Assembly (NCBI RefSeq): GCF_014651515.1
Contig: NZ_BMXA01000003.1
Span: 62,001-126,000, forward strand
Reading direction: 5' to 3'
Source of the DNA: Arenicella chitinivorans
Lineage (GTDB): Bacteria; Pseudomonadota; Gammaproteobacteria; Arenicellales; Arenicellaceae
DNA length: 64,000 nucleotides
A program made the position numbers and the translations under genes. The notes under the pieces were generated by a model. The model searched no databases. It was not told the DNA's origin and worked only from the letters and a program-made list of their open reading frames with translations. Of this stretch, positions 1 through 64,000 are shown piece after piece. Position 1 is the first letter of the stretch. Every line of letters starts with the position of its first letter.

Positions 1-867
1 ATCGATCGCAACTCGGGTGCGACGTGGCAGGTATTGTCGGTTCTGGTAGATCAACCATGCTGCGGTGTCAAAATTTGTGGCGGTAACCGGCGTTGTGGGA
101 AACAGATTAACCAGTTTCTCGCATCGAATAAGATCATCCGCGAGCCAGTGGGGCAATATGCCCACACCAAGATCATTGAGTAAAGCTTGTTGAATCGCCA
201 GCGCGCTGGCGATGGTGAGGGTAGGCTTGATTTTTACTTCCCGAGTGCCGCGCCGTAGTTTAAATTTCCAGGCACGTTTGTAAGCAGGTAGATCGAAAGT
301 CACCACACGATGGTGTGCCAGGTCTTCCGGCGCTTCAAGCTGTGGCGCACTCGATAGGTAAGAACTCGATGCGCAGAGTCGATATTGAGTGGATAACAGC
401 TTGCTGCGGACGACATTGTTTTCAATGGCTGGTGATAAGCGGATCGCAAAGTCTATTTTGTCCGTAACCAAGTCCAGGTTTTGATCGGTAAGTTTCAGGT
501 CAAGATGAATCTTTGGATACGCGCTTAAAAACTCATTCACAAAAGGCATGACACAAGTTTGTCCGAACGCCACCGAGGTGCTGATGCACACACGTCCCTG
601 CATGTGCGCGATATCGTCGACTGAGGATTCTTTTAACTGGGCCACAGCGTCGAGGATGGGCTGAGCGCGTTGGGCCGTCAGGGTGCCAGCTTCCGTAATA
701 GCAAGATGCCGTGTGGTTCGCTGGAAAAGCGTGCAGTTTAACTCCGCTTCCAGTTGTTGAATTGCACGCGAGACCGCAGAAGGGTCTAGGTCCAATACTC
801 TGGCTGCTTTCGCAAAGCTTTGTGTGTTGACAACTTCGATAAATATTTCCAGTAGCTTGGTGTTCAT
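1..867 (-). CDS. LysR-family transcriptional regulator, 3' end outside window
   Basis: The frame reads leftwards from an ATG at 867 and stays open for 289 codons to the window edge, so the C-terminus is missing. Residues 1-60 are a LysR winged helix (NTQSFAKAARVLDLDPSAVS, then RAIQQLEAEL and LFQRTTRHLAITEAG), followed by the effector-binding domain, with typical segments such as KIDFAIRLSP and LNDLGVGILPHW. Only a few residues should be lost, since family members are about 300 aa. It is divergent from the short-chain dehydrogenase at 970, the usual arrangement for a LysR protein controlling its neighbour. The effector is unknown. A longer overlapping frame starting at 871 in another phase is not LysR-like and is rejected. 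Confidence 0.9.
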   Translation of the reverse strand, partial: MNTKLLEIFIEVVNTQSFAKAARVLDLDPSAVSRAIQQLEAELNCTLFQRTTRHLAITEAGTLTAQRAQPILDAVAQLKESSVDDIAHMQGRVCISTSVAFGQTCVMPFVNEFLSAYPKIHLDLKLTDQNLDLVTDKIDFAIRLSPAIENNVVRSKLLSTQYRLCASSSYLSSAPQLEAPEDLAHHRVVTFDLPAYKRAWKFKLRRGTREVKIKPTLTIASALAIQQALLNDLGVGILPHWLADDLIRCEKLVNLFPTTPVTATNFDTAAWLIYQNRQYLPRRTRVAID

Positions 868-969
868 TCATGCATTATATGCAATTAATTGATGTGATTA
901 TGATGCTTTAAGTGCAATAAAATATTTCTATACTGGCGGCTCAAGTTGAGTGATTAAATAGGTTGAGCG

Positions 970-1734
970 ATGAATTTTTTAAACAGTAAGACAGCAGTGA
1001 TTACCGGTGCAAGTCGAGGTATTGGTCGTGCCACTGCGCTTTTCTTAGCTGAGAAAGGTATGAATATTGTGGCAATGGCGCGCCATGAAGCAGCGTTACG
1101 TCACTTGAGTTCAGAGCTGGCTTCGATCGGTGTGGCGTCGATCTGTCACGCAGGCGATGTGGCGGAATTTCAAGACGTTGAGCGGATTGTGAGTGCCGCA
1201 GTCGACCAGTTTGGCGGAGTAGATTTACTGGTTAACAACGCAGGTCTTATCGATCCGATTGCGCGCCTGGCAGAGAGTGATGTCGCTGCTTGGGACTACG
1301 CCATGGATGTGAATGTTAAGGGTGTGTACCATGGCTTGCGTGCGGTGATTCCAGTTATGCAAGAGCGCGGCGGCACCATTATTAATATCAGCTCGGGCGC
1401 AGCAACCAGCACGCTTGAAGGTTGGAGCGCTTACTGCGCGTCAAAGGCAGCGGTGTTGTCGTTGACCAAAAGCGCACATCAAGAGTACCACCACCTTGGA
1501 ATTAATACCGTGGGCCTGAGCCCGGGCACGGTCGCTACGGACATGCAGTCTACGATAAAAGACAGCGGAATTAATCCGGTGAGTCAACTAGACTGGTCTA
1601 GCCATATACCCGCAGAATGGGTCGCACGAGCCGTCGCGTATATTGCCGCGGAAGGCGGTGAAGGTTTCTCGGGTTCGGACTTCTCTCTGAAGACCAATGA
1701 AGGACGAGCTTTAGTAGGGTTGCCGCGGATCTAG
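970..1734 (+). CDS. SDR-family NAD(P)-dependent oxidoreductase
   Basis: A 254-residue classical short-chain dehydrogenase. The N-terminal cofactor motif TGASRGIG is at residues 12-19, NNAG near 89-92, the catalytic Ser in INISSG near 140, and the YCASK active-site Tyr/Lys near 155-159. The PGTVATDM segment is the usual post-catalytic loop. An Arg just after the glycine motif hints at NADP(H) preference, which is inference. The substrate cannot be told from sequence. It is transcribed away from the LysR gene ending at 867, with about 100 bp of shared promoter region, so regulation by that LysR protein is likely. Confidence 0.9.
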   Translation: MNFLNSKTAVITGASRGIGRATALFLAEKGMNIVAMARHEAALRHLSSELASIGVASICHAGDVAEFQDVERIVSAAVDQFGGVDLLVNNAGLIDPIARLAESDVAAWDYAMDVNVKGVYHGLRAVIPVMQERGGTIINISSGAATSTLEGWSAYCASKAAVLSLTKSAHQEYHHLGINTVGLSPGTVATDMQSTIKDSGINPVSQLDWSSHIPAEWVARAVAYIAAEGGEGFSGSDFSLKTNEGRALVGLPRI

Positions 1735-1846
1735 GGTCTGTGTGTAATTGTTAAATTGTGGTGAGAACCAAGCGCGCTTCTTGGACCCAGGCTGTTGGCA
1801 ATTTATAATTGACGGCTATGCCTACCATGTCGCGATTTGAAACCAC

Positions 1847-2881
1847 ATGAGCTCCCGTCAGACTCCTCGATATCAAACGCTGTTGCGTGGATTTGAGCGA
1901 CTATTTTCGCGTTATTTTTGGTTAATCCCGGTCTTCAGTTTTTGTTTTGGTTGGGCGAGTTTCGTTCTGGTTCAACGTGGCGAAAGTCTAGCTCAAATAA
2001 TTGCATTGATGGCTTTTGGCGGTTGGGTTTGGTTGTTTATTCAGCCGTTGGTGGCGAGACGTGTGTTTGGCGACAAACACCAGGCCTTAAGCAGTAATGT
2101 TTCAAATTTTTTGAGTCAGTCGATTCAACAGGAAATTTTCTTCTTTGCCTTACCTTTTTTATTTGCCGCGTTACAGTGGCAGTCGGCAGGACAAATCGTG
2201 TTTACTGGTTTTATTGTTGCTGCGGCCCTGTTGAGCACGATTGATCCGTGGTACGACCGATATATCTCACGGCATCGTTTGATCAGTTTTGCATTTCACG
2301 CGTTGAGCAGTTTTGTAGCCGCGTTGGTGATTTTGCCGATCGCACTTAAATTGCCAACGGAAAAAACGCTGATTGTTGCGCTTGGTATGTTGGTTTTCTG
2401 GATGGTCTTTGCGACGCCCAAGTTAGTCAAGTTAACACCGCATGGCAGGCCACGCGCTTTGGTTGTACTAGCGGTGTGCGCGGTCCCAGCCTTAGTATGG
2501 TTTGGTCGTTCTGGGATTCCCGCAGCAGGATTGGAGGTAACCAGAGCCGTTATTGCGATCGATGTTCAAAACCATGAGCCGGTCGACCTGATCGAACAAC
2601 TCAGTGTGGATCAACTGAAACAGGGTGTGTATGCGCATGTCGCGATCAAGGCGCCGAATGGGTTAACTCAAGACATTCTATTTGAGTGGCGCCATCAGGC
2701 CTACACCGAGTCGATCGGGGCGGATATTACGGGTGGTCGAGAGGAGGGTTATCGAACGTACTCTATGAAGAGCAACTTTCCTGAGTCGGCAGTCGGTGCG
2801 TGGTTCGTTGATGTGCGTACGGCACAGGGTCAGCTGCTGCGACGAATTCCGTTTCAGGTTTCGCCTGCGGTTGTACCGTAA
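1847..2881 (+). CDS. Membrane protein with DUF5924-like and DUF2914-like domains
   Basis: A 344-residue protein. The N-terminal two thirds hold about seven hydrophobic helices (residues ~25-45, 50-68, 95-112, 117-135, 145-165, 172-190, 204-222). The last ~110 residues are soluble and end with a pattern typical of DUF2914 (GAWFVDVRTAQGQLLRRIPF). That C-terminal domain would sit on one side of the membrane, probably the periplasm. The domain names come from recognising the pattern; no search was run. The biochemical role is unknown. It stands alone, followed by a 10-bp stem-loop at 2905-2939 that separates it from a convergent gene. Confidence 0.7.
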   Translation: MSSRQTPRYQTLLRGFERLFSRYFWLIPVFSFCFGWASFVLVQRGESLAQIIALMAFGGWVWLFIQPLVARRVFGDKHQALSSNVSNFLSQSIQQEIFFFALPFLFAALQWQSAGQIVFTGFIVAAALLSTIDPWYDRYISRHRLISFAFHALSSFVAALVILPIALKLPTEKTLIVALGMLVFWMVFATPKLVKLTPHGRPRALVVLAVCAVPALVWFGRSGIPAAGLEVTRAVIAIDVQNHEPVDLIEQLSVDQLKQGVYAHVAIKAPNGLTQDILFEWRHQAYTESIGADITGGREEGYRTYSMKSNFPESAVGAWFVDVRTAQGQLLRRIPFQVSPAVVP

Positions 2882-2904
2882 CACACAGAGTGAACGTTTG
2901 TTGA

Positions 2905-2939
2905 TGAGCGTCTATCAGGTTCGCCAACTTAGACGCTCA
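2905..2939. terminator. Perfect 10-bp stem-loop between convergent genes
   Basis: TGAGCGTCTA (2905-2914) pairs perfectly with TAGACGCTCA (2930-2939) around a 15-nt loop. It lies between the ends of the membrane protein gene (2881) and the convergent secreted-protein gene (2953). There is no U-tract on either side, so a bidirectional terminator is an inference from position and stem strength. Confidence 0.5.
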
Positions 2940-2952
2940 GTAATACTTGGGC

Positions 2953-3399
2953 TTATTTTGGATCAGTAGGCCCGTCGATACCTTGTTCAGCATTACCTGA
3001 CGACTTCAATTTCGAAGACGGCGCAGAATAGGCTGTGAACGCGAATGCAGAATCGACACCACTTCCTTGGGTGTTTTGAATTGTGACGGTAAATGAATTG
3101 GCGCTTAACACTCCGTAACCAACTATTTTTGGCGTGCCGGGGCTAGCGGTATAGGGAGAGACAATGATGATCGGGTTCTGAGGGTTAATCGTACCTGTGC
3201 AGTTGATGGTGTAAGATCCGTCCGCAGTATGTGTCACCGAGGAGATTCCGTAACCTGAGCGGATGGTTCCGTCAAAGTTTATCGAGCCGACGGCAACCGG
3301 TATTCGAGCCTGATTTACCGAGTCGCCCGCCATCGGCACTACAACGACCTTATTTTGTGCGTGTGAGGAAGCGTTAACGAGAAATGCTAAGCTGAGCAC
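2953..3399 (-). CDS. Small secreted protein of unknown function
   Basis: The frame from a GTG at 3399 gives 148 residues beginning MLSLAFLVNASSHAQ, a hydrophobic stretch ending in a signal-peptidase-like ASSHA|Q. That start lacks the basic n-region. In the same frame the reading continues upstream to a TAA near 3477, adding GKQSHGIIQVLRQAAWLL, which would complete a normal Sec signal peptide. No ATG, GTG or TTG lies in that extension, only an ATT near 3456. The mature part is Ser/Thr/Gly/Pro-rich and predicted beta-rich, with two Cys-containing or hydrophobic patches (SYTINCTGTINP, NSFTVTIQNTQG). I do not recognise the family. The 5' boundary is uncertain. Confidence 0.55.
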   Translation of the reverse strand: MLSLAFLVNASSHAQNKVVVVPMAGDSVNQARIPVAVGSINFDGTIRSGYGISSVTHTADGSYTINCTGTINPQNPIIIVSPYTASPGTPKIVGYGVLSANSFTVTIQNTQGSGVDSAFAFTAYSAPSSKLKSSGNAEQGIDGPTDPK

Positions 3400-3944
3400 T
3401 AGCAGCCATGCAGCCTGGCGTAATACTTGGATGATGCCATGTGATTGTTTTCCAATGTTATTATGATTTGGCAGTTAATCTTCGTTGTCGCAACTGGGTT
3501 TGTATATAGTCAATAATTGTAACAAGCCACGCGTATCATTCTTAAATGTCATGCTATTCGTGACACATTGGTTGGTCCGTGAGTAAGGCTGCAAAAACAT
3601 TATTTGGTGAGTCGTTCCGGAGTCAATTCAGCCTGCTGAGGTCATGACTAACACTCAATGCTGTCAGCGTAATGGCACGCAAACACCGGCGCTAAGTGAC
3701 AAGCTATTGAGCCTTGCTTCGTTTGCGCCATTTCGCATAGAGTGTTTTGTTCGGCGGCTTATTCGTCTGATCTCGTGCAGTGTTTGCCGCTCTCGTTATA
3801 AGAGTCGAACGAAGAGCCAACTACCACGGCATCGCCTCGTTGGGTCAAGACCTTTTGAGTCTATGTTAGGGAACGGTCATTGATACTGAGAATTTGTCGT
3901 CGCGACCGTTATACTAGAAAAATTAAATCAATCTAAATTAAGGG
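3400..3944. other. Gene-poor stretch, probable promoter region
   Basis: A 79-codon open frame (3644-3883, +) lies here but has no usable ribosome site and an unconvincing Arg/Cys/Ser-rich composition, so I do not call it a gene. A TATACT hexamer at 3910-3915 is a plausible -10 element for the gene at 3945. I see no RNA gene or repeat. Confidence 0.4.
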
Positions 3945-5156
3945 ATGGGTAAGGCAATGCATAATATCGGTCGTAGAATCGCCATTTGTACGCTGACGAC
4001 AACAATGCTGTGCGCGATGCTCTGCGTGTCAGTGTCAGCACAGGCTGAGCCGCCACGTCAGCCAGCGCTGGCTGCAAGCTTTGCTAATTACTTTAATGCG
4101 CGGGATCATGCGCAGATGGATCGACTGTTTGACACAGATGCATTTTGTGCTCGCGTCGCTAATTGGATGCACGATGGCACAGCGCAACAAGTTTTGTTTA
4201 AATTGCGCACATGTGGCGTTTATAAAAAACGCTCGTTTTCGAACATGCTCTTTGCTCAGGCCTATGCCACCAACCCCGTTGCCAAATATATTGGGCAAAC
4301 CAAGCAAGGGCGTCCGGTAATTCGACTTGTCATTGACGGCGGCGGTTACGAATACATAGAGTTGCTGGTCCGCGACAGTGAGTTTGGTGGTGAAAAGAGC
4401 GCGCGTATTCACGACTTGATGTTTGCCTCTAAAGGGCAGTTTCACAGCAAATCAACGGCCACGACGATGGGTTTGTTTGGTGAAGTCAGCGCGAATACCA
4501 TGAAACGTTTGCTTGGAATAGACGATGTGGACAATGATGTCGTGGCCGTCTTCACGAAGATGGCTGAAGCCGGTAAGCGCGGCGACTTTGCTGCTTCGCT
4601 ACAGTTGCTTGACACTTTGCCGGAAGGAATCAGGACGACTAAGGTTATATTGCTACTACGAGCAGGTTACGCAATGCAAACGAGTGAGGTGCTGTATCGC
4701 GATGCATTGAGTGAGTTGAATCAACATTTTGGTGATGACCCAACTCTGGATTTTGCCTTACTAGACCATCATTTTTACCAGAACGATTATCAAAAAGCGT
4801 ATGCCTGTGTTGAGTCGATTGAGCGACGTTATGGGTCCGATGCCTCGGTGCTGAATTTAAAAGCCAATGTGATGTCTGTGCTCGAACGTATGGATGAGGC
4901 ATTTGAGACCATTGACACCGCACTCGTAAAAGAGCCCGAACTTGCCGATTTGTACACCACCAAATTGTATATGTTGACCTTTGAACAGCGTCACCAGGAC
5001 ATGCTGGACTTGATTAAACTGGCCAAGCAATATGGCGTGGCAGTCCAACTTGGGGCATCGTTATCCGATACAGTATTCGATGAGTTCCGTGCCTCAGAAG
5101 TGTATGAAGACTGGGTTGATCAGGCTGTGTACGGTGTTCAAGAGCCCCAAAGTTGA
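3945..5156 (+). CDS. Secreted protein with C-terminal TPR-like repeats, unknown function
   Basis: 403 residues. It has a Sec signal peptide (basic RR near 10-11, hydrophobic core to ~30, SAQA cleavage site), then an alpha/beta domain to about residue 185. The C-terminal ~200 residues are helical and look like degenerate tetratricopeptide repeats (segments LLDTLPEGIRTTKVILLLRAG, DFALLDHHFYQNDYQKAYAC, SVLNLKANVMSVLERMDEAF). A periplasmic location is inferred. Two ATGs are possible, 3945 and 3957; the second has the better spacing from GGGTAAGG. The stop abuts the stop of the convergent acetyltransferase gene with no intervening base. I do not recognise the N-terminal domain. Confidence 0.7.
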   Translation: MGKAMHNIGRRIAICTLTTTMLCAMLCVSVSAQAEPPRQPALAASFANYFNARDHAQMDRLFDTDAFCARVANWMHDGTAQQVLFKLRTCGVYKKRSFSNMLFAQAYATNPVAKYIGQTKQGRPVIRLVIDGGGYEYIELLVRDSEFGGEKSARIHDLMFASKGQFHSKSTATTMGLFGEVSANTMKRLLGIDDVDNDVVAVFTKMAEAGKRGDFAASLQLLDTLPEGIRTTKVILLLRAGYAMQTSEVLYRDALSELNQHFGDDPTLDFALLDHHFYQNDYQKAYACVESIERRYGSDASVLNLKANVMSVLERMDEAFETIDTALVKEPELADLYTTKLYMLTFEQRHQDMLDLIKLAKQYGVAVQLGASLSDTVFDEFRASEVYEDWVDQAVYGVQEPQS

Positions 5157-5678
5157 TTAATCCTGATTGAGTAACTTTTCAACGATCACCACGTCCAACC
5201 ATTGACCATTCACTTGGCCATGTCGTGCATAGAATCCGACTTCTCGAAACCCTGTCTTACGACACAGTGCCAAGCTGGCGTGATTAAAGGTGAATATACG
5301 TGACAGCAATTTGGTATAGCCTAGAGTCTCTGCCCGCTCGATAAGCTGACGCAATAACTTGGTGCCGACACCATGGCCGCGTGCAGCGTTAGTTAAATAG
5401 ATCGAAAACTCCGTATTTTGGCGGTAGCAAGCGCGTGCTCGATATTCGAATATACGTGCAAAGCCAATCAGTTGATCATTCTGCTCAGCGACTAGCACCG
5501 GGTAGTCATCCAGCGTGTTGAACCAGGGTTCGATATCACTCACGCTTCTTGGCGTTGTATCAAAGGTCGATTCACCGGATTCGATACCTTGATTATAGAT
5601 ATCGCGGATTTGAGTGGCATCATCAGGCCGAGTAAGGCGCACCGTGATCGGCGCCGCTGATGAAATAGTGCTGGCCAC
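5157..5678 (-). CDS. arsN1: GNAT acetyltransferase, ArsN1-like
   Basis: 173 residues with a complete GNAT fold of the phosphinothricin acetyltransferase branch. The N-terminal IYNQGIESGESTFDT segment and the acetyl-CoA pyrophosphate loop ARGHGVGTKLL (~residues 99-109) are visible, followed by HASLALCRKTGF. ArsN1 enzymes of this branch N-acetylate arsinothricin, a glutamate-mimic arsenical antibiotic; closely related enzymes acetylate phosphinothricin or methionine sulfoximine. The assignment to ArsN1 rests on the family pattern plus position: last gene of an arsR-arsH operon, only 11 bp after arsH. A general amino-acid-analogue acetyltransferase is the alternative. Confidence 0.7.
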   Translation of the reverse strand: MASTISSAAPITVRLTRPDDATQIRDIYNQGIESGESTFDTTPRSVSDIEPWFNTLDDYPVLVAEQNDQLIGFARIFEYRARACYRQNTEFSIYLTNAARGHGVGTKLLRQLIERAETLGYTKLLSRIFTFNHASLALCRKTGFREVGFYARHGQVNGQWLDVVIVEKLLNQD

Positions 5679-5689
5679 GTTAACCTACA

Positions 5690-6406
5690 TTAAATTGAGC
5701 GTTGGTTCACGCGCTGGCTGAGTTGTTCAGCGGATTCTACGCGTTCGGAATACCGATCCACCAGATAATCTTTTTGATGTCTTACCAGCAAGGTGAACTT
5801 CACCAGTTCTTCCATTACGTCTACGATACGATTGTAATAAGACGAAGGTTTCATTCGATCATCATCGTCAAATTCCAGATAAGCTTTGGCTACGCTGGAT
5901 TGATTGGGAATGGTGACCATGCGCATCCAGCGTCCTAAAACCCGCAGTTGATTAACCACATTGAATGATTGTGAACCACCGCAGACTTGCATGACCGCCA
6001 GCGTTTTCCCTTGTGTCGGACGGACAGCACCAAGACTCAAAGGTACCCAGTCGATCTGACTTTTGAAGATGCTGGTCATGGACCCATGTCGCTCAGGCGA
6101 ACACCAAACCTGGCCTTCCGACCACACCATCAGTTCCAGCAGCTCCTTGACCTTCGGGTGGTCAAAATCAGTGGTGTCTGGTTGAGGTAGACCTTCTGGG
6201 TTAAATACACGCACTTCGGCACCAAAATGTTCGAGTAAGCGCGCAGCTTCCTCGGTCACTAAGCGGCTGAAAGACCGTTTGCGTAAAGAGCCGTACAGCA
6301 TCAGGATGCGTGGTGCATGCGTGAGCTTGTTGTCCGATTTTTTGTCGAACAAGGGCGTCTCTAGTTGAGATGAGTCAATGTTTGGTAATGAAGTTGCGTT
6401 AGACAT
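5690..6406 (-). CDS. arsH: Organoarsenical oxidase ArsH (NADPH-dependent FMN reductase)
   Basis: 238 residues, usual length for ArsH. The flavodoxin-like phosphate loop [10 protein letters not shown] is near residue 40. The highly conserved ArsH blocks [20 protein letters not shown] and [20 protein letters not shown] are both present. ArsH uses NADPH and FMN to oxidise trivalent methylated and aromatic arsenicals to the less toxic pentavalent forms in the cytoplasm. It is the second gene of the operon, 52 bp after arsR, and is presumably repressed by it. No arsenite efflux pump (ArsB, Acr3) or arsenate reductase accompanies it in the window. Confidence 0.95.
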
Positions 6407-6458
6407 GGTTTGCGATTCTAGTTAGTAAGGGTGAGAGATCGGCGCGATTCTGTGTTGA

Positions 6459-6794
6459 TCAGCAGCATAATTTAGTAAGCCGTTCACGTGCTTCTTGGAA
6501 AAAATCTCCATTGTTTGCCAGAGTGGTCTGGATAACCGTTTGAGCCCACGATGGTAAGTTTGCATCGAGTTGGTAATAGACCCATCGTCCGCGTCGTTCG
6601 CCATACAATACCTGGCAGTTCCTTAGTTCTGCCAAATGGCGAGAAATCTTGGGTTGTTCCAAGTCCAGCGCGTCGGTTAGATCACAGACGCAGACTTCTT
6701 TGCGTGTTGCCACCAACAGTACGAGTTTGAGTCGAGTGTCATCGGCTAAGCACTTGAAAAGTTGTAAGGGGTTCATTGTTTGTGCGAAAGACAT
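6459..6794 (-). CDS. arsR: ArsR-family metalloid-responsive repressor
   Basis: 111 residues with the ArsR/SmtB winged helix: LADDTRLKLVLLV, then the recognition helix region LEQPKISRHLAEL, then the wing GERRGRWVYYQL. The arsenic-site motif EVCVCDL places Cys35 and Cys37 exactly as in E. coli-type ArsR. A further Cys pair ends the protein (KLCC), which could complete a three-thiolate site; that is inference. A second Met at residue 7 is an alternative start. It heads arsR-arsH-arsN1, and an inverted repeat directly abuts its start codon (6798-6817), implying autoregulation. Confidence 0.93.
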   Translation of the reverse strand: MSFAQTMNPLQLFKCLADDTRLKLVLLVATRKEVCVCDLTDALDLEQPKISRHLAELRNCQVLYGERRGRWVYYQLDANLPSWAQTVIQTTLANNGDFFQEARERLTKLCC

Positions 6795-6797
6795 AAT

Positions 6798-6817
6798 ATA
6801 TATGGAATATCATATAT
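6798..6817. promoter_or_regulatory. Inverted repeat abutting arsR, candidate ArsR operator
   Basis: ATATATG (6798-6804) and CATATAT (6811-6817) form a 7-bp inverted repeat with a 6-bp spacer, three bases upstream of the arsR start. The 10-bp palindrome CATATATATG (6811-6820) overlaps it. Position and symmetry fit a repressor dimer site. The sequence is AT-rich, so some symmetry could be chance. Confidence 0.5.
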
Positions 6818-6935
6818 ATGAAAATGCATATGTCAATATCCTATTACGTGTCGCTTTACACCGCTGGCTGTGACGCGGTATGGTAATTCTTGGCCCGGAC
6901 ACGGGTAATTAAAACGTACGCACTTGGAGTTTTCG

Positions 6936-7583
6936 ATGGAATTGACGAGCGTAATGGGGTTTGTGGTCATGGCAACACTATTGGTGATTTCGCCTGGGCC
7001 CAATGGTCTGCTGGTTACCAAGACTTTTTATGCCGCGGGCAGGCCAATGGCGATTGCTAATATCGTCGGTTTTATCGGCGCATTCTATGTGCACGGCACA
7101 CTAGCGGTTTTTGGCATCTCAATGTTGATTGTGCAGTCGGCACAGGCGTATCAGATATTTAAATTCTGTGGTGCGGCTTATCTGATCTGGCTCGGATTAC
7201 GGTCCTTGATTGATGCTTGGCGGAGTGATTCAACCATCGCGCCGGTCCGTACAGTCGGACGAGCACAGTCCTACTCAATCCGCACAGGTGTCACGGAGGG
7301 CTTTTTAACTAACGTGCTTAATCCAAAGGTATCAATTTTTTATCTTGCCGCGTTTCCTCAATTTCTGCCATTAGAGGGCAGCTCGACGGTCGCGTACATG
7401 CTGGTGACCACACATATGCTGATTAATGTAGTTTGGTTTTCACTGATGGTAATGTTGTTGAGTCAAATAGACGTCGGTGCGACTGGCAAGAGATTACGTC
7501 GGGTGTTGAAATCGATCACTGGTACCTTTTTCATCGGATTTGGAATAAAACTGCTGCTGTTAAAACCAATGGACAGTGACTAG
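6936..7583 (+). CDS. LysE-family amino-acid/metabolite exporter
   Basis: The ATG at 6936 is chosen over an in-frame TTG at 6924 because GGAG at 6926-6929 gives correct ribosome-site spacing. The 215-residue product carries the LysE/RhtB N-terminal signature (ISPGPNGLLVTKTFYAAGR) and about six transmembrane helices, with the conserved EGFLTNVLNPKVSIFYLA loop in the middle. The family exports amino acids or derivatives by proton exchange at the inner membrane. It is divergent from arsR with about 140 bp between, so shared regulation with the arsenic genes is possible but unproven. The substrate is unknown. Confidence 0.88.
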   Translation: MELTSVMGFVVMATLLVISPGPNGLLVTKTFYAAGRPMAIANIVGFIGAFYVHGTLAVFGISMLIVQSAQAYQIFKFCGAAYLIWLGLRSLIDAWRSDSTIAPVRTVGRAQSYSIRTGVTEGFLTNVLNPKVSIFYLAAFPQFLPLEGSSTVAYMLVTTHMLINVVWFSLMVMLLSQIDVGATGKRLRRVLKSITGTFFIGFGIKLLLLKPMDSD

Positions 7584-7597
7584 CAGAGACTAACCTA

Positions 7598-8086
7598 ATG
7601 AGACTTGCCCCGACGCAGATACTTATCATGGTGGTGTTTTTGTTTTGGGTCGCAAAGGCTTGCGCCGCTGACTGTCATTCAATGGCGGCACTGGAGTGGA
7701 TGCAGGGCGATTGGGTATCTGAAACACCAAAACGCAGTTACCACGAGTCTTGGTGGCGGGTCAGTGATCACACCTTTGAAGGGCGAAGCATGGTTCGTCG
7801 GGCTGGTCGAGAGGTGGTCAGTCAAGAATCACTCCGGTTGCTCTTTATGTCCGGTGATGTATTTTACCTTGCAAAAGTGCCTGAAAATCCGTTGCCAATT
7901 GCGTTCAAACTCAGTGTGTGTGGTGAGAAAAGTGCGACATTCACCAATCCTGAACACGACTTTCCTCAACGAATCCGCTACACACGGAAGCCCGATCACC
8001 GTCTCGCAGTCGAGGTTGGAACCTTGGAAAAGACAGCGTTCAAAATTATGTTTACGCAAAGTCGTGATTCCAATCCAAGGAAGTGA
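7598..8086 (+). CDS. DUF6265-family secreted protein
   Basis: 162 residues with an N-terminal hydrophobic signal segment (ILIMVVFLFWVAKACAA) and a beta-rich domain. The landmarks LEWMQGDWVSE, YHESWW and NPEHDFPQRIRY are the pattern I associate with DUF6265, an uncharacterised small periplasmic or surface family. It lies 14 bp after the LysE-type exporter and is probably co-transcribed. A longer open frame (7605-8246) overlaps it in another phase but is Arg/Lys-rich nonsense and is treated as a shadow. The function is unknown. Confidence 0.75.
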   Translation: MRLAPTQILIMVVFLFWVAKACAADCHSMAALEWMQGDWVSETPKRSYHESWWRVSDHTFEGRSMVRRAGREVVSQESLRLLFMSGDVFYLAKVPENPLPIAFKLSVCGEKSATFTNPEHDFPQRIRYTRKPDHRLAVEVGTLEKTAFKIMFTQSRDSNPRK

Positions 8087-8702
8087 CGTTCGCCTGAAGA
8101 ATCTTTATCTCGGTGTTAGGCCTGGTCAGCGCAACTTTAAGCGCAATTACAGAAAACGCATGACAGTCTCAGATCTCGTGAAGCGTTGGTCCGTCCGCGT
8201 AGCCTGCCAGCCCACCTGTGATCAACGTTTAGCAACGCAAACATGAGATTGGCGCTACGACACCGGGGCGTTGCTATCCACCGCTGATATCGATCCGAGC
8301 GCGACTGGCAAAGAGGCTGATTCATCAAGGGGCTGCGTACGAGTAGATCCTCATTTCAGTCGCCGCGCGTAACAATATCAGCATGACCTTCGGCACCGCG
8401 CAAGACGGAATCAGATCATTGCCATCTTAGCGACCGTCCACTGCGTCACCAGCCAAGGGTTAGGTCTGATAGACGGTTTTTGAACCTTTCTCGAGATGTG
8501 TTATTGGTTTAGGTCGCATCGGGTGATTGAAATTCAGTGGTTTGTAAGTGTTTGATTTTAAATAAATAAAAAATCATTAACTAATCATTACGCAGACATT
8601 AAACAAGTCGGTCGCGATCTTTTTATAGTTTTCTCATCGCAACACAGCAGCGTCAACGCAATGCAGGTTTGATGTTCTGCTAGAAGGTTACAAGAGGACA
8701 CT
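8087..8702 (+). other. Gene-free region with AT-rich promoter for 8703
   Basis: No convincing reading frame or RNA. The left 430 bp resemble decayed sequence with no family match I can see. The right part becomes AT-rich, carries the direct-repeat element at 8574-8592, and has a TATAGT hexamer at about 8625-8630 that could be a -10 site for the gene at 8703. Confidence 0.4.
8574..8592 (+). promoter_or_regulatory. TCATTA direct repeat, 11-bp period
   Basis: TCATTA begins at 8574 and again at 8585, the second copy extended to TCATTACG. The period is one helical turn, typical of tandem winged-helix (OmpR/CadC-type) binding. The same element with the same 11-bp period is at 11787-11805, on the other side of the CadC-like regulator gene. 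It lies about 110 bp upstream of the lipoprotein gene at 8703. Confidence 0.45.
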
Positions 8703-9140
8703 TTGTTAAATCGAAATTGCAAATCTCAGGTTAGAAAGCTGTCAATACTGGCGGTTTGCATTGGTCTGACGGGATGTGTGCCTTCGGATGAAGCGGAGGT
8801 TGCGATGGTGGCATTGATTGCGAATGCCAAGCAGTACCAACATCGACAGATTAAGACCTTCGGGTACTTAGCGATGAGCGACGAGCTTCGTTTGTTTTTG
8901 AATCGAGAGGATGCGCTAAACGGCAACTACTACCACTCGGTTTCGATTCAACAACTTACTGAGCGCGATCTGCAAAAAATCGATGCGTGTGTGAATCAAT
9001 ACGTTTCTGTCGCTGGCACATTTGATATGAAAAACAATCAACTCGTTTTCTCTCAAGCTGTGCGGTTTGAGGGCGGGGACAACAACATCTATTCACAACT
9101 CGTTTGTAATCACAACTTTAATATAAGAGGACAACAATGA
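8703..9140 (+). CDS. Putative lipoprotein, unknown function
   Basis: 145 residues from a TTG start preceded by AGAGGA at 8693-8698. The N-terminus has basic residues, a hydrophobic core and the lipobox LTGC (Cys25), so it should be a lipoprotein; the residue after Cys is Val, compatible with outer-membrane sorting. The body contains a fold-like segment (YQHRQIKTFGYLAMSDELRL, then QYVSVAGTFDMKNNQLVF) suggestive of a small beta barrel of OB type; this is a weak inference. Its stop codon overlaps the start of the next gene (ATGA at 9137-9140), implying translational coupling to a secreted Cys-rich peptide. Confidence 0.65.
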   Translation: MLNRNCKSQVRKLSILAVCIGLTGCVPSDEAEVAMVALIANAKQYQHRQIKTFGYLAMSDELRLFLNREDALNGNYYHSVSIQQLTERDLQKIDACVNQYVSVAGTFDMKNNQLVFSQAVRFEGGDNNIYSQLVCNHNFNIRGQQ

Positions 9141-9313
9141 AACTGACAAAACTTATTGCGACTTTGAGTGCGACTTTCATCCTTGGATTGGCAACTAGCC
9201 CGGCTTCTGCGTCGGCGTCATCGGGGGTAAATGCGGTGGATGAGCCAGGTGTTCTTTGTTATGTGTGCCCTCGGTGCTGTTCAAGAGACCCAAACATCGT
9301 GGGGCAAGAGTAA
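9137..9313 (+). CDS. 58-residue secreted Cys-rich peptide
   Basis: A short gene starting at ATG 9137, with AAGAGGA at 9125-9131 five bases upstream, and ending at TAA 9311-9313. The product has a clear Sec signal (MKLTKLIATLSATFILGLAT, then ASA sites near residue 26) and a mature part of about 32 residues. That part carries a tight cysteine cluster, CYVCPRCC, four Cys in eight residues, which could bind metal or form disulfides. Its start overlaps the stop of the lipoprotein gene, so the two are coupled. I recognise no family. A small bacteriocin-like, metal-binding or signalling peptide are all possible. Confidence 0.6.
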   Translation: MKLTKLIATLSATFILGLATSPASASASSGVNAVDEPGVLCYVCPRCCSRDPNIVGQE

Positions 9314-9403
9314 GTTTCCAGATTGTGGTGCTCTTCGACCCGGCACTGCAAATGTCTTGGTCTCAGGCTTACTCCTACCCTGAAGCCTGGGGAATCAAGG
9401 GGA

Positions 9404-9439
9404 TGCCAATGAGAGGACAGGACGTTCTCTCGGCATTTT
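9404..9439 (+). terminator. Stem-loop with T-run after the Cys-rich peptide gene
   Basis: TGCC (9404-9407) pairs with GGCA (9432-9435), and GAGAG (9411-9415) with CTCTC (9427-9431), followed by TTTT at 9436-9439. It could end the 8703-9313 operon before the convergent regulator gene. The stem has a 3-nt internal bulge, so strength is moderate. Confidence 0.4.
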
Positions 9440-9482
9440 CCCCGTTCTACCGTAGAGTTAAACGCAGTCGTGTTTATCGCTG

Positions 9483-11582
9483 CTAGTGGCGCTTTTCGAG
9501 AATTTTAATTTCAGTTTCTTCGTTCAAAAATTTGGGGAACAGCACGCGTTTCTGGTCGGCAGAAATGGTGTAATCCAGTAACGGATTGAGTATCGGAAAC
9601 AAAGTCTGGCGGTCCCGCGTTGTGAGATCGACATAAGTCAAAGTATTGGTATCCTTGCCAATCGATAGGTAATAGAACCCATTACCTCGCGCATACAACG
9701 CATCGTAGGCGTAGATGTTGGTGTCGTTGACCAGTTTTTCGACGGATTTGTCGGCAAGGTTCATTTTCCAGATTCCATTCTGGTGGTATTTGTAAAACAA
9801 CATGTCGCCGTTGGCGGTTAGCTCAGGGGCGTAGCCGCCGCGTTCAGTGATTTTCACTGGTGGCTCGTCGGTACCGAGTTGTTTTTGATAAATCTGCCAG
9901 TCGCCGTCCAGGTCCGAGGAAAAGTAGATCGATTTGCCATCCAGAGCCCAGCTGGCGGTTTCAATGCGTGACGGTTTAGAACCCTGCCAAATAGTTTGAT
10001 AGGTCTTTTTAGCGACATCAAAGGTGTATACCTCGGTGTCGGTCGTGGCCAGTATGGCGCTATCATCGGGTGACCAGCGTAAACGCGGGATTAGTCGTCC
10101 ATCGGTGAATTTACTGAGTTGATACTCTCGTTGCTTACTGCGTATCCAGATCTGGGGTTGCCCGCTTCGCAGCGACATAAACGCGACATCATCGGATTGA
10201 TTAGCAAGTTCGGGATACAAATCAATTTCACTGGATTGAATAACCGGTTCGTCAGTATCGCTAGCATCGGTGGTTCGTCCCCATATATCGACGCCGGTTT
10301 CGCCAGTCATGATGGCCAGTTTGTCTTCCAGCGGGTGTGCGCTGATCGCGTGTAAGGTGTCTGTGTTACCTAGGACTTGTTTGTGAAATTTGTGTTTCAG
10401 GGAATACGCGTAAACATCGTCGTTAGTATCTATGTAGTACAGGAATTCCCCATCATGAGACCAGGCCAGGGCTTTTCGCCAACCGTTCAGGTTGAACAAC
10501 GTGGTGATTCTGGAGGTGTGTAGATCAAGCACATTGACCTCGGTATTGCCCCAATTCAGGTCACGCGAGAAGGCCAGGCGACGATTGTCATTGGATAAGG
10601 CAATATGAATATCGCCTTTTGACTTGCCGCTTTCAGGGTTGGTAAGTTGCTCACGCTTTGAAGTCTTGGTGGAATACTTATAAATTTTGTATGGGTCGAC
10701 CGCCGAGAGTGAATCGGTGTAATAAATATGTTCGTCTTGGCCCCAAACGACTTCGTTGGGTAGGCCGCTGGCGTGGCAGTCGACAACTGGCGATGCCGTG
10801 GTATTGGTATCGTGCGTCTTCATTTGCATTATCTGGCACTGGCCTTCATGGTGCCGTACAAACACCAGAGAGCTGCCGTCAGGTGACCAAGATGGCGAAG
10901 TATCGTCACCACTGCCTCGAGTTAGTTGTCTTGGAGATTCGCCATCCACCGACTGCACGTACAGTTTAAAAAATGGTTCGCCTTTCGCTCGATGGGCATA
11001 CGCAATAGAATGCCCATCGGGCGAGTAAGCTGCGTCTTTTTCCTGCCCAATTAGGACACTGAAGGGTTTAATGAGATTAAACGCCTGCATGGCCCGATAA
11101 CTGGCAGACTTGGTCAAATAATACGATCCAACCCAGAAAGCGGCTACGAGCAATGGAAGGGCGACCAATAACGATAAAAATTTTGTTGAGTTAGTCCGAG
11201 TAGGCGACAGTGGCGCTTGGTCAATACTCGTTTGCGTTGGTGCCGGTGAACCAGGATCTGGCGCCGCTTGCCATTGCACTGGTTGCACTAACTGGTAGCC
11301 TTTTTTTCGTATCGTCGTGATATAGGCATTATTTTGGTCTTCGCCAAGTATTTTGCGAATTTGATTTATGACGCGATAGATCGCATGGTCGCCGACGATA
11401 CGCCCCTTCCAAACATGCTGGATCAGTTCCTCCAGACTCACAACTTTGTTGGGATTCTCAGCGAAATGAACTAGAACAGCCATGGCCAACGGTTCCACGA
11501 AGAACTCTTGGTTCCCGAGAGAAAGCTTGTTCTGGTCCGGCGATATTTGCCAGGCGCCAAGGGTAAAGGGTCTACTCATCAA
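9483..11582 (-). CDS. CadC-like transmembrane regulator with TolB/WD40-type propeller
   Basis: 699 residues. Residues ~5-100 form an OmpR/CadC-type winged helix (LGNQEFFVEPLAMAVLVHF, SLEELIQHVWKGRIVGDHAI, TTIRKKGYQLV). A Pro/Ser/Thr linker leads to one transmembrane helix at ~135-155. The rest is a periplasmic beta-propeller with repeated TolB-type blades (DAAYSPDGHSIAYAH, DTSPSWSPDGSSLVFV, ALAWSHDGEFLYYI, ASWALDGKSIYFSSD). Such proteins sense an envelope signal and bind DNA while in the membrane. It is divergent from the precursor-peptide operon, and its gene is bracketed by two copies of a TCATTA direct repeat, so it is the obvious candidate regulator of both neighbours. Confidence 0.88.
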   Translation of the reverse strand: MMSRPFTLGAWQISPDQNKLSLGNQEFFVEPLAMAVLVHFAENPNKVVSLEELIQHVWKGRIVGDHAIYRVINQIRKILGEDQNNAYITTIRKKGYQLVQPVQWQAAPDPGSPAPTQTSIDQAPLSPTRTNSTKFLSLLVALPLLVAAFWVGSYYLTKSASYRAMQAFNLIKPFSVLIGQEKDAAYSPDGHSIAYAHRAKGEPFFKLYVQSVDGESPRQLTRGSGDDTSPSWSPDGSSLVFVRHHEGQCQIMQMKTHDTNTTASPVVDCHASGLPNEVVWGQDEHIYYTDSLSAVDPYKIYKYSTKTSKREQLTNPESGKSKGDIHIALSNDNRRLAFSRDLNWGNTEVNVLDLHTSRITTLFNLNGWRKALAWSHDGEFLYYIDTNDDVYAYSLKHKFHKQVLGNTDTLHAISAHPLEDKLAIMTGETGVDIWGRTTDASDTDEPVIQSSEIDLYPELANQSDDVAFMSLRSGQPQIWIRSKQREYQLSKFTDGRLIPRLRWSPDDSAILATTDTEVYTFDVAKKTYQTIWQGSKPSRIETASWALDGKSIYFSSDLDGDWQIYQKQLGTDEPPVKITERGGYAPELTANGDMLFYKYHQNGIWKMNLADKSVEKLVNDTNIYAYDALYARGNGFYYLSIGKDTNTLTYVDLTTRDRQTLFPILNPLLDYTISADQKRVLFPKFLNEETEIKILEKRH

Positions 11583-11786
11583 TTATGTTTGGGCAGCGTA
11601 GGGTCAATCGCAAACTGTACCATACACTTTGCAGCAGGGACTAGCCGTTCAATCGGCGAAGGCGCGATGAAAATACCCAGGTTGTTGCATGTATTTGCTT
11701 GTCTTGCTGGCGAATTTTTATCGGCCTGTGACCTTTGGGTAGTCTAATTATTTAGGCGTAACATGTTGTATTTATTGATAATTTGT

Positions 11787-11805
11787 TCATTACATCGTCA
11801 TTACA
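11787..11805 (+). promoter_or_regulatory. TCATTACA direct repeat upstream of the precursor peptide gene
   Basis: TCATTACA occurs at 11787-11794 and 11798-11805, an 11-bp period. It lies in the 388-bp gene-free divergent region (11583-11970) between the CadC-like regulator and the precursor peptide gene, about 165 bp before the peptide start. It matches the element at 8574-8592 in both core and spacing. A candidate binding site for the adjacent regulator; this is inferred, not shown. Confidence 0.5.
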
Positions 11806-11970
11806 GTGATGCCAAATCAAAAGCTTGCAAAATTAACAAACTATTAGCCACAAATTACGTACCCATCAAACTCTAACACAGCAAATCTCTAAACTGGTCT
11901 CGTCGGTCAGGCATACACAGGTATGTCACTGACATTTAAATTTAACTTAACAATCAAACAGAGGTTCAAA

Positions 11971-12135
11971 ATGAAAAAGTTAGACCAAGAGAAAAAAGTT
12001 GCAGAGTTGTCAATTGAAAACATGGACATCATCACCGAAGTTGACGATACAGCAGGCGCGGCGCTGGCGAACGACGACCAAAATGAGTGGTTTGAGTTTT
12101 GGACGCTGACTAGCGCGCACAACGTTAACAACTAA
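11971..12135 (+). CDS. Candidate RiPP/microcin-like precursor peptide
   Basis: 54 residues. The ATG at 11971 is chosen because GAGG at 11961-11964 sits 6 nt upstream; an in-frame ATG at 11923 has no ribosome site. The leader is charged and helical (KKLDQEKKVAELSIENMDII). A junction DDTAGA at residues 25-30 fits C39-peptidase cleavage after Gly29-Ala30, with Glu23 at -8 and Val24 at -7. The core would be 24 residues, acidic and aromatic (NEWFEFWTLTSAHNVNN at its end), with no Cys, so lanthionines or disulfides are excluded. It precedes genes for an HlyD adaptor, C39 exporter, kinase and hydroxylase. Likely modification targets are Thr45, Thr47, Ser48 (phosphorylation) and His50 or Asn/Asp residues (hydroxylation); these are inference. 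Confidence 0.78.
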   Translation: MKKLDQEKKVAELSIENMDIITEVDDTAGAALANDDQNEWFEFWTLTSAHNVNN

Positions 12136-12169
12136 GCGAGCGTTCTTTACGCTTACGCGCATTGTGATG

Positions 12170-12239
12170 TGGTGGAGCCTTATGCTGGGAAACCTACCCC
12201 GAGATCCTACGCTCTCAGCTTGAGGCTCCACCATCTTTT
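12170..12239 (+). terminator. Strong hairpin between precursor gene and export/modification genes
   Basis: TGGTGGAGCCT (12170-12180) pairs perfectly over 11 bp with AGGCTCCACCA (12223-12233). An inner GCTG/CAGC can extend the structure, and TCTTTT follows. It lies 34 bp after the peptide stop and ends 23 bp before the HlyD gene. This is the expected place for an attenuator that lets the peptide be made in excess over its enzymes; an mRNA-stabilising structure is the alternative. Confidence 0.8.
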
Positions 12240-12262
12240 CGTCCTTATACGAAGCGTGTCTT

Positions 12263-13501
12263 ATGTCTCGAATTAATTCCAAATACGTCGCTGATCGACT
12301 ACCAATTTTCGTTGGGATCAGCATCTTGCTGTCTCCGATCATCGTGATCGTGCTGCTAAATTTTGTCCCTGTAACGGAACAGATTGAACAGGTCGAAGGT
12401 GTGATCTCAAGTGACAGTGGCCCCCGCAGTCTGCGTGCGGAACGTCAGTTTCTGGTTCGTAAAAACCACGTGCGTGTCAATCAACACGTTCAGAAGGGTG
12501 ATCTGTTGGTGGAGTTCGATGACCAAGAAACACGGCGGACCTTGGAGATGCAACGGTTAACTATCGAGAAGTTGGAATTTCAGATCCAGACTCTGGAATC
12601 TCAGCAAGCTCTGATCAGTGAGAATGTGGCATTGTTGGAAGACATTCATGATCAAAAAGCTCAGAAGAAAGTGTTGCTGGCTGCGCAGCAGGGGTCGCAG
12701 AAAAAGTTGCTGGACCAACAAAAAGAATTGTCAGTCAAAGCGGTTACCACGGCTAAGAAGCTGAGTCAGTCCTTAGCAAATGTTGACAGCCGCAGTATTT
12801 CAGAACTGCGTCGTCTGGAGATACTGCGTTCCACCAACAGCACGATTGGTGAATTGCAAACCCTAGAACAAAAACTAAGCGAACAGCCAATTTTGCATGC
12901 CCTAAAAGATATCGAAGCATCAATCGAGCTGTCATCGATTCGAGAAAAGATTGTCTCTTCTAAGATCGAGCTGAATGAGATTGCGACTCAGCTCAATGAC
13001 GCGCAGCAAAAAATTAAAGAAGAACAGCTGGCATATCAAAACCTAATGACTGAGGTTGCGCGGTTTTCGATTCGAGCACCCATAACCGGCACAGTAGCGC
13101 ACTTGTCTGACAACTTGAATAAGTCCAACATGATCAATAAGGATGAAGTGATTTTGATTATCTCACCTGATGTTGAACCAACGCTGAAAGCGCAACTGGC
13201 ACTGACGGATGAGCAGTATAAGGATGCACGCGTCGCACAGAATGTGAATCTAGAAATCTGGGCTTGGAACCATTTTAAACACGGCGTGGTGACTGGCAAG
13301 GTGGTCGCTATTTCACCAGAAAAAGTGACTTCGGAATTGTTAAATAAGCCGAGCTATATCGCCGATGTCGAAATTCTACAGATGCCCAAGGACTACTACA
13401 CTTTGAAACGGGGTTTCAGCCTCAAGGCAAATATCGATATTGGAACCATCAGTCTGCTTGACTACATTCTGAAGAAATTCAACCTAGAAAAACCGGCATA
13501 A
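12263..13501 (+). CDS. HlyD-family periplasmic adaptor of the peptide exporter
   Basis: 412 residues. There is a short cytoplasmic N-terminus, one transmembrane helix at ~14-35, then a lipoyl half-motif (VRVNQHVQKGDLLVEFDDQE, ~70-90). A long coiled coil follows (~90-270, rich in Gln/Lys/Glu/Leu heptads), then the second lipoyl half (FSIRAPITGTVAHL), and a beta-barrel/membrane-proximal domain to the C-terminus. It bridges the inner-membrane ABC exporter to an outer-membrane TolC-type channel, which is not encoded here. The gene is the first after the attenuator and stops 3 bp before the exporter gene. Confidence 0.9.
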   Translation: MSRINSKYVADRLPIFVGISILLSPIIVIVLLNFVPVTEQIEQVEGVISSDSGPRSLRAERQFLVRKNHVRVNQHVQKGDLLVEFDDQETRRTLEMQRLTIEKLEFQIQTLESQQALISENVALLEDIHDQKAQKKVLLAAQQGSQKKLLDQQKELSVKAVTTAKKLSQSLANVDSRSISELRRLEILRSTNSTIGELQTLEQKLSEQPILHALKDIEASIELSSIREKIVSSKIELNEIATQLNDAQQKIKEEQLAYQNLMTEVARFSIRAPITGTVAHLSDNLNKSNMINKDEVILIISPDVEPTLKAQLALTDEQYKDARVAQNVNLEIWAWNHFKHGVVTGKVVAISPEKVTSELLNKPSYIADVEILQMPKDYYTLKRGFSLKANIDIGTISLLDYILKKFNLEKPA

Positions 13502-13504
13502 ACT

Positions 13505-15970
13505 ATGAACGCTTTCGTCGAAAAAATTGTGTGCAGTAATCTAGGTGACAAACAACGCAACACCAATGATTGCGCCGTTAGCGTCGTCAAGACACTGTAC
13601 AACCTGAAAAAGATAAATATTAATCGTAACCAGATTAAGGCATCGCTGACCCTGGATGAAGAGGGCGTTTCTTTCCAAAGTGTCAAAAGTCATCTGGTGG
13701 CCAATGGTTTTGATTGCGATTACATCGCATTAGGAACCCAGTCCAATCCGCTGGCGCAGCTAGCCGACCGAACACCATTGATTGCAATGGTGACTGCTGG
13801 TTTGCGCAAGCACTTTATCTTGATCAAATCGATCTATAAAAACCACGCCTTGGTGATGGACCCAGCAAACGGTGAGTTTCGAAACTGGTCGCTTGAGACG
13901 TTAGAAGCAAAGCTCACGCATTCGACATCTAAGGTCAATGAAGACATCTTAATTGCACATACGCGACAGTACATTCAGGAGCGATTGGATTCGTATGGAC
14001 TGACAGTCGACGTGTCACTCAAAGCCAATTGCATCGAGACCTACAACAAACTAGGCTATTTTGATTGGTTCGCTAAGCAGCATGGGTTTCACGACACGCA
14101 AGATGAAAAAGCATTTCTAGGTTCGCTGATCGAGGCCGACGAAAAGAAGGTCTTGCCATCGCATTTTCGGAAGCTGCGTTACATCAACGACGCCACGAAC
14201 ATCAAAACTCCGGTGTTACTCACGGTCGATCTTGAAAACTACATTCAACCCGATGGTGTGGTGGAAGACAAACAACACAGTTCGGTGATCGCACGTTTGT
14301 TCGGCATCATTTTGCGTTCCAAGAAATCTTCTTGGTTGCTCTCGAGCTTCATGATGGTCGGATTTTTGGCTGCCATGATGACGTACATAGCTGTCTACGC
14401 GAATCAGATTCTGATCGACGAGATTTTTCCTAAGCGGCATATCCTGACCCTGTATTCATTCGCTTTTGTGCTGTTTATTTTTCGTTTTGGCGAGTTCTTT
14501 TTGAACGTACTCAAAACCGCCAGCCAGATATTTATGGATCAGATACTGGACAAATACTTCTATCAAACCTTCAGTCGCCAGTTGTTGTTTTCCAACGAGG
14601 AGTACATTCGAACCTACAGCAAAGGGGACTTGGCGCAGCGCGTCAATGACATTCTAAAAGTTAAGCAATTAGTCTCTAAATTTATCAACGACGTGTTGTT
14701 GAGTTCCGTCATCGTGGTGTTCTCGATTGGCATGTTGTTTTTCTACAATGCCACGCTTGCATTGATCGTATTTGGTATCGGCGCGCTGTATCTGGTGGTG
14801 TTTCGTTACGCGTCTTCCGTGGTGCGCAATTTGGAATCGACCCTGTTCACCGAGAAAGGCAAGTTGTTAAACACTCTGCTCGACAAAGTAGAGGGACATT
14901 CCATTATCCGCCGTTGTCAAAGCGAAACCTTTTTTATGGACGAAGATGCGGTCATCACTGAGAGCTATCTTCGCGTGCAGCAGAAAGCCCGGTTTACTGG
15001 CTTTTTCCTGTCTTACTTTCCACGCTTTATTAGCGTGATTGGTTCCATCGCGATGGTGATGGTGGCTGGGCGCTTACTCATTAACGATAACGCCTTGTCG
15101 CTGGGCCAGGTGCTGGCGGTGATTGGGCTGGCTGAGATTACCTTCAGTGCCATGCGCACGCTCCTTAGTGCACAACTTATGCTGCAGGAAAGTATTGTGG
15201 TGGTGGAGCGATTCTTTGACTTTTGCGGTGCTGAACCGGTGTCCGCGCCCAAAGTTGGTCAACGTAAGTCGATAAGTCGAATCGATATCCGTGACCTGCA
15301 CTACCAGTTTCCGAATCAGAAATTTGCATTGAACATAGATCGGATAGCATTTCACCAAGGTGAAACAGTGTACGTGGATGGCGCCAATGGCTGTGGTAAA
15401 TCCACGATGCTTAGTTTAATTGGTGGCTCGTTACAACCGACGGAGCCGCACACCATTCAGTACGTCGATCCCGACGGCGGGTTCGTTAGTGAGCCAGATG
15501 CGCGAAAAAGTGTTTTGCTGACACGACCTGAAGACAAGATTTTCAATAACACCCTTAATTTTAATATCTATTTGGGACGAGACACGCGCAATTTCGACAT
15601 CTACTCACTGGCAAAGAAAATCGGCGCCGATGACTTTATTTGTCCGAGCCAGCTTCATGTCGATGCGTTGATCAGCGACGGTGGCAGTAATTTATCGGCT
15701 GGGCAGCGTCGTAAAATACTTTTGTTACGGGCCATCGTGAGTGACTGTAGCGTGCTTATTTTCGATGAGATTTTTCGCGGTGTGGATAAAGCGTCGAAGG
15801 AGAAAATCTGTCACTTCTTCAATGAATTTGATAATCGGACCTTGATCTTCACCTCGCATGAGCCGATTGATCAGCTGCGGGTGGATCGCGTGATTTCGAT
15901 GGCTGGTGGTCGTGTCATTGACGACACCGCGAGTCATGACCAAACCATTATTTGTGAGGAGGCGGTGTAG
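13505..15970 (+). CDS. ABC exporter with N-terminal C39 peptidase (PCAT)
   Basis: 821 residues. The N-terminal C39 domain keeps its catalytic residues: Gln17 (oxyanion), Cys23 in NTNDCAVSVV, His103 in LRKHFILI and Asp119 in VMDPANG. So it should both cleave the leader after a Gly-Ala type site and export the core. A ~110-residue linker follows, then a six-helix transmembrane domain (~260-560). The nucleotide-binding domain has Walker A GANGCGKST (~627-635), signature NLSAGQRRKILLL (~729) and Walker B VLIFDEIF (~750) with the catalytic Glu. It sits between the HlyD gene and the kinase gene, which starts 2 bp after its stop. Confidence 0.93.
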   Translation: MNAFVEKIVCSNLGDKQRNTNDCAVSVVKTLYNLKKININRNQIKASLTLDEEGVSFQSVKSHLVANGFDCDYIALGTQSNPLAQLADRTPLIAMVTAGLRKHFILIKSIYKNHALVMDPANGEFRNWSLETLEAKLTHSTSKVNEDILIAHTRQYIQERLDSYGLTVDVSLKANCIETYNKLGYFDWFAKQHGFHDTQDEKAFLGSLIEADEKKVLPSHFRKLRYINDATNIKTPVLLTVDLENYIQPDGVVEDKQHSSVIARLFGIILRSKKSSWLLSSFMMVGFLAAMMTYIAVYANQILIDEIFPKRHILTLYSFAFVLFIFRFGEFFLNVLKTASQIFMDQILDKYFYQTFSRQLLFSNEEYIRTYSKGDLAQRVNDILKVKQLVSKFINDVLLSSVIVVFSIGMLFFYNATLALIVFGIGALYLVVFRYASSVVRNLESTLFTEKGKLLNTLLDKVEGHSIIRRCQSETFFMDEDAVITESYLRVQQKARFTGFFLSYFPRFISVIGSIAMVMVAGRLLINDNALSLGQVLAVIGLAEITFSAMRTLLSAQLMLQESIVVVERFFDFCGAEPVSAPKVGQRKSISRIDIRDLHYQFPNQKFALNIDRIAFHQGETVYVDGANGCGKSTMLSLIGGSLQPTEPHTIQYVDPDGGFVSEPDARKSVLLTRPEDKIFNNTLNFNIYLGRDTRNFDIYSLAKKIGADDFICPSQLHVDALISDGGSNLSAGQRRKILLLRAIVSDCSVLIFDEIFRGVDKASKEKICHFFNEFDNRTLIFTSHEPIDQLRVDRVISMAGGRVIDDTASHDQTIICEEAV

Positions 15971-15972
15971 TT

Positions 15973-17124
15973 ATGCAGCTTTACCAACAACGAGAATCGA
16001 TTCATTTTGAGGTAGCGAATCCAACCAGCGATCAGGTGATTGCGACGGTCACGCGCGGTCCAAGCAAAGCGCGATTTGCAATTAATCGAGCAATCATGAC
16101 TTTTGTGCAGCAGTTCGAAACACCTTGTACCACCGATGAGGCGATCCGCCGCTATTGTAAGCAAGAAAGAATCCAGTTGACCGACGCACGGCAGCGAGAT
16201 CTTCGTGCGTTCGCGCGCCAGATTGCTGCCACACTGCTCCTAAATCCGATTCACACCAACGCCGAAACCGCGGAGCAGTCGATCGCACCGCTCGGATTCG
16301 AGCACCGACGTACGTTTAAAGACAAGCGTTTTGATGCTGTGTGCTTGGTCAACACGCCAGACGGCTTGCAAGTGATCAAGAATATAAAAGAACAAGTCGT
16401 TACGCAGTCGGCACGTCGTGACATTCTGCGTGATCTCGAGAATGAGTTTCGGGTGCTCACGCGTCTAGACGGTGTGTCTGGGGTTGTTGCTGCGCGGACT
16501 TTCTGTGCTACCTCGCCGGCCTATTTCGCAATGGACTATGTGTGCGGAGATCGGTTGGACAAATACGTGCGTTCGCAGCCATTATGTTTGCTGCAGCGTT
16601 TGGACATGGCGATGCAGCTATTGAGGTTGTTTGCAGAGATCCACGACGCCGGTGTATTGCACGGTGATGTTCATCTTGGCAACTTTATGTGTTCGCCAAC
16701 ACGGCAGATAACCGTTATCGATTTCGGCTGTGCCAGCATGCAGGATTCAGACTACCGTCCTAGCGGTGGTGCAACACCACATTTTGCGCCACCCGAGCGT
16801 GCTTCCGAGAGCTGGACCCGGGTGTGCCATTCACAACCAACGCGAGCAAGCGAGTGTTACCAGCTAGGTATTGTGATTGCCTATGTGATGACCGGCACAC
16901 TGCCGTTTCGGGGTAAAACCTATCGCGAATTGCACCGTGCCATTATGTCCGCTGAATATAGGCTGCCAACAACAACGCCGGATGGGCAGCCGATTCCGCC
17001 AGCGCTGCACAATCTGATTGGCGACATGTTGCAGCGAAACCCCGATGACCGACCATCCGACCTGATGCGTCTGGCTCACCAATTTCAATCTTATGCAAAC
17101 CAGGAGAGTGCCCATGTTATTTAG
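15973..17124 (+). CDS. Protein kinase-fold enzyme with N-terminal RRE/PqqD-like region
   Basis: 383 residues. The kinase core runs from ~108 to 375: Lys136 in LQVIKNIK, a helix-C Glu near 156-158, catalytic loop HGDVHLGN (230-237, Asp232 and Asn237), DFG at 250-252, and the activation-end APPERAS. All catalytic residues are present, so it should be active. Residues ~10-92 have the strand-strand-helix-helix pattern of PqqD-like RiPP recognition elements (FAINRAIMTFVQQF, CTTDEAIRRYC, LRAFARQIAATLLL). That call is from pattern only. There is no lyase or cyclase domain, so it is not a class III/IV lanthipeptide synthetase. Its last 11 bases overlap the hydroxylase gene. Confidence 0.82.
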   Translation: MQLYQQRESIHFEVANPTSDQVIATVTRGPSKARFAINRAIMTFVQQFETPCTTDEAIRRYCKQERIQLTDARQRDLRAFARQIAATLLLNPIHTNAETAEQSIAPLGFEHRRTFKDKRFDAVCLVNTPDGLQVIKNIKEQVVTQSARRDILRDLENEFRVLTRLDGVSGVVAARTFCATSPAYFAMDYVCGDRLDKYVRSQPLCLLQRLDMAMQLLRLFAEIHDAGVLHGDVHLGNFMCSPTRQITVIDFGCASMQDSDYRPSGGATPHFAPPERASESWTRVCHSQPTRASECYQLGIVIAYVMTGTLPFRGKTYRELHRAIMSAEYRLPTTTPDGQPIPPALHNLIGDMLQRNPDDRPSDLMRLAHQFQSYANQESAHVI

Positions 17125-18307
17125 TCAACTTGATGACTCGACACCGGACAATGGTGTTGTCAGTGATTTCACCCTAGAAAGTGTGCTGCGGCCGCTGACC
17201 GCACAGGACTTTTTTGATGATTATTGGGAGAAAAAGCCCTTTATCATTAAACGCAATAACCCAGATTACTATAAAGAGATTCTGAATCTAGAGACCTTGA
17301 ACGAAGTGTTTGCTTCTCGTATGTTTCGAGCGTCGGACATGCGTATTTTTAATAATGGTGAGAAGCGTGAATTCCAAGCATTTTCGAAGAAGAACAAAGC
17401 CAACGGCAACGTGGTGTTGAAAGAATTTGAAAATGGTTCGACAATTATTTTTGAAAACTTGGATCGCAATCATCTGCAGCTCGCCAAATTGATTCGAAAC
17501 CTTGAAAATGAACTGCATATTGATTTGCGTACCAATGTGTATCTCACGCCAGCGCAGGCAACCGGCTTCAAGGCACATTGGGATACACACTGTGTGCTGG
17601 TGATGCAGGTTCACGGCACCAAGCAATGGGAGATTTATGATAACCCGGTACCACTGCCCACAGAGAATCAAAAATACGACCCAGAGACCGGCGCGAAGGC
17701 GCAACACATTACCTCATTTCTAATGGAAGAAGGTGACATTGCTTATATTCCGCGCGGCTTCGTGCACAAAGCCAGTGCGCAGGACCAAGCTAGCTTGCAC
17801 GTGACTATGGGGCTGCGTCCCTTGGCGGTAAAAGACTTGTTGCGTGAGGTATTAAACAGTGTTTGCAAACAACATGTCGATCTTCGGCATGGTTTATTAC
17901 CCAAAGGCGAATTTGATGATGAAGCCTTGCGTGCCCAGTTGGTTGAGATCATGCAGCAGGCCGACTTATCTAAGTACCGCGAGCGGCTATACAAGAAATA
18001 TATTCTAGAACGGTATCCGATTCTGGACACGCAACTCAGCAGTTTGGTCAAAAATAATGTGATCGAGCAAGAAACTGATTGCCAAGTGAAACCCCACATG
18101 GTGTGGAAAGTGTTCGAAAACGAGTCGCAGTTGTCACTGTTGTTCGACGGTAAGTCAATGCATTTTCCGAAAGCCATGAAACCAAGCCTGACGTTCTTCG
18201 AACAATGTCGAAAGTTCTGCGTTGATCAAATTCCGGGTCTTGATCAAAAGAGTCGTCAAATATTAGCACAGCGTCTGGTGCATGAAGGCTTTCTAGAGGT
18301 GCATTAG
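17114..18307 (+). CDS. JmjC-domain Fe(II)/2-oxoglutarate hydroxylase, ribosomal-oxygenase type
   Basis: 397 residues from ATG 17114, chosen over an upstream in-frame ATG at 17093 because AGGAGAG at 17102-17108 is correctly spaced. The cupin/JmjC core carries the iron triad His155-x-Asp157 (FKAHWDTHCVLVM) and His218 (IPRGFVHKA). The basic residue in GTKQWEIY probably contacts 2-oxoglutarate. The C-terminal ~100 residues look like the winged-helix domain of the YcfD/MINA53/NO66 group, which hydroxylates Arg or His of ribosomal proteins. Here it lies inside a peptide export operon, so the precursor peptide is the more likely substrate. Overlap with the kinase gene implies coupled translation. 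Confidence 0.87.
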   Translation: MLFSQLDDSTPDNGVVSDFTLESVLRPLTAQDFFDDYWEKKPFIIKRNNPDYYKEILNLETLNEVFASRMFRASDMRIFNNGEKREFQAFSKKNKANGNVVLKEFENGSTIIFENLDRNHLQLAKLIRNLENELHIDLRTNVYLTPAQATGFKAHWDTHCVLVMQVHGTKQWEIYDNPVPLPTENQKYDPETGAKAQHITSFLMEEGDIAYIPRGFVHKASAQDQASLHVTMGLRPLAVKDLLREVLNSVCKQHVDLRHGLLPKGEFDDEALRAQLVEIMQQADLSKYRERLYKKYILERYPILDTQLSSLVKNNVIEQETDCQVKPHMVWKVFENESQLSLLFDGKSMHFPKAMKPSLTFFEQCRKFCVDQIPGLDQKSRQILAQRLVHEGFLEVH

Positions 18308-18310
18308 CGT

Positions 18311-19588
18311 ATGGTTCGGCGCTGGCGTCGTATAAGTATGTGGATCGGGTTGTCCCTCATTATCATCGCCCTGACGTGGTTTGTCCTTGCCATGTCACGG
18401 GCGGTGGTGGTGTTCACAGAAGGGGGTATTTATCAACGCATCATGATTCCGGTTGGGGCAAAGTTTCTAGCCTGGCGTGCAGACTTGGCAATCCATGCAG
18501 AGCAACCCGATTTGCGTATGCCACAAGGACCAATTGTGGCACCACGCGCGGATAATCGCTATGAAGTTTCTTGGGTGTGTGGTCAAGATGTACAGCGTGA
18601 ACTGGTGACAGCAACCGAAATTGACCTCCAATGTCGAGATCATCGGCGACATATTCATTGGATGACAACACAAGCAACACAGCGGCCCTTCAGCTCAGAC
18701 AACAACGTAGCCGTGATCAGCGATTTAGAGGGGAATTTGGCGTATTTTCTGGATTGGGGTAAACACGCTGGTGTATTAGATGATGCTGGGCGATGGGCCT
18801 TTGGAGATGGTCAGCTGGTGATTCTTGGTGACAGCGTGGATCGTGGTCGCCAGGTTTTCGATTTGCTGTGGAAATTGCATGCACTTGAATATGAAGCAAC
18901 CATCGCGGGTGGTGCGGTACATGTAATTTTAGGCAATCATGAACAGTACGTGTTGCAAGGCCGACTCTCGAGTGTGGAACCGGAACACCTTTGGGCCACT
19001 GAACAAATGATGCCGTATGCGGATGCCTGGTCTGCTCAAACGGTGCTTGGTCGGTGGTTGCGCAGTAAACCAATTATGCTGACGCTGGGCGACACGCTAT
19101 TCGTGCATGGTGGCATCAGTCCCAGTGCATTACAGCTGGGTTTGACGGTGGAACAGTGGAATCAGCGGCATCGCAGTGCCCTTATGCTCAACAATCATGA
19201 TCCTCAAGTATTCGGGCCAACGTCGCCGACGCAATACCGTGGTTACTTATATGCAACCGACGCCTATTCGCTGGCAACCCAATCGCACATTGAAGCAACG
19301 TTAACACAGTTCGGTGTCCAACGAATCGTGGTTGGCCATACGCAGACAGAGGCTCTAACACCGCGTTTTAATAATCGAGTCTTCGCAATCGAGCTGGGCG
19401 AACACGCTGGCGACTATTTAATGATCATGAATCATGAGCCGGTGGTGAAGCAGAGCGAACTACGCAAACAGCGATTTCGTGACCCCAATACACATCAGCG
19501 ACAATTTGAATTACTTAACCGCTCAGACTGGCGAGCATTTTTTGGTGTGTTTATTACGGCAGGTCGATCTGTTTTTGCGTCTATGTGA
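18311..19588 (+). CDS. Membrane-anchored PPP-type metallophosphatase, catalytic domain probably periplasmic
   Basis: 425 residues. A basic N-terminus (RRWRR) precedes a transmembrane helix at ~11-29, so the bulk should lie outside the cytoplasm. After a ~100-residue extra domain come the PPP motifs: SDLEGN (Asp138, Glu140), GDSVDRG (172-178), LGNHE (207-211), VHGG (265-268) and VVGHTQ (340-345). The first motif has Glu where the family normally has His (DxH), which may alter metal choice or activity. The start is 3 bp after the hydroxylase stop, so it is the last gene of the five-gene block. A peptide-phosphate substrate is an inference from context. Confidence 0.83.
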   Translation: MVRRWRRISMWIGLSLIIIALTWFVLAMSRAVVVFTEGGIYQRIMIPVGAKFLAWRADLAIHAEQPDLRMPQGPIVAPRADNRYEVSWVCGQDVQRELVTATEIDLQCRDHRRHIHWMTTQATQRPFSSDNNVAVISDLEGNLAYFLDWGKHAGVLDDAGRWAFGDGQLVILGDSVDRGRQVFDLLWKLHALEYEATIAGGAVHVILGNHEQYVLQGRLSSVEPEHLWATEQMMPYADAWSAQTVLGRWLRSKPIMLTLGDTLFVHGGISPSALQLGLTVEQWNQRHRSALMLNNHDPQVFGPTSPTQYRGYLYATDAYSLATQSHIEATLTQFGVQRIVVGHTQTEALTPRFNNRVFAIELGEHAGDYLMIMNHEPVVKQSELRKQRFRDPNTHQRQFELLNRSDWRAFFGVFITAGRSVFASM

Positions 19589-19703
19589 TGTATTGTGAAT
19601 ACGAATTTCACCACCAGACGGTATGTTAGTTCTGTCGCCGATTAGTAACATAATCGTGGTAATACTATTCTAGACAAAGATGTGATTTGATCAGGGGAAG
19701 GGT

Positions 19704-19919
19704 ATGAAAATTAGACACAAGTTCGATCGTCCTACATCGGAGCACCGTCATCAATGGGTCACGGTCGTGGACCCGTTAAACCGTCGCTCACTGCTCCAAG
19801 CGTGTGACAATTGTGGAGTTGTTAAGTCAGAAAACTCAGTGGTCCGTGCATGTCGGGCACCACAGGGGCAGGCATTGATCTCCTCTGCGATGGCCGTTAA
19901 TCACAATATCGCAGTCTAA
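19704..19919 (+). CDS. Small protein with CxxC motif, unknown
   Basis: 71 residues from an ATG preceded by GGGGAAGGG, a strong ribosome site. Basic N-terminal half with HRHQW, then ACDNCGVVKSENSVVRAC: a CxxC plus a third Cys, suggestive of a small zinc-binding knuckle with His ligands. It is 115 bp after the phosphatase gene and may be a separate transcript. No family recognised; relation to the peptide cluster is unknown. Confidence 0.5.
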   Translation: MKIRHKFDRPTSEHRHQWVTVVDPLNRRSLLQACDNCGVVKSENSVVRACRAPQGQALISSAMAVNHNIAV

Positions 19920-19923
19920 ACCG

Positions 19924-21003
19924 TCACCTTCGCAAGAACTCGCTACCGACCACTTGCTGTTCGAAACATACTAAGTGGTCCGCGTCGATTCGAATGCCGA
20001 TGATGTCATCGATTTCGTAGTCATCGTGACTCGGTACCAGGCACAATAATGTGTCGTTGCTACTGGTAAGCAGTGTGTACAGCGTTTGTGCGCCTTTGAA
20101 TGCCTTGCGGATTACCCGTGCTTGGATTGCACTTTGCGGGTCGTACTTGACATCATCAGGTCGCAGTAATAAGTCCACTTTTTTGCCTGCTAGTGATTGA
20201 TTAACACGCTCGCCGCGCAGCTCACCGAAGCCGGTAATGACTGTATGATCTTCAACCATTTCACCAGACACAAACACACCATCACCAATGAACTTGGCGA
20301 CAAAGCGGCTGTGTGGCGCATGATACAAGTCGAACGAAGTTCCCCATTGCATCAACGCGCCCTGCTGCATTACGCCGATTTGGTCGCCGAGCGCAAAGGC
20401 GTCATGTTGGTCGTGCGTCACCATAATGGCTGTAATGCCAAGGCGTTTTAACAGGGCACGTACTTCATACCCCAGATTCTCGCGTAGACTGGTGTCGAGG
20501 TTTGAGAAAGGTTCGTCCATCAGCAGCAGCTTAGGCCTTGGAGCAATAGCCCGCGCTAAAGCAACTCGTTGACTTTGGCCGCCTGAAAGCTGATGCGGGT
20601 AGACATCGTAATAATCTTGCATACCAACTAATGTCAGCATTTCCATGACGCGGTCACGGCGTTCCGTAGCCTTTAGCTTCGCCAACCCAAAGCCGACATT
20701 GTCGCCAATTTTTAGGTGCGGAAACAACGCATGGTCTTGGAACACCATGCCGACGTTGCGTTGTTCGGGTGGTACAACATGATCCGGTGTCGAAAGAACC
20801 TTACCATCGAGCCTAATGCGTCCGGCGTCGGGTGTTTGAAAGCCACTCAAGGCGCGCAGCACAGTGGTTTTACCGCAGCCGCTGGGTCCCAAGAGACAGG
20901 CCAGTTCGCCTTCCGACAAAGCGAAACTCACATTGTTGACGACAGAGGGTTGCGCATCGTAGCTGATACGTAACTGTTCGACGGTCAGAAACGAATTTGG
21001 CAT
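19924..21003 (-). CDS. ABC transporter ATPase, FbpC/PotA-like
   Basis: 359 residues. The nucleotide-binding domain has Walker A GPSGCGKTT (~39-47), Q-loop MVFQDHALFPHL, signature LSGGQSQRVALARA, Walker B LLLMDEPFSNLD and switch His in VTHDQHDAFAL. A C-terminal TOBE-like domain of ~120 residues follows, as in the ferric-iron/polyamine/thiosulfate importer group; the closest feel is FbpC. No permease or binding-protein gene is adjacent. Instead it follows argF by 2 bp and is the last gene of argD-argF-ATPase. The cognate permease must be elsewhere; the substrate is not defined. Confidence 0.85.
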   Translation of the reverse strand: MPNSFLTVEQLRISYDAQPSVVNNVSFALSEGELACLLGPSGCGKTTVLRALSGFQTPDAGRIRLDGKVLSTPDHVVPPEQRNVGMVFQDHALFPHLKIGDNVGFGLAKLKATERRDRVMEMLTLVGMQDYYDVYPHQLSGGQSQRVALARAIAPRPKLLLMDEPFSNLDTSLRENLGYEVRALLKRLGITAIMVTHDQHDAFALGDQIGVMQQGALMQWGTSFDLYHAPHSRFVAKFIGDGVFVSGEMVEDHTVITGFGELRGERVNQSLAGKKVDLLLRPDDVKYDPQSAIQARVIRKAFKGAQTLYTLLTSSNDTLLCLVPSHDDYEIDDIIGIRIDADHLVCFEQQVVGSEFLRR

Positions 21004-21005
21004 GC

Positions 21006-21908
21006 CTAGGTCAACAAATATTCCAGCAGCGCTTTCTGTGCATGGAGGCGATTTTCGGCTTCTTGCAGCACTGCACTTTGTGTGCCTTCGATGACCTCAT
21101 CCGTAACTTCGAAACCGCGATACGCCGGCAAACAGTGAAGAAACAGCGCGTCTTTATTCGCCAAGTTCATGAGTTGCTGATCAACGCAGTAACCTCGGAA
21201 CGCGGCTTCGCGTTCTGCACGCTCAGATTCTTGCCCCATACTGGCCCACGTATCGGTGACGATGGCGTCGGCATTGCGTACTGCTTCTTGCGGTGACGTC
21301 ATGACCTTCACGTGTGCCTTATTGAGTTCGATCAGTTGTGGTGTTGGAGCGAACTCAGCAGGGGTCGCAATATGTAAGGTAAATCCGAACACACGAGCTG
21401 CGTTCATAAATGAATTACAAACATTGTTACCATCGCCAATCCAAGCAATCGTCGCGCCTTGGATATCGCCACGCAATTCCTGAAATGTTTGCACGTCAGC
21501 CAATAACTGGCATGGATGACAATAGTCAGTCAGTCCGTTAATTACTGGCACACTGGCGTGGTGTGCGAACGCTTCTACATCCGCATGCGACGAGGTTCGG
21601 ATCATGATGCCGTCGACCATGCTGGAGACGACACGGGCTGTGTCTTTGATGGGTTCACCGCGCCCGATTTGTGTATCGCTCGGACTCAGATACAAACTGC
21701 CGCCACCAAGTTGACGCATGCCAACTTCGAACGAAACGCGAGTACGCGTCGATGATTTGCTGAAGATCATTGCCAGACTTTTTTGCTTTAGCGGCAAATG
21801 AGATTTGCCGGCACGTAGATCGGCTTTGAGTTCGATCGCACGATCAATCAGGTCCCGCAAAATCGAGGGGCTTAGGTCATCAAGGGTAAGAAAATGTTGT
21901 ACGGACAT
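21006..21908 (-). CDS. argF: Ornithine carbamoyltransferase
   Basis: 300 residues. It transfers the carbamoyl group of carbamoyl phosphate to ornithine, giving citrulline, in cytoplasmic arginine synthesis. Carbamoyl-phosphate motif KSSTRTRVSFE near residue 50, HPCQLLAD near 130, and the ornithine-loop motif FLHCLPAYRG near 262 are all present. It begins 14 bp after argD and ends 2 bp before the ABC ATPase gene, so the three form an operon. Confidence 0.96.
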   Translation of the reverse strand: MSVQHFLTLDDLSPSILRDLIDRAIELKADLRAGKSHLPLKQKSLAMIFSKSSTRTRVSFEVGMRQLGGGSLYLSPSDTQIGRGEPIKDTARVVSSMVDGIMIRTSSHADVEAFAHHASVPVINGLTDYCHPCQLLADVQTFQELRGDIQGATIAWIGDGNNVCNSFMNAARVFGFTLHIATPAEFAPTPQLIELNKAHVKVMTSPQEAVRNADAIVTDTWASMGQESERAEREAAFRGYCVDQQLMNLANKDALFLHCLPAYRGFEVTDEVIEGTQSAVLQEAENRLHAQKALLEYLLT

Positions 21909-21922
21909 GGTGGAATTTCATT

Positions 21923-23140
21923 TTAAAGTTCAGAAACGATGTCGTGGATCGTATCGGCGATTTGTTTTGCCTGCGATTCGCTCAGCAGAACCGATGGCAG
22001 TAAGCGGATCACTTTGCCAGCGCCAGTAATGTTGACAACCAAGCCGCGTGCCAGGAACAGAGCAGCAAGGTTATCGTAGGCTTTATCGAGTTCCACACCC
22101 AGCATCAATCCGCGTCCGCGAATGTCGACCACTTGTTGCAGTGTGCCGAGTTTTTGACGCAGTTGCTTTTTCAGGAAGTCACCGATCTCGGTGGCTTGCG
22201 CCAGCAGATGCTCTTCTTCGATAATCTGCAGCACCGTATTACCAACATGGCAGGCGAATGGATTGCCGCCAAAGGTCGTACCATGACTCCCGGGCTGGAT
22301 CAGTTCAGCGGCATCGCCGCGAGCGGCGCAGGCTCCAATTGGGATTCCGTTGCCGAGTGCCTTCGCACTGGTAACCACGTCGGGCAGAACGCCGTCATGC
22401 TGATAGCCAAACCATTTGCCGGTACGGCCGATCCCAGCCTGGATTTCGTCCAGTATCATCAACCAGCCATGTTGATCGCAGAGCTGTCGAATTCCAGCCA
22501 GATACCCTTCATCCGGTACAATGATGCCACCTTCGCCTTGAATGGGTTCCAGCATCACAGCCACCACGTTTGGGTTGTCGGCGTGGGCTGCAACCGCGGT
22601 AATATCGTTGTAGTCGACGTGAATAAACTCGGAGACTAAGGGTTCAAAGCCGCGCTGGATGTTCGGGTTGCCGGACGCGGATAGCGTGGCCATCGTACGA
22701 CCATGAAACGCGTGATTCATGGTGATGATGACCGGGTTGGCGATCGACTTTTTGCGCGCATGTAACCGCGCAATTTTAATCGCTGCCTCGTTCGCTTCCG
22801 CACCTGAGTTGCCGAAGAACACCTTGTCCATACCGGAAACCTGGCAGAACTTAGTACCAAGTTTGGATTGCTCTTCAATATGGAACAGGTTGCTGGTGTG
22901 CAGTAACTTAGTCGCCTGCAAGGAGATCGCCTGACTGATTTTGGGGTGACTGTGCCCCAAAAACGTCACCGCAATACCACCCAGAGCGTCTAAATATTGT
23001 TTGCCCTCAGCGTCCCAAAGCTGGCAGCCTTCGCCACGCACAAAACTCACCGGTTGCCGTGCATAGGCGTTCATTAACGCTGGTTCAGGGTACTGCGTTG
23101 GCCTTTCTTTACGAAACTTCTTCAGTAGGTTTTGGAGCAT
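21923..23140 (-). CDS. argD: Acetylornithine aminotransferase
   Basis: 405 residues, class III PLP aminotransferase. It interconverts N-acetylglutamate semialdehyde and N-acetylornithine, and often also acts on succinyl-DAP. Motifs: FFGNSGAEANEAAIK (PLP phosphate), LDEIQAGIGRTG, and the Schiff-base Lys in TSAKALGNGIPIGA. It has about 20 extra N-terminal residues before the usual LMNAYARQPVSFVRGEG start, so a downstream start is possible. First gene of the argD-argF-ATPase operon, insulated from the upstream gene by the terminator at 23199-23220. Confidence 0.94.
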   Translation of the reverse strand: MLQNLLKKFRKERPTQYPEPALMNAYARQPVSFVRGEGCQLWDAEGKQYLDALGGIAVTFLGHSHPKISQAISLQATKLLHTSNLFHIEEQSKLGTKFCQVSGMDKVFFGNSGAEANEAAIKIARLHARKKSIANPVIITMNHAFHGRTMATLSASGNPNIQRGFEPLVSEFIHVDYNDITAVAAHADNPNVVAVMLEPIQGEGGIIVPDEGYLAGIRQLCDQHGWLMILDEIQAGIGRTGKWFGYQHDGVLPDVVTSAKALGNGIPIGACAARGDAAELIQPGSHGTTFGGNPFACHVGNTVLQIIEEEHLLAQATEIGDFLKKQLRQKLGTLQQVVDIRGRGLMLGVELDKAYDNLAALFLARGLVVNITGAGKVIRLLPSVLLSESQAKQIADTIHDIVSEL

Positions 23141-23198
23141 GGTGACAGCACACTGTTCGGCAAAGTAGTGGATGGAAAATAAATGAAATTCAAAAAAT

Positions 23199-23220
23199 AA
23201 AAGCGCCCGGAGGCGCTTTT
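23199..23220 (-). terminator. Rho-independent terminator
   Basis: AAAAGCGCC (23199-23207) and GGCGCTTTT (23212-23220) form a perfect 9-bp stem with a 4-nt loop. On the minus strand it is followed by TTTTATTTTTTG. It ends the transcript of the membrane protein at 23282-23905, before argD. Confidence 0.85.
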
Positions 23221-23281
23221 ATCGTCTGGTTTTACCGAGTTTACTCGGTCTGCAGGGCGTTTGAAAAGCCCCAGGCACGTT

Positions 23282-23905
23282 TTACACGAAGTAAAAAACG
23301 CCAGCCAGTACAGCCGTCAGTAATAGACTCATATGGATTACGCCAGCCACGGATGCCAGCGGGCCCTGTTTGCCGAAAATGGCATTGATTTCCAGCAATG
23401 CAATGATGGCCAAAACAATCCATAGGTCTGTGCCAAGCCCGTCGGTCGGTGATTGTGCTTTGTGGGCCGATGCCAACATAAAATACGCCATTGGACCAGA
23501 AAATAAAGTATTGGTCCGTGACGCCAATAGCGCTTTTGCGCCTGCTGCTGGGCCATCGCCCGGTTTCATGCCAAGGGCAATTTGCTGTGCTGGCCAAATG
23601 ATCAGCCAGACGTTTAAGAACATTAGGGTGCCCATGGTCGCACCGGCAATGATGTATTGGTTAAATTTGAGTGTGGCACCGATGGTGTGCAGTAGATACA
23701 AACCGGTCAAAAACGTGAACATGGCGCCCCAACGAAACCACCACAGGGCGCTGGGCGCGAGTTTTGCTTTGGCGTCCGCTAGGCCTTCGGCACTGGCCGC
23801 CTTGAAATAGCCACCTTGAACAAAGTTAAAGTAATACAGCATACCGATCCACGTTATGCCGAACATCAGATGTAACCAGCGACTAATAAAATTGATTTCT
23901 TCCAT
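23282..23905 (-). CDS. PuuD-like membrane protein (urate hydroxylase N-terminal type)
   Basis: 207 residues, with about five or six transmembrane helices and conserved HLMFGITWIGMLYYFNFVQG near the N-terminus, which includes a His and aromatic residues. This resembles the membrane part of urate hydroxylase PuuD. The C-terminal cytochrome c domain of true PuuD is absent and no purine-catabolism genes are nearby, so urate oxidation cannot be assumed. It is divergent from argG across 224 bp. A general haem- or quinone-linked membrane protein is equally possible. Confidence 0.7.
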   Translation of the reverse strand: MEEINFISRWLHLMFGITWIGMLYYFNFVQGGYFKAASAEGLADAKAKLAPSALWWFRWGAMFTFLTGLYLLHTIGATLKFNQYIIAGATMGTLMFLNVWLIIWPAQQIALGMKPGDGPAAGAKALLASRTNTLFSGPMAYFMLASAHKAQSPTDGLGTDLWIVLAIIALLEINAIFGKQGPLASVAGVIHMSLLLTAVLAGVFYFV

Positions 23906-24068
23906 TTGGAGTTACCTCGTTATGTGTGGTCTCAAGTGAGACGGGGCTGCGCTTCACATCACCAGTCACTGCATCGGTCTTCAATACTGTGAAATCGCGG
24001 TAACCATGGTTATACACCTTTTTCTGTGCTCGCGCACCCGTGCTGCGTGGCTGCCAGCCCTTGACCTT

Positions 24069-24085
24069 TCTGGCATAAAGCCAGA
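24069..24085. promoter_or_regulatory. Inverted repeat upstream of argG
   Basis: TCTGGC-ATAAA-GCCAGA is a perfect 6-bp inverted repeat 44 bp before argG, directly after a TTGACC hexamer (24061-24066) that could be a -35 box. It does not resemble an ARG box. Operator or small hairpin; weak evidence. Confidence 0.3.
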
Positions 24086-24129
24086 CACTACGCGCTCTGC
24101 AGAAGACCTTTGTACGTGTAAAAGAAATC

Positions 24130-25335
24130 ATGTCTGAAATCAAAAAAGTTGTATTGGCGTATTCTGGAGGTTTGGATACCTCTATCATTCTTAAGTGGTT
24201 GCAAGAAGAATACGATTGCGAAGTGGTGACCTTCACGGCGGATATTGGCCAGGGTGAAGAAGTTGAGCCCGCACGTGCCAAAGCCGAAGCCATGGGCGTC
24301 AAGAGTATTTATATTGATGACCTGCGCGAAGAATTTGCGCGTGATTACGTCTATCCCATGATGCGCGCCAACGCGATTTACGAAGGTGAGTATCGTCTTG
24401 GCACCTCGATTGCGCGGCCATTGATTGCCAAGCGCTTAATCGAAATTGCCAATGAAACCGGTGCCGATGCCATCTCGCATGGTGCAACCGGAAAGGGGAA
24501 CGATCAGGTGCGTTTTGAACTGGGCGCATACGCATTGCGACCAGACATAAAAATCATTGCCCCGTGGCGCGAGTGGGACCTGAATTCACGTGAAAAATTG
24601 ATGGCTTACGCGGCGGAACACAATATTTCAGTCGAAAAGAAGAAGGATGGCAAGTCGCAGTATTCGATGGACGCCAACCTGCTGCATATCTCCTACGAAG
24701 GCGGTATTTTAGAGGACCCATGGGCTGAAGCCGAAGACGACATGTGGCGCTGGTCGGTGTCGCCTGAAGAGGCGCCTGATCAAGCTGAGTACGTCGAGCT
24801 GGAGTTCAGTAAGGGTGATATTGTGGCGATAAACGGCAAGGCCAAGACGCCAGCTACGGTCATGGCTTGGTTGAACGAGGTTGGTGGCAAGCATGGCATT
24901 GGTCGGGACGACATCGTGGAAAACCGTTACGTTGGTATGAAGTCCCGTGGTTGTTACGAAACCCCAGCCGGTACGATTATGCTGCGTGCGCATCGCGCGA
25001 TGGAATCATTGACCCTGGATCGTGAAGTGGCTCACCTTAAAGATGAGCTGATGCCAAAGTACGCATCGTTAATTTACAACGGTTACTGGTGGAGTCCGGA
25101 GCGTGAGATGATGCAGGCCATGATCGACCAGTCGCAACGCCATGTAAACGGTACTGTACGGGTAAAACTGTATAAAGGTAATGTGTCTGTGGTCGGGCGT
25201 AAGTCAGATACTGACTCGCTGTTCGACGAACGTATTGCCACGTTTGAAGACGATCAAGGTGCTTATAACCAGGCAGATGCAGAAGGTTTTATCAAGTTAA
25301 ATGCCTTGCGTCTGCGCATCGGTGCCAATCGCTAA
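24130..25335 (+). CDS. argG: Argininosuccinate synthase
   Basis: 401 residues. It joins citrulline and aspartate with ATP to give argininosuccinate, following ArgF in the pathway. The N-terminal PP-loop AYSGGLDTS (~9-17) binds [16 protein letters not shown] and the C-terminal [14 protein letters not shown] are characteristic. Length is standard. The argininosuccinate lyase gene is not in this window. argG is separated from the argD-argF operon by one membrane protein gene and is on the opposite strand, so it has its own promoter. Confidence 0.97.
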
Positions 25336-25372
25336 TCACGCGAACCTCGGGATCAGTGTGGGCACGGATGTC

Positions 25373-26041
25373 ATGCGCTGGTCCATCATTGTGCCGCTGC
25401 TCAACGAGGCAGCGAATATACCGTATCTAACTGAGCACCTGATTGAATCGGGTGCTGATCAAGTCATTCTGGTCGATGGTGGCAGCACCGATGGCACGCG
25501 CGAACTGCTACAAACGGTACCGAACCATTTTAGTGTGTTGCACAGTGACGCAGGGCGCGCGCGTCAGATGAATGCTGGTGCCACCAAAGCCATCTACCCG
25601 ATGCTGGTGTTTCTGCACGCTGATTCACGTCTGCCGATGAATGCTGAGGAATCCTTAAATCGATGTACAAGCTGGGGGCGTTTTGACATTGAGTTTGATG
25701 ACATGTCGATCTCGATGCGTATTATTGCCTTTTTTATCAACCTGCGTTCACGCTTGACTGGCATCGCAACCGGCGATCAGGCTTTGTTTATGACCCGAGA
25801 GGTGTTCGATCAGGTCGGCGGCTTTCCCGTTCAGCCCTTGATGGAAGACATTGAAATATCGAAGCGTATGAAGCGCTTGTTCAAGCCGCTGTGTTCACGT
25901 CAACGTGTGCGTACCAGTGCCCGTCGTTGGCAGCAGCACGGTGTGATTCGGACCGTGCTTAAAATGTGGTGGTACCGGTTCGCCTATTGGTGTGGTGTGT
26001 CATCGCATCGACTCAAGCGTCATTATGACGACACGCGCTGA
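25373..26041 (+). CDS. TIGR04283-type family 2 glycosyltransferase
   Basis: 222 residues from ATG 25373; a GTG at 25358 is an alternative start, and the upstream frame into argG is not used. GT-A fold: SIIVPLLNEAANIP at the N-terminus, ILVDGGSTDGT for UDP-sugar binding, then HSDAGRARQMNAGA and LHADSRLP, the pattern of TIGR04283. That family usually pairs with TIGR04282, and both carry the database name arsenosugar biosynthesis glycosyltransferase. The next gene is a TIGR04282 member overlapping by one base. No arsM or radical-SAM arsS is in the window, so the arsenosugar role is uncertain. Confidence 0.85.
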   Translation: MRWSIIVPLLNEAANIPYLTEHLIESGADQVILVDGGSTDGTRELLQTVPNHFSVLHSDAGRARQMNAGATKAIYPMLVFLHADSRLPMNAEESLNRCTSWGRFDIEFDDMSISMRIIAFFINLRSRLTGIATGDQALFMTREVFDQVGGFPVQPLMEDIEISKRMKRLFKPLCSRQRVRTSARRWQQHGVIRTVLKMWWYRFAYWCGVSSHRLKRHYDDTR

Positions 26042-26676
26042 TGTCTGATATTCCACTCCTGCTGTTTGCCAAAGCGCCTGTGGCTGGCAAAGTGAAAACC
26101 CGCCTACAGCGTCATTGTAGCGCTCAACAAGCGGCGGATATTGCCTGCTTACTGATGCAAGCGTCGTTAAAGCAGGTTTGTCAAAACTGGCCCGGCAATG
26201 TCTACCTCAGTGTTTGGTTGGATCATGAACACCCGTTTTTTCAGCAGATGCTCGATCAGTACCCAATTGCCATGACGCAGCAATGCGACGGCGACCTAGG
26301 TCAAAAGATGCGTCATGCCCTGCATGCGTTTGGTTATCCGGCTGTGGTCATGGGATGTGACGCACCACACGTATCCGCGTCTGCTTTACGCAATGCGCAT
26401 CAGGCCCTACAAGCTGGTCGCCCAGTGATCGGGCCGAGTGTCGATGGTGGCTATTATTTACTTGGATTGACAAATCCGGTTGATGCGCTGTTTAGCGAGA
26501 TGCCGTGGGGCACCAGTGCCGTACTAACTAAAACGCGCGCCGCCGCACAGGCCTCCGGCGTGAACTTGCAGGAACTCGAACCACTCAATGATGTGGACGA
26601 GTGGCGCGACCTGTTAGAGCTTGCTGAAACCGAGGAATCGATTCGATGCTATCTGAACGAGCAAGGCTTAGTCTAA
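26041..26676 (+). CDS. TIGR04282-type (DUF2064) nucleotidyl/glycosyltransferase-like protein
   Basis: 211 residues. N-terminal LLLFAKAPVAGKVKTRL is the MobA/CofC-like nucleotide-binding signature of DUF2064. Further landmarks are GDLGQKMRHAL, VVMGCDAPHV and GPSVDGGYYLLGL. It is the standard partner of the TIGR04283 protein encoded just upstream, with start and stop overlapping (TGATG). The predicted action is on an activated sugar or nucleotide in the cytoplasm; the substrate is unknown. It ends 23 bp before a convergent lipoprotein gene. Confidence 0.87.
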   Translation: MSDIPLLLFAKAPVAGKVKTRLQRHCSAQQAADIACLLMQASLKQVCQNWPGNVYLSVWLDHEHPFFQQMLDQYPIAMTQQCDGDLGQKMRHALHAFGYPAVVMGCDAPHVSASALRNAHQALQAGRPVIGPSVDGGYYLLGLTNPVDALFSEMPWGTSAVLTKTRAAAQASGVNLQELEPLNDVDEWRDLLELAETEESIRCYLNEQGLV

Positions 26677-26699
26677 GCTTAGATACATCGCCGAGCTGG

Positions 26700-28055
26700 T
26701 TAGTTCAATTTTGCCGCGAACAGGGTTTTCACCGCTGCCTTAGGGTCCGGGTGAGTTTGCTGAATGAACGCGAAAACCACCTGAGCAAATTCTGCCGACG
26801 TATTTTGAGCGATTGCTTCAAGGTAGGTTTGCGTATTCGCTTCTGCGCCTTGGGCAGTCATCGTCACATAATTATTCCAGACCTTAATCGCGGAACTGTT
26901 CGTCGCGCGCTCAGCATGCTGTTCTACAGCAAGATGAATGAGTAGTCCGCAATCGTAATGGGTAGAAAATTTTTGTTGCTCGCTTGCGTTCACGAGACTG
27001 GTTTCAGTAAGGCTAGCGTGACATGCGTTGGTGGCATCGAGAACTTTTTGGTGTAAAAAATCCTGCGCTTCGTCAGTGTAGTGTTGCTGCAATGCTTGGT
27101 AGGCGAGCATTTCAGCCATGCCTTCGTGAATCCACGCATCGTTGTGGTCGTTCGGTTTGGCGTGTGATCGCTGGTAAAAATGACCAGCCTCGTGAGCCAA
27201 AAACCAAAGTGTGCTGTTCTGATCGAACGTGCGTTCATGTTCATCCATCTGGGCTTGGTTCAGGTCCCAATGCGTAAATATCTGATCGGTCAGCGTGCCG
27301 CCTTGCGTCGACTTCGTGTTGGGGTTAGCAAATTCGCGCGCGAAAGAGGCGAATAGCGTTGGTGCGTATTGGTTCTGCAATTCACCTAGGTTGGTCTGCA
27401 TAAACTGCATCAGTATCGGCAGATCGACAGTGAGCGATGAGAGTATGCTTGACGGTAAGGCGGGGTCGATGATGGCAAGCAGGCCAGACATCATCTTGGG
27501 TTGTATTCGACCGACGTAGATTTGCTCGCCGCTGTTCCGTCCGACCCACTCAATGTCAGAAGCATGTATTTTGCCTTGAATCACGATGTGTTCATTCTTT
27601 GGTGCAGTCAAACGTATCGGGTAATGATTGCTGGTCATGTCACAGGGTGCAACTGAGCAGGCAAAGAATCGCCCGCTATAGATCGCGACGTCGCCATTGG
27701 AGAACGGCGAGAAGGGCGCATAATCCTTCGGTAACGGTATGTACGTTGGCGTTAGTCTAAATGAGGCTGAGCTAAACAATTTCCCAGTCCGATGACGCAC
27801 CACCTCATTATCATCCTCGATCTCGATTTCAATCTCATTTGACAAGGGCTGCCAGCGTTGTTGTCGAGCATTGTTCGGGTTGCGATGAAAGTAGAGTCTC
27901 TTCACCGGCGAGCCCGCCACGTAATGTGCATACCACATTCCGTCTTCCGACTTCTCAAGATGTGTTCGTACCACCGAGTCAGCGAGCGGTGGGCTGGTCT
28001 GGCAAGCGGTCAGACCAGCGCATGTAAGTAAAAGAATGTATTTTCTACACAGCAT
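26700..28055 (-). CDS. Lipoprotein with HExxH...E metallopeptidase-like domain
   Basis: 451 residues with a lipobox LTAC (Cys18) after a short signal peptide. The N-terminal ~200 residues are beta-rich and unfamiliar. The C-terminal half holds AHEAGHFYQRSH, a zinc-binding HExxH, followed about 20 residues later by WIHEGMAEMLAY. That gives the third Glu ligand and fits the gluzincin (peptidase MA) arrangement. The signature is intact, so peptidase activity is plausible; the substrate is unknown. Probably anchored to the outer membrane facing the periplasm. Monocistronic, facing the glycosyltransferase pair and divergent from the ketosynthase operon. Confidence 0.75.
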   Translation of the reverse strand: MLCRKYILLLTCAGLTACQTSPPLADSVVRTHLEKSEDGMWYAHYVAGSPVKRLYFHRNPNNARQQRWQPLSNEIEIEIEDDNEVVRHRTGKLFSSASFRLTPTYIPLPKDYAPFSPFSNGDVAIYSGRFFACSVAPCDMTSNHYPIRLTAPKNEHIVIQGKIHASDIEWVGRNSGEQIYVGRIQPKMMSGLLAIIDPALPSSILSSLTVDLPILMQFMQTNLGELQNQYAPTLFASFAREFANPNTKSTQGGTLTDQIFTHWDLNQAQMDEHERTFDQNSTLWFLAHEAGHFYQRSHAKPNDHNDAWIHEGMAEMLAYQALQQHYTDEAQDFLHQKVLDATNACHASLTETSLVNASEQQKFSTHYDCGLLIHLAVEQHAERATNSSAIKVWNNYVTMTAQGAEANTQTYLEAIAQNTSAEFAQVVFAFIQQTHPDPKAAVKTLFAAKLN

Positions 28056-28193
28056 TGCCAGAACTTGTGCGTTGTTTAGTCCGAGACGCTGTTTAGACTA
28101 TCTGTGGCGAGTCCGTCTCGCGCTGATATGGCGAATTGGTAATATTTGTCAGTTGTCAGCTAAGAACGCCGTTTGATTTATTTATAACTAATG

Positions 28194-28212
28194 TTGCTTA
28201 AAAAATAAGCAA
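28194..28212. promoter_or_regulatory. Perfect inverted repeat upstream of the ketosynthase operon
   Basis: TTGCTTA (28194-28200) and TAAGCAA (28206-28212) form a perfect 7-bp inverted repeat around AAAAA, 136 bp before the ketosynthase start. Dyad symmetry of this size fits a Fis-type dimer, such as the regulator in the same operon. Functional status is inferred. Confidence 0.4.
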
Positions 28213-28290
28213 TTTCGCCCAAGCAAACCCCACATTTTAACCTACAAGATGTGGAACTATCCAACGTGGATCGCAATGCAATTGCCTTGA

Positions 28291-28306
28291 TTTACGTTAC
28301 AGTAAA
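28291..28306. promoter_or_regulatory. Second inverted repeat near the ketosynthase start
   Basis: TTTAC-GTTACA-GTAAA, a 5-bp dyad 42 bp before the start codon, within the likely core promoter. A different sequence from the repeat at 28194, so it may be a second regulator site or part of the promoter. Confidence 0.3.
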
Positions 28307-28347
28307 CCTCTTGTTTTCAACATGTTTAACAACCGCGAGGGTTTATT

Positions 28348-29397
28348 ATGAATTATCACTCAGATTTTGGGTTTCAAAAAGTCATCACTCATAACACTAA
28401 GATTTTGTCTGTGGGAACGTACCTACCCAATGAAGTGTTAAAGTCAGACCACATGTTCGAAGCATTTGATTCAGAAAAAAATTATGGAATCAAAACAACT
28501 TGGATGTCGAAAGAAATGGGGATCAAAGAGCGTCGAGTATCGGAGCCTGGCACATTACCTTCTCAACTTGCTATACCGGCGGCACGTCGAGCGATTGAGA
28601 ACTGCCCTCATCTGAACCCAGATGAGATCGATTTAGTTATTTTTTGTGGGATTGAGCGAGATCAGGCGGAGCCTGCTACTGCGCATACCATTCAATCTGC
28701 GTTGGGACTCAAAGCAAATCACGCATTTGATGTATCCAATGCGTGTTTTGGATTTATGCATGGTATTGAAGTCGCCAATCATTTTATTAAAAGTGGTGCC
28801 ACAAAGTACGCGCTGGTGGTGACCGGTGAAGTGCCAAGCCGCATTCTTCGTGCCGCGATGAATGGCTTAAATAAGGGAATGAGTCGCGAACGCGCGATGG
28901 ACGTCATTGGTGCCTTGTCTGTTGGAGACGCAGGTGGTGCCGTGGTACTTGGATTGTCGGGCTATGGCGAAAATTGTGGCTTTGAATTATTCAACACGCG
29001 TACCGACAGCTCACACTTGGAAAAGTGCTTTTATCGCGTGAATCCAGATGGGTCGATTGATGGCCAAATGAAGATGGGCCCGATCGTTGGTGCGTCGATC
29101 TGGATGCATAAGAAAATTATCAACGATACCTTGAGTAAGCTAGGTTGGGACAATTTCGACTGGGTGCTGAGTCACCAGACCGGAAAACGCCCATTTGAGA
29201 AGTTTACCGCGATGAGTACGGTGCCAGCAAAGCGAATGATTCGCACTTACCATAAATTAGGCAATATTGCATCCGCAACCTTCCCATTAAACTATGAGAA
29301 ATTGCTAAAAAGTGGTAAAGTGCGCCAAGGAGATCGTATTGGGGGTATCCACTCGGGATCAGGGTTAGTAGTAGGAGAGTTTGGATACCGCGTTTAG
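28348..29397 (+). CDS. Ketoacyl-synthase III (FabH-like) family protein
   Basis: 349 residues, thiolase fold. The KAS III triad is complete: Cys133 in VSNACFGFMHG, His276 in LSHQTGKRP and Asn306 in LGNIASATFPLN. The C-terminal GGIHSGSGLVVGEFGY is also typical. It should condense an acyl thioester with a malonyl-type extender or make a related acyl transfer. It is not in a fab cluster and its sequence is divergent from housekeeping FabH. The only partner is the membrane-bound Fis-type regulator that begins 27 bp downstream. GAGGG seven bases before the ATG is the ribosome site. A signal or special lipid product is an inference. Confidence 0.85.
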   Translation: MNYHSDFGFQKVITHNTKILSVGTYLPNEVLKSDHMFEAFDSEKNYGIKTTWMSKEMGIKERRVSEPGTLPSQLAIPAARRAIENCPHLNPDEIDLVIFCGIERDQAEPATAHTIQSALGLKANHAFDVSNACFGFMHGIEVANHFIKSGATKYALVVTGEVPSRILRAAMNGLNKGMSRERAMDVIGALSVGDAGGAVVLGLSGYGENCGFELFNTRTDSSHLEKCFYRVNPDGSIDGQMKMGPIVGASIWMHKKIINDTLSKLGWDNFDWVLSHQTGKRPFEKFTAMSTVPAKRMIRTYHKLGNIASATFPLNYEKLLKSGKVRQGDRIGGIHSGSGLVVGEFGYRV

Positions 29398-29424
29398 TTA
29401 AAAATACGGGTTAGGAGAGGTACT

Positions 29425-30345
29425 ATGGAATATTTTGTGTTGCCCGCGCTAATCGCGCTGCTGATTAAAATTGTCGTGCTGGTGCTGGCGCGGAAATCTG
29501 AGAAAACATCTCGTTTATTTCTCACCATGGTGGTGCTTTTTGCGCTCCATAACCTGACCGAGGTGGTGGTTATCTTTGGCTTGTTCAGCGGAGAGATATC
29601 AACCTACATGTTGCGAGCTTATTATGCGGTGACTATGGTGTCATTGGCTTATATCGTAGTCTACGCACTGGAAGTCACAAAACAGGGCGCTATCCGCAGC
29701 TGGATGACAGCTTTGTTGCCATCCTCATTGCTGATGGTCGGTTTGGTCGTCACCACCGATCTGGTAATCGCAGGATCCCAGTCAATTGGGTACACTGTGA
29801 CCGCTGTTCGTGGCGATTACTATGTCGCATTCCAGTTGTTTTCGTTGGCAATGGTAGCCTTGGCGATGTCGGTATTATTACGTGGCTTCTTGAAAGCACG
29901 TGATGAGCTGACGCAAGTGCAGAGTTTGTATACTGCCATCGCGGTGACGCCGGTGTTTTTAGTCGGCTTAATCGTGATGATTGTCATGCACTTAGGGATT
30001 CAAATGTCTGCGGCGTTGTTAATGCCAGTGGCTACTTCAGCTTTCTTGTTTTTTACTTTTCGAAGTGAGCGCGAACATGGTCTCACCGATATAGGTGCCA
30101 TTATCGGATCTTCCAGAAAACGGATCACCGCCAATATCGTGGCGGATTTGACGCAGCAGTATTTGGACGATCGAGTGAGCTTGAAAGACGCAAAAAATGA
30201 GTTTGAACGCCAGTTGCTACAGCATAATCTAGACCGCTTCGGTAACAATGTATCCAAAACCGCACGTGAATTAGGTATGAAACGCACAACGATCTATTCC
30301 ATGGTCAAAAAGCATGGAATTAGTGTGCAAGAGAAAGAAGCCTAA
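29425..30345 (+). CDS. Seven-helix membrane protein with C-terminal Fis-type DNA-binding domain
   Basis: 306 residues. The first ~215 residues form about seven hydrophobic helices (3-20, 31-54, 59-83, 93-113, 130-148, 165-185, 190-212). A ~40-residue linker leads to a Fis/HTH_8 domain (residues ~258-300: EFERQLLQHNLDRFGNNVSK, TARELGMKRTTIYSMVKKHG). There is no AAA+ domain, so it is not a sigma-54 activator of NtrC type. The layout is a one-component sensor: membrane ligand perception directly coupled to DNA binding. It is co-transcribed with the ketosynthase and is probably its regulator. I know no described example with this pairing. Confidence 0.85.
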   Translation: MEYFVLPALIALLIKIVVLVLARKSEKTSRLFLTMVVLFALHNLTEVVVIFGLFSGEISTYMLRAYYAVTMVSLAYIVVYALEVTKQGAIRSWMTALLPSSLLMVGLVVTTDLVIAGSQSIGYTVTAVRGDYYVAFQLFSLAMVALAMSVLLRGFLKARDELTQVQSLYTAIAVTPVFLVGLIVMIVMHLGIQMSAALLMPVATSAFLFFTFRSEREHGLTDIGAIIGSSRKRITANIVADLTQQYLDDRVSLKDAKNEFERQLLQHNLDRFGNNVSKTARELGMKRTTIYSMVKKHGISVQEKEA

Positions 30346-30364
30346 CGTTCGTGAATTGTAATTG

Positions 30365-30401
30365 ACTCCCGCCCGCGCACCTGATGCCGGACGGGAGTTT
30401 T
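30365..30401 (+). terminator. Stem-loop terminator after the ketosynthase/regulator operon
   Basis: ACTCCCG (30365-30371) pairs with CGGGAGT (30392-30398), with inner CC/GG pairs, followed by TTTT. It is 20 bp after the regulator stop and before the convergent dehydrogenase gene. Confidence 0.7.
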
Positions 30402-30426
30402 ACGTTTACGGCGCGTGACACGCAGC

Positions 30427-31305
30427 TCAGTCAAAGCTGAGTATGGGATCATCCACGATGTCTTGTAGTAAGGGACTCTGAGCAGCACGTGCGAAGGCGT
30501 CGTCAATTGCTTTAAATCGTGCCGCAATGGATTGGCGATGACTGGGATGAGTAAAAATATACAGTTCGCCGGCAGCTAGGGCCTCGATTACTCGTTTACC
30601 AACGAGGTCGACAGGAATTCCGTTCTCAACCAGCTCTTGGGCCGCATTCTTCTTGCCCTTGTTCTCTTCTTGTACGCTAGTCTCTAGCTTGTACTCAGCC
30701 TGGCGGTTGCGGTGCGACAGGTGAATTCGGGTTTGCACGAAAGCCGGGCAAAGCACGGAAACATGGATGTTATGTTTGGCCAGCTCGACATGCCAGGATT
30801 CTGACATCCCAACCACAGCGACCTTGGTCGCCGTGTACGCACCGGCATATGGTATTCCAGCCATGCCTGCCATAGAGGCAACATTGATGACCCAGCCGCC
30901 TTCACCGTGCTGTTTAATCAACGGCACAGCCGCCTCCATGCCGTAGAGCACACCCATTAGGTTGACGTCGGTCACCCATCGCCAATCTTGATGACTGGTC
31001 CGTTCGATGGGCCCCGGAGCACCGCTAACGCCGGCGTTATTCACGATCATATGCACTTTGTCGAAGCGGTCGATTGCGGCCTGACACAATGTCTGCCAAT
31101 CTTCTGGTTTAGTGACGTCCATGGGCACACTGAGACATGGGATCTTAAGCTCGGTCAAAGCTTGATCGGCGAGCGCAAGCTGCGCTTCGTCGATATCACC
31201 TAGTACGATGTTCATACCTTGCTCGCCCAAGGCTTTCGCAATACTTAAGCCGATACCTTCCGCACCGCCACTGATGAGCGCGGTCTTGTTTGTTAAATTC
31301 ATCAC
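30427..31305 (-). CDS. SDR-family oxidoreductase
   Basis: 292 residues, classical short-chain dehydrogenase with a longer C-terminus. Cofactor motif SGGAEGIG at ~11-18 with an acidic Asp at the end of strand 2 (LGDID), suggesting NAD(H). NNAGVSG near 90, catalytic Ser in NVASMAG, and active-site Tyr/Lys in YTATK. The substrate is unknown. It is convergent with the ketosynthase operon across a terminator, so a joint pathway (ketoreduction of the ketosynthase product) is possible but not supported by co-transcription. Confidence 0.88.
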   Translation of the reverse strand: MMNLTNKTALISGGAEGIGLSIAKALGEQGMNIVLGDIDEAQLALADQALTELKIPCLSVPMDVTKPEDWQTLCQAAIDRFDKVHMIVNNAGVSGAPGPIERTSHQDWRWVTDVNLMGVLYGMEAAVPLIKQHGEGGWVINVASMAGMAGIPYAGAYTATKVAVVGMSESWHVELAKHNIHVSVLCPAFVQTRIHLSHRNRQAEYKLETSVQEENKGKKNAAQELVENGIPVDLVGKRVIEALAAGELYIFTHPSHRQSIAARFKAIDDAFARAAQSPLLQDIVDDPILSFD

Positions 31306-31454
31306 TGAAGCCCTAATATTTCTAATATGAACGTGTATTGTAATTTGATGTTGGTCAGCCTGTCTAAAATCTTGTAAAAATGCTGTGCGACGTTGGAGCA
31401 GCTGAGGTCAGCTGTTAGTATGACAAGGATTGGAGACCGTATCGGGGGAGGTTT

Positions 31455-33185
31455 TTGCAGACACAGACCTTCAAGTTGCACAAAGAGCACCGCCTATTGT
31501 TCGCCGTGGCGGGGGCCTGCTGCGCGCATTTTCTCGTGTTTTGGCTATTGCATACAGGGATTTGGTGGGATGTTAAAGCTGCGCATGAGCAGCGCGTGCT
31601 CACACTCTCGTTGGTGTCAGGTGAATTGGATCAAGAACGCGAGTCGGCTACACCGGTGCAAGCCACTCAGGACCAAGTTCAGAAAAAGCAAGCGACGAAC
31701 CTTAGTCCGCGCACTAAGGCGGGTAGCCTGAGTGCAGCTGCGCAGCTGAACCCAGAGGGTCGCCACTTGGCAAACCCTGAGCCGGATACTGCCGATAGTG
31801 TCATCCATCAGCAGATGGATCCGATAAATAAGAGTTTAACTTCGTCACCGACCGGCGCATTACAGGCGAAGGCGTTGCAGAGTAGTGCAGAGGTTCGACT
31901 TACGAACGTCTTGGATGCAGCGCACTCCCCACAGCAAGCAGAGGTGCTCCATACTAGCGACAAGGGTGGTGTCGTGGTAGCAACCACACGTCAATCCGCC
32001 ATGCCGAACCAGGCTGAGAGCATCCAAGTCACCGAGTCTGAACAGCGCATGTTGGATCAAAAACTACAGCACTGGGCACAGGAATTTGCCGACTCGGACG
32101 AGGTTGGTGCACTGGAAACGTGGCAAGAATTGGGGCAAACGTACGAAGCAAGGTTTACGCGAGTCCCTGCTAGTGGCGATATGGATCTCGACCAGGTTGC
32201 GGTGGAAGTTCGGACACAGAGGAACGGTCAGGCAGTGCGCACGTCGATGCGTCTACAAAAACTCGCGTTCTCTAATTTTGGTCAGTTTGTGCACCGCTGG
32301 GACCCAAACGTCAGTATGCATGATGATGAAGTCAGTGGTCGATTTCACTCAAACTCGCGTTTTAACTTGGATTACACACGACGGGCCGGCACGGTGTTTT
32401 CGGACAAAGTAACGACGGCAGCGCGCCGAGTTAATTTTTCAGGACCAGCATCAAAGCAACAGGTATTTAAAGGTGGGTTAGAGACGGGTGTTCAGCGAAT
32501 TGCGATGCCGCAACCGGTCCTCTTGTTTGAACGGGATGAGAACCAACGGTCGGACGCACCACAGACACACTTGATTGAACAAGATACCAGTATCCGATTC
32601 TTGTCGAGTGGTCGCGTAGAGTTGCTACCAATGAACGGGAATAACCAACCAATTAAAACCGTGATGCTTGCGGACAATCCTGTGTACTTCATTGCCGATT
32701 CAAAAGTCGTGGTAGGTGTGCAAGGCGTCGTGAATGGAGCGGTCGCCGTGTATTCTCCTCGTAGCATCGTGATCGAAGGTAACCTAGTTTACCAGAGCAG
32801 TGCCTCATTGGCTGATGGTGGTGACTTTCTGGGTTTGATCTCAGCACGTAATATTGTGGTTCCAGGCCGCAAAAAAATCGGGCAGGGTGACCTTGAAATT
32901 CATGCTGCGCTGTATGCTCGAAGACGTTTTGTGGTGACCCAAGCCGAAGGTCGACGGGTCGGGACTTTACGCGTGTTTGGCAGCGTTAGTGCGGGCAGCT
33001 TGTCGATTACGGAACCGCGCTACGCGACTCGTATCGATTTTGATCGTCGACTCGAAACCTTGCGACCACCTGGTTTCCCGGTCACGAGCCGGTATGAGTT
33101 GATGGCGCATGAGCAGACATGGGAATTGCAGTCAGACGATGGTGGTTGGGCGGCAGACTTCAATACAGATGCAATGCCACAGTGA
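31455..33185 (+). CDS. Single-pass membrane protein with TonB-like N-terminus and DUF4900-like C-terminal part
   Basis: 576 residues from a TTG with GGGGGAGG upstream. One transmembrane helix at ~14-33 (FAVAGACCAHFLVFWLLHTG) is preceded by basic residues, as in TonB/energy-transducer proteins. A Gln/Ser/Ala-rich region of low complexity follows to ~200. The C-terminal ~330 residues include HDDEVSGRFHSNSRF, TVFSDKVTTAARRV and a run of short beta segments (SIVIEGNLVYQSS, LISARNIVVPGRKKIG). These resemble DUF4900/pilus-associated or bactofilin-like repeats. The assignment is by resemblance only. It stands alone; the function is unknown. Confidence 0.6.
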   Translation: MQTQTFKLHKEHRLLFAVAGACCAHFLVFWLLHTGIWWDVKAAHEQRVLTLSLVSGELDQERESATPVQATQDQVQKKQATNLSPRTKAGSLSAAAQLNPEGRHLANPEPDTADSVIHQQMDPINKSLTSSPTGALQAKALQSSAEVRLTNVLDAAHSPQQAEVLHTSDKGGVVVATTRQSAMPNQAESIQVTESEQRMLDQKLQHWAQEFADSDEVGALETWQELGQTYEARFTRVPASGDMDLDQVAVEVRTQRNGQAVRTSMRLQKLAFSNFGQFVHRWDPNVSMHDDEVSGRFHSNSRFNLDYTRRAGTVFSDKVTTAARRVNFSGPASKQQVFKGGLETGVQRIAMPQPVLLFERDENQRSDAPQTHLIEQDTSIRFLSSGRVELLPMNGNNQPIKTVMLADNPVYFIADSKVVVGVQGVVNGAVAVYSPRSIVIEGNLVYQSSASLADGGDFLGLISARNIVVPGRKKIGQGDLEIHAALYARRRFVVTQAEGRRVGTLRVFGSVSAGSLSITEPRYATRIDFDRRLETLRPPGFPVTSRYELMAHEQTWELQSDDGGWAADFNTDAMPQ

Positions 33186-33269
33186 CTTATCACTGCATAC
33201 AAACTTAAGGACGTTGTGATCGATGTGCTGATGGGCGGGCCCGATCTCGTTTAATTACTGGTGCGCAGA

Positions 33270-34004
33270 CTAAATGGGCGGGTAGTCAGGGGTATAGAGA
33301 TTGTTGAATTGATTCTTTGATCGCAACTTGAAGCACGCGTTACACACGCGTGCACGCCGAATTCGGTCAATTCGGAAAACTCTGGATGCATCTCGTAAGT
33401 GATCCCACGCAATGACGTACCAAATTGGCCACTTTAATAGAATATAGTGTGGCTCTATGATGCGGCTTGTTGGCTCGCCAGCTTCAGACTCGTAATGGAT
33501 CTCGAGATTGCGAAATGCGATAAAGGCTTCGGTCAAGCTCGCAGAAATTGTTTGTGGCGGCGTGGCGTAGTTCATGACGACGTTCGCGCCGGCGCTATCA
33601 CCAATCATAATGCGTTTTCGGAGGCTATTGACGGCGGCGCGCTGATCACTCGGGAAGGCCAGGAAGAGCTTTTGCTTGATTGCCTTCAACTTGCCAGTCA
33701 GCAAAGGTGATTGCAAGGATTCCATGACGGTCAGGGCAAAAATCAGCTCCGTCACTTCTTGGTGATCAAGGGTTAAGCGCTCAACTCCCCATCGACCATT
33801 CAGGCGAATGCCGCCGCCGCGGCCGCGTTCTGACTCAATTGGGTACCCGGACTCCCGCAAACCGGCCAGTTCGCGCATCAAGGTCCGCTGACTGACCCCA
33901 AGTTCAAGGCGCAGATCTTTGCTGGTCCAAACCATTTCAGAGCGCAGCAAGCCGATTAGTTGTTGTCGTCGTCGTGTGCGTGTATCAAAGCTCGTCTTGG
34001 CCAT
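33270..34004 (-). CDS. HTH-WYL family transcriptional regulator
   Basis: 244 residues from the ATG at 34004 (MAKTSFDTRTRRR); an in-frame start at 34070 would add 22 untypical residues and reach into the divergent promoter. An N-terminal HTH_11-type winged helix (WTSKDLRLELGVSQRTLMRE, then LRESGYPIESERGRGGGIRL) is followed by a linker. The WYL domain includes HYILLKWPIWYVIAWDHLRD and RIDRIRRARV. WYL regulators sense a ligand through this domain. It is divergent from the glutathione transferase gene, which it probably controls. Confidence 0.87.
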   Translation of the reverse strand: MAKTSFDTRTRRRQQLIGLLRSEMVWTSKDLRLELGVSQRTLMRELAGLRESGYPIESERGRGGGIRLNGRWGVERLTLDHQEVTELIFALTVMESLQSPLLTGKLKAIKQKLFLAFPSDQRAAVNSLRKRIMIGDSAGANVVMNYATPPQTISASLTEAFIAFRNLEIHYESEAGEPTSRIIEPHYILLKWPIWYVIAWDHLRDASRVFRIDRIRRARVCNACFKLRSKNQFNNLYTPDYPPI

Positions 34005-34015
34005 ATTATAAATGT

Positions 34016-34030
34016 GCCATAAAACGGCAT
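34016..34030. promoter_or_regulatory. Short dyad between WYL regulator and GST genes
   Basis: TGCC-ATAAAAC-GGCA is a 4-bp dyad embedded in AT-rich sequence just upstream of the regulator start, in the shared divergent promoter. A possible operator; the arms are short, so this is weak. Confidence 0.25.
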
Positions 34031-34096
34031 ATATGACCATATACTGCGTTGCAATCTCATCACCTTTCACTCTTAAACATAAATGGAGATTAACCG

Positions 34097-34705
34097 ATGA
34101 AGCACTATTTCAACCCGTTCAGCCGCGGCGCGATTACGCACTGGATGCTTAAGGAGCTAAATGTGGCGCATGAGAGCGTCCATATTGATTTCGCCGCAGG
34201 TGAAAACGATTCGCCTGACTTTCGTGCGCTAAACCCGATGGGCAAAATACCCGTGCTCGTTGATGAGGGCATCGTAGTGACCGAAGTCGCGGCCATATGC
34301 GCGTATCTCGCGGATAAGTTCCCGCACAAGAAGCTTGCGCCACCGCCGGATAGCCTTGATCGCGGTGCATATTACCGATATCTCTTTATGGCTGGAAATA
34401 CTCTAGAACCGGCGATGACACTCAATGCATCGGGTATGACGCACCCTGAACCAAAAACAGCTGGGTGGGGCGACATGGAACGAGTGCAGCTAACCATCGA
34501 ACAAATGACGCCGGATTCTGATTGGGCACTAGGGGCACGGTTCACAGCCGCGGACGTGGTATTTGGCGGCCTATTAGACTCAGCGCTACGTTTTAAACTT
34601 ATCTCGGACTCGGGCAGAGTTAGTCGATATGTTGAGCGTATTCGCATTCGGCCGGCATACCTAGCAGCACATGACGTAAGCTTGAAGACACCGGATGCTC
34701 TATAG
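34097..34705 (+). CDS. Glutathione S-transferase family protein
   Basis: 202 residues. N-terminal thioredoxin-like domain with the probable catalytic Ser in NPFSRGAI, the cis-Pro segment NPMGKIPVLVD and the glutathione-binding Glu/Ala in VVTEVAAICAYLAD (normally ES). The C-terminal all-helical domain contains RFTAADVVFGG. Cytosolic glutathione conjugation or isomerisation; the substrate is unknown. GGAG at 34084 is the ribosome site. Divergent WYL regulator upstream and a strong terminator downstream make it a single-gene unit. Confidence 0.88.
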   Translation: MKHYFNPFSRGAITHWMLKELNVAHESVHIDFAAGENDSPDFRALNPMGKIPVLVDEGIVVTEVAAICAYLADKFPHKKLAPPPDSLDRGAYYRYLFMAGNTLEPAMTLNASGMTHPEPKTAGWGDMERVQLTIEQMTPDSDWALGARFTAADVVFGGLLDSALRFKLISDSGRVSRYVERIRIRPAYLAAHDVSLKTPDAL

Positions 34706-34730
34706 ACTCGAGTTAAGCGGCTGGTTGAAT

Positions 34731-34760
34731 AATAAAGCGCCTCAGATGAGGCGCTTTATT
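34731..34760. terminator. Bidirectional rho-independent terminator
   Basis: AATAAAGCGCCTC (34731-34743) and GAGGCGCTTTATT (34748-34760) form a perfect 13-bp stem with a 4-nt loop. It lies between the convergent glutathione transferase and BamE-like genes and has T-rich ends on both strands. Confidence 0.9.
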
Positions 34761-34813
34761 GGTAAGTGAAGTCGTACTCGGCCGTTGACTTGGACGGCGT
34801 GTGTCATCGATAT

Positions 34814-35377
34814 TTAGTAAAGTCCGCGACCGCGTGTCAACTTGCCGTTTTCAAATACAATGGTTAGTTGAACAAAGCGGCTGGTCCAATAGACCCAGTT
34901 GTTGGCTTTAGTCGAGGCAGTTTTATGTCGCGGCGGATAACCACGCGTCATAATCGCTTCTTCCTTAGTCATGCCCAAGCGAAGAATGCCACTTTCAATG
35001 TCGGCCTGCCGGTCCTTTGAATACTTGCTCAGTGACACCTTATTCCGGCCAAGCATTTCTTCAGCGATAGTGTCGATGCCGCGCTGAGTATATTTTTGCT
35101 TGTTCTCGATCATGATTTTACGGCCATCAACATCCAGCAACATGGTTTTGCCACCGATTGATTCAACGGTGACCGCAGTGTTCAACGGAATCAGCTCGCC
35201 ACGAGAGTAATTGGTGGTAACGTGTCTTTCCTTTTCTACCCAAAAATTGTACTGCGTGTAGTATTGTTGACCAACTTCAATTTTGGCGTGTGCTACCGAG
35301 TTGATGCCCAAGGCAAATAAACCGATGCTCAGCACGAGCATACGGCGTCCAAGAGCGGTAAGGGTATTGTGCGACAT
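34814..35377 (-). CDS. Periplasmic protein with BamE/SmpA-like C-terminus
   Basis: 187 residues with a Sec signal peptide (basic n-region RR, hydrophobic core, VAHA|K). The middle holds a small beta domain. The C-terminal ~60 residues (LRLGMTKEEAIMTRGYPP, then WVYWTSRFVQLTIVFENGKL) follow the BamE/OmlA pattern of a helix-helix plus three-strand unit seen in many envelope proteins. It has no lipobox. GGAG seven bases before the ATG supports the start. It lies downstream of the sapC gene, separated by a stem-loop. Confidence 0.68.
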   Translation of the reverse strand: MSHNTLTALGRRMLVLSIGLFALGINSVAHAKIEVGQQYYTQYNFWVEKERHVTTNYSRGELIPLNTAVTVESIGGKTMLLDVDGRKIMIENKQKYTQRGIDTIAEEMLGRNKVSLSKYSKDRQADIESGILRLGMTKEEAIMTRGYPPRHKTASTKANNWVYWTSRFVQLTIVFENGKLTRGRGLY

Positions 35378-35435
35378 AGTGATTCTCCGTTTCAGGAATA
35401 TGGTTGTCAGGGCGTATTCTTATAAAATTAGATAA

Positions 35436-35468
35436 CTGCCGGAGGCGTATCTACGCTCTGTACGGCAG
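35436..35468 (-). terminator. Stem-loop downstream of sapC
   Basis: CTGCCG (35436-35441) pairs with CGGCAG (35463-35468), with inner GCGTA/TACGC. On the minus strand it is followed by TTATCTAATTTT. A probable terminator of the sapC transcript. Confidence 0.5.
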
Positions 35469-35477
35469 AGAGATCAA

Positions 35478-36248
35478 TCAGGACTCTGGTGCCGTGTCGT
35501 CCTTAGCAGGGTCAAGTTTTACCTGAACCACGGGTTTTAGATCGCCGTATTGATTATGCCGTTTCAACAAGGCGTTCAATTGATAAATTGACATCAGCAT
35601 GCCGTAGATCGGGCCAAGGTAGCCTTTGCTGCGAAGCTCTTCAAGCTGATTGATATCGAGTTTCTGCAATTTCTCTTCATCGACCGTATGCAACCCTTTC
35701 AGTGTGTTGACCGCACCATGTTGGTAATGGACGTGTAGGTCCATGGGCTTAACAAGGTCAAGCTCTTCTAGTTTGCGTACGAACTGGAAGCTGTGATACT
35801 CATTTTTGATGTCGCTCTCTAGTTGCACAGCAACTCGGCTCAGGTAATCGGATGCTTTGTCTTCGGCAACAAAAACCGCCTCGCCGTCATCGTTTGAAAA
35901 TGCCGGGTTGTCGACGTCAATGCCCACTGTGAATTGACCGTCTTTGGCGGGTGAGTTCATTAGGAAAAACGGATAGGTCTGCATGCCGCTTGGAATATAA
36001 GTAGCGTCCCAGTCATTGTCTTTAACGAACAAATTACCCTCAATTTCGAAGCTGGTAATGGCGGATATCGACCAGTCCTTTTGGTTCTGCGCACGCGTGA
36101 TGAATATCGGGAAGCAGGTCATGGCATTGCCAACCTCATTAACTTTGATATTAATCAAATGTTGGTTACGTGCGACCTGGATCGCACAATCCGGTTTCAC
36201 CTTGAGATTGCGGTGGTCTTTGGGGTTTAGTTCTACTAGATCAGCCAT
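35478..36248 (-). CDS. SapC family protein
   Basis: 256 residues, no signal peptide. The pattern LNPKDHRNLKVKPDCAIQVA, NEVGNAMTCFPIFIT, TYIPSGMQTYPFFL, then FVAEDKASDYL and the C-terminal YGMLMSIYQLNALLKRHN match the SapC family (PF07277 in my recollection). SapC was first linked to S-layer secretion in Campylobacter. In marine gammaproteobacteria it often sits near tryptophan halogenases and TonB receptors; neither is adjacent here. The biochemical role is unknown. Confidence 0.85.
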   Translation of the reverse strand: MADLVELNPKDHRNLKVKPDCAIQVARNQHLINIKVNEVGNAMTCFPIFITRAQNQKDWSISAITSFEIEGNLFVKDNDWDATYIPSGMQTYPFFLMNSPAKDGQFTVGIDVDNPAFSNDDGEAVFVAEDKASDYLSRVAVQLESDIKNEYHSFQFVRKLEELDLVKPMDLHVHYQHGAVNTLKGLHTVDEEKLQKLDINQLEELRSKGYLGPIYGMLMSIYQLNALLKRHNQYGDLKPVVQVKLDPAKDDTAPES

Positions 36249-36392
36249 AGTGGTCTCTTGAGGTTTAATGGGTAGCGCGAACGCCCGCAGTGCATTCGTC
36301 TTGACCGGGGTCAGTGCAACTGAGCGTAGATACGATAGGGCTAGATATTATCGTTTTCTGATCCGCTTTGCTACGAGCAAATTTCGCGGTTG

Positions 36393-36424
36393 ACTGGACG
36401 GAGTTGGTTTGCTCTCCGTCCAGT
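36393..36424 (-). terminator. Perfect 11-bp stem-loop after the MDR gene
   Basis: ACTGGACGGAG (36393-36403) and CTCCGTCCAGT (36414-36424) pair perfectly around a 10-nt loop, 13 bp beyond the stop of the MDR dehydrogenase gene. There is no U-tract, so terminator function is inferred from position. Confidence 0.45.
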
Positions 36425-36436
36425 GAGGTAGGTGAA

Positions 36437-37561
36437 TTACGCGTCCAGGCTTGGGTTGATCAAATATTTTTCACCGGTTTTCTTGGCGTTATAACGCGCA
36501 ACGTTCTCTGGTTGCAAGGCTTGCTCTAGGCTAAGCTCGGCGCTGAAATGGTTGGCGAACGTGGAACTGATTTCATCAGCGACGCGCTTGTGCAATGCCA
36601 TCACACGGGTCGGTTCAACTTTGCTTAGGAAACGCATCAACAACCAGCCACCGATGCCCCATGACATACCATAGGCGCGGTTTAGAATTGTTGGTGAGAT
36701 ATCAAGGCTGCCATATAAATACACCTGCTTATGTGTCAGCGAACCATAGGTGTTAAGGCCCACGGCATCCTTGCTGCCGACGCGTTCCATGGCAGTCAGA
36801 ATGTCGCTCACCAATTCGCCACCACCAATGGCGTCGAAACCAAGCGTCGCCCCGGTTTGATCAATTGCGTTATACAGATCCTGCTTGAACGTCTCATCGG
36901 ATGAGTTGAGGACAATTTTGGCGCCCTGTGAGCGCAAGATATCTTGCTGTTCGGCTTTGCGGACGATGTTGACCAGTGGGACATCTTCAGCAAGACAAAT
37001 TTTGTTCAGCATTTGCCCCAAGCTGCTGGCCGCTGCCGTGTGGACTAAAGCGGTGTGCCCTTCCATCCGCATGGTGTCGACCATACCAAGTGCGGTTAGT
37101 GGGTTGACGAATGACGATGCGGCCTGTTTGGGCGTGGTATCTGCGTGGTGAGCGATACACGCTTGTACGGGAACACAGCAGTAGTTGGCGTAAGTTGCGC
37201 CAGAAATTAAGCCAACGGTTTTACCCATCAAGGCTTTCGCCGCGTCACTATCACCAGTGGCGACCACGGTGCCGGCGCCTTCATTGCCAATCGGAAGTGT
37301 TTGGTCTAGACGCGATGAGACGCGTTTTGCTGTACCCGGGAACAGTGGCGCTAAGAGCGCCTTTTGGCCAGCATCATATGTTGCTTGAGATAGATCGGCA
37401 GGACCAAACATCGGCCACATGTCTGACGGGTTGATTGGGGCAGCTTCCATTTTCACCAACACTTCGTGTGGCTTTGGAGTCGGTACGTCTTGCTCAACGA
37501 GGTTGACTTTGAGTTGGCCATCAGACGTGACAGTGGAAAATAATTGTTGCATAGTTTTCAT
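36437..37561 (-). CDS. MDR-family zinc-independent oxidoreductase (quinone-reductase/enoyl-reductase-like)
   Basis: 374 residues. N-terminal GroES-like domain (PKPHEVLVKMEAAPINPSDM, IGNEGAGTVVATG), then a Rossmann domain (LVHTAAASSLGQMLNKIC, LGFDAIGGGELV). The zinc-ligand Cys/His pattern of alcohol dehydrogenases is absent, which places it with quinone or trans-2-enoyl reductases of the medium-chain family. NADP(H) is the probable cofactor; the substrate is unknown. A Met at residue 4 is an alternative start. It is divergent from the gamma-glutamyltransferase gene. Confidence 0.83.
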   Translation of the reverse strand: MKTMQQLFSTVTSDGQLKVNLVEQDVPTPKPHEVLVKMEAAPINPSDMWPMFGPADLSQATYDAGQKALLAPLFPGTAKRVSSRLDQTLPIGNEGAGTVVATGDSDAAKALMGKTVGLISGATYANYCCVPVQACIAHHADTTPKQAASSFVNPLTALGMVDTMRMEGHTALVHTAAASSLGQMLNKICLAEDVPLVNIVRKAEQQDILRSQGAKIVLNSSDETFKQDLYNAIDQTGATLGFDAIGGGELVSDILTAMERVGSKDAVGLNTYGSLTHKQVYLYGSLDISPTILNRAYGMSWGIGGWLLMRFLSKVEPTRVMALHKRVADEISSTFANHFSAELSLEQALQPENVARYNAKKTGEKYLINPSLDA

Positions 37562-37729
37562 GGAGTGGATCCCTTGAGGAAGTAAATAAGACTTAAATAT
37601 CGTGCGTCATTGTCCATGAGATTGGGGTTTTAGGCAAATCGATGCCGCTGAATGCTGGCAACAAACAGTGGTTGCGAAATTCACGTTTCAGAGTATGTTG
37701 TGCGTTACAGCAACAAATACGATAACGAT

Positions 37730-39406
37730 ATGAACCATACTTCGCGTTTGATTTCACTTTGTGTGTGCTTACTGTTCCTCGCCGCGTGTTCTACAGTCCC
37801 GCATCGCGCCGACTCGGGTGTCGCTGCCTATGCTATGCCGGATAAATACGCGGCACGCGTGGTAGAACAGGTTCTCAGTGATGGTGGAAATGCCGTGGAT
37901 GCGGCTGTGGCGGCTGCATTTGTGTTGGCGGTGACGTTTCCGGAGGCGGGAAATATTGGCGGCGGTGGATTTATGTTGATTCATGACGACCAGCAAAATT
38001 ATTTTCTCGATTATCGTGAGAGAGCACCGCAAGCCGCGCACCGTGACATGTATCTGAATGCCAACGGCGACGTGGATGGGCGCAAAAGCTTGGTCGGTAT
38101 TCTGGCCGCGGGCGTTCCGGGTACCGTGGATGGCTTGTGGCGTGCGCACCAGCGTTTTGGTACTCAGCCTTGGCGCGGCCTCGTGATGCCGGCCGTCGAG
38201 CTTGCTAAAAATGGATTTGACGTGCATCCGAAAAAGGCCAAAGCGGTGCAGGAAACGGTTGAGTGGTTTAATGGTGAGGTTAACTTTGCAGCGCATTTTG
38301 GCGCAATGGCGCAGGGCGGCGTATTTAAGCAGCCTGAGCTCGCCGCCGTGTTGCAGCGCATTGCAGATCAAGGGCCGGACGATTTCTACCGAGGGAAGAC
38401 CGCTGAACTCTTCTTGGCGCATTCCGAGCAAGCAGGTGGGCTGTTTACCGCGGTGGATTTGAGCAGCTATGAATCGGTATGGCGTACGCCGTTGGAAGCG
38501 GATTGGCGCGACTACCGTGTCATCACCGCGCCACCGCCGAGTTCAGGTGGCTTTGCAGTAATTCAATTGCTAAAAATGAAAGCGTTTCATGATCAGGCTT
38601 TCGCAGGGGTAGCGCACAATAGCTCGCAGTATGTGCATCTTATTGCTGAAATGGAAAAGCGCGTATTCGCTGACCGTGCTCAGTATTTCGGCGATCCAGA
38701 CTACGTCTCAGTGCCGATTAAAAAACTCATCAGTGACGAGTATATCCAGCGCCGTGCAGCAGAGGTGCAGCTTGCTGAAATCAGTCATCTTGAGTCGGTA
38801 AAACCGGGACTCGAGTCGCCCAATACCACGCATTTCTCGATTTTAGATAAATGGGGAAACGCGGTCTCAAATACCTACACGCTGAACTGGAGTTACGGCA
38901 GTGGTGACGTGGTCGAAGGCACGGGTATCCTATTGAATAATGAGATGGATGACTTCAGTGTCAAACCGGGTGTGGCGAATGTGTATGGTGTAATTGGCGG
39001 AACGGCCAACGAAATTCAACCTGGGAAGCGTATGTTGTCGTCCATGAGCCCGACCATTTTGTTGTCCGATGGCGAAGTCGACATGGTGGTGGGTACGCCT
39101 GGTGGATCAACCATTTTCACTTCAGTATTTCAGGCTATTACCAATGTCGTCGACAACGGCATGACAGCGCAGCAAGCGGTGTCGGCAGCGCGGTTTCATC
39201 ACCAGTTATTGCCGCCGGAGCTGGTGACAATGAGTATTCAGTTTCCTTTGCCGGATGCGACAATTAAGGCTTTGTCAGAGCGCGGATATCGGCTAGAACC
39301 ACATGGTTGGGAATTTGGCGATCTGCAGATGATTAAGCGCCGTGGTATGACTTATGAGGCAGCGTCGGATGCCCGAGGGATCGGTGTTTCTGGTGTGATT
39401 GAGTAG
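37730..39406 (+). CDS. ggt: Gamma-glutamyltransferase, lipoprotein form
   Basis: 558 residues from ATG 37730; the upstream in-frame extension to 37652 lacks a signal sequence and is not used. Signal peptide with lipobox LAAC. The proenzyme has the autocleavage/nucleophile motif NTTHFSILD near 370, N-terminal GGNAVDAAVAAAFVLAV and the C-terminal GTPGGSTIFTSVFQAI. It cleaves gamma-glutamyl bonds of glutathione and related compounds outside the cytoplasm. A second ggt at 52379 shares this layout but is clearly divergent. It is the first gene upstream of udk, but a 73-bp gap makes co-transcription uncertain. Confidence 0.92.
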   Translation: MNHTSRLISLCVCLLFLAACSTVPHRADSGVAAYAMPDKYAARVVEQVLSDGGNAVDAAVAAAFVLAVTFPEAGNIGGGGFMLIHDDQQNYFLDYRERAPQAAHRDMYLNANGDVDGRKSLVGILAAGVPGTVDGLWRAHQRFGTQPWRGLVMPAVELAKNGFDVHPKKAKAVQETVEWFNGEVNFAAHFGAMAQGGVFKQPELAAVLQRIADQGPDDFYRGKTAELFLAHSEQAGGLFTAVDLSSYESVWRTPLEADWRDYRVITAPPPSSGGFAVIQLLKMKAFHDQAFAGVAHNSSQYVHLIAEMEKRVFADRAQYFGDPDYVSVPIKKLISDEYIQRRAAEVQLAEISHLESVKPGLESPNTTHFSILDKWGNAVSNTYTLNWSYGSGDVVEGTGILLNNEMDDFSVKPGVANVYGVIGGTANEIQPGKRMLSSMSPTILLSDGEVDMVVGTPGGSTIFTSVFQAITNVVDNGMTAQQAVSAARFHHQLLPPELVTMSIQFPLPDATIKALSERGYRLEPHGWEFGDLQMIKRRGMTYEAASDARGIGVSGVIE

Positions 39407-39479
39407 TTGCAACTGCCATCGACGACGACTCGTGGTATCTTACGCAGTTTAATCGTTGGTCATTGTGTAGGAGAGTCCG

Positions 39480-40109
39480 TTGGCCCAATCAATCATTGCC
39501 ATCGTCGGTGCGTCTGCCTCGGGTAAAACCCTGTTCACGCAAACGGTCTACAAAGAACTCAGTGCGGAATTGGGTGGAAGCCCACTGGCCGTGCTGGAAG
39601 AAGATGCGTACTACCGGGATCAAAGTCACTTGCCGATCAAGCTGCGTGAGAAAACTAATTACGACCACCCAGACGCCTTTGAGCACGACCTGTTGTTGTC
39701 CCACTTAGAGTCATTGCGGGCGGGACAAGCAATTGATGTGCCGATCTACGATTTCACGCAACATAATCGTTCCCCCAATACGCGACGAGTCTCACCAGCC
39801 GGTGTGGTGATCGTGGAAGGCATTTTGTTGTTGACCAATCCACAACTTCGTGACTTTTTTGATATCAAAGCGTTTATCGATACGCCACTGGATATCTGTC
39901 TATTGCGTCGAATTGAGCGTGATATGCGTGAGCGGGGCCGCAGTTTCGACTCAATTGCTGAGCAATACGAGGACACTGTACGGCCTATGTATTATGAATT
40001 TATCGAGCCGTGCAAGCAGCATGCGGATATTGTGGTGACTGGCGGCGGTAAGAACCGCGTAGCCATTGATATGGTCAAGCACAATATTCGATCAACATTG
40101 GCGTCATAG
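39480..40109 (+). CDS. udk: Uridine kinase
   Basis: 209 residues from a TTG start preceded by AGGAGAG. P-loop GASASGKT (~9-16), LEEDAYYRD, the base-binding YDHPDAFEHDLLL, YDFTQHNR and the LID-region RRIERDMRERGRS are all typical. It phosphorylates uridine and cytidine to their monophosphates with GTP or ATP, the salvage step that traps imported nucleosides. The CNT transporter gene begins 33 bp after its stop, so the two form a nucleoside uptake-and-trapping unit. Confidence 0.94.
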   Translation: MAQSIIAIVGASASGKTLFTQTVYKELSAELGGSPLAVLEEDAYYRDQSHLPIKLREKTNYDHPDAFEHDLLLSHLESLRAGQAIDVPIYDFTQHNRSPNTRRVSPAGVVIVEGILLLTNPQLRDFFDIKAFIDTPLDICLLRRIERDMRERGRSFDSIAEQYEDTVRPMYYEFIEPCKQHADIVVTGGGKNRVAIDMVKHNIRSTLAS

Positions 40110-40142
40110 ACGGCGCGCATCAAATTCTGAGAGGACACTGAA

Positions 40143-41372
40143 TTGACGACCCTAATCAGTTTATTGGGGATTGCATCCCTGTTGGCGGTGGCAATCGCTG
40201 GTTCAAAATATCGTGCATCGATCAATTGGCGAACGGTGATTCTTGCCTTCCTGTTGCAGTTTATGCTCGGCGCGTTCGCTCTGTACTTACCCTTTGGGAA
40301 AACCGTGTTGGCATCGGTTTCCAGTGGCGTTACTGGCGTTCTTACCTATGCTCAGTCCGGAATCGATTTTCTGTTCGGTAATCTGGGTCGCAGCAGCAGT
40401 GATGGTATTGGCTTTGTTTTTGCATTTCAGGTTTTACCGATCATCATTTTTTTCTCAGCCCTAGTCTCTGTGTTGTACTACATCGGGATTATGGGATTGG
40501 TGATTCGTGCAATTGGTGGTGCCTTACAGAAACTGTTGGGTACTAGCCGCGCTGAATCCATGTCCGCCACGGCCAATATTTTTGTCTCACAGACTGAAGC
40601 GCCCCTGGTTATCAAGCCGTTCATTGGCAAAATGACCAACTCCGAATTGTTCGCGGTCATGGTTGGTGGCATGGCCACCGTGTCGGGTTCGGTGCTTGCT
40701 GGCTATGTGGCGCTTGGTGTAGAAATGAAATACCTTTTGGCGGCCAGTTTTATGGCCGCGCCGGGCGGATTTCTAATGGCCAAACTGTTGTTGCCAGAGA
40801 CCGATGAACTGGATGATCACGAGGAAGTGATTCAAGAGGAGCATGATCAATACGCTAACGTGATTGATGCGGCGGCCGGGGGGGCAACGGCAGGTCTTCG
40901 TTTAGCTGTGAATATTGGAGCTATGTTAATCGCGTTTGTGGCCTTAATAGCGATGCTCAACGGCCTGTTGGCGTGGGCCGGTGGTTTGTTTGGGATGCCC
41001 GAGCTTTCCATGCAACAGATCCTAGGCGTGGTGTTCAAGCCCGTGGCGTTTTTGCTCGGAGTCTCTTGGGAAGAGGCCGGTGTTGCCGGTAGTTTAATCG
41101 GTCAAAAATTGGTGTTAAATGAGTTTATCGCATTTGTCGGCTTTGCTGACAGCGCCGCCGCGTTGAGCGAACATGCGAAAGCGATCATCACCTTTGCTTT
41201 GTGCGGCTTCGCAAACTTCTCGTCAATTGCTATTTTATTGGGTGGTTTGGCGACCTTGGCACCGCATCGGCGGTCTGACGTCGCTCGACTCGGTTTACGT
41301 GCGGTGAGTGCAGCGTTTATGGCAAATTTGATGAGTGCCGCCATTGCCGGCTTTTTTCTCTCGATTGTATAG
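40143..41372 (+). CDS. nupC: CNT-family nucleoside transporter
   Basis: 409 residues from a TTG start, with GAGAGGAC just upstream. About ten transmembrane segments. CNT landmarks: [50 protein letters not shown] and [15 protein letters not shown]. It is a cation-coupled inner-membrane nucleoside importer. Second gene after udk. A paralogue lies at 45956, beyond a TonB-dependent receptor gene, so nucleoside import appears duplicated in this neighbourhood. Confidence 0.94.
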
Positions 41373-41400
41373 AGCTTGTGGCGAGCTAGCTTTCTTAGGG

Positions 41401-42423
41401 TTAGGGGTACGGGACGAACCCTAATAGAGTGGTCGGATAGCGATCGGTGATCAATAAAAAGCCCAGATCGTCCAAGCGAGCTATCCCTTCCCAGTTGCGA
41501 CCTTCGCGTCCCTCGAGTTTGAGTTGGATGGGCGGTCGTTTAACTCGTTGTATTCCAGCATCACTGTATTGAAATTCGACCAATCGTTCAACGTTGTAAT
41601 TGATCTGATGGGTCTTGCCAATGCCGTACTGCGCGCCCAGTGGGTCGCGCCCCTCGCGGCTAAAGTCATCACCGCTATAAAGGTAGTTGATTACCCAAAA
41701 ACGGCCGAGTTGATCCGCCGTGGTACTGTCAGTGATGCGATAGGGCAGGTTAGGGAAGGCAACAGTGCTAAGCGAACGGTTGTGAGGCGCGTATCGATAA
41801 GCCTGACTCGGCGAGCCTAGGCGGACGTCGTTTATTTCGTGCATAGAGAGGATGTCGTTTCCGATTTTGACAATGGCTTCCTCACTCATATTGTGAATTT
41901 TGCTGTAGGACGATAGGGAGACAACGCTGAGATCATCCAGCTCAATGCTTTCTTGATGGTCGGTACCAGTACGGTGTCCGCGCACCAACCATGCTTGGTG
42001 GTGGCCCAATTTATTCACGCCTTCAATCGTTAACCAGACCTGAGTGTCATCGCAGATAGCCGCTTCATAGCCTTCAAATTTCGTTGGAATTGATCGAATA
42101 GTGCCTTCCTTGAGCGGTAGCGGTGTAGGGGTCAATCGAGCGGTGTCAGGATCGTCGATCGCGTCCAGAATTGCAGATTTGCTAAGTGTGTAAAACTGCG
42201 CGTAGCCGCCGGTCACATGACGCTCTGGAAACTGTGGAACCATGAGTAATTTGTCACCACACCAGGTCAGTGCAGAGTATTCTAGGTCTGGGTCGTCAAA
42301 CGGTGCTGTCAGCGGTAACAGCGTGATCGCAATTTCACGGTTTTGCGGCACCAGTAGGCAAGCGCAGAGCGACAAGCTTAAGAGCAGGCTAAGTACGAAG
42401 CGCAAGGGTGGTGGAGAAAACAT
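41401..42423 (-). CDS. Putative lipoprotein, beta-propeller/esterase-like, unknown
   Basis: 340 residues from ATG 42423; an upstream in-frame TTG at 42453 would precede the signal peptide with a charged stretch, so I prefer the ATG. The signal peptide ends in a lipobox-like LSLCAC. The mature part has segments typical of a beta-propeller (LEYSALTWCGDKLLMVPQFP, YEAAICDDTQVWLTIEG, NWEGIARLDDLGFLLITDR). The last motif is reminiscent of phytase-like or SdiA-regulated propellers. No catalytic assignment is possible. It is convergent with nupC and downstream of the TonB receptor gene across a terminator. Confidence 0.65.
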   Translation of the reverse strand: MFSPPPLRFVLSLLLSLSLCACLLVPQNREIAITLLPLTAPFDDPDLEYSALTWCGDKLLMVPQFPERHVTGGYAQFYTLSKSAILDAIDDPDTARLTPTPLPLKEGTIRSIPTKFEGYEAAICDDTQVWLTIEGVNKLGHHQAWLVRGHRTGTDHQESIELDDLSVVSLSSYSKIHNMSEEAIVKIGNDILSMHEINDVRLGSPSQAYRYAPHNRSLSTVAFPNLPYRITDSTTADQLGRFWVINYLYSGDDFSREGRDPLGAQYGIGKTHQINYNVERLVEFQYSDAGIQRVKRPPIQLKLEGREGRNWEGIARLDDLGFLLITDRYPTTLLGFVPYP

Positions 42424-42483
42424 TCTGACTTGGTCCCGGATAGGAGCATTCAATTGTATTATAACGGTTCGGTTAACATGGAT

Positions 42484-42515
42484 AAAAAAAGGGCCAGCGT
42501 TGCTGACCCTTTTTT
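42484..42515 (-). terminator. Rho-independent terminator of the TonB receptor gene
   Basis: AAAAAAAGGG-C-CAGC (42484-42498) pairs with GCTG-A-CCCTTTTTT (42502-42515) around a GTT loop, with one C/A mismatch. The minus strand ends in a run of T. It is 18 bp after the receptor stop. Confidence 0.82.
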
Positions 42516-42532
42516 ATGCTTTTCGCGTGGTA

Positions 42533-45500
42533 TTAGAATTTAACTTCGATACCAACACGTGCTTCCCAGACTGAGAAGTCAGGAATCAGCACAGTGGTGC
42601 TTGGATCAAGGAAACGTTCATAAACCAATTGACCTTGGTCGTTCACGCTGCTCTCAACCGCTTGCGCATTAACGAAACGTGCGTCGTATTGTGCGCCCCA
42701 GCTTTTGTTCAGCATGTTCAACAGGTTGTTCACCTTGAAATACAAGCTTGGTTTAAAGCCAGCAATGCTTGGCAAATCTTGATCAATACGAAGGTCGATA
42801 CGTGCACTGGCGTCTGATCCAGCTTCGTTTCGGCCAACAAATTGACCGCGAGCCAGACCTTCAGAAGCGATAAACGCATCGAAAGAGGCACGATCAAAGC
42901 TTTCGCCATACAGAACCGCAGTGTCGTTAGTGCGTGGCACGTACAATAATTGACGGCTGCCGAAAGTGTTGTCTTCCAAGCCTTCGTTGCTCATGGTGTA
43001 GCTGGTGCCTTGACCATCTTTCAATACACCGTAGAGTGCAACACGCGTGTTCAAGTCGCTGACCAGGTTGAACTCATGAGTCAATTTCATGGTTAAACGA
43101 TGCTCAACACTGTATTCAGACGTACCGGCTTCAACGTTGTTTGGGTTGTTAGTCGCTACCAGATCAAAGTTAGATCCAGCCACTGACGAGTTCATACCGG
43201 CAACGTCTTCTGCGTTACTGTAGGCATAGCCTAAACTCAGCTCAGCACCGTTCTCGAAAGCTTGACGCAAAGCCACAGACAATGTGTATGAGTCGGCGTC
43301 ATTTTTCGAGTTAGTCAGCATGTAGTTGTCAGCACCACGGTTGGTTGTTGCATAGATCGGCGCACCGAATGCAGTCTGACCAACAACGCTTTGTGCTAGA
43401 TCAACGTAAACTGCTGAGTCACGTTGTTTTGAGTACAACAAATCCAAATCAGCGGTTAGGTCGCCTTTCAATTGGAACGTCGCGCCTAAAGCCAGTTTAA
43501 GTTCATTGGGTTGCTCGTAGTTAGGATCAACCAATGCCAGGCCGCTGGTCGCCGCAGAGTCGGCAGTTGTGCTCGCCACGCCGTCAACCAGTGCTTGTGG
43601 TACGTCGAAACCTGGGCGGCCTTGACCGCTCAGTGGCAAATCAAAGATGGAATCTTCAAACGATTGACGCAACTGAACGTTAGTGATGCCGTCGTTGCTG
43701 TAAGAGTTGGAGATCCAAACATTTGGATTACCGCCTGCGAAGACACCGATACCACCACGCAGAGTTGTGTCGTCAGTGATGTTCCAAGTGAAACCCAATC
43801 GAGGCATCAACAAATCAACACCATCAATGTTGGCGTTGTTGGGAATGCCATTCAGCGCTGTGAACGCTGGGTTGAAGACTGGACGATCATCGATACTGAA
43901 CTTTTCGTAACGCAAGCCACCAACTACGGTCAGGTCAAGATCTGCAAAGAAATACTCGTCCTGAACATACAAAGATTGCTTCGTTGTTGTGAAGTTCGCA
44001 GCCGCGTCATTCGGGTCGTTGGTGCCACCGGCACTACCGTAGTAGATTCGGTCTGGCAGACCAAGTTCGAACTTATCAATACCACTCAGACCACCATCAA
44101 ATGAGTCATCAAAGAAGTCGTATTCACCACCGCGAGAGTGTTGCACGAATAGGTTGAAAACTTCTAACTCATCACGCTCGTAGCCAGCTGTGATCACGTG
44201 ATCACCAACCAGGTACTGCATGTTCAACTTGATCAAATCTGAGTTGTAGTTCAATGCGTTAGATTGACGAGAGTCGTCCGCACCTAGGTAAACCACATCG
44301 CGATCAATGCTGATTTGAAAATCAGCAAATTCACGGTTACCAACAGTAACTTGTGAATCTTCCAGCTCATTTCGACCGATGAACAGCTCAGTTGAGAACG
44401 CATCCGTCCACTGAGAGTTCAGTTTCAGTACGGTTGTGCTCAGATCGCTGCCTTTTTGGTAGTAGTGATTTGAAAACTCAAATTCGAATGGGTCGCCGTC
44501 AGACGCACGATCCTCAAAACCTTCAAATTGGTTGTAAATCAATGACGCGCGGTGTTGGTCATTAATGTCCCAGTCCACACGAGCCAACAGTTTCTCGACA
44601 TCGTTTACACCATCGCCTGGTTGACCACCTGGGTCGTAGCCGTAGATGTTTTGCGCGATGTTGCGAATGCGGTTGTAGTCCGCTTCACTCAACCAGTCGC
44701 GTTGTGTGCCTGTACCGCCGTTATAGCCTTGAGAGATAAAGCGCGGTGACTCTTCTTGTTCATATGCCATGAAAAAGAAGAGTTTGTCCTCGATTAGTGA
44801 GCCGCCCAAAGTGAAACCATAGGTTTCTTCGGTAAAATCGTTATCGCCACCAACTTTGATTTGCTCACCGTCAACGTCGATTCGATCGCCACGCAGGCTG
44901 TCGCCCGAGTATTCATAGAATACGTTGCCGAACCATTCGTTGCTGCCGGACTTGGTTACCGCATTGATCGCACACGCCGAGAAACCACCGTAGGTGACGT
45001 CAAATGGTGCCAGTTCAACAGAAACCTGAGAGATTGCGTCGAATGGAAACGGCTGACCGTTTGCGGTCGCGTAACCATTGTTGTTCAAACCAAAACGGTC
45101 ATTTTGTGACACACCGTCGATCGAGATACCGTTAAAGCGTGGGTTTTTGCCCGCGCAGTTAACACCTGAACCTCGGCTTGAATCGTCTAGGTTGATTCGC
45201 GGGTCGTTGCTGAATACATCTTTGATGTCACGCTCGAATGCAACTGCAGTTTCCAAGTCATATAGCGAGAATACGGCTGACGGGCCAGAGGCAACGTCTT
45301 CCAGACCCAGTGCTTGACCGGTAACCACGACTTCTTCCATCGGCGCATCAGCACCAGCAACAGGAAGGTCGTCGATATTCAGTTGATAGATGTCACCAAG
45401 AGAAATGTTTTCTACAGCCACTGATTTTTGGCCGTTGATGGTAACAAGGAATGGGCCACCAACAACTAAGTTGGAAGCGAAGAAAGTACCAGAATTGTTA

Positions 45501-45697
45501 GAGCTAACGCGACGAGTGGCTCCTGTTCTCTGGTCAGTTACAACGATTTCAGCGTTGCTGACTGGATTCCCATCGGTATCCAACAGCTTGCCTCGGATCG
45601 AGGATGTTGTACTCTGCGCGAGCGCGGCGGCTGAAAATAAGCCGAGCACAACTATGGTTAAGGCTTTAGATAAGCCGGAAGCAAATCTTTGCGACAT
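42533..45697 (-). CDS. TonB-dependent outer-membrane receptor with CarboxypepD_reg-like N-terminal domain
   Basis: 1054 residues. Signal peptide (LFSAAALAQ), then an Ig-like regulatory domain (SIRGKLLDTDGNPVSNAEIV, residues ~32-110). A plug follows (ISIDGVSQNDRFGLNNNGYA, QVSVELAPFDVTYGGFSACA), then a large beta-barrel ending in the C-terminal Phe (VGIEVKF) required for outer-membrane insertion. The layout is Oar-like, as used for large or unusual substrates. It lies between two nupC genes, divergent from the second, so a nucleoside or nucleic-acid breakdown product is a reasonable guess for its cargo; that is inference. Confidence 0.93.
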   Translation of the reverse strand: MSQRFASGLSKALTIVVLGLFSAAALAQSTTSSIRGKLLDTDGNPVSNAEIVVTDQRTGATRRVSSNNSGTFFASNLVVGGPFLVTINGQKSVAVENISLGDIYQLNIDDLPVAGADAPMEEVVVTGQALGLEDVASGPSAVFSLYDLETAVAFERDIKDVFSNDPRINLDDSSRGSGVNCAGKNPRFNGISIDGVSQNDRFGLNNNGYATANGQPFPFDAISQVSVELAPFDVTYGGFSACAINAVTKSGSNEWFGNVFYEYSGDSLRGDRIDVDGEQIKVGGDNDFTEETYGFTLGGSLIEDKLFFFMAYEQEESPRFISQGYNGGTGTQRDWLSEADYNRIRNIAQNIYGYDPGGQPGDGVNDVEKLLARVDWDINDQHRASLIYNQFEGFEDRASDGDPFEFEFSNHYYQKGSDLSTTVLKLNSQWTDAFSTELFIGRNELEDSQVTVGNREFADFQISIDRDVVYLGADDSRQSNALNYNSDLIKLNMQYLVGDHVITAGYERDELEVFNLFVQHSRGGEYDFFDDSFDGGLSGIDKFELGLPDRIYYGSAGGTNDPNDAAANFTTTKQSLYVQDEYFFADLDLTVVGGLRYEKFSIDDRPVFNPAFTALNGIPNNANIDGVDLLMPRLGFTWNITDDTTLRGGIGVFAGGNPNVWISNSYSNDGITNVQLRQSFEDSIFDLPLSGQGRPGFDVPQALVDGVASTTADSAATSGLALVDPNYEQPNELKLALGATFQLKGDLTADLDLLYSKQRDSAVYVDLAQSVVGQTAFGAPIYATTNRGADNYMLTNSKNDADSYTLSVALRQAFENGAELSLGYAYSNAEDVAGMNSSVAGSNFDLVATNNPNNVEAGTSEYSVEHRLTMKLTHEFNLVSDLNTRVALYGVLKDGQGTSYTMSNEGLEDNTFGSRQLLYVPRTNDTAVLYGESFDRASFDAFIASEGLARGQFVGRNEAGSDASARIDLRIDQDLPSIAGFKPSLYFKVNNLLNMLNKSWGAQYDARFVNAQAVESSVNDQGQLVYERFLDPSTTVLIPDFSVWEARVGIEVKF

Positions 45698-45745
45698 GAT
45701 AAGCGACCTCTGGACGGTTATTTGTCCGGTTGCGTTGACGTGAAT

Positions 45746-45793
45746 ACGCTCAAAACTACTGAGCGTGTGAACTAAATTTAACGTGGGCGTTAA
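45746..45793. promoter_or_regulatory. Two adjacent inverted repeats in the TonB receptor/nupC divergent promoter
   Basis: ACGCTCA-N7-TGAGCGT (45746-45766) is a perfect 7-bp dyad. TTAACG-TGGG-CGTTAA (45778-45793) is a perfect 6-bp dyad 11 bp further on. Both lie between the receptor start (45697) and the second nupC (45956). Candidate operator sites for joint control; the cognate regulator is not in the window. Confidence 0.45.
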
Positions 45794-45955
45794 TTGTTGT
45801 TTTTATACAGCGGAAGTGTTGCAGAAAAGTTACAGCGAGTCTAATAACCTGACGTAATAATTAGCATTCCGTTTCCCCTAATTTTGCTTATTTCTTGTTA
45901 GGTCAGCCAAAGCACAGTAAAGTTGCGGCTTATATAACAAAATCCTCGTTCCGAT

Positions 45956-47215
45956 ATGGATTATCTTCCCAATCTTCAGAGTGCGCTAGGGCTGATTGGC
46001 TTTCCGCTGATTGCATTGCTTTTCTGCCGTGGCAAGAAGCGGCTGAATATGCGTTTGTGGCTGGCGGCGGTTGGTTTGCAAATGGCTCTGGCCCTGATTT
46101 TTCTGAAAGTGCCTCTATTTCAAACGATGTTTGGCGTTATGAATAAGGCGGTGTTGGCATTGCAGGCTGCCACCACGGCAGGAACCTCGTTTGTGTTCGG
46201 TTATCTAGGTGGTGCTGCGTTGCCATTTGAGGAGTTGCAACCCGGTTCGAGTTACATTCTTGCCTTTCAGGCATTTCCGCTCATTATTGTTCTTGGGGCA
46301 TTGACCGCGTTGTTGTCACATTGGCGCGTGCTGCCTTGGATTATTGAGGGGTTGGCCAAAATCTTTTCGCGCACGCTTAATATAGGTGGCGCAGTAGCGC
46401 TTTCAGGTGGTGCAAATATCTTTATCGGCATGGTCGAAGCGCCTTTATTCATCCGTAATAGTATCAAGCAGCTCTCTCGTTCTGAGTTATTTATGGTGAT
46501 GACTCTTGGTATGTCAACGGTGGCAGGTACGGTGTTGGTGCTGTACTCAACGTTTTTGAATCAGGTGATTTCGGATGCGGTCGGTCATATTTTGACCGCC
46601 TCAATTATGAGTGTGCCCGCTGCGGTCATGATTTCTCTGACCATGATTCCGCAGGATGGTGAGCCCACATCGTCGGATGCGGAAGTGGCGTTTGATTATT
46701 CTGGACCTATGGATGCTATTACGCAAGGTGCCGTCAGCGCCATGCAAATGATGTTGGGTATTCTGGCCTTAATTATTACCTTTATCGCGTTGGTGACACT
46801 GACCAATTCGATCCTTGATTTGCTGCCCAACGTCGGTGGCACGGCTTTGTCGCTAGAGCGTATTTTAGGCTGGATTATGGCACCGTTGTGTTGGTTGATG
46901 GGCATACCTTGGGAGGAAGCAACTTCCGCTGGCACTTTGATGGGCGTAAAGACGGTTTTCAACGAGTTCTTAGCGTTTATTCAGCAAAGTCAGTTGCCAG
47001 CAGACACCTTAAGTCCACGCAGTGATTTGATTATTACTTACGCGCTGTGTGGATTTGCCAACTTTGGCAGTCTCGGGATTCTGATTGGTGGTTTGTCGGC
47101 CATGGCCCCGGAACGTCGTAAGGAAATCACGCAGATGGGACTTCTAAGTATCGTTAGCGGCACGCTGGCGACGTGCATGACGGCCAGCGTGATTGGCGTA
47201 TTGACGGTGGTTTAG
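45956..47215 (+). CDS. nupC: CNT-family nucleoside transporter, second copy
   Basis: 419 residues, about ten transmembrane helices. It shows the CNT pattern GMVEAPLFIRNSIKQ, MSTVAGTVLVLYS, PWEEATSAGTLMGVKTVFNE and CGFANFGSLGILIGG. It has Val where the first copy has QTEAP, so nucleoside specificity may differ. It is divergent from the TonB receptor with paired inverted repeats between, and convergent with the AGCS symporter gene. No strong ribosome site is visible before the ATG. Confidence 0.92.
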   Translation: MDYLPNLQSALGLIGFPLIALLFCRGKKRLNMRLWLAAVGLQMALALIFLKVPLFQTMFGVMNKAVLALQAATTAGTSFVFGYLGGAALPFEELQPGSSYILAFQAFPLIIVLGALTALLSHWRVLPWIIEGLAKIFSRTLNIGGAVALSGGANIFIGMVEAPLFIRNSIKQLSRSELFMVMTLGMSTVAGTVLVLYSTFLNQVISDAVGHILTASIMSVPAAVMISLTMIPQDGEPTSSDAEVAFDYSGPMDAITQGAVSAMQMMLGILALIITFIALVTLTNSILDLLPNVGGTALSLERILGWIMAPLCWLMGIPWEEATSAGTLMGVKTVFNEFLAFIQQSQLPADTLSPRSDLIITYALCGFANFGSLGILIGGLSAMAPERRKEITQMGLLSIVSGTLATCMTASVIGVLTVV

Positions 47216-47225
47216 CGGATCTTTC

Positions 47226-48629
47226 TTACCAGATGCCCGGTTCAACATTACCTTGAACTGGGCAATTGTCTTTACTAAAGCTGGGTGTTTTGCCGGCTTG
47301 TCGCTGGCGGAAATAATCTTTGCTAACGGCTGTGATCGTTGGTGTTAACAAAATCAGCGCGGTCACATTCACCACGGTCATTAATCCAAGTGCCATATCC
47401 GCTGCGCCCCAGACTTCTTTTAGGCTCGCGTTCGATCCCCAGAACACCATAGTTAAATATGCGATTGTGTAGCCAATATTCCCAGCTTTAGTATCGAGAT
47501 TAAAGATGCGCAAATTGCTTTGGGCATAGGCGTAATTTGCGACCACCGAGGTAAACGCAAATAGGCTGATTGCAATCGAGACGAAGTGGAGTCCAAAGCC
47601 GCCAATATGGTGTGTCATGGCATCTTGGGTAAGTCGGATGCCGGTCATTTCGCCGCTGCCGCTGGTGCCGGCGAGCAGGATGATTAAGGCGGTGCATGTG
47701 CAGAGTACTAGCGTATCGAAGAAGACACCGAGCATTTGGATATACCCCTGGGTCGCTGGATGGTTGGGTCTTGGCGACGCACCGGCTGCAGCGTGTGGTG
47801 CGCTACCGGACCCTGCTTCATTTGAATACAAGCCACGCTGGATGCCCGCTTTGATCGCGGCACCTAATGCCCCGGCACCGGCTTCCTGCAATCCAAACGC
47901 CGATTGCACGATCTGCATCAGCATGTCAGGCACCAGTTGATAGTTCATGATGGTAATCGCTAATGCGGTGATGACATAGAGCACACCCATCACGGGTACC
48001 ACTAACTCAGCGAACCGAGCGATCTTACGCAGGCCGCCAATGACAATCAGACCGGCGGCGACGGTGATAATCAAGCCAGAGTAGTGAGTTTTGATGGTGT
48101 ACGCATTGTTTAATGCATCAGTAATAGTGTTGGCCTGCATCGCGCTGAAGAACAGTCCGTAACCGAGAAATAAGCAAACGGAAAACAGGATCGCGAGCCA
48201 GCGAGAACCGAGTCCCATTTGAATGTAGTAGGCTGGACCGCCTCGAAACTCTTTGTGGCTATCGCGCACCTTATAGACCTGGGCCAACACACTCTCAGCA
48301 AACCCGGTCGCCATACCCAGTAGCGCTATTATCCACATCCAGAATACGGCACCGGGTCCACCGACGGAAATAGCCATGGCCACACCGGCCAAATTCCCAG
48401 TGCCGACGCGCGCCGACAGACTGGTGCACAACGCCTGAAACGAACTGATCCCGTTTTGATCGTCCTGCGTGCTGCCGCGAATTAGGGTGAACATATGGCC
48501 GAAATGGCGAAACTGCACGGCACCGAGTCGAACGGTGAACCAGAGGCCAGCAAGTACCAGCAAAACAATCAGTACCTGCCACTGGCCCCAGAGGACATCA
48601 TTGATAAAGGTTATCAGGTCGTTAAGCAT
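47226..48629 (-). CDS. AGCS-family sodium:alanine/glycine symporter
   Basis: 467 residues, about eleven transmembrane segments. Signature RVGTGNLAGVAMAISVGGPG near residue 75, followed by FWMWIIALLGMATGF, KEFRGGPAYYIQ and YSNEAGSGSAPHAAA, all typical of the AlsT/DagA (AGCS) family. It imports alanine or glycine with sodium. It is a single gene, convergent with nupC (10-bp gap) and divergent from the DUF6279 lipoprotein. I see no glycine riboswitch in the 142-bp upstream region. Confidence 0.94.
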   Translation of the reverse strand: MLNDLITFINDVLWGQWQVLIVLLVLAGLWFTVRLGAVQFRHFGHMFTLIRGSTQDDQNGISSFQALCTSLSARVGTGNLAGVAMAISVGGPGAVFWMWIIALLGMATGFAESVLAQVYKVRDSHKEFRGGPAYYIQMGLGSRWLAILFSVCLFLGYGLFFSAMQANTITDALNNAYTIKTHYSGLIITVAAGLIVIGGLRKIARFAELVVPVMGVLYVITALAITIMNYQLVPDMLMQIVQSAFGLQEAGAGALGAAIKAGIQRGLYSNEAGSGSAPHAAAGASPRPNHPATQGYIQMLGVFFDTLVLCTCTALIILLAGTSGSGEMTGIRLTQDAMTHHIGGFGLHFVSIAISLFAFTSVVANYAYAQSNLRIFNLDTKAGNIGYTIAYLTMVFWGSNASLKEVWGAADMALGLMTVVNVTALILLTPTITAVSKDYFRQRQAGKTPSFSKDNCPVQGNVEPGIW

Positions 48630-48771
48630 GAAGATGGTGGGTCCTCGTTGGTAGCGTCATAGCGAGCATGATAACGCGAGCAGCAATCCACAACAATTTT
48701 GCTCTCAAAATGGAGATTACGAGTTGATCAAACTTCAATGCGTCGTCACACTGCAGTGCTAGGATCGCCCT

Positions 48772-49695
48772 ATGAATACGTATCGAGTTTGTTTTGTTGC
48801 CGGCTTGGTGTTGGTGCTTACTGGCTGTGGCGTGGCCGAGTTTCTAATTAAGCGCACGATCAGTAACTTAGAGCAAAAAGTGGCTACAGAGATCAAGGAT
48901 TACGCCGATTTTACGCCAGCACAAGAGCGGCATATCGACCAAATCGCTTATCGCATCGCGAGTCGAATTCGTGGTGAACGATTGCCTTTACTGGTGCAGC
49001 ACTTGGAGTTACTAGCGAGTGAAATTGAACAAGAACAGCGTATTAGTGCGGATGCATGGCGTACTCTGACTTTATTTCTCGAGTCGCCTGTCGCTCTGTC
49101 AGACAAGCCCGACTTAATCCATTTGATTGCCGATCTGACGTATGACATGACACAGGAACAACGGGACTCAACCATTACAAACGTCGAGCAGATGTATGAA
49201 AAACGCCTTGAAAATTTGCAAGCGAGTAGTCCAGATGACCGGAACGATAAAATACTCAAAATGACTCGCAGAGCGTTTAATGAGCTGGGTTTATCTCGCA
49301 GTCGCGCACAGTGGAAGTCGGCTCGTGAATTTTTGAGCGCGCGCGAAAGCTATCTGCCGCTCGAAATAGAAGCGGCGCAACGAAATTATGAGCGTTTTAT
49401 TGGGTTGCTGCGTACCAGAGGCGACTCGCGCCAGGCATACCGGCGCGATTTTCTCGACGCGTGGCGGTTGGCAGAGCAACCTTATGTAAAAAGAGCGCCA
49501 GCGACTTGGCAAAAAAACTTTTTGGTCAGTCACGAGATGGTGAGCCGTTTGCTGCAAGACGTCGACGTTGATGAGGCACAGGAAGCCGCGTATGAATTGC
49601 GTGAGTATGCGGCGTTGTTGACCGAATTGTCGTGGACATCAGGTCAGGCCGAACTCACGTTTGCCGACGCAGATTGTGCTTCAGGGTGTTTGTAA
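48772..49695 (+). CDS. DUF6279-type lipoprotein
   Basis: 307 residues with a lipobox LTGC (Cys19) and a wholly helical body. Landmarks are FLIKRTISNLEQKV, DYADFTPAQERHIDQIAYRI and YDMTQEQRDSTI, which I associate with DUF6279, an uncharacterised envelope lipoprotein family. Residue +2 is Gly, compatible with the outer membrane. The last 15 bases overlap tail-to-tail with the convergent TAXI gene. The function is unknown. Confidence 0.75.
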   Translation: MNTYRVCFVAGLVLVLTGCGVAEFLIKRTISNLEQKVATEIKDYADFTPAQERHIDQIAYRIASRIRGERLPLLVQHLELLASEIEQEQRISADAWRTLTLFLESPVALSDKPDLIHLIADLTYDMTQEQRDSTITNVEQMYEKRLENLQASSPDDRNDKILKMTRRAFNELGLSRSRAQWKSAREFLSARESYLPLEIEAAQRNYERFIGLLRTRGDSRQAYRRDFLDAWRLAEQPYVKRAPATWQKNFLVSHEMVSRLLQDVDVDEAQEAAYELREYAALLTELSWTSGQAELTFADADCASGCL

Positions 49696-50769
49696 GCTGA
49701 CTTGGTTGGCGCTGGTGTCGCTTTTTAGTAGACCCGCTTCGCGAAAATAACGTATAGCGCCCTCATGCAGTGGGATCTGCGGATTACGCGGCACCATTTC
49801 TTGTTTCACCAGTGCCTCGAATGCCGGATGCATCTTCTGCATCGAGTCGAGGTTTTCGAACACATCTTTCACGATATGGTAGATCGTGTCCTCCGAGGTC
49901 GCGGTCGACGCGATTAAGGCCGCACGGACACCGAGTGTGTCCGTGTCGCGATTTACGCCGCGATAAATTCCACTTGCGATCCGCATTCGCTGGTAGTAAC
50001 TGTGCTGTGCGACCAGTGAATTAACCGCCTCTTGTGACACGGAAATCAGTTTGATCTTGCAGCTATCGGCAGCTTCAGTGATCGAACCAGCAGGATGACC
50101 AACTGTATACACGAAGGCGTCAATCGCGTCATCACACAGTGCCCGAGCATGATGGATAGCAGTCAATTCATGAACTTCGTCAAAATCCTCCATCTGCCAA
50201 CCTTTGGCCGTCATTAACGCCTGCATAGTTTGCCGTTGGCCGGAGCCGGGCCTTCCGATGCTAACGCGTTTGCCTTTAAGATCATCAAAGGTTTGGATGC
50301 CAGAGCGTTCTGAAACCACCACCGTAAATGGTTCAACATGCAGATTGAACAGGGTGCGAAGATGACGATTCGCTGGCATGTCGGCAAACACGTCAGTGCC
50401 GTTATAGGCATGAAACTGAGTGTCCGATTGCGCGATGGCGAGATCAATGTCGCCGCTGCCCAAGGTGTTTAAGTTCGCGACGGAGCCTCGTGTGCTCTCA
50501 ACCGAACAGCGAATACCTTGTTGTTTGCGATAGCGATTGACGATGCGGCAGATGGCGCTGCCAGCAGGGTAATAAATGCCAGATAAACCGCCAGTTCCAA
50601 CAATCAGAAACTCGGGCTTAGGTTTGGCATTTGTCGGTCCTACAAATACCAGACACAGGCTGAAGACCAGAAGCCAGGTGCGAGTTGTCTGAGTCACCAC
50701 CAACGTGTGCCCCAGCCAACTCTTGGCTAGGCGGTGCAGTATGGTTGATGTATTGGCGGGCTTGGTCAT
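49681..50769 (-). CDS. TAXI-family TRAP transporter solute-binding protein
   Basis: 362 residues. Signal peptide, then EFLIVGTGGLSGIYYPAGSA and RGSVANLNTLGSGDIDLAIAQSD, the ligand-site blocks of TAXI proteins, with KGKRVSIGRPGSGQRQTMQAL later. Periplasmic binding proteins of this group feed TRAP permeases, often for glutamate-like or dicarboxylate solutes. No DctQ/M permease gene is adjacent, so the partner must be elsewhere or the protein acts as a sensor ligand-binder. The 3' end overlaps the DUF6279 gene by 15 bp. Confidence 0.9.
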   Translation of the reverse strand: MTKPANTSTILHRLAKSWLGHTLVVTQTTRTWLLVFSLCLVFVGPTNAKPKPEFLIVGTGGLSGIYYPAGSAICRIVNRYRKQQGIRCSVESTRGSVANLNTLGSGDIDLAIAQSDTQFHAYNGTDVFADMPANRHLRTLFNLHVEPFTVVVSERSGIQTFDDLKGKRVSIGRPGSGQRQTMQALMTAKGWQMEDFDEVHELTAIHHARALCDDAIDAFVYTVGHPAGSITEAADSCKIKLISVSQEAVNSLVAQHSYYQRMRIASGIYRGVNRDTDTLGVRAALIASTATSEDTIYHIVKDVFENLDSMQKMHPAFEALVKQEMVPRNPQIPLHEGAIRYFREAGLLKSDTSANQVSLQTP

Positions 50770-50936
50770 CGGAATTCAGTGCGCAGGCGCGACATGCGTG
50801 TCTGTGTCTTTCATTGTGAGGTATAGCACGCGTGACGGTGGCTGACAATGTGACAAAATTAATGATTGTGTACTGCTGCACAACATGGCTATGGTCCGCA
50901 CGCTCGGCAAGTGGCTACTACGGTAGCCGACAGCAC

Positions 50937-52265
50937 TTACCTGAGACGTTTTAGATGCGGCGTGATCAGAGCATTCACGTTGACTCTAGCACCTAGCCGG
51001 GTAGCCAGCATAAACACGCCACCGAGCTTACGGTGTAAGTACAAGATGTCGGTCGGCGGAGTCTGCCAGAACTCTTTAAATCCGTACACGGCTTCCGTCA
51101 TTTCTGATAACCGATCAGACAAGCGGGCGGTGGTAAAGTCGTACACGCCGTCATAGGCCAGAGGCTCAAGCGCAACCCGAAAAACCTCAACTAGAAAACG
51201 CTGATACTGATCACTGGCCGTGCTGGCCTGATAGCCGAGGCGATCTGCGGCTGCGATAATTTGTGTCGGATTGTCGGCTAACACCGCCCGAAGTAATCGC
51301 TTATAGTTACTCGAAAATTGCTTGCTGAAGTGGCGCGTGGCACCGAAGTCCAGCAGCACGATCTTCCTGCTGCTGGATTGGTAACGATAGTTGGCGAAAT
51401 TGGCATCGGTCTGCATCATGCGCAATTCAAAAGCTTCGTCAAAGGTCAGAGCAAACAGCTTTTGCACCATGAGGTCCAAGTCGGACGGGTCGAGGTCCGT
51501 GAGTGCCTCAATCGGTGCGGAGTCGATGTATTCCATGGCCAGCACGTTTGCAGTACTCAGTTCGGTATACAGCTTGGGAACCAGGTAGTCGTTATGCGTG
51601 CCAAACAGGGTGTAGAAACTCTGTAGATGATCGGCCTCGAGTCGGTAGTCGGCTTCTTCGTGCAGTTGTGCTTTGGCATCCTTGAGCAAAGGCGCGATAT
51701 CCATGTGCTTGGGCAGCAAATTGGTGACACGCAGCAGCGCAGCAATATTATCGACATCGCTGTCGATGCTCTCAGCCACGCCTGGATACTGGATCTTTAA
51801 TGCAATTTCCTCACCATTCAAGGTCGTGGCGCGGTGTACCTGACCGATTGAAGCGGCGGCCAGCGGTTCATAATCAAAATCTGCAAAGCGCTGTTGCCAC
51901 TGTTCGCCGTAGGCCGTGTGAAGTTGTGCTTCAAGTTGAGACCGCGGCATGGTGAAGGCTTTATCGCGTAACTGAGCCAAAATGTCCGACAGCTCTTTAG
52001 GTAGATACTCGCTGGTTTCCATTGAAAGTAGCTGACCAACCTTCATGGCTGCGCCACGCATGGTTGATAATTGTTTCGCTACGCGTTTGGCATTCGATGG
52101 CGTCAACAACATTTGGCTCATTTTAGGACGATTTCCCTGACTAAGTTGGCGTGCGCCTTCACTTAGCATGCCGGCTGCAACGCCGCCAGCCATACGAGCC
52201 ACACGACTAAAACGGCCGAAGCGTGATTTGGGAATTGCCTTTGATTTCGGTTTGTCCTTACTCAT
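50937..52265 (-). CDS. ABC1/UbiB-family atypical kinase
   Basis: 442 residues. The family marker KxGQ is present as AMKVGQLLSM, followed by the Ala-rich loop AAASIGQVHRA, the Lys strand EIALKIQYPGV, the ExD-type helix, and the metal-binding ILLDFGATRHF motif (as IVLLDFGATR). The catalytic-loop segment is MQTDANFANY rather than the common HPDPGN, as in some ADCK-type members. These proteins support coenzyme Q synthesis or lipid homeostasis through ATPase activity. It has no ubiquinone genes around it; single gene, divergent from ggt. Confidence 0.88.
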   Translation of the reverse strand: MSKDKPKSKAIPKSRFGRFSRVARMAGGVAAGMLSEGARQLSQGNRPKMSQMLLTPSNAKRVAKQLSTMRGAAMKVGQLLSMETSEYLPKELSDILAQLRDKAFTMPRSQLEAQLHTAYGEQWQQRFADFDYEPLAAASIGQVHRATTLNGEEIALKIQYPGVAESIDSDVDNIAALLRVTNLLPKHMDIAPLLKDAKAQLHEEADYRLEADHLQSFYTLFGTHNDYLVPKLYTELSTANVLAMEYIDSAPIEALTDLDPSDLDLMVQKLFALTFDEAFELRMMQTDANFANYRYQSSSRKIVLLDFGATRHFSKQFSSNYKRLLRAVLADNPTQIIAAADRLGYQASTASDQYQRFLVEVFRVALEPLAYDGVYDFTTARLSDRLSEMTEAVYGFKEFWQTPPTDILYLHRKLGGVFMLATRLGARVNVNALITPHLKRLR

Positions 52266-52378
52266 GTATGCAGTTTAACTCAGGCGGTCGTTGTTGGATG
52301 TGTAAATGCGCTGAGGCGTCACACAAGCGGACCGAAACGAGTACAATAACCGAATTGCAAATACCCAAAGAGAGAGCC

Positions 52379-54142
52379 ATGCGCCTATTGATTTCCCTTG
52401 CCAGCGTACTGTTGATGTCGGCGTGTACAACGTCGGTCACACAGGCGCCGGTGTCGCAACCATTGTCCCTATCCGAACGACCACGGGAAGGCATGGTGGT
52501 GACCGCCAATCCGCACGCCACACAAGCCGGTGCAGATGTGTTGAATGCTGGTGGTTCGGCAGTGGATGCGGCGATTGCTATTCAGGCTGTGTTGAGCTTG
52601 GTTGAGCCGCAGAGTTCGGGTTTAGGCGGCGGTGGCTTCATGGTCTACTACGACGCCAAAAGCAAGCAATTGACGGTGTACGACGGGCGTGAAACCGCGC
52701 CAGCGGGTGCCATTGATACTCAGTTTTTGACTGAGTCCGGCGAATCGATCGGGTTTTTGAATGCCAAGCACAGCGGATTATCGACCGGTGTGCCGGGTAT
52801 GGTGTCATTACTCACGTTGGCGCACGCAGATCATGGTGTCTTACCCTGGGGTAGTCAGTTTAACAACGCGATTGCGCTCGCAGAAAATGGCTTTGCTATC
52901 TCACCCAGGTTGCACAGTTTGATTGAACGGTTTGGAAAGTATTTGCCCAAGCAGGCGTCAGAAGGGCCAACCGACGCATACCATTACTTTTATGATAAAA
53001 ATGGTCAGCCGCGTGTGGTTGGCAGCATCCTTTTGAATCCGGATTACGCCCAGACCTTACGTCGATTAGCCCAAGATCCGGCCGATTTTTATCGTGGTGA
53101 GATCGCGCAACAGATTGTGGCTCAAACGAGCATGAGTCCACGGGCTGGCAGTTTGAGTATGACGGATATGGCTGCGTATAAGGCGGTGAAGCGCGATGTG
53201 GTTTGCGCAGGGTATCGTGGGTATAAACTTTGCGGTCCTCCGCCAGCATCGTCGTGGTTGGCGGTTGGTATGATCGCAGGCATTCTCGAGTCGGGCCCAG
53301 CATTTCGACCAGGCGGCCCAGAGTCCGCAGTGAACTGGCAATTGTTCGCCGATGCGCAGCGACTTGCCTACGCCGATCGTGACCAGTACGTTGCAGACAC
53401 CGAATATGTGTCGGTGCCGGTTCTGGGTATGCTGGATTCGGACTACTTAGCATCTCGTGCCGCGCAACTCAAAGCTGGGAAAGGCTTGCCGGTGGTTGAG
53501 CCTGGTGATCCATGGGTATATGAGTCGCGGGCGGCGAGCTATTATGGCAAAGACGCCACCGAAGATATGGCGGGCACCACGCACTTTGTGGTGGTCGATG
53601 GGGATGGTAACGTGGTGTCCATGACTGCTAGTGTGGAAAGTATTTTTGGATCTGCGCGCATGGCCGGCGGCATGTTTTTGAATAATCAACTCACTGATTT
53701 TTCCTTCCAGCCGCGTGATGAGCAAGGCCAGCCAATAGCCAATCGTGTGCAGCCAGGTAAGCGACCTCGTTCCTCGATGTCGCCGACCATTGTGTTAAAT
53801 CAAGCGGATGAGTTTGTTATGGCCACCGGCTCGCCAGGCGGTAATTCCATTATTGCATACACTGCCAAGACCTTGGTTGGTGTGTTGGGCTGGGGTTTGA
53901 CGCCGCAACAGGCGGTTGATCTTCCAAACATGGTCGCACGCGGTAACAAAGTACGTATTGAGCGAGAGCGTGCCAGCGCCGAGTTGGTGGATGGATTGCG
54001 TGCTATGGGGCTGACCGTTGCCGAAAGTGAAGGTGAGAACTCCGGACTGTCTGTGGTGTTAAAGGATCAGAACGGCGCCCTTCACGGCGGTGTGGACCCG
54101 CGCCGTGAAGGTGTGATCGAGCGTGTGGTATTTGATCAATAA
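52379..54142 (+). CDS. ggt: Gamma-glutamyltransferase, second lipoprotein form
   Basis: 587 residues from ATG 52379 (AAAGAGAGAG upstream); the 52-codon in-frame upstream extension overlaps the divergent kinase gene and lacks a signal. Lipobox MSAC. Motifs: GGSAVDAAIAIQAVLSLVEP, SSGLGGGGFMVYYD, the nucleophile Thr in AGTTHFVVVDGDGN near 395, and GSPGGNSIIAYTAK. The role is as for the first copy, outside the cytoplasm. Identity to the copy at 37730 is visibly low outside motifs, so different gamma-glutamyl substrates are likely. Confidence 0.92.
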   Translation: MRLLISLASVLLMSACTTSVTQAPVSQPLSLSERPREGMVVTANPHATQAGADVLNAGGSAVDAAIAIQAVLSLVEPQSSGLGGGGFMVYYDAKSKQLTVYDGRETAPAGAIDTQFLTESGESIGFLNAKHSGLSTGVPGMVSLLTLAHADHGVLPWGSQFNNAIALAENGFAISPRLHSLIERFGKYLPKQASEGPTDAYHYFYDKNGQPRVVGSILLNPDYAQTLRRLAQDPADFYRGEIAQQIVAQTSMSPRAGSLSMTDMAAYKAVKRDVVCAGYRGYKLCGPPPASSWLAVGMIAGILESGPAFRPGGPESAVNWQLFADAQRLAYADRDQYVADTEYVSVPVLGMLDSDYLASRAAQLKAGKGLPVVEPGDPWVYESRAASYYGKDATEDMAGTTHFVVVDGDGNVVSMTASVESIFGSARMAGGMFLNNQLTDFSFQPRDEQGQPIANRVQPGKRPRSSMSPTIVLNQADEFVMATGSPGGNSIIAYTAKTLVGVLGWGLTPQQAVDLPNMVARGNKVRIERERASAELVDGLRAMGLTVAESEGENSGLSVVLKDQNGALHGGVDPRREGVIERVVFDQ

Positions 54143-54148
54143 GTGAAC

Positions 54149-54448
54149 TTACTCTGCGTCGGCAGATTCTGGAAATTGCTTAGTGAACTTCTCTTCCAGA
54201 TCTTCGATGTCCGAGATCAATAGTGCCGGTATCGCAATGATGCCGGCGATGACACCGCAGGCCGCAATAAACAACACGGAATAAAACGGTCCCAGGCTTT
54301 TGGCAATAATGACCTTACCTGCCACCACGCCAGCGCCGATTGAAATCACAATCAGGTACACAGCGGCATAGCGACGAATAACCGAGTAAACGCCGAACAT
54401 AACAAGTAATGCACCAACGATGCTGCCGAGATAAATTAAAAAAGTCAT
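54149..54448 (-). CDS. Small membrane protein, unknown
   Basis: 99 residues from ATG 54448, chosen because GGAGG lies 7 bases upstream; an in-frame start at 54538 adds a non-membrane leader overlapping the LysR terminus. Three or four hydrophobic helices (FLIYLGSIVGALLVMFGVYS, YLIVISIGAGVVAGKVI, FIAACGVIAGIIAIPALLI) and an acidic C-terminal tail. No family recognised. It lies downstream of the LysR gene and is convergent with ggt. Confidence 0.6.
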   Translation of the reverse strand: MTFLIYLGSIVGALLVMFGVYSVIRRYAAVYLIVISIGAGVVAGKVIIAKSLGPFYSVLFIAACGVIAGIIAIPALLISDIEDLEEKFTKQFPESADAE

Positions 54449-54538
54449 TGAAGAGCCTCCATGCTGTCGAACAGCGGTTTGGTTGAGTCGATGTGTTCCC
54501 AAACGAGTGGCCAGTATACCGTGAGTCCAAGTTGACAA

Positions 54539-55426
54539 CTAGTTGACGATTCCGCGCTGGTGCAAAAATGAGAGCAGTCGTGTGCGGATTTCATTGTCCA
54601 CAGTGGTGTTTGGCCACAGGGCATAATAGGGAATTGGGGTCACTTGCCAGCCTGGTAACACCTCGATCAGAATACCCTGTTCTATTGCGTTGGTCACCAT
54701 CTGTGCTGGTGGCGTACATAGGCCCATACCCGCAACGCAATATTGCGTCATCGCGACCACACTATTGACGGTGAGCCGGCTTCGGCCGCGAATTGCTTGA
54801 GTCTCCCCCTCAGGACTGGTCAGAGTGCGTTCCAATGGCATCATGCCAAGTTGTACCCAGTCCCACTGTGCCAGATCGTGCGGCGATGTCGGCGCTGCTT
54901 GATTGTCAAAATATGCTTTGCTGCAAACCAGTGTGCGTGGTATCTGCCCAAGTCGGCGTGACTTCAGGCTGCTGTCTTCAAGTTGACCAGCGCGAATCGC
55001 CAGATCTACACCACGACCGATCAGGTCGGTTTGTTGATCTGAATACTCAAGGTTCAAGTATACGCTGGGATGCTGTACCAGAAAAGCCGATAAGGCCTCG
55101 TTCAATGCAGACTCCAACAATGCTGACGTGATCGAAATGGAGAGGCGGCCACGTAACTCATGCTGAGATTGGTTTATGGCGTTCAGACCTCGACTGGCTG
55201 CGTCGAGCATAATTACTGCGTGGCGATACAAGGATTCCCCCTCGGCGGTTAAGGAGAGTTTTCGAGTTGATCGGTACAGTAAGGTGGTCTGTAGCCTTTT
55301 TTCTAAGGCAGTAATGGTGTAACTCACCACAGAGGGCGATAGGTTCAGTTGCTTAGCTGCAGCACGAAAGGTGCCATGTTGAACCGTGGTGGCGAAGATT
55401 GCCATGGCACGTAAATCGTCTATCAT
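54539..55426 (-). CDS. LysR-family transcriptional regulator
   Basis: 295 residues. N-terminal winged helix (GTFRAAAKQLNLSPSVVSYT, LEKRLQTTLLYRSTRKLSLT), then the effector domain (VDLAIRAGQLEDSSLKSRRL, VAGMGLCTPPAQMV). The layout resembles the CrgA/DsdC-like group with RSTRKLSLTAEG. It is divergent from a LysE-family exporter gene, the same partnership seen for ArgP/ArgO and LysG/LysE, so control of that exporter in response to an amino acid is likely. Confidence 0.92.
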   Translation of the reverse strand: MIDDLRAMAIFATTVQHGTFRAAAKQLNLSPSVVSYTITALEKRLQTTLLYRSTRKLSLTAEGESLYRHAVIMLDAASRGLNAINQSQHELRGRLSISITSALLESALNEALSAFLVQHPSVYLNLEYSDQQTDLIGRGVDLAIRAGQLEDSSLKSRRLGQIPRTLVCSKAYFDNQAAPTSPHDLAQWDWVQLGMMPLERTLTSPEGETQAIRGRSRLTVNSVVAMTQYCVAGMGLCTPPAQMVTNAIEQGILIEVLPGWQVTPIPYYALWPNTTVDNEIRTRLLSFLHQRGIVN

Positions 55427-55527
55427 TAGTCAAATAATTGGAACAGTAAAACCAAATTGTACTGAATAGTATTGCTAATAGCGGCACCATATACTGAGAA
55501 AACCTGAATTGTTCGTGGTGCTTGTCC

Positions 55528-56136
55528 ATGTTTGCCAGTATTTTGTCAATGTCGTTGTTCGCCTTGCTGATGTCGGTGTCACCGGGTCCAGTGAATTTGA
55601 TCGCATTGAGTACCGGCACACGAACTGGGCTACTCTCCGCAGTACCGTTCGTCTTGGGTGCGACGCTGGGGTTTACCTTGCTCTTGATCGTGGTTGGGCT
55701 TGGGTTGTATGGCTTAACCGGTGACTCGCCCGTTGTGCGGTTCATCTTATCCCTAGTCGGCGCTTCGTATTTGGTGTACTTAGGGCGTCTGATTTATGCT
55801 GCTGAGCCCGCAGCGAGTAAGCATCAGGTGGTGTCGAAAGGCTTTGTAAGCGGGGCGTTGTTGCAGTGGCTGAATCCAAAAGCATGGAGTGCGAGTGCCA
55901 GTGGTGTCGTTATGTTTGAATTAGCGGGGTCAGCATCCAAGTTGGCACTGTTTGTCGCCTTGTATGCCCCGATCTGCTTGCTGGGTATTGGTGTTTGGGC
56001 ATGGCTGGGGGCGCGACTGCGACAGCGACAACTGCCTGAATCGGCGATGCTTCGGTTAAACCAAGCGCTTGGTTTATGTTTAATGGTTCTGGCCTTACTC
56101 TTGGTGATAAATCAATTACTGGAACTGTTGGGCTAA
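55528..56136 (+). CDS. LysE-family exporter
   Basis: 202 residues from ATG 55528; an in-frame TTG at 55522 is the alternative. The LysE/RhtB motif appears as LMSVSPGPVNLIALSTGTRTG near the N-terminus, then about six transmembrane helices, with QWLNPKAWSASASGVVMF in the middle. Export of an amino acid or analogue across the inner membrane. It is divergent from the LysR gene. The final four bases overlap the convergent hydrolase gene. Confidence 0.88.
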   Translation: MFASILSMSLFALLMSVSPGPVNLIALSTGTRTGLLSAVPFVLGATLGFTLLLIVVGLGLYGLTGDSPVVRFILSLVGASYLVYLGRLIYAAEPAASKHQVVSKGFVSGALLQWLNPKAWSASASGVVMFELAGSASKLALFVALYAPICLLGIGVWAWLGARLRQRQLPESAMLRLNQALGLCLMVLALLLVINQLLELLG

Positions 56137-57188
56137 TCTGATTCAGATGCTGTGACTGTTTGATTTAAGCTACTCCACTCGGCGACCAAGTTAGCGATGT
56201 CTCGAAACAATAAAACACTGTCTCTGGATGCGCCAGGGAGCTTCGATTCCCGCGCTAGGATGCCTAGATAGTTATATTCCGTATCCCAAAATGGGTAAGC
56301 GCCCCATGCGCCGGGACTGGAGTAGCGATACGGAGCCAGACAATTGAATGTCTGTGCCACGCATTCAAGCCACACACCGTACCCGTAGTGCCAGTCTTCT
56401 TGATACGACGAGCGGCTCGGGGAATTGACGATCTCTGCATTCGTCAGTCGATCAGTGAGTAGTAGCGACGTACTATTCTGATTAAGTACCTGGCCACCTG
56501 AAAGCGCCTTCAAGAACGCGAGATATTCTTCAGCCGTCCAAATCATGCCGCCGGCCAGGCGCGGGTTGGCGGTAGATGGTTTCGCATAACGTGAAGTTTG
56601 AAACAGCTGGGTTTCGGATTTAAAACGATTAAAAACAGCGTGCCAGTCCTCGACACCTAATGCCGTAATCAACATGGCGCCAGCCACTTGCATGTGCGCA
56701 GAACCGTAGTAGAACTGGGTGCCGGGTTCCCGCGGGCTGGGGTTTAGCCCAGGTATTTGTTCAACACACTCAGCGAATTGGGTGAATGGGTTGTTGATGC
56801 AGTCTGGCGCATTATTCAAGCCGGAAGTAAAGCTGAGTAGCTGACTCAGCGTAATCTCAGCAAGGTTTCCGTTGCTCGGCCAGTAGGGCAGGTAGGTTTG
56901 TGGTGTGTCTTGTAGATTGATCAGCTTGCGTTCTGCGTACCATAGCACCACGGTCGCGGTAACCAGTTTGGACGTCGATGCGGATTCTGTTTCAGTGTCT
57001 GGGCGATACTCGCCCACGCTGTGTACAAGACGGTGACCACTGGGCGCTTCCAACATGATCGTGAAGGGGGCGAGGTCACTGGCCTGGTTAAGTCGCATAC
57101 GAATCTGTTGCTCTAACTCGTCACTGCTGGTGCCGCCGGACGGGTCGGTTAGCAGTAACATGAGAGTTGGTATCAGTGATTTCAGCAT
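56133..57188 (-). CDS. Beta-lactamase-fold serine hydrolase (class C/esterase-type)
   Basis: 351 residues. The catalytic SxxK is Ser71-x-x-Lys74 (ASTSKLVTA) and the second motif is YYGSAHM (Tyr-Gly-Ser). A class C-like architecture follows, with LSQLLSFTSGLNN. These enzymes are usually esterases, D-aminopeptidases or PBP-like proteins rather than true beta-lactamases. The N-terminus is hydrophobic (LIPTLMLLLTD), so export is probable though the signal is short. The 3' end overlaps the LysE gene by 4 bp. Confidence 0.83.
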   Translation of the reverse strand: MLKSLIPTLMLLLTDPSGGTSSDELEQQIRMRLNQASDLAPFTIMLEAPSGHRLVHSVGEYRPDTETESASTSKLVTATVVLWYAERKLINLQDTPQTYLPYWPSNGNLAEITLSQLLSFTSGLNNAPDCINNPFTQFAECVEQIPGLNPSPREPGTQFYYGSAHMQVAGAMLITALGVEDWHAVFNRFKSETQLFQTSRYAKPSTANPRLAGGMIWTAEEYLAFLKALSGGQVLNQNSTSLLLTDRLTNAEIVNSPSRSSYQEDWHYGYGVWLECVAQTFNCLAPYRYSSPGAWGAYPFWDTEYNYLGILARESKLPGASRDSVLLFRDIANLVAEWSSLNQTVTASESD

Positions 57189-57269
57189 GGTCTGTCACCG
57201 CGGCAGCGTCGTGTATTTCTCATGATACGCAGAACCATCCTTGCATCCTGCGCAAAAAGCCGAGGCAAA

Positions 57270-57301
57270 AAAAAGCGCAGCCTTGATTCGCTGCGCTTTT
57301 T
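57270..57301 (-). terminator. Rho-independent terminator of ahpCF
   Basis: AAAAAGCGCAGC (57270-57281) and GCTGCGCTTTTT (57290-57301) form a perfect 12-bp stem with an 8-nt loop; on the minus strand a T-run follows. It is 33 bp after the ahpF stop. Confidence 0.9.
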
Positions 57302-57333
57302 AGTTTCCCTATTCGGACAAAGTAGAGACCGTT

Positions 57334-58908
57334 TTATGCGGCAATGTCTTCCGCCGTTTCGTAGGTCATGAGGTATTCAAAGGCGGCCAACGATGCTTTT
57401 GAACCTTCGCCCATGGCGATCACGATTTGTTTGTACGGTACTGTCGTCACATCACCGCAGGCAAAGATGCCGGGCTCGGAGGTATTGCACTTCTCGTCAA
57501 TAATCACTTCGCCGTACTGCGTCATGTCGACCAAATTTTTTGCAAACTGACTGTTTGGTACTAAGCCGATTTGCACGAACACACCAGCGAGGTCCAAGGA
57601 ATTAACTTCTTCAGTCGCGCGATCTATGTATTCAATCGAGCTAACCTTGCCGTCGGTTGCATTGATTTGTTTGGTCGCAACGTTCTTAATAATGGTGATG
57701 TTGTCACGTTTTTCTGCTTGTTCAATCAGTACCTGATCCGCTTTAAGTTGCGGTAAAAATTCAAAAACAGTGACTGATTTGACAATCCCAGCCAGGTCGA
57801 TGGCCGCCTCAATGCCGGAGTTGCCACCGCCAATGACTGCGACGTCTTTGCCTTTGAAGAACGGGCCATCACAGTGTGGGCAATAAGCAACGCCGTTACC
57901 GATGTTCTCTTTCTCTCCGGGTACACCGAGTTCTCTCCAGCGTGCGCCAGTTGCCAAAATCACGGATTTACTGGTGATCGCTTCGCCTGAAGACAGTCGA
58001 ATTGTCTTAACGTGGCCTTTGTCGATGGATTTAACTCGCACGTGTTCCTTGATGGTGATTTCGTAGTCATCAAGATGTGCCTGCATATTACCAGCGAGCT
58101 CTGGTCCGGTTGTTTTGGGTACTGAGATTAGGTTCTCAATTCCCATCGTGTCTTTGACCTGACCACCCAATCGTTCAGCAACCAGTGTTACAGCCAAGCC
58201 TTTACGGGCGCTGTAAATTGCGGCTGCGACACCAGCTGGGCCACCACCGATCACGGTCACGTCTTGCAGCGGCAGTTGTGGCTCGTCACTGGCTTGTGTC
58301 ATGGCCGGAAACTTTTCGATCAGTTTGTTGACCAGGTCAGCAACCTCAACTTTGCCGTTCGCAAACAATTCACCGTCAAGGTACACCGAGGGTACGCCTT
58401 GGATATCACGTTCGTCGATCAAGTTCTGGAATAATCCACCGTCGATCATCTCTGTCGTGATGTTCGGATTCAGTAGAGCAAATTGGTTGAGTGCCTGTAC
58501 GACATCGGGGCAGTTGTGACAGCTCAAGCTGATAAAAACTTCAAAATGCACTTTCTCATCCAAACGCCCAATCATGGATTGCAGATTGGCGTCTAGTTTC
58601 ATTGCGGTGCCTGAAGCCCACAAGATGGCCAAGATTAGCGAGTTAAATTCGTGGCCGCTGGGAATGCCTGAGAACTGGACGCCGGTATTAACATCAGTCT
58701 CGAGTGCAAAAGTGATTGGACTGCGCAGGCCAGCATCGCGCTCGTCCAGTGCCAGATTGTCGGAAACATTGGCAATCTGACTCAGAAAATCAACCAGTTC
58801 AGCACGTTTTGAGTGCTCACCAGTTTGCAACACGAACGTGACCTTATTCTGCATATTCGCGGTGTAGGTTTTCAGAGCATTTAAAATATCGTCGTTTAAC
58901 ATGGTCAA
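57334..58908 (-). CDS. ahpF: Alkyl hydroperoxide reductase subunit F
   Basis: 524 residues, standard length. An N-terminal double thioredoxin-like domain with the LSCHNCPD dithiol (~128-134) is followed by a thioredoxin-reductase module. That module has FAD motif [16 protein letters not shown], redox-active [12 protein letters not shown] motif [15 protein letters not shown] and C-terminal [10 protein letters not shown]. It passes electrons from NADH to AhpC. The gene starts 65 bp after ahpC in the same direction, so the two are an operon, facing the terminator at 57270. Confidence 0.97.
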
Positions 58909-58973
58909 TTCCTCGTAATTCGGTCATGTCTGGCCGGGCGCCTCGCCCGGCCAGCAAATTCGGCTGTTGCCGT

Positions 58974-59537
58974 TTAGATTTTGCCTACTAAATCTAATGA
59001 TGGCGCCAGAGTGGCTTCACCTTCTTTCCATTTAGCAGGGCATACTTCGCCTGGATTGTTGCGGACGTATTGGGCCGCTTTTACTTTGCGCAACAGGTCA
59101 TCTGCGTCACGGCCAATGCCTTCAGCAGTGATTTCCATTGCTTGGATGATGCCGTCTGGGTCAACGATGAAAGTTGCACGGTCAGCCAGACCAACGCCAG
59201 GACGCATTACTTCGAAGTTGTTGGTAATTACGCCGTTCGGGTCACCCAGCATGGTGTATTCGATTTTGCCGATCGTGTCAGACGCGTCGTGCCATGCTTT
59301 GTGTACGAAGTGCGTGTCAGTTGATACTGAATATACTTCGACATCACGGCTTTTCAATTCAGCGTATTTGTCTTGCACGTCACCCAGTTCAGTCGGGCAA
59401 ACGAATGTGAAGTCGGCAGGGTAGAAGAAGAATACGGCCCATTTGCCTTCCACGTCTTTCTCGGTTACTTCGACAAACTCACCGTTTTTGAACGCTTGAG
59501 TAGTAAACGGTTTGATTTTGGTATTGATTAACGCCAT
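58974..59537 (-). CDS. ahpC: Alkyl hydroperoxide reductase subunit C (peroxiredoxin)
   Basis: 187 residues, typical 2-Cys peroxiredoxin. The peroxidatic Cys47 is in [11 protein letters not shown] and the resolving Cys166 in GEVCPAKW. It reduces peroxides and organic hydroperoxides in the cytoplasm, recycled by AhpF encoded next to it. It is divergent from oxyR, which commonly activates this operon under peroxide stress. Confidence 0.98.
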
Positions 59538-59843
59538 TTTGATTTCTCCAAATACTGCAGTTTTAAGTTAACAATTAAATTTAATTTTTCGGATCGAATG
59601 GGGTCTGAAGCGTTTGACTCAGACGGCTTTACAGATCAGCCGGTGTGTCAGTTGCACGACCTCGAAACCGAATGGATGAGTGAATAATACGAGAAGATAA
59701 ACAATTTACAAAATTGATTGATTTGATCATCATGTTCAATATTATAGATTACTGAAGTCCTTAAACAAGACGTAAACTGGTTGTCAGTGTCACATATTGG
59801 CATCACAGTCAGATAAATACGTTCAGCAACAGGTACCTTTAAT
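59538..59843. promoter_or_regulatory. oxyR-ahpC divergent promoter region
   Basis: 306 bp without a gene. A perfect 14-bp palindrome AATTAAATTTAATT lies at 59573-59586, 36 bp before the ahpC start; it may be an AT-rich promoter element rather than an OxyR site. I could not pick out a clear four-ATAG OxyR site by eye, though several TATAG/ATAG fragments are near 59745. Confidence 0.4.
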
Positions 59844-60746
59844 ATGGTCTCATTGAAGCAAATCAAATACGCCCTAGCGATCCAGAAGCATTTGCACTTT
59901 CGCAATGCCGCGGAGGAATGTGCAGTATCACAATCTGCCCTGAGTACGGCCTTGTCGGAAATGGAACGCGTTTTGGGTTTTGTAATTTTTGAGCGCGACA
60001 ACAAGAAAGTGTTGGTGACACCTATTGGTGAACAATTCTTATCTAAGGCTAAAGCGATCCAATTACAAGTTGATGACCTCATGTCGTTGACCCAGTCGCG
60101 CGGGGCAGTATTAAGTCATCCAATGACGGTCGGGATAATCCCGACCATCTGTCCTTACATCCTGCCTAAGGTATTGCCTGCGTTGAGCACGCAGTACCCG
60201 GATTTTCAATTCAACGTGGTGGAAGAGCAGTCTGCTCAGCTGATTGATATGCTGCGTGATGGCGAGCTTGATGCGGCTATTCTGGCGTTGCCGTACAAAA
60301 TCGACGGTTTACTGACCTTCGAGTTCTGGAAAGAAGACCTGTTTTGGATAAGTCATAGAGAGATGATCAGTCACAAGAGTGACGTGGTCACCGCCAAAGA
60401 GCTTGAGAGCAAGGGTTTGATGTTACTGAAAGATGGTCATTGTTTGAAAGACCAAGCCCTAAGCGCGTGTCGCATTGGCAGTGATAAAGCGCAAAGCCTC
60501 AGTGCTACCAGCTTGAGTACCTTGATTCAGCTGGTGATTGGCAAGGTCGGCACTACCTTAATACCCGAAATGGCCCTGGAGCAGTTGGTGGCGACGAATC
60601 CGGATCTGGTGGCCAAACGTTTGGCCGAGCCGGGCCCGCATCGGCGTATCGCTTTTGTGGTTCGACCTAACTACCCGAACTTGCACAACGTTGAAGCGCT
60701 TATGGATCTATTCAAAAAGCAACTCGCCAAAGCAGCCGAACACTAA
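59844..60746 (+). CDS. oxyR: Peroxide-sensing regulator OxyR
   Basis: 300 residues, LysR family. Helix-turn-helix RNAAEECAVSQSALSTALSE (~20-40). The OxyR redox pair is exact: Cys200 in DGHCLKDQ and Cys209 with eight residues between, as in E. coli OxyR Cys199/Cys208. Oxidation to a disulfide switches it to activate peroxide-defence genes. It is divergent from ahpC-ahpF. Its end overlaps the convergent amidohydrolase by 4 bp. Confidence 0.96.
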   Translation: MVSLKQIKYALAIQKHLHFRNAAEECAVSQSALSTALSEMERVLGFVIFERDNKKVLVTPIGEQFLSKAKAIQLQVDDLMSLTQSRGAVLSHPMTVGIIPTICPYILPKVLPALSTQYPDFQFNVVEEQSAQLIDMLRDGELDAAILALPYKIDGLLTFEFWKEDLFWISHREMISHKSDVVTAKELESKGLMLLKDGHCLKDQALSACRIGSDKAQSLSATSLSTLIQLVIGKVGTTLIPEMALEQLVATNPDLVAKRLAEPGPHRRIAFVVRPNYPNLHNVEALMDLFKKQLAKAAEH

Positions 60747-62170
60747 GGTGTCGGATTGGTAACGGCTTGACGCTTGATGCGTCGTCCACCGATGATGACT
60801 TCACGAATCTCGGCCAGTTGACGGATGTCTTGAGTTGGATCACCGTCGACTAACAGCAGGTCTGCTTGTGCTCCGACGCGCATAACGCCGAACTTTGGTG
60901 ACATGCTTTGAGTGAGATATTGTGCCGGGTCTGAGGTGGCGGATCGAATCACTTCGGCAGGCGACATGCCTGCGCTAACCAAGGTGTTCAATTCTCGATG
61001 CAGACTGGCACCCGGAAACACGCCCGATTGCGCGTCGCTGCCAGCGAAGAGGAGCATACCCGCTTGATGCAGGCGTGCAACATTGTCACGCCTGACATCG
61101 ATGGTCGACGCCATCAATTCGCCCCAACTACGAAACGGACCAGGATCGAAATCAGCCGGCAATGGATAAAACGATGTCAGCACCGACTGGGGCACGGTTT
61201 CGCGTTCCAACTTGGTTGGCGTGATGGGACCTAAGGTGGTGCGCCCATAGCGATCAAATACTTCACTGGTTGGGATCATGGGAATGTTGTACGCCACCAG
61301 TTTACTGATTAGCTCGTCTGGGATGCGTTCTTTGTACACACCGTGTATCCACATGGCGACACCAGCGTCCGCGGCTGCGATGGCATCGCTGGTGGTGCCG
61401 ATGTGCGCGACGGCACGCAAACCACGCTGCGTCGCTTGTTTGACAATCGCCGAGGACAGCTCGGTGTTTAAGCTGGCGGCATCCAGTGGAATTTGATCAA
61501 TGACAATTTTGATCGCGTCGGCACCGGCACCGGCGCGGTCGTTAACGACCGCTTGCGCTTGGTTTTCATTGGCCACCGGCGACCCAATGCGAGGCTCCAG
61601 ATACCAACGAATCCACCACGGGGCCAGCTCCTGAATTCGCGTACGTGGATGGCCATGAGGATGGGTGACGATGCGGCCGGCAGTGTAGATTCGTGGTCCA
61701 AGCAAGCTGCCATCGGCGGTGGCTGCGCGTCGTTCGTAAGCGTCGTCGGAAGAATCACCTGGATCAAATACTGTGGTCACACCAGCATAGAGATAGGCGC
61801 GAAGATTCGCCTCTGGGTCGGGAAACGCGAACTCCCAAGGCGGGCCGGTCGGGATATTGATATGCGCATGCATGTCGATTAGGCCTGGCAGCAAGGTTTG
61901 CCCCTGCGCTTCAATGATGCTGGCATCGATAGGTGCGGTGAGGCTGTCTGTCGTTTCGATTTGGTGAATTTTACCGTCTTTGATTAAGACGTCCTGAGCG
62001 GGTATCAATTGCAATTGGCTGGGGTAGAACACGGATACATTGCGTATCAGGATCGGTGTGTCGGCAGATGATTGAACCTGAAGTGCAACTCCGGGTGTGT
62101 TGTTGCCACACGCGGTTAGGCAAAGAGTGATGCAGAGCACCATGGCTGATCGAAACATAAGCAAATCCAT
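60743..62170 (-). CDS. Amidohydrolase-family lipoprotein
   Basis: 475 residues. Signal peptide with lipobox LTAC; a Met at residue 5 (62158) is an alternative start. A metal-dependent hydrolase core follows: GLIDMHAHINIP (first His pair), a Lys/Asp region KIVIDQIP, RAVAHIG and the terminal Asp in LFAGSDAQSG. The family acts on imidazolonepropionate-like, dipeptide or cyclic imide bonds. Surface or periplasmic by its lipobox; the substrate is unknown. It lies between oxyR and the Lrp-type regulator. Confidence 0.88.
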   Translation of the reverse strand: MDLLMFRSAMVLCITLCLTACGNNTPGVALQVQSSADTPILIRNVSVFYPSQLQLIPAQDVLIKDGKIHQIETTDSLTAPIDASIIEAQGQTLLPGLIDMHAHINIPTGPPWEFAFPDPEANLRAYLYAGVTTVFDPGDSSDDAYERRAATADGSLLGPRIYTAGRIVTHPHGHPRTRIQELAPWWIRWYLEPRIGSPVANENQAQAVVNDRAGAGADAIKIVIDQIPLDAASLNTELSSAIVKQATQRGLRAVAHIGTTSDAIAAADAGVAMWIHGVYKERIPDELISKLVAYNIPMIPTSEVFDRYGRTTLGPITPTKLERETVPQSVLTSFYPLPADFDPGPFRSWGELMASTIDVRRDNVARLHQAGMLLFAGSDAQSGVFPGASLHRELNTLVSAGMSPAEVIRSATSDPAQYLTQSMSPKFGVMRVGAQADLLLVDGDPTQDIRQLAEIREVIIGGRRIKRQAVTNPTP

Positions 62171-62242
62171 AAGCGACGTTCTAGTAACAGCGATGATGTC
62201 ACAAAATTTGTGTGAGATAAAAGTGCGCCTAACGCAGAGTGT

Positions 62243-62710
62243 TTATTTGTCGCTGGGAGCCAGTTGCCAGTTCTTGACTTCCTGATAAATAATTGCGGTC
62301 TCAATATGGGCGACTTCGGGGCGTTCCGCGAATGAATCAAGCACGAAGTCGCGTAGCGTCTCGGCGTCTTTAACCGCGATGTGTACCATAAAATCATTCG
62401 CGCCACTTAGGTGATAGACCTGCAATACCTCACTGAAACTCAGAACATAGCTTTGAAACGCTTCCAAGCCGACACGGGAATGCTGGGCTAAGCGAATTGC
62501 CACCATGGCTTGCAAGCCCAGGCCGAGCGCCGCCAGATTCACCTCCATGTGCGCGTCACGGATGTAACCGCGAGCGCGCAAATAGCGTACGCGTTCCAAG
62601 CAACTGGATGGGGCCAAATCCACTTTTTGTGCCAGGTCTTTATTGGTTATCCGTGCATTATTTCTCAACGCCGCGATTATTTCGAAGTCTATTTGGTCTA
62701 TATCGCTCAT
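62243..62710 (-). CDS. Lrp/AsnC-family transcriptional regulator
   Basis: 155 residues. N-terminal helix-turn-helix (DQIDFEIIAALRNNARITNK, DLAQKVDLAPSSCLERVRYL) and a C-terminal RAM/ASNC ligand domain (VYHLSGANDFMVHIAVKDAE). It is divergent from the PLP enzyme of sulfur amino-acid type at 62801, separated by 90 bp, so it probably controls that gene in response to an amino acid. Such Lrp/PLP-enzyme pairs are common. Confidence 0.93.
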   Translation of the reverse strand: MSDIDQIDFEIIAALRNNARITNKDLAQKVDLAPSSCLERVRYLRARGYIRDAHMEVNLAALGLGLQAMVAIRLAQHSRVGLEAFQSYVLSFSEVLQVYHLSGANDFMVHIAVKDAETLRDFVLDSFAERPEVAHIETAIIYQEVKNWQLAPSDK

Positions 62711-62800
62711 TCAGGTTTTAATAGAATTTTATTCGGTGATGATCGTTTATATCAAATTATGTATATGATTGGTGCATTATCCACGAATAACAAAAATAAA

Positions 62801-64000
62801 ATGACTGACCACCAAAACCAATTATTCAATTCAGCCAAAAAGCTGTCTCCTCGACGTAATACCACCACGGCTACGGACATCAAGCAGCTTGCCGCAGAGC
62901 AACTGGCGCACTTTAATATTGAAGTCGACGGGGAACTCGGGCGTTCATTGCTCGATGCCGTCGAACAGGTATATCAGTGCCAGGGCAACATTGAACGCAT
63001 GTGGGAAGCGACCATGCAAAGCATGCAATCGCTGGATGCGACTGAGAAAACCGCCTTGTTTAATGCCAAGAAGTTCCTGTCTTTCCAGTTGGCAAAAGTG
63101 CTGGATACCCTGCAAAACCCATTTCGTGCTAGTTATCAACAATTGCAATTTAGTCAATCGACTTTAAGCGCCAAGTCCGCATACCCGGTGTTTGACAACG
63201 TCAATGCCATTTTCTCTGCCACACCGGTAATTACGCGCACCGCTACCTACATTTACGCTTGTGCGGAATGGATTGGGGATGCGTTCGAAGGCAAGGAGAT
63301 GATGCTCGACATCTATTCGCGGCTGTTGAACCCAACGTCAATCTCGTTGGCAAACCATATCGTGGACCTTGAAGCCGGCCCGTATGCTAATGAGTACCTA
63401 GCCTGGAACTTTAACAGTGGCATGGCGGCAATTGACGCGACTTTATCGCACGTGTTGGGGCACGAAGACATTTTGATCGCGAGCCAGAATATTTATGGTG
63501 GGGCGCATCAATTGATCCACGACTGGTTTGCCAAGCCATCGAACTTGAATGTCGCTGTTAAGCAGTTCTCTGGTGAAGAGACTCAAGGCTTCGTTGATGC
63601 CCTAGCGGAAGTGCGCACCACCTACGCAGACCGCCTCGCGGCTGGTAAGCAAATCTACCTGTATATTGAGTCGCCCTGTAATCCGCATGGCTACGTGTTG
63701 GACGTGCCGCAACTTTGCAAGCTAGCGCACGACGCCGGGATTCGCGTTATTCTGGATGCCACCGTCGGCACGCCATTTTTGGTGCAACCGCTACAGCGTG
63801 AAGATGCTGCTGAGCGTCCCGATTTTGTGATCCACAGTTACACCAAAGATCTAACCGGTTCTGGGTCGGTGATTGCGGGCTGTGTGATCGCGCGCAACGA
63901 GGACATGTTTATTCCCAAGGGGATGCAAGGCTGGGATGACACCATGTTCTGGAACGTTTACTACGTGAAGGGGGCCTTCTTGAATGCCGATACGGCGTTT
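62801..64000 (+). CDS. PLP-dependent Cys/Met metabolism enzyme, 3' end outside window
   Basis: Open for 400 codons from ATG 62801 to the window edge. The catalytic half is of the cystathionine-synthase/lyase fold: YLAWNFNSGMAAIDATLSHV, SQNIYGGAHQLIHDWF, then LDATVGTPF and the PLP Lys in HSYTKDLTGSGS. It has an extra ~100 N-terminal residues compared with MetB/MetC-type enzymes. A methionine gamma-lyase or related C-S lyase is the most likely role, given the divergent Lrp regulator. No stop is seen, so the exact length and end are unknown. Confidence 0.82.
   Translation, partial: MTDHQNQLFNSAKKLSPRRNTTTATDIKQLAAEQLAHFNIEVDGELGRSLLDAVEQVYQCQGNIERMWEATMQSMQSLDATEKTALFNAKKFLSFQLAKVLDTLQNPFRASYQQLQFSQSTLSAKSAYPVFDNVNAIFSATPVITRTATYIYACAEWIGDAFEGKEMMLDIYSRLLNPTSISLANHIVDLEAGPYANEYLAWNFNSGMAAIDATLSHVLGHEDILIASQNIYGGAHQLIHDWFAKPSNLNVAVKQFSGEETQGFVDALAEVRTTYADRLAAGKQIYLYIESPCNPHGYVLDVPQLCKLAHDAGIRVILDATVGTPFLVQPLQREDAAERPDFVIHSYTKDLTGSGSVIAGCVIARNEDMFIPKGMQGWDDTMFWNVYYVKGAFLNADTAF

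Follow-up and report, generated by a model that had tools for sequence, protein, structure and literature searches.

Two adjacent genes of Arenicella chitinivorans, one encoding a ketosynthase (KS) of the KAS III type and the other a membrane protein with seven helices (7TM) that ends in a Fis-type helix-turn-helix (HTH), are best read, as we hold with moderate confidence from what the genes predict, as a dedicated lipid-signal synthase and its membrane-embedded one-component receptor. Two features that were not part of the earlier note on this DNA sharpen the signalling hypothesis, namely, a glutamate of the OleA type in the KS and a predicted GPCR-like fold of the 7TM domain. The pair lies in a stretch of 64,000 nucleotides, here called the window, within a 4.03 Mb genome that is 99.6% complete; its features are listed in Table 1.

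Table 1. Positions in the window of the two genes, their parts and the upstream element
Feature	Position	Strand	Basis
Candidate element TTACGTTACAGTAAACCTC, 56 to 38 bp before the KS start codon	28292..28310	+	shared with G005
KAS III-type ketosynthase (KS), 349 aa	28348..29397	+	Pfam ACP_syn_III and ACP_syn_III_C
Glu108 codon (EPATAH motif), equivalent to OleA Glu117 and PpyS Glu105	28669..28671	+	
Active-site Cys133 codon	28744..28746	+	invariant in 96/96 KSs
Ribosome-binding site AGGAGAG of the regulator gene	29413..29419	+	read from sequence
Membrane-embedded regulator, 7TM and Fis-type HTH, 306 aa	29425..30345	+	Pfam HTH_8; AlphaFold mean pLDDT 84.2
7TM domain, residues 1-222, predicted GPCR-like, N-out/C-in	29425..30090	+	structure comparison of model
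Fis-type helix-turn-helix region, residues 253-296	30181..30312	+	HTH_8 and model helices

Pairing of the two genes

When considering a functional link between the KS and the regulator, the first question is whether the two genes belong together. The earlier note had claimed a two-gene unit at 28348-30345, and both reading frames are indeed found there, on the same strand and separated by a gap of 27 bp, with the pair being kept elsewhere. A second pair resides in the same genome (KS at C1:586771-587775, 54% identical; regulator at C1:588001-588885, 37% identical), and the nearest named relatives with the pair are Arenicella genomes. Upon comparison with 60 relatives, a KS match (E<1e-60) was found in 18 of the 61 genomes, and a 7TM gene adjoins nearly all these KSs. 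Up to three divergent pairs are present per Arenicella genome, for example, in G007 and G013, and several Arenicella relatives are devoid of the KS. The gene maps of the Arenicella loci show that the pair stays together while the flanking genes vary; at two of these loci (L072 and L081), the regulator is inverted so that it faces the KS from the other strand, yet the two are still adjacent.

Beyond the relatives, the best 80 KS loci in GTDB genomes, retrieved with a profile of the paired KSs, comprise 67 proteobacterial loci, one of which is titled Nitrospirae, and 13 actinobacterial loci from Streptomyces and Kitasatospora. A 7TM-domain gene is adjacent to the KS, or one gene away from it, in 62 of the 67 proteobacterial loci, with carriers that include Marinomonas transparens, Exilibacterium tricleocarpae and a Motiliproteus. 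Four of the five unpaired loci (L123, L137, L153 and L172) end at a contig edge just after or inside the KS, which leaves L138 as the one true exception; among the 13 actinobacterial loci (L166-L181), no 7TM match was found. Since the profile behind this list had been built from paired KSs, the KS and 7TM profiles were also run separately on a sample of 370 genomes of the class: the 7TM domain occurs in six and the KS in five of them, and all nine KS genes sit beside a 7TM gene. Thus, the system is patchy but tightly linked. A regulator occurring mostly without the ketosynthase was the outcome that the earlier note had regarded as fatal to its reading; the regulator mostly adjoins the KS, both in the relatives and in the 370-genome sample.

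Solitary regulators do exist. In G007 (C1), a lone 7TM regulator stands among flanking genes arranged as at a paired locus, but with the KS gone, and in G004, a C-terminal KS remnant (L074:10241-10525) lies beside an intact 7TM regulator, that is, the KS decayed and the regulator was kept. Genomes G021 and G049 carry 7TM regulators with no KS nearby, and the apparently unpaired regulator of G001 (C141) is at a contig edge with the end of a KS adjoining. A plasmid search with the KS or the regulator gave no match.

The patristic distances of the KS and the 7TM domain are correlated with r=0.84 (n=60 pairs; reached in none of 2000 permutations), a value of the kind that shared descent alone raises; within Arenicella (n=25 pairs), the correlation is 0.54 between the KS and the 7TM domain and 0.67 between the KS and the HTH, again with none of 2000 permutations reaching it. 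The stronger point in favour of co-inheritance is the matching of ancient paralogous clades: the clades A, B', C and D, which coexist in the same genomes, are found in the KS tree as well as in the 7TM tree. Their support is high for the most part, with just 0.16 for clade D in the KS tree, and comparison of the two trees revealed no exchange of partners among them. The 7TM and HTH regions diverge faster than the KS, the median identities being 32%, 33% and 52%, respectively. Hence, the genes of the putative synthase and receptor are co-inherited as a pair, as is demanded of a quorum-sensing system. Taken together, the gene maps, the 62 of 67 loci, the 370-genome sample and the tree correlation rule out that the two genes are chance neighbours.

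The ketosynthase and its probable product

The ACP_syn_III domains and the Cys-His-Asn triad assign the KS to the KAS III superfamily with its thiolase fold. The residues on which the claim of a catalytically complete enzyme had been based, Cys133, His276 and Asn306, are the correct ones and are conserved in all 32 aligned relatives; in a wider set of KSs, Cys133 and His276 are present in 96 of 96 and Asn306 in 95, with one gap. Glu108 is equally invariant in the wider alignment (96/96). The best PDB match of the KS-family profile is OleA (3row, E=4.7e-54), and the residue aligned with Glu108 is the sole one that differs (D, Q, A) from the wild type in the OleA mutants 5vxh, 5vxf and 5vxd. In OleA, the equivalent glutamate reaches into the neighbouring monomer and acts as a base, whereas in PpyS, Glu105 is required for the formation of photopyrone, a known signal, and the E105A replacement abolishes the product (PMC4578411). 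The window KS, accordingly, carries the glutamate base of the OleA/PpyS-type head-to-head ketosynthases, and its family probably works like these enzymes. Because the invariant Glu108 aligns with the base of a non-decarboxylative head-to-head condensation, the product would contain two chains and is probably a hydrophobic ketone, beta-keto acid or pyrone.

The KS does not fall into any of the curated families with which it was compared. Against the OleA family PRK09258/NF006720, the window KS scores 169.5 bits and its relatives 203-228 bits, the curated NCBIfam cut-off being 285; against FabH (TIGR00747), it scores 147.7 bits, half of the cut-off of 292.1; and against the DarB/StlD dialkylresorcinol ketosynthases, it scores 28.8-32 bits, with cut-offs of 450-550. 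Being under the curated cut-offs of OleA, FabH and DarB, the KS family is therefore a separate group. In the KSs of Streptomyces and Kitasatospora, the triad and the OleA-type glutamate are kept in three aligned frames.

The membrane-embedded regulator

Pfam and the AlphaFold model agree with the earlier description of the second protein as seven hydrophobic helices joined to an HTH_8 domain with no AAA+ module. The HTH_8 match covers residues 259-291 (36.7 bits, cut-off 22), no AAA+ domain was found in the regulator with Pfam, and the C-terminal HTH matches profiles of the NtrX/PrsR type. The model contains exactly seven membrane helices (6-24, 30-51, 57-84, 90-110, 133-157, 161-189 and 196-215), followed by a linker helix and then by the helical HTH (253-271, 276-283 and 287-296); in this model, TM4 and TM5 are joined by a beta-hairpin, residues 115-129, that resembles ECL2 of GPCRs. 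The loops predicted to face inside contain 4, 2, 2 and 5 basic residues, as compared to 0, 0, 1 and 0 in the loops predicted to face outside; therefore, the regulator is predicted to have the N-out/C-in topology with the HTH in the cytoplasm. The conserved membrane-buried residues of the 7TM domain are Lys15, Glu46 (30/30), Tyr66, Tyr67 and Pro176, of which the first four are candidate sites of ligand binding or switching.

The 7TM domain is predicted to fold like a GPCR, with the N-terminus outside. Structure comparison of the window model listed 50 matches, all of them GPCRs bar one designed GPCR-like protein, with Z decreasing from 17.8 at the top to 16.0 at rank 50; according to the note that accompanies the tool, helical models without a clear match attain about 14 at best and no more than 13 at rank 50. 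The superposition with an mGlu receptor gives Z 17.4 and an rmsd of 3.0 over 197 residues. A distant 7TM domain from a KS-paired protein of another architecture (L161), modelled separately, reaches a top Z of 18.1 over 235 residues with the FSH receptor. Thus, two divergent predicted models contain a bundle that superposes with GPCRs over the whole domain, and Foldseek gives the same GPCR proteins for both, none with E below 0.001. The GPCR-like fold stays a prediction because the alignments behind the two models are shallow (22 and 13 sequences), the Foldseek E values are only about 1e-3, and the predictors were trained on many GPCRs. Microbial rhodopsins are not among the matches shown in the structure comparisons, which is compatible with a rhodopsin likeness all the same. 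With class A and C GPCRs, the window regulator has in common the predicted fold, the N-out/C-in topology and the hairpin between TM4 and TM5; it differs from them in being fused to a DNA-binding domain and in having no G protein, and a relationship at the level of sequence was not seen. Common descent is not claimed here.

What follows the 7TM domain varies among the homologues. The homologues of Arenicella and several further genera have the HTH fused straight onto the 7TM domain; those of other families contain 200-600 intervening residues, resulting in proteins of 460-890 aa, and the extra region of these larger homologues includes a weak sigma-54-type AAA-like region with a lid. The output thus changes while the 7TM input and the KS remain constant, which fits the expectation if the KS product is the input. 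By its sequence, the domain is also linked to HisKA_7TM (PF16927), the N-terminal 7TM domain of histidine kinases: a KS-paired homologue (L164) passes this profile with 38.3 bits (cut-off 28.6), the paralogue of the regulator in the source genome stays just under the cut-off with 26.3 bits, and the window regulator gives no match. A profile-profile comparison with HisKA_7TM, involving four divergent kinases, was weak (58 columns, probability 65%). The HisKA_7TM proteins have a kinase output, whereas the output of the window regulator is the HTH. Four loci (L075:13630-15112, with L076, L077 and L096 at the corresponding site) have two further genes after the KS and an 870-aa 7TM regulator, a conserved one of no assigned family (249-259 aa) and one for an Rce1-like CAAX protease.

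A proposed signalling system and its alternatives

The following scheme can be envisaged. Cys133 of the KS would be loaded with one acyl chain, the alpha proton would be taken by Glu108 of the adjacent monomer, and the carbanion would attack a second acyl thioester, with no decarboxylation of malonate, to give a hydrophobic two-chain product, be it a beta-keto acid, a ketone or a cyclised pyrone-type compound. This product would partition into membranes, spread to neighbouring cells and bind to the cognate regulator within its GPCR-like 7TM bundle; in the ligand-bound regulator, the state of the HTH dimer would be altered and transcription would be changed directly. The regulator would probably also control its own operon via the element near 28292-28310. 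In its logic, such a system would resemble LuxI/LuxR or CqsA/CqsS, pared down to a single enzyme and a single transcription factor in the membrane. At the Arenicella loci, no other biosynthetic gene is conserved, as expected of a signal made by one enzyme. The earlier note had already suggested a signal synthase with a membrane one-component receptor; of this suggestion, the functional pairing is now strongly supported, and the signalling role stands as the best available interpretation. More generally, bacterial receptors of the GPCR fold might act as transcription factors that need no G protein, kinase or second messenger, each having its own two-chain lipid pheromone made by an OleA-type KS, with several orthogonal pairs per marine genome; this wider view is tentative, and we place it somewhat below even chances.

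The main rival to signalling is membrane-lipid homeostasis, where the 7TM domain would sense the acyl-lipid composition or membrane stress and switch on the KS, the product of which (a long-chain ketone, a hydrocarbon precursor or an altered acyl chain) would adjust the membrane with no intercellular signal involved. The best argument for this possibility is that eleven Pseudomonadales loci of one clade (syntenic, L125-L150) keep a conserved neighbourhood of the pair, and in one of them (L131:2091-8022), the neighbours are annotated as the phage-shock genes pspF, pspA and pspC along with a NUDIX gene, which suggests a connection with envelope stress. Moreover, hydrocarbon synthesis is known to be supplied by OleA-type enzymes (PMC4578411), and orphan 7TM regulators persist after the loss of the KS. 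However, lipid-processing genes are not conserved downstream at the Arenicella loci, up to three divergent pairs are found in one genome, and the distribution is patchy, with the KS in only 5 of the 370 genomes of the class and missing from several congeners, so we consider homeostasis unlikely, albeit worth serious attention. Distinctly less probable, in our opinion, is that the KS makes a secondary metabolite, such as an antibiotic, a pyrone or a ketone, and that the 7TM-HTH protein is a pathway-specific regulator or a sensor for self-resistance. Related OleA/PpyS-type ketosynthases do make pseudopyronines and other pyrones (PMC4578411), and the Streptomyces relatives keep the glutamate and the triad with no 7TM gene at all; yet, genes for tailoring, export or resistance are not conserved with the pair, and the varied output domains on the receptor are more like those of a general signal input.

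It is also conceivable that the KS is a FabH-like enzyme that initiates fatty-acid synthesis under the control of a membrane regulator. Canonical FabH is absent from the source genome and from its Arenicella relatives, and the only FabH-family matches in the source genome are the two paired KSs. Nevertheless, the KS attains but half of the FabH cut-off and OleA is the better profile match, and the source genome encodes a 631-aa FabY-like synthase (L188:709-2604) that matches PDB 4cw4 with E=1.3e-228, an entry which we take to be a FabY-type enzyme of Pseudomonas; this synthase probably starts fatty-acid synthesis. Furthermore, G015, a 99% complete congener, has neither the KS pair nor a FabH above noise, whereas canonical FabH and the KS pair coexist in two of the compared genomes, G024 and G032. 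Given the FabY-like enzyme, the congener with neither gene and the genomes with both, the KS is not needed as FabH. The earlier note would have given up its reading if the KS complemented fabH; on the FabH score, the FabY-like enzyme and G015, the idea that the KS serves as the FabH of the cell is rejected, and a FabH-like role under the membrane regulator appears highly improbable. Some congeners also carry a KAS III of the PRK07515 type.

Relation to known systems and significance

Pairs of synthase and receptor have precedents, as have signals made by ketosynthases and receptors that cross the membrane several times, such as CqsS (6TM). OleA of Xanthomonas campestris shares with the window KS the Cys-His-Asn triad and the glutamate base, but belongs to a hydrocarbon pathway, whereas the partner of the window KS is a membrane transcription factor. 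With the NtrC-type enhancer-binding proteins, the window regulator shares the C-terminal Fis-type HTH; it lacks their receiver and the AAA+ module that interacts with sigma-54. Nor is it of the LuxR type, which combines a GerE HTH with an autoinducer-binding domain, as it consists of HTH_8 (Fis) and 7TM only. The synthase CqsA is an aminotransferase-type enzyme, unlike the window KS with its thiolase fold. Still, the proposed system resembles CqsA/CqsS and LqsA/LqsS of alpha-hydroxyketone signalling, in which a lipophilic ketone from one dedicated synthase is sensed by a multi-pass membrane receptor (PMC4821796). The receptor CqsS spans the membrane with six helices and signals through a histidine kinase (PMC4821796), whereas the window regulator has seven helices and is predicted to bind DNA directly; the 6TM sensor with a histidine kinase, typical of CqsS and LqsS, is not found in it. 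By description, there is also a likeness to PpyS/PluR of Photorhabdus, with a hydrophobic signal made from two acyl chains, the essential Glu105 and a transcription factor as the sensor (PMC4578411); PluR, however, is a LuxR-like receptor (PMC4578411), as opposed to the 7TM and Fis-type HTH in the window. A literature search found no description of a system of KS and 7TM-HTH, which is weak evidence since its coverage excluded most subscription journals and preprints.

If the signalling scenario is true, the pair would serve gammaproteobacteria as a means of communication in which the receptor is of a new architecture, with a GPCR-like 7TM domain joined straight to a DNA-binding domain. Hydrophobic signals would be read out by one protein, and a bacterial model of how 7TM bundles pass on the binding of a lipid ligand would become available. 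The receptor class alone might merit more if its fold and ligand were confirmed. Should homeostasis be the correct reading, a regulatory circuit that couples a ketosynthase so strictly with a GPCR-like transcription factor of the membrane would still be undescribed. The pair is small and occurs in cultivable genera (Marinomonas, Exilibacterium, Motiliproteus), and the prediction is clear, namely, that the KS product activates the partner regulator.

The upstream element and the gene surroundings

Upstream of the KS, 18 of the 19 bases of the element TTACGTTACAGTAAACCTC are common to the same position in front of a 79%-identical KS in G005, as compared to a maximum of 15 of 19 after shuffling, and little else is conserved between the two upstream regions. 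Together with the preceding T, the element forms an imperfect inverted repeat, TTTAC-N6-GTAAA. It has one match in the window at up to three mismatches, with 0.01 expected, and could be an operator or a promoter. Genome-wide, it is not enriched, the matches being near the level of a reversed-pattern control, and no regulon was found. Other palindromes upstream of the KS genes were discarded, as there are several per locus and none common to divergent loci.

An SDR gene at 30427-31305 was considered as a third member of the unit and rejected: it is on the opposite strand and, among the Arenicella loci examined, lies beside the pair only in those of close relatives (L063 and L100). Additional 7TM-HTH genes were observed at two of the more distant loci. 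In Exilibacterium tricleocarpae, two extra tandem genes of this kind (L140:1003-2917 and 6963-7865) are located a few kb upstream of the KS-7TM pair, with a ParA/MinD-like gene in between; in Motiliproteus (L168:5947-9042), the KS is apparently split into two frames of 208 and 107 aa, with a tandem of two 7TM-HTH genes behind it. Neither the Rfam scan nor the tRNA scan returned anything for the 64,000-nt window. Elsewhere in the window, a 699-aa protein (9483-11582) that combines an OmpR-type winged HTH with PD40 propeller repeats is possibly another membrane-linked one-component regulator, and a gene cluster at 12263-19588 includes an ABC exporter with a C39 peptidase (13505-15970), reminiscent of peptide export.
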